In this document: in pieces, positions 1 to 43,641 of the stretch | How the letters are laid out: every line of letters begins with the position of its first letter | How positions within the stretch are numbered: position 1 is the stretch's first letter | Assembly (NCBI GenBank): GCA_003023725.1 | Contig: PXYT01000029.1 | Span: 1-43,641, forward strand | DNA: 43,641 bases | DNA from: Sulfobacillus benefaciens | GTDB lineage: Bacteria; Bacillota; Sulfobacillia; Sulfobacillales; Sulfobacillaceae | Reading direction: 5' to 3' | Notes under the pieces: model-generated | Database searches by the model: none | The model's input: the letters and a program-made list of their open reading frames with translations, nothing else | Told to the model about the DNA's origin: nothing | Translations under genes and position numbers: made by a program

Positions 1-98
1 GTAGCCTTCTTGCGAAAGCTGCTGTCAGTTCCGGCGACTGAGGCTGGTCATAGTTGGGCTTTTAACAAGCCCCCGCGTTTACGCGGGGGGTCTATGAC
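1..98 (+). mobile_element. Right end of an IS200/IS605-type element (3' end of a tnpB-like ORF plus terminal hairpin)
   Basis: An open frame runs from base 1 to a TGA at 103-105 and ends in a Lys-Pro-Pro-Arg-Leu-Arg-Gly-Gly tail encoded by a strong hairpin at 70-90 (CCCCCGCG, TTTA loop, CGCGGGGG) followed by GTCTATGAC. A TnpB-like ORF whose last codons run into a GC-rich hairpin next to the element boundary is typical of IS200/IS605 right ends, where the same segment forms the end of the omega-RNA scaffold. The flanking side reads as threonine dehydratase on the minus strand only down to about base 99, which places the junction near 98/99. The element would extend left of the window. Only about 30 codons are visible and they carry no catalytic motif, so the family call rests on the hairpin and the broken neighbour. 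Confidence 0.5.
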
Positions 99-669
99 AA
101 TATGACCGGCCTTTAATGACATGTACAGAGCTGCCGCACCCGACAGTTCTACGCCAATAATCCAGGCAGGTCGAGACTGGTTCTGACAGCTGAGCGCAAT
201 GCCGGCGATAATCTCCGGATCGTTGAAAGCCGGAACGAAAATACTCCCCCGCTCCTGGGCCAAAGACTCGGCATAGCGTTCGGATTCTTCAGTAGACCGC
301 GCCATGAATAACAACCTCGGCCCCGTACCCACGGCATATTTCCGCAATGTTTGCGGGAGCCCCGGTGGTCATGACAGCCATAGAGGATATTCCGAACAAA
401 TAAGCCGCACACGCTACAGCCAGCGCATGGTTGTCGCCTGATGCCATCACGACACCCTTTCGGCGTTCTTCACCGGGCAATTGCACCAGGAAATTTAGCG
501 CCCCCCGTATTTTGAACGTACGGGGGAGCCGCAACAGTTCCAGTTTAAGATAGACTTCCGCCTGGTATTTCTCACTCAACCACGGAGAATATTCCAAGGG
601 GAACGGCAGCGACAAGTAGGATAAAAGCCGGTTGTAGGCCGCATCGATCATTAAACTGTTGGTACTCAC
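99..669 (-). pseudogene. Decayed threonine dehydratase (PLP fold type II), frameshifted, internally deleted, truncated
   Basis: The intact N-terminal part starts at GTG 667-669, four bases after GGAGGAG. It carries PLEYSPWLSE, the Schiff-base lysine motif TFKIRGALN, and ASGDNHALAVACAAYLFGI followed by YGAEVVIHG. The frame then stops at 289-291 just after IHGAVY, while the next frame continues with the expected STEESERYAESLAQERG and FVPAFNDPEIIAG. That is one frameshift near 290-305. IIAG then joins directly to IALSCQNQ...IIGVE; about 40 residues that normally contain the glycine-rich phosphate loop are missing, apparently deleted between two similar Ile-Ala-Gly stretches. Homology ends at SLKAGHIV, where the IS200/IS605-type end begins. 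The C-terminal third is absent. A functional dehydratase (threonine to 2-oxobutyrate) cannot be made from this locus. Confidence 0.85.
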
Positions 670-1055
670 AACACTCCTCCGATTTTTCCGTCGTTGCCGC
701 GGCGTCAAGTTCCCCGGCCGTTCTCGGACGGCCGACGCTATGCCCGTCAGCGTCGGTGGTGCCATGTTCTTCACTTGGGGTTGATGTCGTGCATCTAAAA
801 ATATGGGATGTGGGAAAGAAAGATTACGCTACGGTACATGCCTTAATCCATCAACCCTTCTAAGCTTTCAGTCCCGGCGCGGGGCAGATGTCCGCGACAT
901 TTGTCGGCACCTATGGTGCCAATTCCCACCATCTCCCCACCCGCCGGCTTGGTTTCCTTGGATGGGGAGCGCTTTTGCCCTAATTTGTTTCGTCCTTCCG
1001 CATGTTTTCGTCAAAAACCCCATCAGCCGTTCTTAAAAAGTTCCGCGGGATCCCC
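670..1055. other. Intergenic, no supported gene
   Basis: This gap lies between the start of the dehydratase relic and the end of the lipoprotein gene. A 77-codon plus-strand frame (803-1036) ends in a hydrophobic stretch but has no ribosome-binding site and no recognisable domain. I see no convincing terminator for the minus-strand lipoprotein gene. Confidence 0.5.
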
Positions 1056-2774
1056 TTACTTGGAAGTGGTCCAATAATTGGGGTAATTTAAGTCGGTAAT
1101 AGGATTAAAGGTGGATTTCACATGATGCACAGTATTTGCGGTCTCGTTGAATTGCGCAAACCAGGGAAACCAAAGATACGGTATATCCCGCACTGCCCAG
1201 GATTCGTAGGCAAATAGGGCTTTCCGTGTCTGGGTAGTCGTTCCCGGAGCGTACGATGCCTGAATCAGCCTGTCCATGGTGGCCGAGTTATAATGCCCTG
1301 CATTCGCCGCAGAGCCAGTGGCGAAGAGTTCGCCGCCCGTAGGATAATAATCTGGCTGATAAGTCCAGCCGCCGCCCCAAAATGCCGCATTCCACTTAGC
1401 GGGATTCGCGTGCATCGCTTGAATCACGTTATCATAAGGTTCTGGGACAAGGCTCACATGGATGCCTTCTCGGGCCCAGTCTGTCTTCACCAGTTGGACA
1501 ATATCATTAATCGTGGTGCTTCCTGATGCGTAAATCAGTGGGAAGGACAGCCGAACGCCATGCTTGGTCATGACTCCGTGAACAAGTCTCCAGCCGTGCG
1601 CCTCCAAGAGTTTTTTTCCCGCCTGGGGACTAAAGGGATATGGGGCTTTCCCCAGTGCGGAGTCGTAAAACTGGGTCAGTGGCTGGGACGGAACTGGCCC
1701 GTCTTCGGTGACTGCTTGTCCGTGATAAAAGCTCTGGATAATACCCTGCTGATTGATGCCCATTTCCAGAGCGGCGCGAACATAACGCTGGCTGAACACC
1801 GGCCCGAGACCCCCCGGTGCTTTCGGACTTTGGTTGACCCGGGCCATGTTGAATCCAAAAACATAGCCGCTCCAAAACCTGTCCTTACCGGATAATGCGG
1901 TTTTTGAATTCCATAACGATGGAGGAAGATATCCCACATCCACCGAGCCGGTTTTCAGTCCGGCAAATTCACTAGACGATGACGTTTCATACTGAAAACG
2001 AATTTCCCCAACGGAGGCTTTATGCCCGCCGTACCGTGGATTGGGAACAAATTCCCAAAAGTTGTTGGGCTGCATTTTGGCAAACTGAAAGGGCCCGTCC
2101 ACAACGTGGTACGGTTTGGCCGACGGAACATTGGCAATGCTTTTAATATAGGCCAGTTCCTGAGTCATGTTGTGAGGATACTTATCCCATTGGCTCTTCG
2201 GAACCGGAATAATTTGAGCCAATCCGTTGTGAATGAACCATGACTGATTGGCAGGGTGCGCCAAAGTGACGACGACTTCACGGGATCCGACCGCCCTTAC
2301 GCTTGTCCAGTCGGCCGGGATGCCCCCACCGCCGGCACCGCCGTATGCCCAACTCGCATTGCCCAGGCTAGCCGCTTTGATGACGTCCCACGTGAACACC
2401 ACGTCCTGTGCGGTCACAGGCCGCCCGTTGGACCAGCGGTAGCGGGAATTAAGTTTTATCACATAACGGGTGCCCGTTTTGTTGTACTGAATATTCGATG
2501 CTATCGACTTATGGTAGTTGACTCCGTCGCTCCGACTGATGTGCACCAACGGCTCGTACATCATAAAATTCATCTGACTGTTGGTATCGGTGAAACCGGT
2601 CGACGCCAAAACCGGAAAGAACCAGTTAGGTGCGGTTTGAATCGGCAGCGCCACCACAACGGTGGATGATGATGTGTGCCCTGATGAGCCGACAGCTTGA
2701 GCAGCCTGGCCACATCCCGCCGTTAATAAGCCCAGAAGACCGGCGCTCATGAGAATAGGATTAACCTTGGCCAT
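1056..2774 (-). CDS. Peptide/oligopeptide-type ABC transporter substrate-binding lipoprotein (SBP family 5)
   Basis: This 572-residue protein opens with a lipoprotein signal: a charged start, a hydrophobic stretch and the lipobox LTAGC with the acylated cysteine near residue 21. The rest is SBP_bac_5-like: an early MYEPLV segment, WSNGRPVTAQDVVFTWDVIKAA, a central RYVRAALEMGINQQGI, and a late segment on amino-acid positioning before DIPYLWFPWFAQFNET. It would bind peptides or a related solute outside the membrane. No permease or ATPase genes lie nearby, so it is an orphan receptor or works with components elsewhere. I chose ATG 2772-2774 over the upstream in-frame start at 2900 because the signal peptide begins here and an AAGGAGG lies upstream at 2789-2795, although the 14-base spacing is long. 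The ligand cannot be read from the sequence. Confidence 0.9.
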   Translation of the reverse strand: MAKVNPILMSAGLLGLLTAGCGQAAQAVGSSGHTSSSTVVVALPIQTAPNWFFPVLASTGFTDTNSQMNFMMYEPLVHISRSDGVNYHKSIASNIQYNKTGTRYVIKLNSRYRWSNGRPVTAQDVVFTWDVIKAASLGNASWAYGGAGGGGIPADWTSVRAVGSREVVVTLAHPANQSWFIHNGLAQIIPVPKSQWDKYPHNMTQELAYIKSIANVPSAKPYHVVDGPFQFAKMQPNNFWEFVPNPRYGGHKASVGEIRFQYETSSSSEFAGLKTGSVDVGYLPPSLWNSKTALSGKDRFWSGYVFGFNMARVNQSPKAPGGLGPVFSQRYVRAALEMGINQQGIIQSFYHGQAVTEDGPVPSQPLTQFYDSALGKAPYPFSPQAGKKLLEAHGWRLVHGVMTKHGVRLSFPLIYASGSTTINDIVQLVKTDWAREGIHVSLVPEPYDNVIQAMHANPAKWNAAFWGGGWTYQPDYYPTGGELFATGSAANAGHYNSATMDRLIQASYAPGTTTQTRKALFAYESWAVRDIPYLWFPWFAQFNETANTVHHVKSTFNPITDLNYPNYWTTSK

Positions 2775-2788
2775 ATAAAAATAGAAAA

Positions 2789-2795
2789 CCTCCTT
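2789..2795 (-). promoter_or_regulatory. Ribosome-binding site of the SBP lipoprotein gene
   Basis: AAGGAGG on the minus strand precedes the ATG at 2774 by 14 bases. The spacing is longer than usual, but no other start codon fits it and the lipoprotein signal begins at that ATG. Confidence 0.5.
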
Positions 2796-2799
2796 GATT

Positions 2800-2814
2800 C
2801 CCTGAAATTCAGGG
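2800..2814. promoter_or_regulatory. Perfect 7-1-7 palindrome in the SBP gene leader
   Basis: CCCTGAA-A-TTCAGGG lies five bases upstream of the ribosome-binding site of the lipoprotein gene. It could be an operator for a dimeric regulator or a leader hairpin that modulates access to the Shine-Dalgarno sequence. No regulator gene is adjacent, so the partner is unknown. Confidence 0.4.
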
Positions 2815-3381
2815 ATTACAATCTCTCTGCCTCCTTGGCAGGGTGAGGGGTGATGCTCGGCACGGAATCCGGTGAATTTGTTAATTAATGAAATAAACAA
2901 TGAACACGGTGATAAGAGGCAAGATTACCAAAACTAAAGAATTGTTAATGAGGAATTATGTCACACATTGAGGACACATGTAAATAACACTGCTCTTGTT
3001 ACCACATATTGCCTCTTCATCCGAAGAGTCACTTAGAAGAGTCCTTCCCTATCCAGTTGTTTCTTTGCCCATAGGACGGGTCTTTCGTCAAATCCTACCG
3101 TGCAGACCGTGTGACAGCCAAGAATATTGTCCCGCCATTAAAACCCGAATCCCTCTTCATGGCTGCTCTCTCCTTGGGGAGAGCGAGCCGCGTTTTTCCC
3201 AAACCTCATGCTCACCGCGCTTTCGCTGACCTCGGATGGGTCCGGCATCCGGCAACAGCGCGGACTTCCTTTGGCTTTAAACGGAATCCGGGACTCTGCC
3301 AGTCCTCAAAATTCGCAAAATATGATAAAGTTATGCAGTATCACACAAAAGGCAGACTCACAGCGAGGAGGCTTAACCTCA
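2815..3381. other. Intergenic between divergent genes
   Basis: This gap must hold the promoters of the minus-strand lipoprotein gene and of the small plus-strand gene at 3382. Bases 2900-3000 are A+T rich, as expected for promoters. Longer frames here (for example 2996-3229 and 3111-3455) have no ribosome-binding site or recognisable motif. Confidence 0.4.
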
Positions 3382-3618
3382 ATGATTGTTCTGGAACTCA
3401 TTGGCGTGGCTTTGTTTGGCTTGGCGGTATGGGATGTGACGGTACAGACCGGTGACTATGACCGCAAGCTGCTGAGAGATTACCTCCGGGCTCAAAAACT
3501 CGCCGATATTACTGGCCAAACGCCTCCCAAATGGGACGCATTCCTCGAAGAACCCGTGAACTATAACGTGCGCTTAATTACGAAGGCAATCACTTCTGCG
3601 TCCGCTGAAGACCGTTAG
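3382..3618 (+). CDS. Small membrane-anchored hypothetical protein (78 aa)
   Basis: I take ATG 3382 as the start because GAGGAGG lies about ten bases upstream; the longer open frame begins at 3208 without such a signal. The protein begins with one hydrophobic helix (IVLELIGVALFGLAVW) and continues as a hydrophilic, mildly charged tail, with DYDRKLLRDYLRAQKLADITG and a proline-rich PPKWDAFLEEP segment. This suggests a single-pass membrane protein with a cytoplasmic tail. I do not recognise a family. It is convergent with the MFS gene, with about 70 bases between stop codons. Confidence 0.55.
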   Translation: MIVLELIGVALFGLAVWDVTVQTGDYDRKLLRDYLRAQKLADITGQTPPKWDAFLEEPVNYNVRLITKAITSASAEDR

Positions 3619-3686
3619 GCTGACGAAGTTCCAAGTGTTCTGCGGCCTATTTTCCTCTCTTGGGTCATAGGTTTCCACTTGTTCTC

Positions 3687-4898
3687 TCACCTGTCGGACG
3701 CGGCAGGGATGTTTGCGGGCGAACCGAGTTTTCTTGAATACCGGGCGAGCCCCACGACGGCTGCCACGACCATGAATCCACCCGTTATGCTCAGCACATC
3801 CGCCGGTTGCCACTGTTGATAAATGAGGCCCATGATTCCCAGTCCCACGGCCCCAAGACCGGACATAACAAATTGCTGAAAGGCGAATACGTGCGCGTGA
3901 GCATGCTGCGGCACATTCTCTCCAATATAGGTGTCCAAAGCAACATGCACGGCGGGGCTGGCTACCGCGCCCACGATGGCCGCAGCTACGGCCCAGGCAT
4001 ACGACGGGCTCAAAGCCAGCAGAACGAAGCCTAATCCGGTGAACATCCATGAAACGAAGTAGAATTTTCCCAGACTCCCCCGAATCCGGGGTACAAGCCA
4101 TAAAGTGCCGAGAATGGTACTGAATCCCCAGACTGACCGTAAGACACCGTAACCCAGAGACCCTTGGTGCCACTGCTGCAAAACCAGTAGTGGCACTCCC
4201 AGGGTGAAAGCTGGCCACAAGAAATTGTTTAATCCCCGAACACCTAGAGCTACTCCAAGAAACGGCTCCCGAGCAACAAATTTTACAGTCGCAACGAACC
4301 GAGGCCATGACCGGGCGCCACCGTCAGCCTCGCTTTGCACCACTCCTTGCGTGTCAAGGGTCCGAAGAGCCACGGCTTCCACCACCAACAAACCGGAGAA
4401 TCCTATCAAGACCAAAGAAAAAGGAACACGGGCCAAGGCCCAGCCTGCGGCCACGGGACCTAAGAGCATCCCGGTTCTGGACCCCAATTCATATCCTCGT
4501 GATGCCCGGCGAAGAGATGACACGGAAGTATGACGTGTAAGGTGAGCCTGGAGCAAGGGGGCGATACGCCCTGCGAGCCAACCGTTTAGCCCTGCGATCA
4601 GCATAAGCCCCGCAAGCGACTGGGAGGCGACAACACTCGCTAGCAACAACACCATAGCCTGGGCAAGAACGATGTGGGCAATATTTTTCCCGCCCCCTTT
4701 CTGGGGGCCCATGATACCCACGACAATATCGGCCAGAAAACCCAAAACCAATGCCGCCGCCATCCACAAAACCGAATGACTTTCTTCCATGACACGCCAG
4801 ATAATGAGCACAGACCACGCGGACTGTACAAAATAACTCGTTCCCACAGCCCACAAAAAGCGGTGGGAACGCGTAAAAAACTGCCTCAAAACAAACAA
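3687..4898 (-). CDS. MFS transporter, 12-helix type
   Basis: This 403-residue protein has about twelve hydrophobic helices in two halves separated by a charged central loop (QSEADGGARSWPRF) and opens with the short cytoplasmic FVLRQFFTRSHRFLW. The first half has the helix 4-5 pattern RGYELGSRTGMLLGPVAAGWALA, and the second half contains LRSVWGFSTILGTLWLVPRIRG. The overall pattern is that of MFS efflux permeases; neither substrate nor direction can be read from it. The start is TTG at 4896-4898, preceded by a purine-rich GAGGAAAAGGGCGGGGG stretch, and no ATG offers a better site. The gene is isolated on the minus strand, without a regulator beside it. Confidence 0.85.
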   Translation of the reverse strand: MFVLRQFFTRSHRFLWAVGTSYFVQSAWSVLIIWRVMEESHSVLWMAAALVLGFLADIVVGIMGPQKGGGKNIAHIVLAQAMVLLLASVVASQSLAGLMLIAGLNGWLAGRIAPLLQAHLTRHTSVSSLRRASRGYELGSRTGMLLGPVAAGWALARVPFSLVLIGFSGLLVVEAVALRTLDTQGVVQSEADGGARSWPRFVATVKFVAREPFLGVALGVRGLNNFLWPAFTLGVPLLVLQQWHQGSLGYGVLRSVWGFSTILGTLWLVPRIRGSLGKFYFVSWMFTGLGFVLLALSPSYAWAVAAAIVGAVASPAVHVALDTYIGENVPQHAHAHVFAFQQFVMSGLGAVGLGIMGLIYQQWQPADVLSITGGFMVVAAVVGLARYSRKLGSPANIPAASDR

Positions 4899-5827
4899 CC
4901 CCCGCCCTTTTCCTCAGGTGCCAACCACGCACTTCCTATTTGCGCCTAGAAAGAACTGCTTATCCCTGCGGCTCTGCCCGTAGAACTGAGACAACGCTCC
5001 AGCACCCGCCTGTCCCATGGTCCACGAAAGCCAAGCAGCGAGGTTTTCACATCGCGGAATCGGTATTCCCCCCGCTTCGCTTTCTTCAACCGGTTAAAGA
5101 AAGACCGAAACGAGCCATCCGCGACGGGGAGAATTTGGTAGCCGCCCCCGGCTTGCCACCAAGCCTAATTCTGGTTCTCCTTGACGCCGTGATACGGGGA
5201 TTCGTCGCCCCCGGCAGCACCTGCCTTCGAGAAAAAATATTGCCGAATCGAATGCCATCTGACATGGTAGAGATCCTTTGCATACCAAACATTTCGCGCA
5301 AGGTTTTGTATTCGGTTTTCGTTAAGCTATTAACCTGAGTGCTTTGTGTCTGCTATGCCGTGTGTTGTTTCGTCGTCGGCGCCAGGGCAGCTTTTCTCGC
5401 TTGAACCCTCAATGCCCCCCACCTTGACTAGTCCGATTTTATCGAAATTTATTCACTCCGGGCAATCAAAACATTCCATACGCACCGCCACTGATACAGG
5501 AGGCCGGGTTGGAAAGATGACAGAGGACTGATACGATCCACAATAACATGAGTTCCAGTCCACGCCGGGCTTTGCATCACAGACCGAAAGCCAGATCCCA
5601 AGGCAACCACCCTATCAAAAGGCGCCACCTTGGGTCCGGTGCAATCCCTATGGGTGCCATCTCCTTATTAATGCTGGGAGGAACTCTGGCAACCATTATT
5701 CATCAGAGGGTGTCTTATGATATATTTTATTTGTACTAACAACAAAGTGCAGAGTTGGCAGTTCAGGTCTTTTTGATGACGGCTTGAGGCGGTGTCTGAC
5801 AACTTCAATTCCAGGCGGAGTGGTTCT
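4899..5827. other. Long intergenic region (929 bases), no supported gene
   Basis: Several frames of 60-132 codons cross this region on both strands (4940-5338 and 5548-5739 on plus, 5086-5301 on minus), but none has a ribosome-binding site or a recognisable motif. Some low-level coding appearance on the minus strand near 5000-5110 may be the residue of a lost gene. The promoter of the ABC exporter operon should lie near 5690-5760, where the sequence becomes A+T rich (TATGATATATTTTATTT). I could not pair it with a convincing -35. Confidence 0.4.
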
Positions 5828-7564
5828 ATGAAACAGTTACTGAGTGTGTTGCGTCCCTCTTGGCTACCGGTTTCGTTGGTGATCGTCCTGACCTTTCTGC
5901 AGTCCTTGTCCACATTGTATCTTCCTCGGTTAATGGCAGACATTGTCGACAACGGTGTCATCAAATCCGATATACACTATATTTTTGTTATGGGCGGTGT
6001 CATGCTGGGCGTCACCGTTCTCGGGGTCGGGTTTTCCGTCGCGGCCGGATATCTCGCATCAAAAGTCGCCGCCGAATTCGGGAGGGTAATCCGCAACAAT
6101 ATTTTTCGGCATGTTGAATCCTTTATGCCTCACGAATTCGACCAGATTGGGACATCTTCGCTAATTGTGCGCTCAACGAATGACGTGATGCAAGTGCAAC
6201 AATTCGTCAACATGCTATTGCGCATGATGGTCACCGCACCCCTGATGGCTCTGGGCGGCATAATCATGGCTGTGTCTACCAATGCACAGCTTTCATCGGT
6301 GCTTGTGATCATCTTGCCGCTCTTGGCCGTGTCTGTGTACATCATCCTTAAACGGGGTACAGTGCTGTTTCAGTGGATGCAAAGCAGCGTAGACGTGCTC
6401 AACCGCGTCGTCCGCGAAACACTGACTGGAATTCGCATTATACGCACCTTTGGGCGTGACGACTATGAAGAGGCCCGATTCCAAGATGCCAACAGCCGTC
6501 TGACCGACGTTTCGATCGAAGTCAACACGCTCATGGCTTTGTTATTGCCTTTGGTTATGTTGATTATCAATTTGTCCATCATCGCCATCTTATGGTACGG
6601 CGGCAAAGAAGTCGGGGCCCATACTCTTGCCATCGGCAACCTGATGGCCTTCATCCAATACATTACCCAAATTATGTTCTCCACCATGATGGTTTCAGCC
6701 ATGTTCTTTATGATTCCCAGGGCCCAGGCCTCAGCTACACGTATCAATGACATTTTCCATTTTTCTCCTCAGGTTCGGGATAAAGAAAATGCTCTGCAGG
6801 AACCGGGGAGTTCCCTATCCTGGCCGCCTTTGAGATTTGACGATGTATCGTTTCAGTATCCTGGTGCCAGCACCCCGGTTCTTTCTCACCTATCGTTCGA
6901 CATTCCGCGAGGAAAAGTGACCGCGGTTATCGGCGGCACCGGCGCGGGAAAAACCACGCTGCTCAATCTCATTCCGCGATTTTTTGATGCAACCGACGGC
7001 CAGATACTACTTGATGGAGTTGATGTTCGGGATCTTAGCCAAAAGGCCGTACGCTCCCGTATAGCATACGTCCCCCAAAGAGCGGTCGTTTTTTCAGGAA
7101 CGATTGCCGACAATATCCGCTTTGGCAATCCCGACGCGTCGGCCGCCGACGTCAAGGTAGCAGCCGGCATTGCTCAAGCTGCTGAGTTTATCTCCCAATT
7201 ACCCAATGAATGGGATTTTGTGGTTAACCAAGACGGCACGAATTTGTCCGGAGGGCAGAAACAACGGCTTGCTATTGCTCGGGCACTGGTGAAACCAGCG
7301 GAAATTTATCTATTCGACGACAGCTTTTCCGCTCTGGATTATCAAACCGATCGCAACCTGCGCGATGCATTAAGAAAGTCCCTGAAAGATGCCGCCATTA
7401 TTCTGGTGTCGCAAAGAGTTCATACCGTTATGGACGCCGATCACATTCTGGTTCTCGACGAAGGGCGGCTTGCCGGATTGGGCACCCATGAGGAACTGAT
7501 GAATCGCTGTCCGGTCTACCAGGAGATTGTTCGCACCCAGCTGTCAAAGGAGGTCAGCGCATGA
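5828..7564 (+). CDS. Heterodimeric multidrug-type ABC exporter, subunit with the degenerate nucleotide-binding domain
   Basis: The 578-residue half-transporter has an N-terminal six-helix membrane domain (residues about 10-310) and a C-terminal nucleotide-binding domain. Walker A is GGTGAGKTT (about 369-377) and the signature LSGGQ is intact (about 473-477). The Walker B region is FDDSFSALD, so the catalytic glutamate is aspartate, and the switch histidine is replaced by glutamine (LVSQRV). This pattern marks the non-catalytic NBD of heterodimeric exporters such as LmrCD, BmrCD and TM287/288. ATG 5828 is chosen over the in-frame start at 5792 because GGAG sits just upstream and the protein then begins like family members. 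Its TGA overlaps the next ATG by four bases (ATGA), so the two halves are made together. The likely role is ATP-driven export of lipids or drugs. Confidence 0.93.
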   Translation: MKQLLSVLRPSWLPVSLVIVLTFLQSLSTLYLPRLMADIVDNGVIKSDIHYIFVMGGVMLGVTVLGVGFSVAAGYLASKVAAEFGRVIRNNIFRHVESFMPHEFDQIGTSSLIVRSTNDVMQVQQFVNMLLRMMVTAPLMALGGIIMAVSTNAQLSSVLVIILPLLAVSVYIILKRGTVLFQWMQSSVDVLNRVVRETLTGIRIIRTFGRDDYEEARFQDANSRLTDVSIEVNTLMALLLPLVMLIINLSIIAILWYGGKEVGAHTLAIGNLMAFIQYITQIMFSTMMVSAMFFMIPRAQASATRINDIFHFSPQVRDKENALQEPGSSLSWPPLRFDDVSFQYPGASTPVLSHLSFDIPRGKVTAVIGGTGAGKTTLLNLIPRFFDATDGQILLDGVDVRDLSQKAVRSRIAYVPQRAVVFSGTIADNIRFGNPDASAADVKVAAGIAQAAEFISQLPNEWDFVVNQDGTNLSGGQKQRLAIARALVKPAEIYLFDDSFSALDYQTDRNLRDALRKSLKDAAIILVSQRVHTVMDADHILVLDEGRLAGLGTHEELMNRCPVYQEIVRTQLSKEVSA

Positions 7565-9423
7565 AACCACCGGAACGCCAACGACCTCTCATGCCTATGA
7601 TGGGCGGCGGTTGGGGCCGTAATTTGGGCATCCCCGCCGAAAAACCCAAAAACTTTCAGGCTACGGCTGGCCGGCTGATGCGATATTTCTTGCCATATAA
7701 GTGGCCTCTTGTTTTCGTCGTCATCAGCACCATCCTGGGCACGGGGTTTAGTATCCTGGGCCCCCGTATCATGGGCAACATCACCACCAAACTCTATCAA
7801 GGCCTGGTGCGTCAAACACACGGCACAGGGAACATAGATTTCGCGGCCATTTCGCATTTGCTGGCAATTCTGAGCGGATTATACATACTGAGTGCGGCCT
7901 TCACCTATTTTCCCCGGTACATTATGGCTCACGTGGCCCAAAAGTCGATTTACGATCTCCGTCAGCAACTGGATCACAAGCTAACTCTCTTACCCGTCAG
8001 CTATTTTGACACCCATGCCCACGGTGATATTCTCAGTCGCTTTGTTAATGATTTTGACAACATCAGCAGCAGTCTGCAGCAGTCCTTAACTCAAATTATC
8101 CAGGCAATTGTTACCTTTGTTGGAGTCTTGGTGATGATGGTCCTCATTAGTCCCATCATGACCATCACGGTGGCTTTGACCCTCCCTTTAAGTTTCTATT
8201 TCACTCGAGTCATTGCCAGACGCTCTCAAAAATTCTTTCTATGGCGCCAGACCGTACTGGGCGAACTTAACGGACATATTGAAGAAATGTATACGGGACA
8301 TCAGGTGGTTAAGGCCTTCAGTAGAGAACCCGAAGCGATTAGCCGCTTTACGGAAATTAATCAGAGGTTATATGAGGCCACCTGGAAAGCTCAGTTTATC
8401 ACCAGCGTTATTATGCCGGTCATGAACTTTATTAGCAATCTCGGGTATGTGTTTGTCAGTGTTGTGGGTGGAATTCTCGTGACCTTGCGGCGCATCCAAA
8501 TCGGCGACATCCTGGCCTTTATTCAGTATTCACGCCAATTCTCGCAGCCCATCACCCAACTCTCCAGTATCTCCAATGTGATTCAGTCGGCAATTGCCTC
8601 CGCAGAGCGGGTGTTCGAGGTGTTGGACGCGCCTGAGGAAACTGAAATCGCCGAACCCCGTCATTTGGCTCACATCACGGGGTCTATTCAGTTCGATCAT
8701 GTTTCCTTCGGCTATACCCCGAATCACCCGGTTATCAACGATTTGACGCTGGATATCGAGAGCGGGCACACCGTGGCCATCGTCGGGGAAACCGGGGCTG
8801 GAAAGACTACCCTCGTCAACCTGCTCATGCATTTTTACGACGTCACTGAGGGAAGCATTCGCATCGACGGCGTGGATATTCGGTTTATTCCCCGCCGCGA
8901 ACTGCACCATTTGCTGGGAATGGTGCTGCAGGACACTTGGCTGTTCCACGGAACGATTCGCGATAACATTGCCTACGGAAAGACCGGTGCGAGCGAGGAA
9001 GAAATCATCGCGGCAGCCAAAACTGCCCAAGTCCATCACTTCGTACAGACACTGCCAGAGGGGTACGACACCGTCCTAAATGAAGAAGCGGCCAACATCT
9101 CTGCGGGACAAAAACAGCTTCTCACCATCGCCCGTGCGATCTTGGCCGATCCTCCAATTTTGATCCTGGACGAAGCCACCAGCAGCGTGGATACGAGAAC
9201 CGAAGTGCTGATCCAGCGGGCGATGGACCATCTGATGCGGGGACGGACCAGTCTTGTCATTGCCCACCGCCTATCCACCATTCAGGATGCGAATCGCATT
9301 GTGGTCATGGATCAAGGACGAATTCACGAAGAAGGAACCCATACGGAGCTGTTAAAGCGCCAGGGCATTTATTGGCGACTCTATCGCAGCCAATATGCCC
9401 ATCAAGAAGAGGTATCCCTTTAG
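7561..9423 (+). CDS. Heterodimeric multidrug-type ABC exporter, subunit with the catalytic nucleotide-binding domain
   Basis: This is the 620-residue partner of the preceding half-transporter. A Gly/Met-rich N-terminal extension (about 40 residues) is followed by the membrane domain and an NBD. Walker A is GETGAGKTT (409-417), Walker B ends LILDEAT with the catalytic Glu near 538, and the switch His lies in VIAHRLSTI (569). The signature motif is the variant ISAGQ (513-517). The asymmetry complements the partner: its LSGGQ faces this Glu-containing site to form the active ATPase site, while ISAGQ faces the partner's Asp/Gln site. The start overlaps the upstream stop (ATGA) and AAGGAGG lies just ahead. 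A hairpin at 9461-9500 follows the gene. The substrate is unknown. Confidence 0.93.
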   Translation: MKPPERQRPLMPMMGGGWGRNLGIPAEKPKNFQATAGRLMRYFLPYKWPLVFVVISTILGTGFSILGPRIMGNITTKLYQGLVRQTHGTGNIDFAAISHLLAILSGLYILSAAFTYFPRYIMAHVAQKSIYDLRQQLDHKLTLLPVSYFDTHAHGDILSRFVNDFDNISSSLQQSLTQIIQAIVTFVGVLVMMVLISPIMTITVALTLPLSFYFTRVIARRSQKFFLWRQTVLGELNGHIEEMYTGHQVVKAFSREPEAISRFTEINQRLYEATWKAQFITSVIMPVMNFISNLGYVFVSVVGGILVTLRRIQIGDILAFIQYSRQFSQPITQLSSISNVIQSAIASAERVFEVLDAPEETEIAEPRHLAHITGSIQFDHVSFGYTPNHPVINDLTLDIESGHTVAIVGETGAGKTTLVNLLMHFYDVTEGSIRIDGVDIRFIPRRELHHLLGMVLQDTWLFHGTIRDNIAYGKTGASEEEIIAAAKTAQVHHFVQTLPEGYDTVLNEEAANISAGQKQLLTIARAILADPPILILDEATSSVDTRTEVLIQRAMDHLMRGRTSLVIAHRLSTIQDANRIVVMDQGRIHEEGTHTELLKRQGIYWRLYRSQYAHQEEVSL

Positions 9424-9460
9424 ACTCTTGAGAACCCCGGGGCTTACCGCACGTGTGGAC

Positions 9461-9500
9461 AAAGTGGTGGCAGCCCTGAGAGTGATCCCGCCACCACTTT
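9461..9500. terminator. Bidirectional hairpin terminator between convergent genes
   Basis: AAAGTGGTGGC at 9461-9471 pairs with GCCACCACTTT at 9490-9500 across an 18-base loop, giving an 11-bp stem. The T/A runs flanking the stem are short. It lies between the stop of the ABC operon at 9423 and the stop of the ligase gene at 9516, so it can serve both strands. Confidence 0.65.
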
Positions 9501-9515
9501 TCCGCTAACCATGGG

Positions 9516-11471
9516 CTATTCCCCGGGCGACCCTGCTTTAATCTGTTCCACCAGCGTATCAACAATCTCCGGATTTTCCATTCCGGTTATGTCGCCCTTA
9601 ACCTCACCTGTCGTGACAATTTCTTTCAAAAGACGCCGTACAATCTTTCCACTGCGGGTTTTGGGCATAGCATCGACGACGAAAACCTGGGAAGGACGAG
9701 CAATGGATCCAATTTGACGGCTTACTTGTTCTTGAACCTTCTCGATCCAATTTTCTCCTTTTAAAGACGCCTCCCGCAATGTCACGAAAACAATGGGAAC
9801 TTGTCCTTTAATCACGTCATCGAACCCGATAACCGCAGCTTCGGCTACTCCGGGCAATTCTAAAATAGCACTTTCCATTTCCATAGTGGACAAACGGTGG
9901 GCCGCCACATTAATGACATCATCGATGCGCCCCAAAACCCAGATGTGTCCATCCTGATCATGGGCTGCGGTGTCAAAAGTATTGTATCTGCCCGAAAACT
10001 GGGTGAAATATTGGTCCTGATAGCGTTCCGGATTGTTCCAAATAGTTCTGGCCAAAGTAGGAAACGGTTTGGCGACCACGAGTGTTCCGGGCCTATTGGC
10101 CTCCAACGAGACCCCGGCGTCGTCGACCACCTCATACGCGTGACCGGGCAACGCCGGCCCACACGACCCCGGCTTCATCGCGTTCACGCCCGCAATCCCC
10201 GACACCCAGGCACTTCCCGTTTCCGTTTGTCCATAGGTATTGTTGATATCCACTTGCCCGGATCCGACGTGTTGACGCACCCAGTACCAAGTGCTGGCAT
10301 CCAGCGGCTCTCCGACCAGTCCAATGAGTTTTAAGTCAGGAAGGGGGTAATCCCGGGCCAATGACTCTCCGAACCGGGCGAGCATCCTGAGCCATGTCGG
10401 AGCTGTAAAGATTTTGGTGACGTGATGACGCGCCAGCAGTTGATAAAAATGGGCGGGAGTGGGATAGTCCATCGCACCCTCATAGACGATAGCTGTGGCA
10501 CCATGGGCCAAAGCCCCTACGAGCTCGAAAATCGGAAATGTCAGCCATCCTGTATCCGCGGTACACCAATACACATCTTCGTCGCCTAGGTCCAACGTCA
10601 TTTTGACATTGTGATAGACTCCGACTAAAAACCCAGCAGCGCTATGCACCAGTCCTTTAGGTTTCGAAGTTGTCCCCGACGTATAAATAATGAATCCCGG
10701 CTGATTGGCTTCCATCGGCACCGGTTCCTGGCGCGTCTTGACGTCAGCCAATACCTCATGCCAAAACAAGTCCCGGGGGGCTTTCATCTCCACGGCGCTC
10801 TGAGCCCGGCGAACTACGACAACACGTTCTACTGACGGCACCCGCTCCACAATCTGGTCGAGTGTTTGCTTCAAGGGAATCAAACGGCCTCTGCGGTAGG
10901 TGGCATCAGCCGTAATGATGATCCGGGCATGGGTGTCTGCTAATCGATCATAGAGCGCTTCCGGCGAGAATCCAGAAAATATGATGTTATAAATGGCGCC
11001 GATTCGATAGCAGGCATGAACGGCGGCAAAGGTTTCCAGAAGGTTGGGAAGAAAGATCGCTACCACGTCCCCAGCACGGATCCCCTCCTGATGAAGAAAA
11101 GACGCCATGCGAGCCGTCTGGTCCAGGAGTTCTTCGTATGTCCAGACCCTTTCCTCGCCGGTTTCGCTGATCCCTATCAAGGCCTTCCGGTTGGGGTTGC
11201 GCCGGGCGTGCCGATCAATACAGTTGGTGCTTACATTAATCCGGCCGTTCTTGAAAAATTCGAAATGGGCCGGTTCTCCCTTTAAAGTTTCTGTCCAGGG
11301 CGTGGTCCATTCCAATTCCCCGGCAACACCCGCCCAATATTGGCCGATGTCTTCAATTGATTTTTGATAAAATGCTGGATAATCGTCTTCGGAGTGTATG
11401 GGCAACCGATTCGAGGGAGTATAAGCCGGTGCGATTCGGGGAACATCGCTCAAGGTAAATGAAGATGCCAT
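9516..11471 (-). CDS. Acetyl-CoA-synthetase-like AMP-forming acyl-CoA ligase with altered acyl pocket
   Basis: The 651-residue enzyme forms an acyl-AMP and then an acyl-CoA. The N-terminal ACAS extension, the P-loop YTSGTTSKPKG (about 263-273), WCTADTGW (302-309), the adenylate motif YGQTETG (413-419), the hinge region GRIDDVINVAAHRLSTMEME, and the A10 lysine in KTRSGKI (K609) are all present. Length and lysine position match bacterial Acs, where this lysine is the acetylation target of Pat-type enzymes. In Acs the residue at 414 is the Trp that restricts the pocket to acetate; here it is Gly, as in medium-chain ligases, so a larger acid is expected. ATG 11471 is chosen because GAGGAGG precedes it by about nine bases; an in-frame ATG two codons earlier abuts the ribosome-binding site. 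It belongs to the surrounding acyl-CoA gene set. Confidence 0.88.
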   Translation of the reverse strand: MASSFTLSDVPRIAPAYTPSNRLPIHSEDDYPAFYQKSIEDIGQYWAGVAGELEWTTPWTETLKGEPAHFEFFKNGRINVSTNCIDRHARRNPNRKALIGISETGEERVWTYEELLDQTARMASFLHQEGIRAGDVVAIFLPNLLETFAAVHACYRIGAIYNIIFSGFSPEALYDRLADTHARIIITADATYRRGRLIPLKQTLDQIVERVPSVERVVVVRRAQSAVEMKAPRDLFWHEVLADVKTRQEPVPMEANQPGFIIYTSGTTSKPKGLVHSAAGFLVGVYHNVKMTLDLGDEDVYWCTADTGWLTFPIFELVGALAHGATAIVYEGAMDYPTPAHFYQLLARHHVTKIFTAPTWLRMLARFGESLARDYPLPDLKLIGLVGEPLDASTWYWVRQHVGSGQVDINNTYGQTETGSAWVSGIAGVNAMKPGSCGPALPGHAYEVVDDAGVSLEANRPGTLVVAKPFPTLARTIWNNPERYQDQYFTQFSGRYNTFDTAAHDQDGHIWVLGRIDDVINVAAHRLSTMEMESAILELPGVAEAAVIGFDDVIKGQVPIVFVTLREASLKGENWIEKVQEQVSRQIGSIARPSQVFVVDAMPKTRSGKIVRRLLKEIVTTGEVKGDITGMENPEIVDTLVEQIKAGSPGE

Positions 11472-12013
11472 AAACATCCTCCTCAAATTCTTCAAATTTC
11501 TTATAATTCTAACAGAACTCGGGGTTTTCAGACATTCCAAAACGTAAAAAGTTCAGCCTTGAACATTTCGAGCGCCGTAGAGAATGTTGTCTCCACACCA
11601 CGTGTTTGTGGCCCTCGACCACCCATACAATCTTCTCTACTCCGGAAGCAAAGGCCATGCATGAGATACAAAGTGAACAGCAATTTAGGACATGTCAGCG
11701 GGTTTTGCGATCTGACTTAACGAGCACGGACACGGCAAGCATCTCATGCCAGATTCTTGGGTCCCCTATCAGTTCTTATAGCATTAACGGTTTTCCGCAC
11801 TATCGCGTTAGCAATCCTTTAAGGCGTCAACCCCCGCCCGGTTCTCAACGCCTTGCAGACCGGCTGAATGTCGGTTGGTCCACGCCTTATATTCGTGTCA
11901 TTATTCTTCACCCCGTTTCCGACCCTCATCTATACAATATAGTCATGCCAAAGATGGCTGGAGGGTGAAGCACGGATTCGCTTTCTCGCAGGTCCCTTTC
12001 TGTGTATCACTCC
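11472..12013. other. Intergenic (542 bases), no supported gene
   Basis: The gap is upstream of the ligase gene and holds its promoter. The longest frame (11606-11968, plus strand) has no ribosome-binding site and no recognisable sequence, and the minus-strand frames are broken by several stops. Confidence 0.4.
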
Positions 12014-12280
12014 TCATCCCTGAAACGGATCATCGAGTTCGCGATAAAGAATCCATAATCCTCGACGCTCCGCGTACAATTCAAAGAATCGTCCCTCGTC
12101 CGTACGGATCACTAATCGCCGTTGATGCCTACGTAGCCACCAACGGGATTTAAAATCTACCCGGCGGTAATCACTCAGCACTTCAATGATACGGTAGATT
12201 TGATTGCGCCACTGAAAAGCGACAAAAGAACCTTCCGAGTCTTGTTGTACTATGACCTCCTCGCTAATGAACCGTGCCAT
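12014..12280 (-). CDS. Small DUF6504-like protein (88 aa)
   Basis: This short basic and aromatic protein has the layout FVAFQWRNQIYRIIEVLSDYRRV, then SRWWLRRHQRRLVIRTDEGRFFELYAE, then a closing WILYRELDDPF. The alternation of a beta-rich FxWRxxxYxV segment, a Trp-Trp-Leu-Arg turn and an Arg-Thr-x-x-Gly-x-x-x-Glu-Leu-Tyr strand resembles the DUF6504 family of small bacterial proteins, whose function is unknown. ATG 12278-12280 follows an AAAGGAG about 13 bases upstream. The family name is from memory of the pattern and should be checked by profile search. It stands alone between the ligase and CoA-transferase genes. Confidence 0.65.
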   Translation of the reverse strand: MARFISEEVIVQQDSEGSFVAFQWRNQIYRIIEVLSDYRRVDFKSRWWLRRHQRRLVIRTDEGRFFELYAERRGLWILYRELDDPFQG

Positions 12281-13074
12281 AAAAGACGGTCCGCTCCTTT
12301 CCTAGACGGGGAGTCTCGAACCCAAAGGTGTCAATGAATTCTATAAAGACATTTTAGATCGGCCGAAACGCGGTGTCCCCCTGCCATAGCCCAAAAACAT
12401 TGATGCGATGAGTATTGCTTGATTTCGTCTTGTTCTGTTCTTAGCAATGAATCCGGTTCCCACGTGGGTGCCAGCGAATGCCCGTCTCACAGGTTTTACG
12501 TTAGTACCAGACGAGTCTATTAGAATGTGTTGCATACCAAGATACCTTCCCACTTCGGACAGCGAGCCCCAATTACCGTCAAAACGACCCCGCGGCATAT
12601 AGAGCCTCATCCCAGATCCCATCAAGATCTCTCGAACAGCGGCATGCTCCATGAACATTCGCCGAGATACCAAAACACGGCATAGACCAAATACTCTAAG
12701 CTGCTAAGCCGTCCAAAAGGGTTGGTCTCGAAAACCCCATAGGCCGTCACGCAACGGAAGTAAGCCCAGGCGCGAAAGATTCCTTACTGAAACACGGTTG
12801 CCCTATGGAAGCCGAAACCAGGCAAAGCCAGTAACATTTTCATGCCTAGAGCCCATGCTGGCTAAAGCAAAATGGCCGAAGGCATACTATCTACAAGCCA
12901 TCCCCCATACGCCCCAAGAGATTTTTCGGTGATTCTATGAAGATTTGACACCAGACAGCACGCCTTGTCCTCAAAACCATCAACTTGCTCCCTAAAAATT
13001 GCCTATCATCTGGTTTACCGTGACCCCACTCGCCTTCTTCCGCTCCGATCACGCGCATCCCAGGGACGCGCAGG
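12281..13074. other. Long intergenic region (794 bases), possible gene remains
   Basis: A minus-strand frame at 12341-12673 (110 codons) has a plausible residue mix but no ribosome-binding site and no family I recognise. A plus-strand stretch near 12990-13030 reads IAYHLVYRDPTR, faintly like the start of IS200 TnpA (YHLVWCPKYR); the match is too short to call. No terminator is evident for the upstream or downstream minus-strand genes. Confidence 0.35.
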
Positions 13075-14235
13075 TCATTCCCGAGGCGAAATGCCCCGAT
13101 CCTTCAGCACTTGTGAAGTATGTTGGCCCAAGCCCGGAGGTGCGCTGTAGTCCTTAGGATCAACCGGATGCGTCACAAATTTGACAGGGAGCGCCACTTG
13201 CGTCACCTTGCCAGCCGTGGAGTGTTCCAGAGAAAACATCATCTTGCGGTCGGTAACGTAAGGATCGTGATACAGCTCTGAAAACTGGTAAATCGGTCCA
13301 GTCGGCACTTTAGCTTGGCGCAATAGACTCACCCAATGGGACACACTTCGAGTCTGAAACAGGGCCTCCAAAATCGGAATCAGCTCACTCCGGTGAGTCA
13401 CCCGGTCCTGATTGGTCCGGAACCGGGAATCTGCTATCCATTCTTCATGGCCCACCGCACGGCAAAAGATCTCCCACAAGCGGTCGTTACCGATGGCGAG
13501 ATTAAAATAACCATCACGGGCGGCAAACGCCTGGTACGGGCAAATATTGGGATGGGCGTTGCCTAACGGCACGGGATTCACGCCCGTGGCGAAATAGTTT
13601 CCCGCTGCATAGGTATGAAAAGCCATCATGGACTCCAACAAGGATATATCGATCCATTGCGGACCAGGATCGCTGTGGCGCCGATGTATAGCCGTTAATA
13701 TGCCGATAATCGCCCACATGCCCGCGCTGACATCAGCCAGAGACAAGCCCGGTTTGACCGGAGGACGCCCGCTCTCTCCTGTAATGGACATCATTCCGCC
13801 CATTCCCTGGGCAATGACATCATAACCGGGCTCATCGCGGTATGGACCCGTTTGCCCAAACCCGGATATTGAAGCCAGAATAATATGAGGATTTAGGGAA
13901 ACTAGGGTTTCAAACCCCAGTCCTAGCCGATCTAGAGTACCGGGCCGAAAATTTTCAACAACGACATCTGCCTGAGCAATCAACTGCTTGATGGCCTTTA
14001 GGCCTTCCTCGGTCTTCAAATCCAGAACCACGCTCTTCTTATTGCGGTTCACACTTAAGAAATAGGCACTTTCTCCCCCAACGAAAGGAGGCCCCCATTG
14101 CCTGGTATCATCACCCTGTGGTGGTTCAATTTTAATGACTTCGGCACCCATATCACCAAAAAACATTGTGCAATAGGGGCCGCTCAGAATCCGTGTGAAA
14201 TCAACTATTCGCAGTCCCTCAAACGGAGCTGTCAT
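13075..14235 (-). CDS. Class III CoA-transferase (CaiB/BaiF family)
   Basis: The 386-residue protein starts with FEGLRIVDFTRILSGPYCTMFFGDMGAEVIKIEPP, the N-terminal signature of family III CoA-transferases, and carries the nucleophilic aspartate in PGYDVIAQGMGG (D139), equivalent to Asp169 of formyl-CoA transferase. A proline-rich tail (HPVDPKDYSAPPGLGQHT) closes it. These enzymes move CoA between carboxylic acids through an aspartyl-CoA intermediate and work as interlocked dimers in the cytosol. A GGGGGG-rich ribosome-binding site precedes ATG 14235. The crotonase gene ends 43 bases upstream on the same strand, so the two are probably co-transcribed in the order crotonase then transferase, an arrangement seen in carnitine-type and aromatic-acid pathways. 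The donor and acceptor acids are not evident. Confidence 0.9.
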   Translation of the reverse strand: MTAPFEGLRIVDFTRILSGPYCTMFFGDMGAEVIKIEPPQGDDTRQWGPPFVGGESAYFLSVNRNKKSVVLDLKTEEGLKAIKQLIAQADVVVENFRPGTLDRLGLGFETLVSLNPHIILASISGFGQTGPYRDEPGYDVIAQGMGGMMSITGESGRPPVKPGLSLADVSAGMWAIIGILTAIHRRHSDPGPQWIDISLLESMMAFHTYAAGNYFATGVNPVPLGNAHPNICPYQAFAARDGYFNLAIGNDRLWEIFCRAVGHEEWIADSRFRTNQDRVTHRSELIPILEALFQTRSVSHWVSLLRQAKVPTGPIYQFSELYHDPYVTDRKMMFSLEHSTAGKVTQVALPVKFVTHPVDPKDYSAPPGLGQHTSQVLKDRGISPRE

Positions 14236-14278
14236 ACTCTGTCCCCCCCGTAATCGTCATCGTGTCAGCCTTGTGCTG

Positions 14279-15055
14279 TCACTTCGTCCCGTCGGGAAAA
14301 CTGGGCGAGCGTTTCTCGGTAAATGCCCGAATGCCTTCGGCAAAATCGGGACCGACCCACGACTCCGTCACTTCCGCTGTCGTGAGTTTTAAGAGTCGTT
14401 CCATGTTCTCCTTAACGGCAACCAGGGACGGCGGAGATTGCGCCAATATCTTTCCCGCCAGTCCCTCCACTTCCTCAGCAAACCGCGTTGCATCGGGAAC
14501 AAGATAATTCAGTAATCCGATGTTTAGGGCCTCCCGTGCTTGATACGTTCGCCCGGTGTAGATCAAATCCTTGGTGCGGCTCAATCCCAGAACTTGAACC
14601 AAACGCTCCAAAAACGGCGGTTGAAGAGTAATACCGAGCCGCCCCACGGGCATGCCAAACTGGGCGCGAGAGGTTCCTATGCGCAAATCACACGCTAAGG
14701 CAAGAATCAATCCGCCGCCTAATGCGGGCCCTGAAATTGCAGCCACACTGGGCACCGGCATAGCCTCAATGGTCCGCGCCGTCGATTCAATGAGCCGAAA
14801 AATCCGATCGACACGATCCATCGAGATTTTGGCCAATTCCCGAATGTCGCTGCCCGATGTAAAGACCCCGCCTTCTCCCGTGATGATAAGAAGACGGAGT
14901 TCTTCCGGGAGGTGGTTAACCCACTCGAACAATGTTTCCCACATCGCCTCGGTCAGTGCGTTGCGCCGTGTCGGGCGGTTAATGGAGATGCGCGCAATCA
15001 ATTTGTCGACCGTTAAGGTTAACGTCTTTTCCGTATTCATTCGCACCGTGGGCAC
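14279..15055 (-). CDS. Crotonase-superfamily protein lacking both hydratase glutamates
   Basis: The 258-residue protein has the crotonase fold pattern: ISINRPTRRNALT, the oxyanion-hole segments FTSGSDIREL and ISGPALGGGLILALACDL, and a C-terminal helical part. In rat enoyl-CoA hydratase the two catalytic glutamates are Glu144 (in GGGCEL) and Glu164 (in QPE). Here the aligned residues are Ile (GGGLIL) and Val (MPV). A classical hydratase reaction is therefore unlikely; isomerase, hydrolase or another thioester reaction remains possible. I keep GTG 15053-15055 as the start because AAAGGCGGG precedes it; ATG 15040 is the alternative. It lies 43 bases upstream of the class III CoA-transferase gene and probably shares its transcript. 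Confidence 0.85.
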   Translation of the reverse strand: MPTVRMNTEKTLTLTVDKLIARISINRPTRRNALTEAMWETLFEWVNHLPEELRLLIITGEGGVFTSGSDIRELAKISMDRVDRIFRLIESTARTIEAMPVPSVAAISGPALGGGLILALACDLRIGTSRAQFGMPVGRLGITLQPPFLERLVQVLGLSRTKDLIYTGRTYQAREALNIGLLNYLVPDATRFAEEVEGLAGKILAQSPPSLVAVKENMERLLKLTTAEVTESWVGPDFAEGIRAFTEKRSPSFPDGTK

Positions 15056-15234
15056 CGCGTACCCGCCTTTCTCCGTCGGTTGCCGACAGAATGTCTTTTA
15101 TCGTTATTCCTATCCTTCATACTTCAATCTCCGTGACAGCGAACCGATCTCCTCACACCGAACAACTGCAGTTAATGGATAGCTTACCATTACATGCGGA
15201 AATCGTAAGGGGTCACAAAATATTAAGTTGACAC

Positions 15235-15620
15235 TGCCGAGGTAAAAGCCCCACGCACGCGAAGAACGCCCCTTCACCTGTTTGATAAATTTATGGATGC
15301 CAAACTGCAGATCGACCTCGCATAATAGATGCACAGGATCCGGCATGACTTCGAGTTCAATGACCGCGACGCGGCGCTCATTCGCGACATCAGGGATTGA
15401 GAATCTTTAACCGTTCATCCACCCCGCGCACCAACCCGGATCGCCGGTACTTGGGGCACCACACCCCATGATATTGGCACGAATAGACGATATGGTGATT
15501 CAATGTGTAGTTCATATGACTATTATACCACGATGCGGAGTCTAACCCTCATCGGGAGCGCCAATATTGGCCCTGTCGGGCCATGGGCTTATATCCCCAC
15601 GGCTGAATCCGGGGGTTTTA
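15235..15620 (-). mobile_element. tnpA: Decayed IS200/IS605 left end with truncated tnpA
   Basis: On the minus strand a TnpA-like reading begins at ATG 15513-15515 (MNYTLNHHIVYSCQYH then VWCPKYRRSG, RGVDERLK). After ILNP a one-base frameshift leads to DVANERRVAVIELEVMPD, PVHLLCEVDLQFGIHKFIKQVKGRSS, where homology stops near 15270. The HUH metal motif, normally His-Val-His in MPDHVHLL, is Pro-Val-His here, and the segment with the catalytic tyrosine is missing. Upstream of the ATG lie two hairpins, GGCCC/GGGCC at 15569-15582 and CCCCACGG/CCGGGG at 15595-15614; the second resembles the terminal hairpin at 43527-43545. This is a dead fragment and needs an active relative elsewhere to move. Confidence 0.85.
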
Positions 15621-15801
15621 CGCAGTGTTTCGGTCATATTTGAGGATCCCTAGCGCTTGTCGAAAGCTTTTGGTTTCGGGTGGATTGGCGCCCACCTTCT
15701 TGTTGTCAGGATTAGAGGAGTGATACGATATGCGCCGGCAACACAAATGAAAGGCTTGGGAACTGATGGCGCTACCGATAAAATGGGGGGAGATATGACC
15801 T

Positions 15802-16338
15802 ATGATCCTGATTCGTGAAATGCGGCCAAATGATCTGCCCGCCATCGCCCGTGTGAATATCGAAACCTTCAGAACAACTCACCGAGGTATCGTTTCCGAT
15901 GCGTTTATGGAGACTCTGTCCTACGAAAAGGCTGAACAGCGATTTCAACTTATGCTAGCCAACAAAGAAAAATTATCTGCTACTTTTGTTGCAGAGGACT
16001 CATCTTTCCTCGTCGGATACGCGATGGGCGGTCTGGCAAGAGAAAAAGTACAGACTTTTGACGGCGAGTTATATGGAATCTATGTTCTACCGGCGTATCA
16101 TCACAGGGGAATTGGACGCCAATTAGTCAGCGCAGTCTCAAAACGTCTCATAGAGCAGGGTGCTCACTCCATGTTTGTTGTCGCATTTTCGAATAATGGA
16201 GCAGCTCGACAATTCTACGAAGCTCTAAGGGGTCAGCAGATTCACGAAAGAACGGCCGAAATAGGCGGCGCGAACGTTGAAGAAGTCATTTACGGATGGT
16301 CATCATTGGATAGTCTTTTGCACGACTCGCGTCTATAG
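15802..16338 (+). CDS. GNAT-family N-acetyltransferase
   Basis: The 178-residue protein opens MILIREMRPNDLPAIARVN, the usual first strand and helix of GNAT enzymes. It has the acetyl-CoA pyrophosphate-binding motif A in GIYVLPAYHHRGIGRQLV (about residues 93-110), followed by FVVAFSNNGAARQFYEAL with the conserved Asn and Tyr of the family. It would transfer an acetyl group from acetyl-CoA to an amine of a small molecule or protein; the substrate is not inferable. Start ATG 15802 follows a GGGGGGAG stretch. The gene stands alone, downstream of the tnpA relic and pointing away from it. Confidence 0.88.
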   Translation: MILIREMRPNDLPAIARVNIETFRTTHRGIVSDAFMETLSYEKAEQRFQLMLANKEKLSATFVAEDSSFLVGYAMGGLAREKVQTFDGELYGIYVLPAYHHRGIGRQLVSAVSKRLIEQGAHSMFVVAFSNNGAARQFYEALRGQQIHERTAEIGGANVEEVIYGWSSLDSLLHDSRL

Positions 16339-16781
16339 TTGGCAGACCGGCTCCCGCCACGGTTTGCCATGTGTGGTTTTGAAACTCGGAAGACGTACGG
16401 GGATCAAGCTTTACTCTCCCTTGATTATCACCCACGACAGCAATCGTTAAGAGACCGATACCCAAGGCAAGCGTTTCGGACCCGAGGGGGTATTTGACCT
16501 GTTCCGTTTCGGGGTCAAGATTTTGCATCGGGAGGCCTTCACACATCACTTGGGCAAAGAATCGTCGGCGTCCCCAAATCGTCCACCGAGGCAGCGGCAC
16601 GTACTTGATGAGAGGGGGAAGACCGTCGCCGATAACCGGATCCCACTCTCCCACTCACGGAAATCTGCAGTTCGTATGTCTCGCGATCTCGATAATGACC
16701 GACTATTCCTCCCTCTCTCCGGATTCCACGCTGCAATCTCGCCCTTCATCTCTCGCCAGCCAGTACCCCTGGGATAGGACG
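16339..16781. other. Intergenic with doubtful minus-strand reading frame
   Basis: A minus-strand frame (16286-16654, GTG start right after a TGA) encodes EWDPVIGDGLPPLIKYVPLP and a hydrophobic LALGIGLLTIAVVGD, and overlaps the end of the acetyltransferase gene by 53 bases. A different frame just upstream reads REGGIVGHYRDRETYELQI, as if one coding sequence had been split by a frameshift. I recognise no family. This may be a broken gene, or chance. Confidence 0.3.
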
Positions 16782-17588
16782 TCACGAAGGATTTTTTCTC
16801 AGTTTGTCGACCACTTCGAGACGCGCGTGCGGCAAACTTTCTCCTCCATCCACGGTCAACGTCGCGCCAGTGACAAATCCCGCGCCATCCGAAACCAGAA
16901 AGTGAACGGCTTGGGCAACCTCTTCAACCTGCCCAAAACGCCCCATAGGAACCTCCGCCAAAAGACGTTCCCGTTCATCCGGGTCCGCCCATAACTGCCG
17001 GGAAGCACCCTCGGTTTCCACGGGTCCGGGTGCCACCGCATTGACACGGATGCCAAACTGAGCCCATTCCACCGCCAAAGTTTTGGTCATGGCCAGCACT
17101 CCAGCCTTGGCACTGGCCGAATGGACGGTCCCTGCTCCTCCTGTCCAGGCATAGGCTGCAATGATATTGACAATGGAACCATGGCGCCCTTGCTGGATAA
17201 GCCTTCGGCCCACTTCCCGAGAACAGAAGAAGCTCCCGTTGAGCACTGTTCCCACAACACTGGTCCAACCGTGCGGCGAAAGACGTTCGGCGGGAACCAC
17301 AAAGTTCCCAGCCGCATTATTAATAAGAATGTCAACAGGACCGAACCGAGCTTCCACACTGTCGACGGCCTTTGCCACCTCATCCGCTTCACGCACATCG
17401 GCCACTACCGCGAAAGCGTCAATGCTTCGAGAACGAAGGTGCGTTAAACCATTATTCAGATTGGCCTCCTTGCGGCTGGCAATGGCAACTTTAGCTCCCG
17501 ATAGCCCTAACTCCGTAGCAATTCCCAGCCCGAGACCAGTACCTCCGCCTGTAATCAAGACCACTCTTCCTTGCAAATCCCGGTTCAT
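16782..17588 (-). CDS. 2,4-dienoyl-CoA-reductase-type short-chain dehydrogenase
   Basis: The 268-residue SDR has the NADP-type GGGTGLGLG loop (14-22), NNAAGNF (90-96), and a non-classical active site: Tyr146, Ser157 and Lys161, in the spacing of human DECR1 (Tyr199, Ser210, Lys214). The usual YxxxK is replaced by SASAK, as in that group. ERLSPHGW, PGPVETEGA and the closing VDGGE also match DECR-like enzymes. These reduce 2,4-dienoyl-CoA with NADPH, allowing oxidation of unsaturated acyl chains; related SDRs reduce cyclic enoyl-CoAs. ATG 17588 is chosen over in-frame upstream codons because GGGAGGAG precedes it. The gene is divergent from a GntR-type regulator gene, with 216 bases between the starts. 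Confidence 0.88.
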   Translation of the reverse strand: MNRDLQGRVVLITGGGTGLGLGIATELGLSGAKVAIASRKEANLNNGLTHLRSRSIDAFAVVADVREADEVAKAVDSVEARFGPVDILINNAAGNFVVPAERLSPHGWTSVVGTVLNGSFFCSREVGRRLIQQGRHGSIVNIIAAYAWTGGAGTVHSASAKAGVLAMTKTLAVEWAQFGIRVNAVAPGPVETEGASRQLWADPDERERLLAEVPMGRFGQVEEVAQAVHFLVSDGAGFVTGATLTVDGGESLPHARLEVVDKLRKNPS

Positions 17589-17734
17589 CCTGTCAGTCTC
17601 CTCCCTAGTATTCATCCTAGATAACCCGGCTTCAGACTGTTCGTCCCTTGTAACACTGCTGCCCATGATATGAAATAATAGAAGAAATTTATCGCTCCCT
17701 ACATTGACCACCTCATCTTATTGTGGTGAATATT

Positions 17735-17749
17735 TGATATGATATCAAG
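17735..17749. promoter_or_regulatory. Palindromic candidate operator between the DECR-like gene and the GntR regulator
   Basis: TTGATAT-G-ATATCAA is a perfect 7-1-7 inverted repeat in the divergent intergenic region, 56 bases upstream of the regulator start. GntR/FadR-subfamily dimers bind short palindromes of this size, so autoregulation plus control of the divergent gene is plausible. A possible promoter reading rightwards is TTGACC (17705) with GAATAT (17729), which would put the palindrome at the transcription start. Confidence 0.55.
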
Positions 17750-17804
17750 GAGAAATTTATTTGATTCTTTGATTAAGTCTCACGACAATCAAAGGAGGTT
17801 GGCT

Positions 17805-18494
17805 GTGAATTTTTCTCTGGGCATTAATGCCCCGCTATCCGAAAAACTGGCCGGACTTATTCGGCAAAAAATTTTTAGGGGCGAACTCAAAGCCAGGTCC
17901 CGAATTCCCCAAGATGAATTGGCAGAGGAATTTGGTGTGTCCCGAATGCCCATCCGTGAAGCTTTGTCGATTCTGAGTTACGAAGGATTAGTGATTTTAG
18001 AACCCCGTCGTGGTGCCTGGGTTGCACCGATCACGGTGGAGACGATTGATGAAACCTATTGCATGCGACAATGGGCCGAATCCAAAGCGGTCGAGCTTTC
18101 CGTACCTCACTTAACGGATCAGGATTTAGAAAATGCCCGGAAGCGCTTGATTCGGCTCGAAGAGGCGGAGGCCTCCGGCGACACAGCAGCATTTGTCGAC
18201 ATTAACAGCGAGTTTCACCAGCTCCTGCGTTCGCGTTGTCCCTGGCCCAAACTCCTGGCCTTGGTAGACACCCTATGGAATGGATTTCCTCCCCTCACTC
18301 CGCAATTCGTAGCAGGGCAAATGGCTCATGACCGATCGGAACACCGGGCCATGCTGGAAACAGCCATGAATCGCCAGGCCAAAGAAGCTGCGGATATCAT
18401 GACCCTTCACATTGAGCGATCATGGAAATCTACCCGGGATCACTTCCAGTCTTTGGGCTGGTCTGGAGAGCCGGTCGACAGAAATAGCGAATAA
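17805..18494 (+). CDS. GntR-family transcriptional regulator, FadR subfamily (FCD domain)
   Basis: The 229-residue regulator has an N-terminal winged helix (about residues 12-74: LIRQKIFRGEL, IPQDELAEEFGVSRMPIREAL, then the wing EPRRGAWV) and an all-helical FCD ligand domain. Its metal-site residues are visible as Asp132 and His138 (DINSEFH), His180 (SEHRAML) and His202 (TLHIERS). FCD regulators sense organic acids or acyl-CoA-type metabolites. GTG 17805 is chosen because AAAGGAGG lies six to seven bases upstream; the longer open frame begins at 17739 without one. The divergent neighbour is the DECR-like reductase, and the shared palindrome suggests that this regulator controls that gene and perhaps more of the acyl-CoA island. 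Confidence 0.9.
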   Translation: MNFSLGINAPLSEKLAGLIRQKIFRGELKARSRIPQDELAEEFGVSRMPIREALSILSYEGLVILEPRRGAWVAPITVETIDETYCMRQWAESKAVELSVPHLTDQDLENARKRLIRLEEAEASGDTAAFVDINSEFHQLLRSRCPWPKLLALVDTLWNGFPPLTPQFVAGQMAHDRSEHRAMLETAMNRQAKEAADIMTLHIERSWKSTRDHFQSLGWSGEPVDRNSE

Positions 18495-19298
18495 TATCTT
18501 CGTATCCGCGTTAGCATGGTTTAGTCATCGAACGACAAACCGGATCGGATTGCCTCAGGACAATACCACGAGGTGATCTATACCATGCGGCTGAGCAACG
18601 TGCTCCCGTGCATTGGACACAAGGAGATTCCCAGTTTTTTTCGATTCGTTTGGGATCCTCCTCTGTGTGGGCACTCAAACACTCCGCCCCGGTTCGCGCC
18701 ATTCGCCTCATACTTCCCTGGGAGAAGGCTCGTCATCGGTTCGTCTCTCCGGGGACGACACCCCCCCTCACGGTTCGCGGAAGCGCGCAGAGGGCGTCTC
18801 TGGAGTGGCGTAGGACGCTACCTCGCAATCTTTTCAATTATGCCCATTGCCGATCTCCTCACTTTAAAACTATACAGCTCCTCCTAGGTTGCGATGTTAA
18901 AATTACAACCCGGGAAAGCCGCTACAAATACCTCATCGAGTCAAAAGCACCAACAGAAAAATCCGGCTCCCCGCATAACGAAAGGCAAAAAACCGCATGC
19001 CTCGCGATCCGGACCTAATGCAACCAAAACCGCTCCACAATCGTCGATCATTTCCAGTAGGAGTAAACACCGCTGCGGACAGAAGAGACAAGACGGCAGA
19101 CGCACTACAGTCCACATATTTCACACAAGTGCTGTCCTGTCATCAATCCCTACCCCAAAAATTCTTGTTACGCTGCACCATTCCTTTTCTCCCCTCTTTA
19201 AAACGCGTCTAACTTAACCCATAACCAATTTGACTATATCATCATCCATTATTTACTGTCCTTAATAGCATTCAGACTGGACCTACGGTCCACTCATC
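18495..19298. other. Long intergenic region (804 bases), no supported gene
   Basis: Several overlapping open frames cross 18511-19217 on both strands, but their translations are Arg/Ser/Pro-rich or Lys-rich and have no ribosome-binding site or family motif. I see no terminator immediately after the regulator gene. The last bases contain the promoter of the rhodanese-type gene. Confidence 0.4.
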
Positions 19299-19328
19299 TT
19301 GACACCGAGGGAAATTATTATATATAAT
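19299..19328 (+). promoter_or_regulatory. Near-consensus sigma-A-type promoter of the rhodanese/MBL gene
   Basis: TTGACA at 19299-19304 and TATAAT at 19323-19328 are both perfect consensus hexamers, separated by 18 bases. The start codon at 19461 lies about 125 bases beyond the expected transcription start, leaving a sizeable untranslated leader. This is the clearest promoter in the window. Confidence 0.75.
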
Positions 19329-19460
19329 CTGGTTACGTCATTAATTGACTTCGGTTCATATTGGATAGGACTAAATGGCTATGGATGTGTCTTGACCGCC
19401 ACCCTTCCAGGACATCGAACCACAACCTTAATGCACACCAAGAGCACGAGGAGGATTCCA

Positions 19461-20591
19461 ATGAGTATAAAGTCTGTTACCGCTAAGACGGTTTTTGATG
19501 AACTGGACCAAGGCCAACCGATCGTGATTTTGGATTTACGGGCCCCATCGGAGTTTGAAGATTGGCGCATTGCGGGCCCTCACCCTGCAAAATTTTACAA
19601 TATTTTCTATGCTGATTTCTTTGAGAACGAAGAAGCGGCTGCCGCTCCGTTGCCCAAAGATCAGGAAATTACAATCGTTTGCGCAAAAGGCGGGGCTTCC
19701 GCAACCGTAGCCGAAATTTTGGATCAACTAGGTTATCAAGTCCGCCATATGGAAGGCGGTATGCTTGCATGGAGCCAATTGCACATAGTGCGTCCGGTGC
19801 CGGTGGCATCAGAAGAATTTAAGATCTGGCAAGTTAACCGTGTCGGCAAAGGATGTTTGTCTTATGTAGTTGCCGCGCACGGTGAGGGACTGATCGTGGA
19901 TCCCTCCCGGATGACACATGTATACCAGGATTTGGCTCAACAAGAAGGATTCCGAATTCGCTACGTGGTGGACACTCACATTCATGCCGACCACATTTCG
20001 GGCGGCAGAGAGCTGGCTCATGCCGCAGGCGCAACCTACCGTCTGACAGAGACCCATGCAGGCGCGCCTCTTCGCTACGAACCTTTGAATGACAAAGAAG
20101 TCCTTTCGTTAGGAGATGTCCGGGTTGAAACCTTAACCATTCATACTCCCGGTCATACACCAGAAAGCACGTCTTTTCTCATAAATGATCAGTACCTCAT
20201 TAGCGGGGACACCGTGTTCGTGGAAGGGGTGGGCCGCCCCGACTTGGGCGGAAACACCGCGAAGTGGGCCCAAGATCTCTTTGAAAGTATTCATGTGCGG
20301 TTGGCTGGTCTCCGTAACGACACCTGGGTGCTCCCGGCCCATTACCAAAGCATGGATGAGATCAAAGAACACCGCCTAGTCTTCACCACGTTCGGTCATT
20401 TGCGCAAAACCGACAAGATTAAGCGGAACTTAAGTGCTCAGCAGTTCATCCGCGACATTGTGAATGACAATAGTCCTCCGCCGCCGAACTATGAGAAGAT
20501 CGTCGATGCCAACATGGGACGAATCGACCTTGATGTCGACACGGCAAACTTTCTCGAAATCGGGCCCAATCGATGCGCGTTGGTTCACTGA
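19461..20591 (+). CDS. Rhodanese / metallo-beta-lactamase fusion (persulfide dioxygenase-like)
   Basis: The 376-residue protein has an N-terminal rhodanese domain (about 1-107), with DLRAPSEFEDWRI and a catalytic Cys74 in VCAKGGASAT. A metallo-beta-lactamase domain follows, with THIHADH (172-178), the PGHTPES histidine (232), the metal-bridging Asp in LISGDT (250) and the last His in LPAHY (294). The MBL part resembles ETHE1-type persulfide dioxygenases and glyoxalase II relatives. The rhodanese would supply or accept sulfane sulfur and the MBL would oxidise a persulfide to sulfite, fitting an organism exposed to reduced sulfur. The ATG follows GAGGAGG. Well-known fusions place the MBL domain first; here the rhodanese is N-terminal. 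Substrate specificity is inferred. Confidence 0.88.
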   Translation: MSIKSVTAKTVFDELDQGQPIVILDLRAPSEFEDWRIAGPHPAKFYNIFYADFFENEEAAAAPLPKDQEITIVCAKGGASATVAEILDQLGYQVRHMEGGMLAWSQLHIVRPVPVASEEFKIWQVNRVGKGCLSYVVAAHGEGLIVDPSRMTHVYQDLAQQEGFRIRYVVDTHIHADHISGGRELAHAAGATYRLTETHAGAPLRYEPLNDKEVLSLGDVRVETLTIHTPGHTPESTSFLINDQYLISGDTVFVEGVGRPDLGGNTAKWAQDLFESIHVRLAGLRNDTWVLPAHYQSMDEIKEHRLVFTTFGHLRKTDKIKRNLSAQQFIRDIVNDNSPPPPNYEKIVDANMGRIDLDVDTANFLEIGPNRCALVH

Positions 20592-20607
20592 TCACCCCAT
20601 TCCGCCT

Positions 20608-20629
20608 CGCGGCCTGTTTACAGGCCGCG
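20608..20629 (+). terminator. Intrinsic terminator of the rhodanese/MBL gene
   Basis: CGCGGCCTG at 20608-20616 pairs perfectly with CAGGCCGCG at 20621-20629 across a TTTA loop and is followed by ACTTTCTT. It lies 16 bases after the stop codon. Confidence 0.85.
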
Positions 20630-20780
20630 ACTTTCTTAACGCCCCCGGACCCGTCATCTATTGGCTAAGCCGAAAATCACGGAACCGCAGGGGGTTGACA
20701 AATGGTTCACCGACCACATTCCAATCTCACACGGTAGTCTGCTTGCACAGCTCAACCCCGCAGCGATTCGCCTAGATGAC

Positions 20781-21935
20781 CTAATCCGCGCCATATTCTG
20801 TAGGAACCAACAAGACCGGAACCAGGGAGTGCGCACTTACGTACCGGGAGGCACTTTCCTGCCAGTAGGCAGGAATATCGTTTCGATGCCTGTTTCCCAT
20901 GACGATCATACTCGCATGCACATGTTGAGAAAATTCAACGAGAGTCGGTCCTGCCTCTCCTTCCAGCACCGTGATTTGATTCTGAAACTTCCCCGCTGTC
21001 AAGAGGTTCTCCGCCATCATGTGTTGATGCTGCCAATATTGCCGGTCCGTTTTCTGAATTTCTTCGGCATGGTATGATTCGGGCAAAACGGTCACTAAAT
21101 GAATGACGGAACCTTCTTGGATGAAGCGGTTAATCCAGGAGGCCCCCCTGAGCGAGGTTAGCGACCCGTCGATTCCCCACACAATCGCATGAGGATTATT
21201 CGAGACCAATAAGTTTCCCTGAGCCGGTGCCTTTACTCCCGTTAAGAGAACTACCAGATCGCCAAGCCATTGGTGAACCGACAGTTTGATGAGGCCCAAG
21301 CGCATGGCCTCGGTCCGCAATTCCTGCATAGAAGGGGCATGCTGCAAAGAGACTGCCAGCCATTGATACGGATTGAGTTTCGGTCCAGATATTCTTGCAG
21401 TAATAGCATTTAATCCCTGGCGGGCCATAATGCCCAATCGCGTCAATGGTTGCACCATTTCGAGAATCGTAAGTTGCCCTCCTACTTTCAACACGCGCAT
21501 CATTTCCTGCAATCCTTTCGTCCAGTCTCCCATGTTGCGTAAAGAGAATTGCGCGCTGACTCGGTCAAACGTCTCGCTGCCAAATGGCAGCTGTTCACCG
21601 GATCCATGCACCCACTGAATCGGTCCAGCATTCGCCGGAATGGGCGCGGTTCTAGCCACATCCAACATGCCGTTTGCGGGATCAAGACCCGTGACGCGAC
21701 CTTGGGGCCCCAATTTTAACGCGATCTGGCGGGTGACCGTTCCGGTTCCGCAGCCCACATCCAACACATGAAGGCTCCCAGACAATTGCATACGTTCTAC
21801 GGCAACATGATGCCAAGCACGAATGCCACCCGCCGAAAGCAAATCACTCCACCGATCATAGTGGGGGGAAATCACGTCGAATAATGCCGGAGTTGCGGAT
21901 TTGGGTGCCTTCTTCTGGTCTTCATTGCTTGACAT
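20781..21935 (-). CDS. UbiE-like SAM methyltransferase fused to a UspA-type domain
   Basis: This 384-residue protein joins two domains. Residues about 15-235 are a class I methyltransferase of the UbiE/MenG type: FDVISPHYDRWSDLLS, motif I VLDVGCGTGTV (57-67), GLDPANGMLDVAR (83-95), and AQFSLRNMGDWTKGLQEMMRVLKVGG. Residues about 248-378 are a universal-stress-protein-like domain beginning AIVWGIDGS and ending SLVPVLLVP. The ATP-binding motif of classical UspA, G-x2-G-x9-G-S/T, is degraded: MGNRHRND lacks the second Gly and the serine loop reads ESAS. The methyl acceptor is unknown; a quinone-like or lipid substrate is only a family guess. The Usp part may sense or regulate. AAAAGGGG precedes the start. 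The gene is convergent with the rhodanese/MBL gene. Confidence 0.88.
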   Translation of the reverse strand: MSSNEDQKKAPKSATPALFDVISPHYDRWSDLLSAGGIRAWHHVAVERMQLSGSLHVLDVGCGTGTVTRQIALKLGPQGRVTGLDPANGMLDVARTAPIPANAGPIQWVHGSGEQLPFGSETFDRVSAQFSLRNMGDWTKGLQEMMRVLKVGGQLTILEMVQPLTRLGIMARQGLNAITARISGPKLNPYQWLAVSLQHAPSMQELRTEAMRLGLIKLSVHQWLGDLVVLLTGVKAPAQGNLLVSNNPHAIVWGIDGSLTSLRGASWINRFIQEGSVIHLVTVLPESYHAEEIQKTDRQYWQHQHMMAENLLTAGKFQNQITVLEGEAGPTLVEFSQHVHASMIVMGNRHRNDIPAYWQESASRYVSAHSLVPVLLVPTEYGAD

Positions 21936-22779
21936 AACTAGGACCCCTTTTTACAATCTGTCAATCATTTGTGCTCACATTTTTAGATTGTCACATCATA
22001 CTTTACCTGCTAGGAAACCCAGGGAACAGGACTAAAAGGATCTTCCTGAACGTCCACTTGACCTGAGTTCAGGGGGCGTATCGTTCCGAATGGCCGTTGG
22101 ACATTCGAGCTACCCAAAACTCAAAACACTGCATGGTCGGCGCCGGCTTGCATTCCCAGGCGCTCTTCATTCAATTTTCCCGATTTCTGGTCCTTCTCTG
22201 CCGTGCCGCCCATATGGACATCGTGCCCTGACTCCTCCTCGAGCTACGAAGATTCTTTATAAAATAAACAGCCATTTCCTTGACCCTCGGTGCCAAAAGA
22301 CGGGACGAGGCGAGAGGGTATGAACCCAGTAGAAATCCTCTTGTCATCCAGAGGGCTTTTCTGTTGGGAATTAACTAGGGTGGCAGAACCCTCCGGCCTT
22401 TCCATCAGGCAGGATTCTGGAAGGAACGCGCCCGGGACAACCCTCTCTTCTCGTTTCGATCTCCTGGTTTCTATGGGTCGACCCCCGGTAACTGAACAAC
22501 AGCTGCAGAGACTCTTTAATACCGCCGCGTGCCACAACGCACTTTATCAGACAGGGTTCAGTACTCCAAAGATCTCCGAAACCAGCACCCCAGGAGTCCG
22601 TCCACCTCAATATCCCGGTAGCCAGGAGTCCTCCCCCGAGCTAATAAAATCAATAAAAGGGCATTTACGCCGCGCACGAAATTTATTCTTTGGGGGAACG
22701 AGGATCGCCAGGCCGGCCGAACCCCTTAATGGCACCGGAGTGATGAAAGAGCCGCAACAATGGCGAGAGCAAATCATGG
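21936..22779. other. Long intergenic region (844 bases), no supported gene
   Basis: A 172-codon plus-strand frame (22290-22808) starts without a ribosome-binding site, runs into the end of the FabL-like gene on the opposite strand and shows no family motif; I do not call it. The region contains small hairpins, for example AGGGT/AACCCT near 22377. The promoter of the methyltransferase-UspA gene should lie in the A+T-rich bases 21945-22010. Confidence 0.4.
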
Positions 22780-23553
22780 CTAGATCTCTACCGCAGATCG
22801 CAAGGTGAGCCCGCCATCCACAACCAAGGTCTGCCCCGTCACATAAGAACCCGCGGGAGAACAAAAAAACCGTATCACATCCGCGACTTCCGAAGGATCC
22901 GCCATCCGACCCAAAGGGACGGCATCACGGACGCGTTCCTTGATGTCGTCCCATGCTGCTCCGCAGTAAAATTTGGCAGAGTCCGTTTCCACGAAACCGG
23001 GGCACACAGCATTGACCAAAATCCCGCGGTCGGCCAATTCGGTGGCCCAGTAGCGAACCAACGCCTCCAGGGCCGCCTTGGCAGGGCCCAACACCCCGTG
23101 GCGAGGCAAAAAGCGCATGCTGTCGAATCCCGACACCGCAACAATGCGCCCTCCTTCCCCCATCCATGGGACCACTTCCTGAACTGCGACAATAAAACCA
23201 TCGACGGTAATGGCCATGGTTCGGTGAATATTATGCAGTTTCACATCTTCTAACGGCTTAAAGGCCGTTGCGGCGGCATTGGCAACAAAAATATCCAATT
23301 TGCCAAAGGTTCGCCCCGTTTTCTCCACCATTTCCCTTATTTCGTCCGGATCCTCTAAATCCGCTTGACACAACAAGGCATCGCCTCCGCATTCGCGTAC
23401 CGCCCTAGCCACGTCTTCAGCCCGTTCCCGGTTGCGGCGAAAATTAATCGCCACCGAAGCTCCTCCCTCGGCCAAAAGGATGGCTAGCGCTCGGCCAATG
23501 CCCCGCGACGCCCCGGTAATCAGGACCGTTTTACCTTGGAATGGTCTATCCAT
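22780..23553 (-). CDS. FabL-like short-chain dehydrogenase with a His in place of the catalytic Tyr
   Basis: This 257-residue SDR has TGASRGIGRA (13-22), the NADPH-type NFRRNRERAEDVA, NAAA (92-95) and a C-terminal TGQTLVVDGG. The region HGVLGPAKAALEALVRYWATEL closely follows FabL-type enoyl-ACP reductases, which use Tyr-x6-Lys. Here the pattern is His152-x6-Lys159, so the proton-donating tyrosine is missing while the lysine is kept. It may be a reductase using another donor, an altered specificity, or an inactive relative. ATG 23553 follows GGAGGGTGAGG. It is the last gene of a minus-strand run (BadI-like, crotonase, this SDR), 110 bases after the crotonase stop, and is probably co-transcribed with it. 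The acyl substrate is unknown. Confidence 0.85.
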   Translation of the reverse strand: MDRPFQGKTVLITGASRGIGRALAILLAEGGASVAINFRRNRERAEDVARAVRECGGDALLCQADLEDPDEIREMVEKTGRTFGKLDIFVANAAATAFKPLEDVKLHNIHRTMAITVDGFIVAVQEVVPWMGEGGRIVAVSGFDSMRFLPRHGVLGPAKAALEALVRYWATELADRGILVNAVCPGFVETDSAKFYCGAAWDDIKERVRDAVPLGRMADPSEVADVIRFFCSPAGSYVTGQTLVVDGGLTLRSAVEI

Positions 23554-23663
23554 CCGTCTGCCTCACCCTCCTGGGTCGTAACTCGCTGTGCATAACGCGA
23601 AGAGGCCGGACATTCGCAGCCTTCATGAGTGCCCGCCCCCTCATATTATGCCAAAATCACGGA

Positions 23664-24446
23664 TCAACGTCCCAAAAATTTTGGCTGATCTTTGTGCAAA
23701 AAGGCGTCAATCCCAATTTGGCAATCCTCGGAAAGGAAATAACGGGAGGCAGTGCGAACCTCCATGTCCAAACCGGTATCCAAATCCACCCCTAACCCCC
23801 GGTCAACGAGATATTTAATGTTGAGCAATCCGAAAGGGCTCTTCTCACTCAGACGTTGGGCCATAGAGAGCACAGTTTGATCCAGCTTCTCCGTCGGAAC
23901 GGCTTCGTTCACCAGGCCCCAGTCATGAGCTATCTGACCCGTAACCCATGCTCCCGAATACAACAGCCACTTGGCCCGGCGTTCGCCAATCAGCCGCGGA
24001 AGGCGTTGGGTACTTCCGCCTCCCGGTATGAGTCCGAAATTCGTATGCTGATCGCCTATCTTGCAATCCAGCGTGGCCACCGCCAAATCACAGGCCATCA
24101 TGAGTTCTAGCCCGCCGGCCAGAACATAGCCATGAACCCGGGCAATGGAGGGTTTGGAACAGGTGGCTAAACGGTTGATACTGCGGTACCACCGGCGAAG
24201 AAATTGTTCCGTCGTAATAGGGTTAGCCCGGTCCAAAGGAATGGCATTGAGATCCGCCCCCGTTGAAAACGCCTTCCCGTTTCCTTGGATAATCACTGCC
24301 CGGACCTGGGGATCCTCTTCAATCTGATTGACATAACGCTCCAACAGTTCCATCATTTCGGGGTTTAAACTGTTCAGTTTTTCGGGACGGTTAAGCGTGA
24401 TAATCGCAATAGAACCTTCCTGGTTATATAATAACGGTATCGTCAT
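23664..24446 (-). CDS. Enoyl-CoA hydratase/isomerase family protein
   Basis: The 260-residue crotonase has IITLNRPEKLNSLNPEM, the oxyanion-hole segments FSTGADLNAI and VHGYVLAGGLELMMACDL, then GLIPGGGSTQRLPRLIG. The first catalytic glutamate (Glu144 of rat hydratase) is present in AGGLEL, while the second (Glu164) is aligned with His. One-glutamate crotonases are often isomerases or have other acyl-CoA activities, so the exact reaction is open. The C-terminus ends KDQPKFLGR. ATG 24446 is preferred to the upstream in-frame start because AAAGGA sits eight bases before it and the family's usual N-terminus begins there. The FabL-like SDR gene follows on the same strand after 110 bases. Confidence 0.88.
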   Translation of the reverse strand: MTIPLLYNQEGSIAIITLNRPEKLNSLNPEMMELLERYVNQIEEDPQVRAVIIQGNGKAFSTGADLNAIPLDRANPITTEQFLRRWYRSINRLATCSKPSIARVHGYVLAGGLELMMACDLAVATLDCKIGDQHTNFGLIPGGGSTQRLPRLIGERRAKWLLYSGAWVTGQIAHDWGLVNEAVPTEKLDQTVLSMAQRLSEKSPFGLLNIKYLVDRGLGVDLDTGLDMEVRTASRYFLSEDCQIGIDAFLHKDQPKFLGR

Positions 24447-25093
24447 AGTAGATTCCTTTCTGAAAAGTGTCGGAAGGGCCGCGCACGGGATCTTCACCAA
24501 AACGGAGACATTCAGGGACAAGTCCCATCAGAAGCGCTATGGACCTTCCATCAGTGTTCGGGCACCAAAATAGTTTTTGACAATCCTCTCGCGCAAGGCT
24601 GAAATAGCTGGCGGCAGTCTGATCTAATCCAACACCCAATCCATGGTGTTATCACCAGTTTTTCTGTAACCAAAGACACAAGAAGCGGTGCTCTGAGCGC
24701 CTCAACAGGGGTGAAGTGGGACATGACAATGCCGTGCGATCCCCCTTTCAGTGCGATCGGGCCCTTTTTGCGCAAGACGAGGCCCTCCCAGTCGCCTAGG
24801 TGCCCACGTCTTGCCCAAGTGCGGAACCGCCCTTGCAGCTCTTCACGCCCAGCTGAACTCACCCGATTCTAGGAGTCGGGAGCGCGAACCCTCGTCCCTG
24901 GCGCCGCTACCCGAGCAATCTGAGTCCAAGAAGGCTGTCCGAGACAGCAAGCCTGCCGCAACATAGGACAACGGATGACATAATTTCTACCCTGAGAGCT
25001 CAAGGTTTTGATGCCGTTCGCAACCCCGCCATCGCTCGAGGCAATACGCTGGTTCCTCTCACTTCTTTCGGTCTTCTTGGTTACATGCCCCCT
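24447..25093. other. Long intergenic region (647 bases), possible remnant
   Basis: A minus-strand frame at 24551-24862 contains GHLGDWEGLVLRKKGPIALKG, faintly like the GDWEGD segment of IS30-family transposases, but there are no supporting residues downstream and the frame has no start signal. Otherwise I see only short frames on both strands. The gap separates the BadI-like gene from the crotonase gene. Confidence 0.35.
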
Positions 25094-25891
25094 CTATTTG
25101 CGGAATTTTGAAAAATCAGGAGGTCTTTTCTCCACAAAGGCATTGCGACCTTCCAAGGCCTCCTCCGTATGGTAAAACATGGCCAGACTTCCCATGGCAA
25201 TTTGCGAAATCCCAGCGATGGTCGCACTGTCCGCATTAAAGGAGTATTTCAGCATTTTGAGGGCAGTCGGACTCTTCTCAAGAATTTTTCGGCACCACCG
25301 GTCCACTTCCTCCTGCAACTGCTCGTGTGGCACCACCTTATTGACGAGACCCATCTCCTTCGCCTCTTCAGCCGTGTATTGGTCGCACAGGTACCAAATT
25401 TCTCTGGCCTTTTTCTCTCCCACAATGCGACTTAAATAAGCCGTACCGAATCCGGCATCGTAACTTCCGACCTTAGGACCACTCTGGCCAAATTTTGCCC
25501 GTTCCGAAGCAATGCTCAAATCGCACAAAACTTGCAAAACATTGCCCCCTCCGATGGCATAGCCATTCACAGCTGCGATCACCGGTTTGGGAATGTCGCG
25601 GATAACCCCGTGCAGAGTCTCCACTTCAAGCCCGATTCCTCCCCCAAGACCGCCGGATTTGTCATATCCCTCGCCACTGCGCTGTTTCTGATCGCCACCC
25701 GCACAAAAAGCCTTGTCGCCGGCACCGGTCAGCACTACAACTCCAATCCGGTTATCGTCCCAGGCATCGCGAAAGGCCCAAGTCATTTCGTCAACCGTGC
25801 GTGCGCGAAACGCATTGTAGACCTCAGGACGGTTGATCGTGATTTTAGCCACACCATGATCTTTTTGGTACACAATGTCACCCAAATCCAT
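25094..25891 (-). CDS. BadI/MenB-subfamily crotonase, probably 2-ketocyclohexanecarboxyl-CoA hydrolase-like
   Basis: The 265-residue protein has the MenB/BadI architecture: [79 protein letters not shown] and the terminal [12 protein letters not shown]. MenB makes 1,4-dihydroxy-2-naphthoyl-CoA; BadI opens 2-ketocyclohexane-1-carboxyl-CoA to pimelyl-CoA. The Asn in GGGNVL (His in MenB), the loop leading into [14 protein letters not shown], and [23 protein letters not shown] favour BadI, while GDQKQR is MenB-like. No men genes lie nearby. The conserved Ser-Tyr-Asp of the MenB/BadI class is present (GSYDAG). A GAGGAGGAG precedes ATG 25891. With the ligase, reductases and crotonases nearby, an alicyclic acyl-CoA role fits, but MenB-like or other dicarboxylate chemistry is not excluded. 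Confidence 0.72.
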
Positions 25892-26496
25892 ACCTTTCTC
25901 CTCCTCGCATTTAGCCAGGCCCTGAACACGGAATTTCTGCCCGCCCCGCTAACTGGTGCCGTTCCCTTTAGACCCCACGGTCGACCGCAGGGATAACCCG
26001 GCAGATCAGCATGCGAGATTCTAGCACAACCAAGGACTTTTGAGGTGATGTGTCTTCGCAGCCGCGCATCAGTTTTACCACGCCAATTTGCCGGAATTAC
26101 GCCATTAAGTGTAAGGATAATTTTGTTATTTATCAATATTGCGAATACTAAATAGGCTCCCATCCTCAATACTGTCCAGGCGTATGCTGGGTTGCCAAAA
26201 CACGACAAGCCGCTTTTGCGGGTGTGTTTGTGGTCTAGCCAAAGAATTCCCGACCATGAAAACGAAAGCAAACACCCAGTTTTTTCCGTGCAAGTTATTA
26301 AGTTTCTTTCCCACTGCCAGGAATTTTTCCCAGAGATCCCGACCATGTGGACTCTGCGACGTTATTGCCAATATGAGACAGAGCGTGATGCTCCCCTCTT
26401 CGCCGGGAATTTGGTCCGCCAGGCATTCGGCCTGGCGCCTCAAGATCGCCTGCCCAATCATTGTCCTGGAAAAAGGGGAGAGCATCGCGCTTGCAA
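25892..26496. other. Intergenic (605 bases), no supported gene
   Basis: This gap separates the BadI-like gene from the end of yhaN. Frames on both strands are short or lack ribosome-binding sites. The region next to 25892 should contain the BadI-like gene's promoter; TAGAAT on the minus strand near 26025 is a possible -10 without a clear -35. A small CCGC-TTTT-GCGG hairpin lies near 26212. Confidence 0.4.
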
Positions 26497-29400
26497 TTAG
26501 ACCAGTTGCGCCAGATAGTGCACTGCAGCTGGACGCGGGCGTAACTGCAACCCCAAATCCACGACCAGCTGGTGGTGGGTAAAGTAGAGAATCTGGGTCC
26601 GGCTCGCCAGTTCATTGAGCACTTCCAAGGTGGCCTGGGTCCGTTCATCATCAAAATGAACCAATATATCATCCATTATCAAGGGAAGAGGTTCACCGTT
26701 GGCGAGATGCTGGTTTATAAAGGCTAGACGCAGCGCCAGGTACAGCTGATCACGCGTTCCGTCGCTCATTTGACCAACGCGCCTCTTGCCTTCGGTACGG
26801 TGCCGTGCCTCCAAATAGGGAATGTTGTTCTCGTATTCCACCGTCAATTGCTCGTAGTGATTTAACGTGAGACGGCGAAAAAAGTCACTGGCCTGTTCGA
26901 TAATGGAGGATTCATTTTGTTGTCTATAGGTCTCGATAGCCCGTTGCAACAATCTTCGAGCGAGTTCCACCCGCAAATATTCCGTCCACAGCCGATCAAT
27001 TTCAGCCAAATGATACTGGGCTCCCTGTGCGGCTTCCGCTGCCAGAGTCTGGTCGCCGGAAAGAGACTGAAATTGAATTTTCATTTCCTGCAGTTTCTGT
27101 TTGTATTCTTCTTCTTGGACCATCATCTTTTCCACGTCAGCGCGCAGTTCTTCCGCCTTGAGGGTTAATTCCTCGGGATGTTCTACTTGCGCAAACTCCT
27201 TTTCCAGTTCAGTCAGGGGCAGCCCGTCTCCCGCCTGACGAATGTTTTGCTCCAATTGTCCTTGGGCCTGGCGGGCCTCCTTAAACATCCTCGAAACCTT
27301 TATACATTGCCGCAGTTCGTCAATTTCCGAGCAATGACAACGCGCCAAGTATTGACGCAATGTGTGGTTCACGTCCTCGGCCTTCTGTCTGAATTCTGAG
27401 AGTTCCTCTTCTTGTTCTTCGAGCTGATCTGCCAGTTGTTGTCTTTTGGTATCAATGTCTTTTGCAAGTTCCAATCGTTGGCGAATACGGGATACCCACA
27501 TGGCCATTTGCGAGAAATCAGGCATCACCTCATGCAGCGCCAGAGCCATTTGATGGGAATTCTCTTCAAAAACTCGGCACTCTGCCTCTTTCTCACGAAT
27601 TTCGCGCGCGATTTCCTGTTTGTTCTGCTCCCATTGAAATAATTCTTCCAATTTGTGTAAATAGGGAGAGGCGATCCGGTAATCCTGGGGAACAAACGGA
27701 TAACGTTGTCTCCATTCGTTCCACGCTTCTTCGAGATCTGCCACCTCCTGACCACAACGATCGAGCATCTCTTGGTCCTTTTCCAAACGGCGGTCCAATT
27801 CAACGAGGTCCCGGCGCAGTCGCTCGGCATCGCGCTGGCGGTCTTCCATCTCCTTCACGTAGTCTTCACACACTTCAGTCTGTGCCTTCAGGCTGTTCTC
27901 AGGGAGGGTCAATTGATATTTCCGGGCTTTTTCGCGTAAATCCCGCAGAAAACCGTCACGCCGCGAAATCAACCTCTTCAGATCTTGTTCAATGGATCGC
28001 AGGGTATTCAGGCCAAGGACGACAGGACGGTAAACCGTAGCCAGCCACTCTTTCATATCTGCCGGCCTTTTGACATCGATTCCCGAATCGGCCCATTGAT
28101 CCGTCCACTCTTTCTTGAACATGGTGACTTCCTGCTGGATTTCCTGTAAGCGCTCCAACACCTGTTGCCGCTGATTTTCGTTCTGTGATTTGTTCAGCAA
28201 CAATAGCGCGCGTTTAGCTGACTTATCCGCTTGTGCCCGCAGGCTATCGGCCATATCGTCGGCGCGGCGCATGTAGTGTTCGAAAACCTCTTCGAGGGGG
28301 GTTCCCTGGGCGTAGGTCATAATCTCATTCCCAAGATCTTCACGATCAAGCCAGTGGCGTTTGAGCAAATCCCATCCCTGATCTCGAAGCCGTCGGGTCT
28401 CGGTCAATTCGGATTCGATGGGCACATACCCTTGCAGTTCCAGCGCCTCAAGCTCTCGTTCACAAGCGGCGATTTCGTCCTCCAGTTGCTGTCGCTTTTG
28501 TTTCTGTTCGCGATGCCGTTCACGAATGGAGTTCCATTCTTGGTGAAAATAGTCTATCGTGGCGTCCAGCGGTACGATGAGATGTTCCATAGTATTGAGA
28601 TCCCCAGAATACACGGACTGACGCGTGAGAATCTGTTGCAGGGAACGCTGTTGCAAGGTAATGTCCGCTTCCTTTTGAGCAATCATATCTTCCAAATTTC
28701 CCGCTAATCGGATTTGGTCTAGCAGTTTTCTCAATTCGGAAACGTTTTCAACAGCCCCAATGTGACGCAGTTCCCATTGTGCGTCGTTTCTCTGGCCCAG
28801 CAGTTCGTGATGGCGCTGCTCTTGAATGTTCAGTCTAGCGAGTGCTTCCTCCCTTTGCTTAATCAACTGCTTGACGTTTTCCATGTCAGAAAACGGTATT
28901 CTGAGCATGTCGACGGAGACAACAGGGCCCTCCCCCATCAAATCTTTGATACGAAACGCCATATCGTCTTCGCACTCGCTCTGATTCTGCCGAAGTTTGG
29001 GTAACTCCACGTAGCGCCGTGTTTCATATTGGGTGAGGCCCTGGTTAATCTTTTGAATCGCAGCCTCCCGCGCCAGAACATCCGGTTGCGGAACCAGTTC
29101 TTCTCGCTTGGCACGGAGTTGCTGAACATGTTTTTGCACACGCGCAATCTGAAGTTCTAGGTCGTTGTGCTCGGTAATCATCGCTTCTATTCGAGATTCC
29201 TCATCATCCTCCAAAACGATGACCGCGCCAAGTTCCCGTAACTGCTGCCTGACAGCATAAAGTTCAGGCAGCATGGTTTGCACCCGTTTTAGACGCTGAA
29301 TTTTTTCCAAGCCACGCTCCAGCTCGTAGCGCTCTTTTCTAACTTGCTTAATTTCCGCCTCCAAAACAAAAATGTCCTGACGCTTCTGATCCCAGTCCTG

Positions 29401-30009
29401 GGCCCCGAGACTTCCTTCCCGGATTTTCTTTTCTGCATTGAGAAATTCAGCCCAGTGCTTGTTCAGTAATTTCGCAGAGTGTGTACGGAACGAGGGATCA
29501 AGCAGATCACGCGAACGGGAATCTAAACCGGATAAAAGATTATGCAAATGTTGTATGCCCCCGCCAGCCTCGAACAAGGACACACCGGCATGTCCTCCTG
29601 ACTGCAATAGACTTTCTCCGCCACTTCGTAATCTGTCATGATCGAGACCAAAAATAAGCGCAAAACGATCCCGGTCGTAGCCGCCCAAAAATTGCGCCAA
29701 GTCTTCTTCCGATACCGAGCGATCGGTAAATTCCAGTTTGGAGTATCGCTTCTTGCGCCCGAATTGCAGACTCTTTCCTGCACCATCTTCTATCACACCC
29801 GACAGCACTGAACGGCTTTCATAGTAATCGCCGCCCGCTTCAGACACCCTGCCGCCATAAAGCCAGTCAATAATCAGATTCAACAAGGTGGTTTTTCCGG
29901 TTTCATTGGGTCCATAGAGAATATGGAATCCTGAGCCCTCGTCATTCAACAGCAAATCCAATGAGGCATAGTGAAGCACGTGTGAAACTGAGAGCTGCCG
30001 CAATTTCAT
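26497..30009 (-). CDS. yhaN: YhaN-type AAA ATPase with long coiled coil (SbcC/Rad50-like)
   Basis: This 1170-residue protein has the SMC-like layout. An N-terminal ATPase half carries the P-loop GPNETGKTT (about residues 33-41) and the YDRDRFALIFGLDHDRLRSGGESLL segment typical of YhaN. About 800 residues of charged coiled coil follow (many Glu, Gln, Arg and Leu). The C-terminal half has the signature QMSDGTRDQLYLALRLAF and a Walker B region, LPLIMDDILVHFDDER. ATP binding would bring the heads together and drive DNA processing with the partner nuclease. I take ATG 30009 as the start because GGAGG lies nine bases upstream; the in-frame TTG at 30015 is too close to it. The yhaO stop (30012-30014) lies just ahead of this start, so the two are translationally coupled. 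In Bacillus, YhaO-YhaN contributes to DNA-end and replication-fork processing. Confidence 0.9.
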   Translation of the reverse strand: MKLRQLSVSHVLHYASLDLLLNDEGSGFHILYGPNETGKTTLLNLIIDWLYGGRVSEAGGDYYESRSVLSGVIEDGAGKSLQFGRKKRYSKLEFTDRSVSEEDLAQFLGGYDRDRFALIFGLDHDRLRSGGESLLQSGGHAGVSLFEAGGGIQHLHNLLSGLDSRSRDLLDPSFRTHSAKLLNKHWAEFLNAEKKIREGSLGAQDWDQKRQDIFVLEAEIKQVRKERYELERGLEKIQRLKRVQTMLPELYAVRQQLRELGAVIVLEDDEESRIEAMITEHNDLELQIARVQKHVQQLRAKREELVPQPDVLAREAAIQKINQGLTQYETRRYVELPKLRQNQSECEDDMAFRIKDLMGEGPVVSVDMLRIPFSDMENVKQLIKQREEALARLNIQEQRHHELLGQRNDAQWELRHIGAVENVSELRKLLDQIRLAGNLEDMIAQKEADITLQQRSLQQILTRQSVYSGDLNTMEHLIVPLDATIDYFHQEWNSIRERHREQKQKRQQLEDEIAACERELEALELQGYVPIESELTETRRLRDQGWDLLKRHWLDREDLGNEIMTYAQGTPLEEVFEHYMRRADDMADSLRAQADKSAKRALLLLNKSQNENQRQQVLERLQEIQQEVTMFKKEWTDQWADSGIDVKRPADMKEWLATVYRPVVLGLNTLRSIEQDLKRLISRRDGFLRDLREKARKYQLTLPENSLKAQTEVCEDYVKEMEDRQRDAERLRRDLVELDRRLEKDQEMLDRCGQEVADLEEAWNEWRQRYPFVPQDYRIASPYLHKLEELFQWEQNKQEIAREIREKEAECRVFEENSHQMALALHEVMPDFSQMAMWVSRIRQRLELAKDIDTKRQQLADQLEEQEEELSEFRQKAEDVNHTLRQYLARCHCSEIDELRQCIKVSRMFKEARQAQGQLEQNIRQAGDGLPLTELEKEFAQVEHPEELTLKAEELRADVEKMMVQEEEYKQKLQEMKIQFQSLSGDQTLAAEAAQGAQYHLAEIDRLWTEYLRVELARRLLQRAIETYRQQNESSIIEQASDFFRRLTLNHYEQLTVEYENNIPYLEARHRTEGKRRVGQMSDGTRDQLYLALRLAFINQHLANGEPLPLIMDDILVHFDDERTQATLEVLNELASRTQILYFTHHQLVVDLGLQLRPRPAAVHYLAQLV

Positions 30010-30011
30010 CG

Positions 30012-31268
30012 TCAAATACCTCCCTGCGATATCATGGTCAGCAAGACCTCTTGTGCTTCCTCTATTAATCCTTTCACATCGTCGAGAGAGTGAATGACCA
30101 TCGCTCCTTCAGAGTTCACATAGGTCTTTAGGCGGGTCTGGATGCGCTCAACATGGCGAAGAAATTCTTCGAGAAATTCTTCATCTTCTTCAACCTCCTG
30201 CATGGAATTTGCCAATCTGGCCAAAGCATCCATTTGCTGAGACCATTGTCCCGACCGGGCGGGAGACGATGTCATAAACTTGACTTTTTCAATCCATATC
30301 TGCCCGGGAGCCGTCATGGCCACGGCGTTCTCGATTTCTCGGTAGAAGTATTCGGATTCCGCCAAAAGGCGTCCATGTAAGGAAGTTTCTCCTAGAAAAT
30401 GCAAGCGCAAGGCCAAAGGTGACCCCTGGTTCTCCTCAAGATACTGCTGGAATGTCGTAACCACACGTTCGACGAAGGTCTCCTGATTGTTCGCCTCCGA
30501 CAAGTCGACTTCCGCCAGATACCACCTGAGAACATCCAGAGACCGATGTTCGAGGGTAAAAAAACCATTGTCGACGGTGACAAGCGTACAACCCTTCTCA
30601 CCGGTTTCGCGAATATGACGTCCCTGCAGATTACCGGGGTAGACGATACACGGATCCGATTCTCGCACCACCTGCCGCTTATGCACATGTCCCAAAGCCC
30701 AATAGTCATAATGTTTATGGATGAGATCGGAGAGCGAACAAGGTGCATAGGTTTCGTGACCTTCATGGCCCTCGAGCGAGGTATGAAGAACACCGATATT
30801 AACATAACCGGGATGCGCATCGGGATATTGGAGGACAAGATTCTCCACCGTTTCACGTCGCGAAAATCCCTGCCCGTGCAATGCCACCGCGAGATCGTCG
30901 ATCACGAACGTTTGAGGGTGTTTGGTGGAAAATTCATGAACATTGGGAGGCCACACCAAATGTCGGGTAATATTGGATGCGGCATCGTGATTCCCTCTCA
31001 CTATGTAAACATCTATTCCGGCATCATTTAGCCTGCCCATAAGGCCGTTGAAAAAAAGTCCCGTGGAATAGTCGGGCCAGTCCCCGTCGAATAAGTCCCC
31101 GGCAATGACAACAAACCGGACCTTTTCGGAGATGGCCAGATTCACTAAATTATTCAGAGCCCGTCTTGTGGCAGAACGAATCATGTCGACCGGAGCGTCT
31201 TCTTTGGCCGCCAATCCGCGCAAGGGACTGTCCAAATGCAAATCAGCGCAATGAACAAATTTAAACAT
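30012..31268 (-). CDS. yhaO: YhaO-type metallophosphoesterase DNA exonuclease (SbcD/Mre11-like)
   Basis: The 418-residue protein has the calcineurin-like phosphoesterase motifs in order: FVHCADLHLD (Asp9, His11), AGDLFDGDW (56-64), RGNHD (91-95), His162 in VLHTS, and LGHVHK (192-197). A helical cap follows, ending in a run of acidic residues and the coupling region MISQGGI. It is expected to be a Mn-dependent nuclease acting on DNA ends together with the YhaN ATPase, in the manner of SbcCD and Mre11-Rad50. ATG 31268 follows GGAGG by four bases; a longer frame starts at 31310 without family similarity. It is the first gene of a two-gene unit, and its TGA overlaps the region upstream of the yhaN start. 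Confidence 0.92.
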   Translation of the reverse strand: MFKFVHCADLHLDSPLRGLAAKEDAPVDMIRSATRRALNNLVNLAISEKVRFVVIAGDLFDGDWPDYSTGLFFNGLMGRLNDAGIDVYIVRGNHDAASNITRHLVWPPNVHEFSTKHPQTFVIDDLAVALHGQGFSRRETVENLVLQYPDAHPGYVNIGVLHTSLEGHEGHETYAPCSLSDLIHKHYDYWALGHVHKRQVVRESDPCIVYPGNLQGRHIRETGEKGCTLVTVDNGFFTLEHRSLDVLRWYLAEVDLSEANNQETFVERVVTTFQQYLEENQGSPLALRLHFLGETSLHGRLLAESEYFYREIENAVAMTAPGQIWIEKVKFMTSSPARSGQWSQQMDALARLANSMQEVEEDEEFLEEFLRHVERIQTRLKTYVNSEGAMVIHSLDDVKGLIEEAQEVLLTMISQGGI

Positions 31269-31839
31269 GCGACCTCCATATGAGCACAACGAAATAGCCA
31301 TATCACTCAAAACCCAATATGTTAACCATTATATATCAGAGGCTGATGGCAACGCTCATTGTCCACAATTTTCCCCTTGCCCGGAGCAACATGCGAAAGA
31401 CTTGCGGATCTATCAGAGGCGAAACTGACGCTCACAGCACGAAAACTTCTGGTTCTTCGGTTTCTTATGTCTTATCCATAAGATTTTCTGAGTCAACCTA
31501 TTAAGGTACTAATCAACATTATCGGCAATGCCGGCATGCACTGGCTCCGCATCTCGGTGCCTCCCCGAAATGGTGAGATTGCCACGAAAGTGTTATTTTC
31601 TAATCTTTCCGGGTGTTCTGTTCACCTTCCTTCTTCTCTCAACATGCAAGCCGCCGGAGGTAGTGGCCTCTTGTGAACCCCGAAAGGATTTGTATTCTCT
31701 TCCGTTTAGTTTATAGCCCTTTGTGGTACAGCTATTATCATGACAGCCCCAATTTAGGGGAAATTTTGTATAATTCAATCTGAACAAACACGACAACGGT
31801 TATATGGATGGACCGGGCTATCCGGTAGGAGGTTTAATA
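31269..31839. other. Divergent intergenic region upstream of yhaO and the hydrolase
   Basis: The gap holds the promoters of two divergent genes. A TATAAT sits at 31769-31774, preceded by a short palindrome, CCCC-AATTTA-GGGG (31747-31760); this suits the plus-strand hydrolase, with the start codon about 65 bases downstream, but the -35 is weak. I see no gene in the rest. Confidence 0.4.
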
Positions 31840-32574
31840 ATGAATATTTTCCCGATTTCGTTCATCTCGGAAGGACAAACCATCCGGGGACTCGGATACG
31901 GCCCTCATTCAGGGTCGCCCAGAAATGTGCGCGCCATATTAATTCACGGTTACAGTTCGTCCAAACACTCTTTGGACCCCATTGCTGTGACTCTGGCCAA
32001 AGAAGATTATCCCGTCCTATCGCTGGACCTGCCAGGTCATAAATTGGGAGCAACAGGAGGGGCACTCATCAGTTTTGAGATGGCAGTGCAAGCCGCCCTC
32101 GACGCCAATGCCGCTCTCCCCTCGCCGTGCCGCCCCGTCTATATTGGTCACAGCATGGGTTCGGCAGCAGCGGTGGTGGCTGCCAGCCGGGATGACATGG
32201 CCGTAGGAGCGGCCGCTTTGGGACTGGGCTATCCCATCACCGTCATGCGCCCGGATCCGGACGTGATCGGGTATTATCTCGAACGGTGGGCGTGGGTTGA
32301 CGGTGCTAGCCCCGTAGAAGTAGGCCTTGCCATGGATGAAAGCATTCCTCCGGCTTTGGAAAAGCTTGCCGGACGCCCTTTTCTTCTCATCAACGGCCAG
32401 CAAGACCAGGAACTCCCTCCGTCCAGTGCCAAAACCTTGTTCGAAATGGCCCATGCCCCGAAAACGCAGAGAACCGTAGCCTCCGATCATTCCGGTATAC
32501 CCTTACAAGCAGCGCCTCTGGTGGCCGAATGGCTCAACACCATCGCCAGGGACTCTACTCAGCCTTTATCTTAA
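31840..32574 (+). CDS. Alpha/beta-fold hydrolase
   Basis: The 244-residue protein has the fold's LIHGYSSSKHSL oxyanion segment, a GHSMG nucleophile elbow (Ser105 in YIGHSMGSAAAVVAA), a late acidic region INGQQDQELPPS and the catalytic His in ASDHSGIPLQ. The elbow and late Asp-His arrangement fit a serine esterase/hydrolase triad. I cannot assign a substrate; the overall look is that of a small cytosolic carboxylesterase or dipeptidyl-peptidase-like lipase. ATG 31840 is preferred to the in-frame start at 31804 because TAGGAGG lies about eight bases upstream of it. It stands alone on the plus strand, divergent from yhaO. Confidence 0.85.
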   Translation: MNIFPISFISEGQTIRGLGYGPHSGSPRNVRAILIHGYSSSKHSLDPIAVTLAKEDYPVLSLDLPGHKLGATGGALISFEMAVQAALDANAALPSPCRPVYIGHSMGSAAAVVAASRDDMAVGAAALGLGYPITVMRPDPDVIGYYLERWAWVDGASPVEVGLAMDESIPPALEKLAGRPFLLINGQQDQELPPSSAKTLFEMAHAPKTQRTVASDHSGIPLQAAPLVAEWLNTIARDSTQPLS

Positions 32575-32964
32575 ATTTGTTGGAAAATGGTGCAGCCTAA
32601 GGCTATTCGCCAAAAACACGAGTCTGGCTGTCTTCATCTTTCGGCATTCCAGTTCATCTCTACGGATTGGGAAGTTTGTCCCATGCAAGTGCCTCTATTC
32701 TCATCATGATGCCCCATATCCCTCAGTTCACGGCAGCCATCGCAACCTGGGTTAACGGCCGGCAGTCGCACTGTATTAAAGAAAGAACGAAAGTCAACCA
32801 GCAGCAGCGAATCAAGCTCAAAAAATTAACCCTCAATGTTTTCTCCGGTTACGTCGCCATGGCTTTATGGGTATACTGAGAACTGTGGTGTTTATCAGCC
32901 AACCATTACAGCATGGCGAAGCCCGCCGGGCGCCGTCAACGATACAGTGAGGTGATCAGACGAT
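32575..32964. other. Intergenic (390 bases), no supported gene
   Basis: The only longer frame (32667-32879, 70 codons) has no ribosome-binding site and no recognisable motif. No clear terminator follows the hydrolase gene. Confidence 0.4.
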
Positions 32965-33348
32965 ATGTTTCACTATACTCTCAATACGAACAAGGATATT
33001 TCGGAGGCCATCGAAGCGGTAGAACAACGTCTAAAAGAGAATGGTTTTGGGGTTTTATGGCACTTGGATATTCCCCAAACGCTTCAGAAAAAGGGTGTCG
33101 ACTTCAAACAACCCTACCATGTGCTAGAAGTGTGCAATCCGGTAGAGGCGAAGTCAGTACTGGAACAAAACGCTCTCGTCGGATATTTCCTGCCTTGCAA
33201 AGTCGTGGTCTATGAAGATCAAGGCCAAACCAAAATCGGCCTGACAAGACCGACAGCACTCATCGAACTGGTACAAGATCACGAACTGGAGCAAACGGCA
33301 CAGAAAATCGAGGAAACCCTCATTAAGGCTCTTAAAGAGGCCGTGTGA
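32965..33348 (+). CDS. DUF302 family protein (127 aa)
   Basis: The sequence begins FHYTLNTNKDISEAIEAVEQRLKENGFGVLWHLDIPQTL and continues QPYHVLEVCNPVEAKSVLEQNALVGYFLPCKVVVYEDQGQTKIGLTRPTALIE. That is the DUF302 pattern: an alpha/beta domain with a conserved Cys-Asn-Pro segment and a Phe-Leu-Pro-Cys turn. Its role is uncertain; related proteins have been linked with sulfur metabolism and oxidative stress. GAGGTGATC a few bases upstream of ATG 32965 serves as the ribosome-binding site. It is convergent with the small SHOCT gene. Confidence 0.88.
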   Translation: MFHYTLNTNKDISEAIEAVEQRLKENGFGVLWHLDIPQTLQKKGVDFKQPYHVLEVCNPVEAKSVLEQNALVGYFLPCKVVVYEDQGQTKIGLTRPTALIELVQDHELEQTAQKIEETLIKALKEAV

Positions 33349-33384
33349 CATTCCGGGGCTTCTCAGGCCTAAAACGTTTTCCAG

Positions 33385-33603
33385 TCAATTCAGCGACTTA
33401 TCCGTGCGAACAAGGCGCTCGGCAATCGCGTCAAACTCCTCCATGGAAATTTCACCGCGTGCAAAACGCTCCCGGGCGATCTCTAAAGGATCGGCGGGAG
33501 CGATTTGGCGTTTACTAGGCGTAGCCTTTCCCCAGACCCAAAAGATGATTACCATCCACACCACAAAGGCAATAGCCATTAGTCCAAAGAATCGAAAAAA
33601 CAT
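33385..33603 (-). CDS. SHOCT-domain membrane protein (72 aa)
   Basis: A single N-terminal transmembrane helix (residues about 5-26, FGLMAIAFVVWMVIIFWVWG) is followed by a linker and a C-terminal SHOCT domain, DPLEIARERFARGEISMEEFDAIAERL, the usual short domain for oligomerisation at the cell surface or membrane. The length and order match small SHOCT proteins. ATG 33603 follows GGGGGACTGATC. The function of such proteins is not established, and no partner is evident nearby. Confidence 0.88.
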   Translation of the reverse strand: MFFRFFGLMAIAFVVWMVIIFWVWGKATPSKRQIAPADPLEIARERFARGEISMEEFDAIAERLVRTDKSLN

Positions 33604-34261
33604 GATCAGTCCCCCTCATCTTGTATTGTATCGATCGCCCATGATTGTCTTCCTTACTATTATACACGCGCTTTTCACACCCATTTCGTTTCCGTTGCCG
33701 GATTTTTCAAATAAGATTTCCAATGTCCCTATCTCGTTGTTTCTCTGGCGTTTCTCCGAGATTTTTAGCCACTCGTGAAGACTCCCGCCAATCCTCCGCA
33801 TCTTTCGGCTCATGCTCTCGTTTTAGGGTGCCCTCAAAAGGCCGGAGACAAACACCGAAAGTCAGCATGCGCAAGTTGCGGACCTTGTAAATCAAAGAAG
33901 CAAGAGCCTCAACGTGACGGGAGATCCTTGACGAGACGTTTCAAGAGACGTCATTATCAGGTGCACCAGGACGGTCTTGAGAAGTCAAAAGACTCGTGAC
34001 TGCAACTTGATATGCGCATTGTCTCGTGTTCTCACGTGATTTATAAAACTGCGGACCAAATTCCCACTATATCTGGCGATGTTTTCTCCCTCACGCCCCA
34101 AGCTCTGGCGTCTCACACCCCGTGCTTCCTTTCGGTTCTGGTAGGGACAAATCTCTCCCCCCGTGACCAATTTGGGGTACAATTCATGAAGAAACCCAAC
34201 GCATGGGTTAATAGAGCTCAAGTCGCGGAACGGCAATGATCCTGGAAAGGAGCGCTATAAT
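33604..34261. other. Long intergenic region (658 bases), no supported gene
   Basis: Short frames on both strands lack start signals. The repeated GAGACGT motif around 33930-33950 (GAGACGTTTCAAGAGACGTC) is the most structured element. TACAAT at 34178-34183 is a possible -10 for the downstream transporter gene without a good -35. Confidence 0.4.
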
Positions 34262-35716
34262 TTGCGAGCCGTGAAAACTCAAGACATATCTCTTAAGCGC
34301 CAAACATGGGCACTGGCAGTGATTGTAACCGGTGTGTTAGTGGCCGCCGTCGATACGACTATCGTGATTTTAGCCTTGCCGACAATGATGCGTTCACTCC
34401 ATGCCGGACTGGCCAACATCGTCTGGGTTATCATGTCTTATCTGTTAATTATTACCCTCTTGGCTACGCAGGTTGGGCGGCTGGGTGACATGTTCGGCCG
34501 CGTTCGCATGTACGAATTGGGCTTTGTGATATTCGTCCTCGGCTCCTTTCTGTGCGGAGTATCAGTCAACGAAAGCATGCTCATAGCCTTTCGAATTTTG
34601 CAGGGCATCGGTGGTGCCCTGATTAGCGCCAACAGTGGAGCTGTGATCGCCGATACCTTTGAGCCTCAGCATAGAGGACGGGCATACGGATTTACCTCTG
34701 TGGGATGGAATTTGGGTGCCATTGTCGGGATCTTGCTAGGGGGTATTATTACAACGTATTTTTCGTGGCGATATATTTTTCTGATTAATGTTCCTATTGG
34801 TATGGCTGCCGCCATCGTGGCTTGGTTTGTGCTGAAGGACCAAGGTGAACGCTCAGCCCGCAACATCGACTGGTGGGGCATGCTTCTGTTGGGGATTGGC
34901 CTCTTTCTGGTCCTTCTGACCATGATTCGAATGACGTCTCATCCTTTCACCGGCACGCTCGTCCTCACGCTGGTCGCCGGATTAATTCTGTTGATGGTCT
35001 TTGCTGTTGTGGAAAGCAGGCAGCCGTCTCCCATGCTTCATTTTCAGTTGTTTCATAATCGTGTGGTGTCTGCGTCGTTACTAGCTGCCTTTTTCCAGTC
35101 ACTTGGCAATTTTGCCGTGCTGTTTCTAGTCATTATGTATCTTCAGGGTCTCCGCCAGTTAACACCACTGAATGCATCTTTGTTGCTAGTACCCGGATAT
35201 TTGGTCGGTGCCGGGCTCGGTCCAATCTCAGGCCGTTTGGCAGACAAAATGGGTCCCGCCTTGCCCGCCACGACTGGTCTCGCCATCCAAGCCGTGGCCT
35301 TGTTCCTATACGGACATCTGGGCCTTCGCACACCTTTATGGGAAGTAACAGGCATCAGTATTATCAACGGGATGGGAGCCGCAGGATTTTTCCCGGCTAA
35401 TAACGCCGCCACCATGAAGGGATCTCCCAAAGGATCATACGGCATTGCCTCTGGAATGCTACGGACATTTGCCAACATCGGCATGGTTCTCAGCTTTGCA
35501 TTGGCTATGCTGGTCGCCTCGACCCAGATCCCGAAAAACTTGGCCTTTGCCATTTTTGTCGGCACAACGTCTTTAACCGGAAGACTGATGATTGCTTTTA
35601 ATCATGGTATCCATACGGCTTTTTATCTCGCCATAGTCCTCATGCTTATCGCGGCCATTTTCTCCGCTCTACGCGGCCCCACCACTGCTGAGATATCGAA
35701 ACCAGCCCACCAGTAA
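34262..35716 (+). CDS. MFS transporter, DHA2-like (EmrB/QacA type, 14 helices)
   Basis: The 484-residue protein begins RAVKTQDISLKRQTWALAVIVTGVLVAAVDTTIVILALP, the first helix of DHA2 drug-proton antiporters with its conserved Asp-Thr-Thr. It has motif A GRLGDMFGRVRMYELG and motif C SVGWNLGAIVGILLGGIITTYFSWR, then about 14 helices overall. It would export a hydrophobic or charged compound in exchange for protons; the compound is unknown. The start is TTG 34262, preceded by AAAGGAG about eight bases upstream; a GTG nine bases on is the alternative. No regulator is next to it, and the GGDEF gene downstream is on the opposite strand. Confidence 0.88.
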   Translation: MRAVKTQDISLKRQTWALAVIVTGVLVAAVDTTIVILALPTMMRSLHAGLANIVWVIMSYLLIITLLATQVGRLGDMFGRVRMYELGFVIFVLGSFLCGVSVNESMLIAFRILQGIGGALISANSGAVIADTFEPQHRGRAYGFTSVGWNLGAIVGILLGGIITTYFSWRYIFLINVPIGMAAAIVAWFVLKDQGERSARNIDWWGMLLLGIGLFLVLLTMIRMTSHPFTGTLVLTLVAGLILLMVFAVVESRQPSPMLHFQLFHNRVVSASLLAAFFQSLGNFAVLFLVIMYLQGLRQLTPLNASLLLVPGYLVGAGLGPISGRLADKMGPALPATTGLAIQAVALFLYGHLGLRTPLWEVTGISIINGMGAAGFFPANNAATMKGSPKGSYGIASGMLRTFANIGMVLSFALAMLVASTQIPKNLAFAIFVGTTSLTGRLMIAFNHGIHTAFYLAIVLMLIAAIFSALRGPTTAEISKPAHQ

Positions 35717-35935
35717 TAGAGGCGGGGAATTGGAATTGATACACCCCCCCGAACTCCCTTTTCCAAAAGCGACAATCCCAGGGATCCCTAATTTGGCAAA
35801 AGACATATTCCAAACTTCTGGCGGAAACCCATACGACAGTCATCCCAGGGAACCATACGCCCACTTGGGGACGGGGAAAGGTCCGGCCGGGACGCCCAAT
35901 CCGCATAACACCGCTAACAACCCCTCGCCGCAATC

Positions 35936-37435
35936 TTACCCATGACCCGGAGATAACAAACCGGCGTCGGAACTAAAATTTGGTTGGACGTCAGGGGCAC
36001 ACTCCTGCAAAATCCGCCAATAACCCACAATTTGGGTTCCGACGACAATGGGGATAATGGATTCCTGGGCCCACCAGATGGTTCCATCAGGTCTGGAATT
36101 TTTCAGCTTTCCATGCCAAGGTTTTTTCTCCCTCAACGTTTGCCATAATTCATCGGGGGTGTCGTCGCCACTCATCACTCCCGGCTTTTGCCCAATTAAT
36201 TCATGGCTTGAGCGGCCCGTCAGTCTTTCGTAGGCCTGATTGACGGCCACGATACTGCCATCCGCGTTAGCAAGAACGGCTGCTGTGTTCCAAACTGACC
36301 ACAAAGCTGTGGTCGCGTCAGCCAGCCACTTAAGGTTGGCCGTAGAGTCAGGCCAATCCGGAGGAATCGTCGAAACTCGACCCGGCGCATCACGTGCCAC
36401 CCGATTTTTTCCTTGACGCTTGGCTTCAAGCAAGTTTTGGTCGGCTTTCTGGGCCGTATCACCGGAAAAAGGTCCTACAGCCCACCCCATTGAAACGCCG
36501 AGGCGAAAAGTACCCACCGAAAAAGAGTAGGGGTGTTCGGTTACGGACCGGTGCAATCGTTCTACAATGTCTTCGGCATTGGCTGAAGTCGCTTCCGGAA
36601 TCCACACGGTGAACTCGTCTCCGCCGGGGCGCACGAGCGCATCCTGCGACCTTATTTCGGCTTGCAAACGGGTAGCAATGGCGTGTAATACCTGATCACC
36701 CAAATCATGACCCCAAGTGTCATTGAACCACTTGAAGTCATCGACGTCGCATGCCACGACCAGTCCTTCCGCCCGCCCTCTCATTTCGGACTGCGTTAAC
36801 CATGCCACGTGTCCATAACGTGTCAAGGATCCCGTCAGCGCATCATGTTCCGCACGATAAATGTCATGCTGCCATCGCTGAGTGCGGTCGGTCCAACTCA
36901 TAATATACGTGAATGTTAACGAAGCCACGGTAATGGACACCCACAAGTCCGCCACAGCATCGCGGTTGACGATCATGGATGCCACCGCTCCCGCCGTCAG
37001 GCTCACGTACAGCAGAATGCGCACACCGAATTCGTTCAACCGTGATCTCGCCCCAACGAGAACCATAATTAAAACGGCCATAATAATAACGTCAATTAGT
37101 GCATGTACCGAATCACCAATAAAAACAGGACGCGCAAAAACCGCAACCAGAATCATCACGCTGCCAAGCATCCGCCATTTGAAATCGGTAACCAAATACC
37201 ATTGAGCTATCAGTATCACCACGAAAATTCCCAAGGGCATTTCCAAATGTCCAAAATATTTTGCGACCCCCAATATAATGGGGGTTCCAACTGAGAGAAG
37301 CAGACGGCTGGAGCGAGTCCACCCCCTGCGAAACACAAAATCGTCCCACTCCCAGACGCCCACCAATAAGCCGGTCACCATCATTCCATAAATCAGAAAT
37401 TGCGGCCAACTCACCAGATTCATTGTGTGTTCCAT
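35936..37435 (-). CDS. Membrane diguanylate cyclase with C-terminal PAS domain
   Basis: The 499-residue protein has an N-terminal membrane domain of about six helices (residues 10-180), then a GGDEF domain: HDALTGSLTRYG (197-208), ACDVDDFKWFNDTWGHDLGD (228-247) and the active loop RPGGDEF (269-275). An inhibitory I-site RSQD is found at 262-265, five residues before GGDEF. A PAS domain follows (about 375-478: VWNTAAVLANADGSIVAVNQAYERLTGRS, then IPIVVGTQIVGYWRILQ). The complete signature loop and I-site suggest an active, product-inhibited synthase of cyclic di-GMP. Sensor domains usually precede GGDEF; here PAS lies after it. ATG 37435 follows GAGGAG. The input signal is unknown. Confidence 0.92.
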   Translation of the reverse strand: MEHTMNLVSWPQFLIYGMMVTGLLVGVWEWDDFVFRRGWTRSSRLLLSVGTPIILGVAKYFGHLEMPLGIFVVILIAQWYLVTDFKWRMLGSVMILVAVFARPVFIGDSVHALIDVIIMAVLIMVLVGARSRLNEFGVRILLYVSLTAGAVASMIVNRDAVADLWVSITVASLTFTYIMSWTDRTQRWQHDIYRAEHDALTGSLTRYGHVAWLTQSEMRGRAEGLVVACDVDDFKWFNDTWGHDLGDQVLHAIATRLQAEIRSQDALVRPGGDEFTVWIPEATSANAEDIVERLHRSVTEHPYSFSVGTFRLGVSMGWAVGPFSGDTAQKADQNLLEAKRQGKNRVARDAPGRVSTIPPDWPDSTANLKWLADATTALWSVWNTAAVLANADGSIVAVNQAYERLTGRSSHELIGQKPGVMSGDDTPDELWQTLREKKPWHGKLKNSRPDGTIWWAQESIIPIVVGTQIVGYWRILQECAPDVQPNFSSDAGLLSPGHG

Positions 37436-38520
37436 TAAAGATTCTCCTCACGGGCACTGTCATTCGACGCCCCTGCGGACAACTGGGTCACGTCCGCCAA
37501 AATTGTTTACGCCCATTTATCCGCCGTGGTATCAACAGTGGCCCGATAACATATTCAAAATCATTTACTGTTGTTGGGCTGAGCTTTTTCTCACGCATGT
37601 GCGGGGAAGGGCTTGAGAACAGGACCCCTTATCGGCGTGTACAAGTCGCGTTTGCGGACTCTGAAACCATCAATCCTTTCCCATTGACAGTACGTATAAA
37701 CCTATACGAAATAACCAGATCGGTGAGGCTCAACACCACCGTTCATACACATTATTTATCCATTTGTCAACGCAAGAAGCTTACAAACCGCCAAGAACCA
37801 AAGGCTTTTCCGATTTGCGTCGGTTCTCTGGGGCTCTCGGTTCTCTGGGGCTCTCGCTTCTCTGGCAGTCCACGATTTTCCCCGCCTGATCCACGCCCTA
37901 TTTGCTGCCTGTTTCGGCCAAATAATTCAGCCCCACACTCAGGCACAAGAACACCTTCGGCCCGACAGTACATTTCCGACCTTTTTGATCTTAGTACTCT
38001 TTGCCACAAACACCCGCTAGAATAGCCATTTCCCTTACTTAATGTTCTTTGTCGATCTTCTGGCGACACGAGCATCATAATTGGTGAGCTCCGGCAACGA
38101 TTGCGGTGCAATTACAACGACAAGTCTCCTGTTTTTTCTCCAGGGCTTGTATTTGCCTTCCCTGATGAATTTCCTTCACTGGGCAGGTTCAACCGGAGTC
38201 ATCTTAGAGATGTATGTATCATTTTGTCATGTGCACATCCTTAGATATCTGAAAGAGAAAGCGAAGTCCTGTCAAACACCTTTGCATGTGAAGAGGGTGC
38301 ACAGACGTTCTCCTCTTCTTTGCTTATCTAAATGCCGGTTGACGAGAAATGACCCGCATCCGGTCAAGATAATAATCTGTCAGAGCGACGATCATGACGT
38401 TGAGCTTAACTCCTCGTATGAATATATTCCAGCCTGTTGTCTTTTCCGGTTATCGTTGAAATGCTATAATTGTTTGTCTGATAAATATTGTTCTATGGTT
38501 AAGTAAAGGAGGTGGACAAC
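37436..38520. other. Long intergenic region (1085 bases), holds a tandem repeat and the MarR gene's promoter
   Basis: No gene is supported. A minus-strand frame (37767-38111) has a Met-Tyr-Cys-Arg start of a possible Cys-containing small protein but lacks a second Cys pair and a ribosome-binding site. The tandem repeat at 37821-37869 lies inside it. TATAAT at 38465-38470 is a likely -10 for the MarR gene, with no good -35. Confidence 0.4.
37821..37869. repeat. 17-bp tandem repeat, about 2.9 copies
   Basis: CGGTTCTCTGGGGCTCT occurs twice in perfect succession (37821-37837 and 37838-37854) and is followed by a third, diverged copy (CGCTTCTCTGGCAGT). A replication-slippage origin is likely; no function is evident. 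Confidence 0.8.
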
Positions 38521-38979
38521 GTGGACGACCAACTAACCGCAAAAAAAGAAGCCTATAAGTCGGTAATGAACATCATCAGTGTTATCGGTGAACCAATGCT
38601 GGTAGAATTGTGGCAGTCACTCGAAATAACCCTGACTCAATTTCGGTGTTTGCGCCTGTTATACATTCGCCCCATGCAAGCCGGCGATTTAGCCAAGAAG
38701 TTGAGTCTGTCGCCTACCTCCTTGACACGTGTATTAGAACGGCTCGAAAGCCGTCAATTAATAGATCGGAGCATAGACCGGGAGGATCGCAGGCGAATTT
38801 GGGTCAGTTTAACCCCCCAGGGTCGCAATATGCTAGACACAATCAGGCCATGGGAAGATAGTCCGTTAGCCCGCGCTTTGGACACGTTGCCAAAAGACAC
38901 GCTGAATCGCATTACCGAGGCTTCCACGCAAATTGTCGAGGCGGTCAAAGCTTTAACGGAGGGTGATGCCAACCCTTAA
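38521..38979 (+). CDS. MarR-family transcriptional regulator
   Basis: The 152-residue protein has the MarR layout: an N-terminal dimer helix, the winged helix TLTQFRCLRLLYIRPMQAGDLAKKLSLSPTSLTRVLERLESRQLIDRSIDREDRRRIWVSLTPQGR, and a C-terminal helix for dimerisation. The wing DREDRRRIWVSLT is typical. GTG 38521 is chosen because AAAGGAGG lies eight bases upstream; an in-frame GTG at 38512 overlaps that site. MarR proteins usually repress adjacent efflux genes, and here a short MFS-like remnant overlaps its stop codon, which suggests the original target gene has been lost. Confidence 0.9.
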   Translation: MDDQLTAKKEAYKSVMNIISVIGEPMLVELWQSLEITLTQFRCLRLLYIRPMQAGDLAKKLSLSPTSLTRVLERLESRQLIDRSIDREDRRRIWVSLTPQGRNMLDTIRPWEDSPLARALDTLPKDTLNRITEASTQIVEAVKALTEGDANP

Positions 38980-39166
38980 AACCCGAATAGGCAATATTTC
39001 ACTATACGTGCATGGAAATAAATCCTGTGGGAGCAAAACAAAGAGGGTGATTCGTTTCCTCAAATGGCTGGCGTCCGTTTCGGCGTTTTGTCAGTGGATC
39101 ATCTTGTTCAACACGGCTTTGGGTATTCTCATGGATTCCACCAACAATACGAGCTTCAATCACTAG
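38963..39166 (+). pseudogene. Probable N-terminal remnant of an MFS transporter following marR
   Basis: A frame starting at GTG-ATG 38963-38968, overlapping the end of the MarR gene, has GGAGG just ahead and reads SLYVHGNKSC, VIRFLKWLASVSAFCQWIILFNTALGILMDSTNNTSFNH before a stop. The hydrophobic first helix followed by Met-Asp-Ser-Thr-Asn resembles the start of DHA-type exporters, and the overlap is typical of MarR-MFS operons. Nothing downstream continues the family. The call rests on pattern only. Confidence 0.35.
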
Positions 39167-39186
39167 CCGGGTTCCGCGGACAATTG

Positions 39187-39393
39187 CTACTCATCCCTTG
39201 AGTGGGCGCGTGTCTTGATCGGCTCTCCGACATAAATAGCCATGTACAGCGTGACAATCTCAAATTTATCCTGTTTTCCCTGGGTTTGTTGAGCTTTTCC
39301 ATTCCCGATATACGGACCGGGGCAGTGAAGGCAAATCTGATGTGCGTGCAATTCTCCGCGGGTTAGTGTCCTAATCGGAGCATTCGGAGCCAT
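39187..39393 (-). CDS. Doubtful small protein with a CxxC motif (68 aa)
   Basis: The frame encodes RTLTRGELHAHQICLHCPGPYIGNG and FEIVTLYMAIYVGEPI. It has a CLHC pair and an aromatic core but only a weak GAGG-like signal upstream of ATG 39393. I do not recognise a family; it may be a genuine small protein or a chance frame. Confidence 0.3.
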   Translation of the reverse strand: MAPNAPIRTLTRGELHAHQICLHCPGPYIGNGKAQQTQGKQDKFEIVTLYMAIYVGEPIKTRAHSRDE

Positions 39394-40298
39394 TTAGGCC
39401 TCTGCGGCTTTTTGTAAAGAATCTATCGTTACAATGTGGGTCACTGGACGGAGCGGTCAGGAAACAGCGCTGTGCTCCAATCCCACGGAGAACGATTTCC
39501 TGAAGGATTTGCCAAGATCGATGTGGGGAAGAATCAGGAGATGATCAAAATCGTTGCCTGGCGAGCGTCCAAAGCCTCCACGCCTGAGCCCGGAGGTGGT
39601 GAGTAGAGGAGGTGTCGGGGACATCGCCGCCGATAACAATGGAAAACACAATCGCATCGGCACCATCTACCCAGCATTTGTACGGGGGTCGCGTCTCTTT
39701 GAGTCCTGAGGGAACGGAACTCACGTTCGACGATGAGTGGGGAAAGGCGATGAATCCTTGCCCGGTCTCGGGAGCCAAGCTATAGGCGAAGACTATTGCA
39801 TGGTGAAAGTCGCGGACAAGGTTTCATCAAACGTATCCGCCGAACGCGTAACTACCTGCCATGCCGGCTGTGACTAACTACATGGTGACGTCGCACCCAC
39901 AGAGCCTGCAGGTGGCATCAGCCCATCTAAAAATCCCGGCGTCCGGGACACACACGGGTGACACTCACCGGAAGAGTGGTGCAGGCACTCCCATGGTGTG
40001 TGGTACCCATACGGGTTATGGTTCTGTCGCATCATGATCGTTGCGTGGGGTATTTTGGCCCTCGATCATGTGAACGGCCATCGCCAGTGCTTTTTGCATT
40101 TGCCTTGAGGAGATATATTTAGTTACAGCAAGGGGAAGGATGGTGCCGTGCCTCGTACTTCATCAAAACATCACTGCCGTGAGGATAGGCCCTAAATTGG
40201 TTCTAAATGGACGGGGTCGATCCCGTTCACAAGAAGGTGCTGATTCGTTGGACACAAGATGTGACGACGTGACGATTGCACCAGGACCGAAGACCGCG
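39394..40298. other. Long intergenic region (905 bases), likely gene graveyard
   Basis: Frames in this region are short and broken. A plus-strand stretch around 39641-39780 (TMENTIASAP, LSPEGTELTFDDEWGKAMNPCPVSGAKL) has coding-like composition but ends at a stop and matches no family I know. Confidence 0.35.
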
Positions 40299-40308
40299 AA
40301 GAGATGTG

Positions 40309-40446
40309 CTACGGATTTTTGTTCCCGCAGGAACCGGCACTTTTTCAAGAACACGACACGGCTTCTCGGGTTATCGGCAACTTAGTCAGCCCCAATTAAG
40401 CCATAATCTGACGAAACTGGGACAATGCCGACCGCATCGGTTGGGC
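40309..40446 (+). pseudogene. Possible remnant of a LysR-type regulator helix-turn-helix
   Basis: A reading frame that is open into the downstream MFS gene contains LRIFVPAGTGTFSRTR and QLSQPQLSHNLTKLGQ, close to the LysR N-terminal pattern LRIFVAVAE-GSFSRAA-LSQPxLSxxIxxLE. The match covers only the DNA-binding part and is not flanked by a start signal or an effector domain, so it would be a dead fragment left upstream of the transporter. Confidence 0.4.
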
Positions 40447-40506
40447 AAAGTTACAATGCACCGCACGCATAGCCTTGTTATATCTGCAATCACGGAGGAG
40501 TGCCTA

Positions 40507-41865
40507 TTGGACTCGCAAAAACCTACATTGGTCAATCCAGGGCCTTTCTTGGTGGCGGTTTTAATCGCTGTCATTCTCAATCCTCTAAACTCTTCCACCA
40601 TTTCAGTTGCCCTGGGCGTTCTGTTGCACCACTTTCAAAACGGAACTGCCAGCGTGACCTGGATTATTTCCGGCTATTATCTGGGCAGCGCCATCGCTCA
40701 GCCCGTCTTCGGCCGCCTAGGTGACTTATGGGGACATCGTCCCTTGATTTATATAGGATTGGCGCTCATTATTCTTACCGCTGTCTTCGCTCCCCTCTCC
40801 CCCACGCTCACTGTATTCGTAATTTGGCGTGTTATCCAGGCAGTTGGAACCTCCATGATCTATCCCAACGCCATAGCTCTTGTGCGCTATGGTCTGCCTG
40901 ATGCCGTAGGTCGCGTCCTAGGATGGATTGGAATGGCTGCTGGCATAGCGATTGCCGTCGGGCCGACGATAGGCGGGGTTCTCATGTCCGTGGCCAGTTG
41001 GCATGCTATTTTTTGGGTTAATATCCCCTTGGCTCTTGTCGCCGGGGTTCTATTTTTTGCCTACAGTCCCATGCTGCCAAGTCGACCCAGGGGAGGCTTT
41101 CGACAACTAGGGACTTTGATTGACTGGCCCGGGTTGGGGTTATTTGCCACCACCGTCAGTATGGGACTGGTTTGGGCGGTCGGACTGGAGAGCGGTCGCA
41201 ATGCCTTGGCGATCCTCTATGCGGGGATACTTTTTGTTGGGCTCATTGCGGTGGAGTTAAAAACCGCACAGCCCCTAATTCCTTTAAAATGGTTTCTTCA
41301 ACCGAAGTTTCTCATCAGCAGTATTCTCACCACGCTTTCTAACATTGTCATGTATGGTATTCTGTATGGACTTCCCGTCTCGGTTCAAAATCTTCGCCAT
41401 CTCAGTCCTAAAAACTCCGGCCTGCTGTTGCTGGCCTTCGCCGGCGTTATGACGGTGGCCTCCCCTTGGGGCGGGCATATGGCCCAGAAAAAAGCTCGCC
41501 GTAAGCCGCTAATCGCCGCTGGAGTTTTTCTGGCCGCCGGAACGTCGCTTCTTCTCAATATCCGAAGCTTTCCCTGGGCCCTCATCATCATGGGACTCAT
41601 GCTCGTGGGCCTCAGTTTTGCATTGAGCAATGTGCTTCTTCAGCAATCTGTGCTGGAATCCGTGCCCGCTAGCGAGACGGGCCGGGCTTCGGGCCTTTTC
41701 ATGCTGATCCGTTACCTCGGCACTATTATCTCTTCGGTGCTCATCGCCTTTAGTACATCAGCGTCTACTCACCATCTTCCGCTGTTCTTCACGCTCTTTG
41801 CCATTGCAGTTGTCCCCGCCCTTCTCCCTCTCCTCATGACGGAGACAGCACATGGACCATCGTGA
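40507..41865 (+). CDS. MFS transporter, DHA2-like (EmrB/QacA type)
   Basis: The 452-residue protein starts LDSQKPTLVNPGPFLVAVLIAVILNPLNSSTISVALGVL and has motif A GRLGDLWGHRPLIYIG and motif C GWIGMAAGIAIAVGPTIGGVLMSVASWHAIFWVN, then about twelve to fourteen helices. The usual first-helix Asp-Thr/Ser-Thr of drug antiporters is Asn-Ser-Ser-Thr here. TTG 40507 is chosen as the start because GGAGGAG lies six bases upstream; the frame is open further up to 40276, where it runs through the LysR-like remnant. The role is export of an unknown compound. It is the intact transporter nearest to the MarR gene, but 1.5 kb of remains separates them. Confidence 0.85.
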   Translation: MDSQKPTLVNPGPFLVAVLIAVILNPLNSSTISVALGVLLHHFQNGTASVTWIISGYYLGSAIAQPVFGRLGDLWGHRPLIYIGLALIILTAVFAPLSPTLTVFVIWRVIQAVGTSMIYPNAIALVRYGLPDAVGRVLGWIGMAAGIAIAVGPTIGGVLMSVASWHAIFWVNIPLALVAGVLFFAYSPMLPSRPRGGFRQLGTLIDWPGLGLFATTVSMGLVWAVGLESGRNALAILYAGILFVGLIAVELKTAQPLIPLKWFLQPKFLISSILTTLSNIVMYGILYGLPVSVQNLRHLSPKNSGLLLLAFAGVMTVASPWGGHMAQKKARRKPLIAAGVFLAAGTSLLLNIRSFPWALIIMGLMLVGLSFALSNVLLQQSVLESVPASETGRASGLFMLIRYLGTIISSVLIAFSTSASTHHLPLFFTLFAIAVVPALLPLLMTETAHGPS

Positions 41866-42938
41866 CTTCCCTGGGACCGGAAGACTGATTGCTCAAATTC
41901 CTGAGCGCCTCTCCCGGTGAAGATATCACAGCGTGCGGGAACACCTCTCATTCTGCCAAAAGTTCTACGGATTTAGGAACGACTAACCACCTCAACGATT
42001 TCCTCCACCGCCATCCCCTTGGTTTCCCCTACATACTACCGAGCGAAATCGATGGCCGCCATCACCAGTGAAGTCAACGACATTCTAACCGCGCTAGTTC
42101 ATCGTTTTCTCCTGCCGAGCCAGCATCTCAATGAGGGCAACCGGGACAGTGAGGGAAAACCAGCCGCTCAGCCAACCATTCTACAGTAGCAACCATTCTT
42201 CCCCGCACCGCACTCGCAAAACCCTGCTTCTCGTGATAGCCATAACATTCCGTCCTTGAGAGCAAGGATGCTGAGCGTAACCTGGCGTGGCATATTTATG
42301 GCACGCGAGCTTTCTCTTCAAACACTAAATACGCGTGCGAAGGGCAAAAATTATTAGGCGCTCTTCATCCCCAACCGCTCCATCTGTTTCGCCAACCAAG
42401 CCCCGGGCCTCATTCTCCCGCGATCCTGTGTTTTCGGGCTTTCGCGTGATTCCCTTTTCCCTACTCCGTCGCACGCGCCACGAGTCCAACCCACGAGCTA
42501 TGCGATTGTTGCAGCTGGTCATCATATTGCCCGCCTCACATCATCAGCTCACTCAGAATCCATATCTTCCTGGTCCGTGCCATCCGTCTTTGTTCCTCTC
42601 ATGGTTTGCGATAAATTCCGTTGCTTCTCCGGATAGGCTTCCCCCGGCCCCTTCTGGGGTCAGACCGGTTTTGTTGCCGGTCCTTGAGGTACTTTGCCCT
42701 CCCTCCGACTTCTCGACACGCGTCGGTTGCCGCTTCGGGGTTGCCTTAAGGCTCCGTAAGTAATGGGCATAGGCACAGAAACCACCGAAGATCCTCATCC
42801 GCGATCCGTTACCGGCTACACCCTCACTGTCAGGATGAACGGATACACAGACCATTTCGTGAAGAGGTCACTTACATGGTCAGGTCGCCTGTTTCCTCTA
42901 CCGGGCTGATTCAACTGGAGTCATGTCCATAAAGTCTT
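41866..42938. other. Long intergenic region (1073 bases), possible structured RNA and MFS tail fragment
   Basis: On the minus strand a short stretch ending at 41973 reads YVGETKGMAVEEIVEVV, like the C-terminal PETKG-x-x-LEEI of sugar-type MFS proteins, with a stop codon just upstream. The minus strand is purine-rich from about 42560 to 42860 and contains successive hairpins: CCCC/GGGG at 42648-42659 and GACCGG/CCGGTC at 42663-42682. I see no gene with a start signal. Confidence 0.4.
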
Positions 42939-43286
42939 CTAACTATTTAATTTTTTCGCATTATCCGTTGAGGAAGTCGGGTGGTCTTGGGGTACATCTT
43001 CCGTACGGGGCAACACAGATGACACGACATCATCCGACGACGAAGAGGCAAGATGCTTTGAACGATTGCGGGATTTGAACCGGTCCCATAACATGCCTCC
43101 GGAACCGATGCTGGCTCCTAGTAATAAGCTCACCAATACAACGAGAGCTAAGGAAATATGCGGAAGCTGCCAGAAGAAAATGTGTAATGAAACCGGATGT
43201 TGATTTTGCAACGCTAAAATAGCAATAATCACGGCACCGAACAACCAAATAATGACTTTTCGGAGACCACGACCTTCATGATTCAC
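42939..43286 (-). CDS. LapA-domain (DUF1049) membrane protein
   Basis: The 115-residue protein has two transmembrane helices (about 10-27 and 41-62) joined by a short LQNQHPVSLHIFFWQLPHISLAL loop, the pattern of the LapA/DUF1049 family, then a basic stretch WDRFKSRNRSKH and a polar, serine- and acid-rich tail. Family members are associated with envelope assembly; in Gram-positive-type bacteria the role is unknown. GTG 43286 is preferred because AGAGGGGGG precedes it with a normal gap; the longer frame opens at a TTG at 43316. The gene is alone on the minus strand near the window edge. Confidence 0.82.
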   Translation of the reverse strand: MNHEGRGLRKVIIWLFGAVIIAILALQNQHPVSLHIFFWQLPHISLALVVLVSLLLGASIGSGGMLWDRFKSRNRSKHLASSSSDDVVSSVLPRTEDVPQDHPTSSTDNAKKLNS

Positions 43287-43514
43287 CACGATCCCCCCTC
43301 TCGTCACAGAGAACAATATGTCTTTCTTTTTATAATTTTACCACAATTTACTCGCCTATGCTGTAATAATTTCAGTACTCCGCCGCATAAAATTGGATGC
43401 TGACACTTTCGTGACCGTTATGTATTCCACGAGATCACGCATTCGTAAAATAGTTTGAGCGTGGCTCTTCCCAAGAGACGATTTTCACGGCACATCGCAC
43501 CACAATAGAAGGAA

Positions 43515-43641
43515 CTCCTGAACCTCCCCACGGCTAAAGTCGGGGCGTTCTAAAAACCTCTACTGTCACCCTCTCAGCGGCTCTCGCTCTCGCTTGCGCG
43601 GGAGGTACATCATCCGCTGCCTGAGGATCGAGCAGGTTTTC
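43515..43641 (-). mobile_element. Right end of a second IS200/IS605-type element (tnpB-like 3' end)
   Basis: The minus strand is open from the window edge to a TAG at 43534-43536 and ends VEVFRTPRL. The stop falls inside a hairpin (CCCC...GGGG, 43527-43545 on plus), followed on the minus strand by GTGGGGAGGTTCAGGAG. This GCCCCGACTTTAGCCGTGGGGAGG pattern is typical of tnpB right ends, where the terminal hairpin belongs to the omega-RNA. The element body lies beyond the window. The reading of the 35 visible residues as a TnpB C-terminus is tentative. Confidence 0.5.

Follow-up and report, generated by a model that had tools for sequence, protein, structure and literature searches.

A UbiE/MenG-type methyltransferase fused to a Usp domain is conserved in the family of Sulfobacillus benefaciens and probably acts on demethylmenaquinone

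Sulfobacillus species are acid-loving bacteria that are used in bioleaching. The window analysed here, a stretch of 43,641 nucleotides from Sulfobacillus benefaciens, contains a single open frame that starts with ATG, has no internal stops and encodes a protein of 384 amino acids, composed of a methyltransferase and a Usp domain (Table 1). The first part is recognised by Pfam Ubie_methyltran (PF01209) at residues 17-235 (E 2.1e-34, 119.3 bits against a gathering score of 20.1), with profile positions 11-233 of 233, that is, the whole domain, and the second by Pfam Usp (PF00582) at residues 251-378 (E 5.6e-13, 50.1 bits against a gathering score of 24). The first-pass annotation of this DNA had described a complete SAM-binding domain followed in the same frame by a Usp domain, and both statements hold, because the two Pfam domains lie above their cut-offs within 384 uninterrupted codons and SAM-binding motif I is intact. 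AlphaFold2, with the alignment of the relatives as input (mean pLDDT of 84.9), predicts two separate folded domains joined by a weak linker of low confidence (residues 240-246); structural comparison was made mainly with residues 12-238, and the Usp fold was assigned from the sequence matches.

Table 1. Position of the fusion gene, its domains and motifs, and its convergent neighbour in the window
Feature	Position	Strand	Basis
Fusion gene: UbiE/MenG-type methyltransferase, then Usp	20781..21935	-	ORF, Pfam, relatives' alignment
MenG/UbiE methyltransferase domain	21231..21884	-	Pfam, TIGR01934 match
SAM-binding motif I, VLDVGCGTGT, residues 57-66	21738..21767	-	Alignment
Arg133-Asn134 of SLRN motif; Arg133 corresponds to Coq5 Arg201	21534..21539	-	Alignment
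Usp domain	20802..21185	-	Pfam
Degraded Usp ATP motif GNRHRNDIPAYWQES, residues 347-361	20853..20897	-	Alignment
Convergent neighbour, rhodanese + metallo-beta-lactamase, persulfide-dioxygenase-like	19299..20591	+	ORF, Pfam

The convergence with a sulfur enzyme that had been noted before is correct, the gap to the rhodanese/metallo-beta-lactamase gene being of 189 bases, but the pairing is found in only one other genome (G014, locus L174) and the link of the fusion to this enzyme is weak. Quinone-linked respiratory neighbours in other genera are better conserved: cytochrome b6-type genes in genera g8 and g10 and, at other loci, a Pyr_redox_2 (pyridine-nucleotide-disulphide-oxidoreductase) gene, which may code for a sulfide:quinone reductase. 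Elsewhere in the window, a minus-strand gene (25094-25891) that adjoins enoyl-CoA hydratase, SDR and CoA-transferase genes encodes a second MenB-like protein, with 363 bits to TIGR01929 (over the cut-off) and 366 bits to BadI (below the BadI cut-off). The true menB lies in the men cluster of this genome, so that for this protein an acyl-CoA hydrolase of the ring-cleaving, BadI-like type is a likelier identity than MenB.

The fusion is real and conserved. Within the host family a match at E<=1e-30 is present in 28 of 34 genomes, belonging to 10 of 11 genera, and the two-domain form in 27 of the 34, all of the fused frames being open, in finished genomes too, so that the distribution is that of a family-wide protein and not of a one-off. 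Relatives in which the two domains are encoded by separate genes were not found in the family, with the exception of G028, where a very divergent methyltransferase stands alone. These open two-domain homologues rule out a missed stop or a chance joining, and the reading in which two genes were joined by an error of sequencing or assembly can be considered already refuted by them. A sample of 398 genomes from the phylum, some 395 of them outside the host family, yielded only the single-domain form beyond the family; the extra-family matches cover the methyltransferase part, at approximately profile columns 6-230, and the longest of them ends at column 254. No paper on a methyltransferase-Usp fusion was found among the open-licence literature, and the fusion is apparently new to it. 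The alignment of the relatives comprises 29 proteins. Close relatives differ with a dN/dS of 0.05-0.16 in each half, some of the pairs being almost saturated at synonymous sites. Where dS is about 0.9-1.2, the values are 0.09-0.12 for the methyltransferase and 0.10-0.15 for the Usp half, and the closest pair (dS 0.15) gives 0.16 and 0.05, respectively. Purifying selection on both halves is similar, and the Usp half is therefore retained, even without its ATP motif.

The window protein scores 144-146 bits against TIGR01934 (MenG/UbiE), below both the subfamily cut-off (158.35) and the equivalog cut-off. The cut-off is passed in 7 of the 34 host-family genomes, so the family straddles the line and the window protein was filed as a MenG-like variant and not named an equivalog. 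In the genomes that contain it, the fusion is the best TIGR01934 match, a second class of UbiE-like proteins scoring far lower. The nearest solved structure is yeast Coq5 (PDB 4obw), with a VIA-align Z of 26.1 over 213 residues (23.1 for the runner-up), an rmsd of 2.3 and 22% identity, and it is also the top Foldseek match (TMt 0.79-0.80). Profile alignment pairs nearly the entire domain with Coq5 and the Rossmann core alone with most other methyltransferases. The SLRN motif, taken from a relative and conserved in the window protein, pairs with FGIRN of Coq5, and the YQWL..S / HAPT..EL tail aligns with Coq5 as well. The arginine of this motif corresponds to Coq5 Arg201 (counted along the Coq5 construct of 257 residues, made up of 61-307 and ten more), which has been proposed as the general base of that enzyme (PMC5289526).

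The genome of the window (G000) contains a paralogous fusion on contig C79 (L173:8964-10109), 55% identical to the window protein and located beside cydAB (cytochrome bd). In this paralogue a glycine of motif I is gone (GCKTG), as is the Arg-Asn pair (SLHGM); the copy may be dead or have a regulatory function, and is possibly a pseudoenzyme. That probably non-catalytic versions exist gives some basis to the idea that the methyltransferase half binds SAM without catalysis, as a stress or SAM sensor; this is very improbable for the window copy, which, like 27 other aligned proteins, retains the glycines of the SAM motif together with Arg-Asn.

The Men pathway has been described in every Sulfobacillus genome studied (PMC4378227). 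In the host family 31 of 34 genomes have a MenB match that exceeds the cut-off, and 0 of 34 have one to MqnC, an enzyme of the futalosine route, which rules out this route to menaquinone, so the classical pathway is in use; MenB and the fusion are both missing from one genome (G006). Contig C66 of the window's own genome carries MenF, D, H, B, E and A in a cluster (menFDHBEA), where MenF was called by its match to the isochorismate synthase subfamily and the other five by equivalog cut-offs. menG is absent from this cluster, and a better MenG match than the fusion was not found elsewhere in the genome. The Coq5-like structure and motifs, the men cluster lacking menG, the best MenG match and the quinone-linked neighbours together point to demethylmenaquinone (DMK) as the substrate of the methyltransferase half, for which the first-pass annotation had named none. 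The fusion is, in our judgement, probably a MenG-type demethylmenaquinone C-methyltransferase that carries a C-terminal Usp domain as a dimerisation or regulatory module. Such an enzyme would catalyse the SAM-dependent C-methylation of DMK, the substrate we infer, to menaquinone (MK, vitamin K2), the last Men step.

The DMK/MK mixtures of Sulfobacillus differ by species, with unmethylated DMK ranging from 0 to 100% (PMC8489842), so the fusion is a natural suspect and may be a cause of these differences. DSMZ measurements gave MK only for S. thermotolerans, 66% DMK-6 for S. acidophilus and, for S. thermosulfidooxidans, 40% DMK-6, 45% MK-6 and 15% MK-7, or 60% menaquinone in total (PMC8489842). 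The fusion is present in G019 (assigned to S. thermotolerans) and intact in G020 (assigned to S. acidophilus). The genome assigned to the S. thermosulfidooxidans type strain (G017) contains MenB, but the fusion has been deleted from the syntenic position (L214, G017:C1:1262000-1274000). What looks like an operon for sugar transport lies there next to the remaining fragment of the downstream gene, and no run of N is present. DMK methylation thus seems to occur without the fusion in at least one strain; either another enzyme can methylate DMK in G017, or there is an error in the species assignment or in the chemotaxonomy. With MK reported for G017 in spite of the missing fusion, and 66% DMK for S. 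acidophilus in spite of an intact one, more than the fusion must determine the quinone ratio. These two cases, and also the score under the MenG cut-offs, favour an alternative in which the substrate of the methyltransferase half is not DMK but some other quinone, the precursor of a quinone or an aromatic compound, and in which a different enzyme, such as one that G017 also has, methylates DMK. We consider this alternative unlikely, given the conservation of Coq5-specific features, the absence of an equal MenG match among the other proteins of these genomes and the quinone-linked neighbours. A diverged stand-alone UbiE-like methyltransferase gene is located near cytochrome b genes in the window's own genome (L228:5413-6129, G000:C1). 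This gene is found in 7 of the 8 genomes of the window's genus, G017 included, and its product, which has neither the Arg-Asn pair nor the N-terminal helix region, is a candidate second DMK methylase by its presence.

Usp proteins are widespread and, to our knowledge, their molecular targets are mostly unclear. The Usp ATP motif had been described as degraded, and this is true of the window copy, in which GNRHRNDIPAYWQES departs from the canonical GxxG-x9-G(S/T); other genera (g8 and g10) keep the full motif. These two genera account for all 8 of the 29 aligned proteins that contain it, the window copy being among the 21 without it. The second glycine is lost across the window's genus, and the G of G(S/T) is also lost in the window subclade (with G014, G015, G018 and the paralogue). 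At least two changes are needed on the tree, whose root is not fixed, and they may be gains or losses of the motif. In the window clade the loss of the motif argues against ATP as ligand, so protein contact would be more likely than ATP binding, and a contact- or dimer-based role of the Usp half is favoured. The contact could involve the dimer, a free Usp partner or a respiratory complex. In one genome the fusion is immediately followed by a free Usp gene of the same orientation (L189:1371-2048, G022:C25), and further free Usp genes are near the fusion in L184, L191 and L192; in some g8/g10 loci these free Usp proteins could be partners of the fusion. The Usp domain in a 381-aa frame of the window's own genome (G000:C1) was also considered and set aside, as by eye it resembles KdpD, an ordinary protein.

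On the proposed MenG-type reading, the Usp half would change the activity, assembly or localisation of the enzyme, and the earlier suggestion of a stress- or ligand-tuned methyltransferase is in this sense plausible. The Usp half could instead be a passive scaffold for folding or dimerisation, without regulation, of a true MenG, as might be expected from the lack of a full ATP motif in most aligned proteins and from the faster divergence of the Usp half, relative to the methyltransferase half, over long distances. We regard this as improbable, because between close relatives the Usp half is constrained about as much as the enzyme half and because the ATP motif is intact in g8 and g10. A more specific and rather doubtful proposal is that the Usp half of this MenG-type enzyme is a post-translational switch setting the DMK:MK ratio of the quinone pool by stress or redox state. 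If true, this switch would account for the unusual DMK range of Sulfobacillus, and a Usp domain would have a direct enzymatic target in the synthesis of quinones. Should the enzyme be MenG, it would also offer an explanation, open to testing, of why mixed DMK/MK pools are reported (PMC8489842). Because this Usp domain and a single defined enzyme form one polypeptide, the effect of the domain should be directly measurable.

Compared with MenG/UbiE enzymes (TIGR01934, PF01209), the window protein shares a full-length match over its first 235 residues, with SAM motif I, SLRN and YQWL..S, in a genome that has a Men pathway and apparently no separate menG; it differs from them in about 145 extra residues that hold the Usp domain and in its score below the TIGR01934 line. 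Coq5 (4obw) is the closest fold, and its proposed base Arg201 is kept as Arg133, although Coq5 is a single-domain, mitochondrial protein that acts on a benzoquinone. As a member of the Usp family (PF00582), the C-terminal half is above the cut-off and keeps the IDGS motif, but it is fused to a methyltransferase and, in the window clade, has lost the second and third glycines of the ATP motif.
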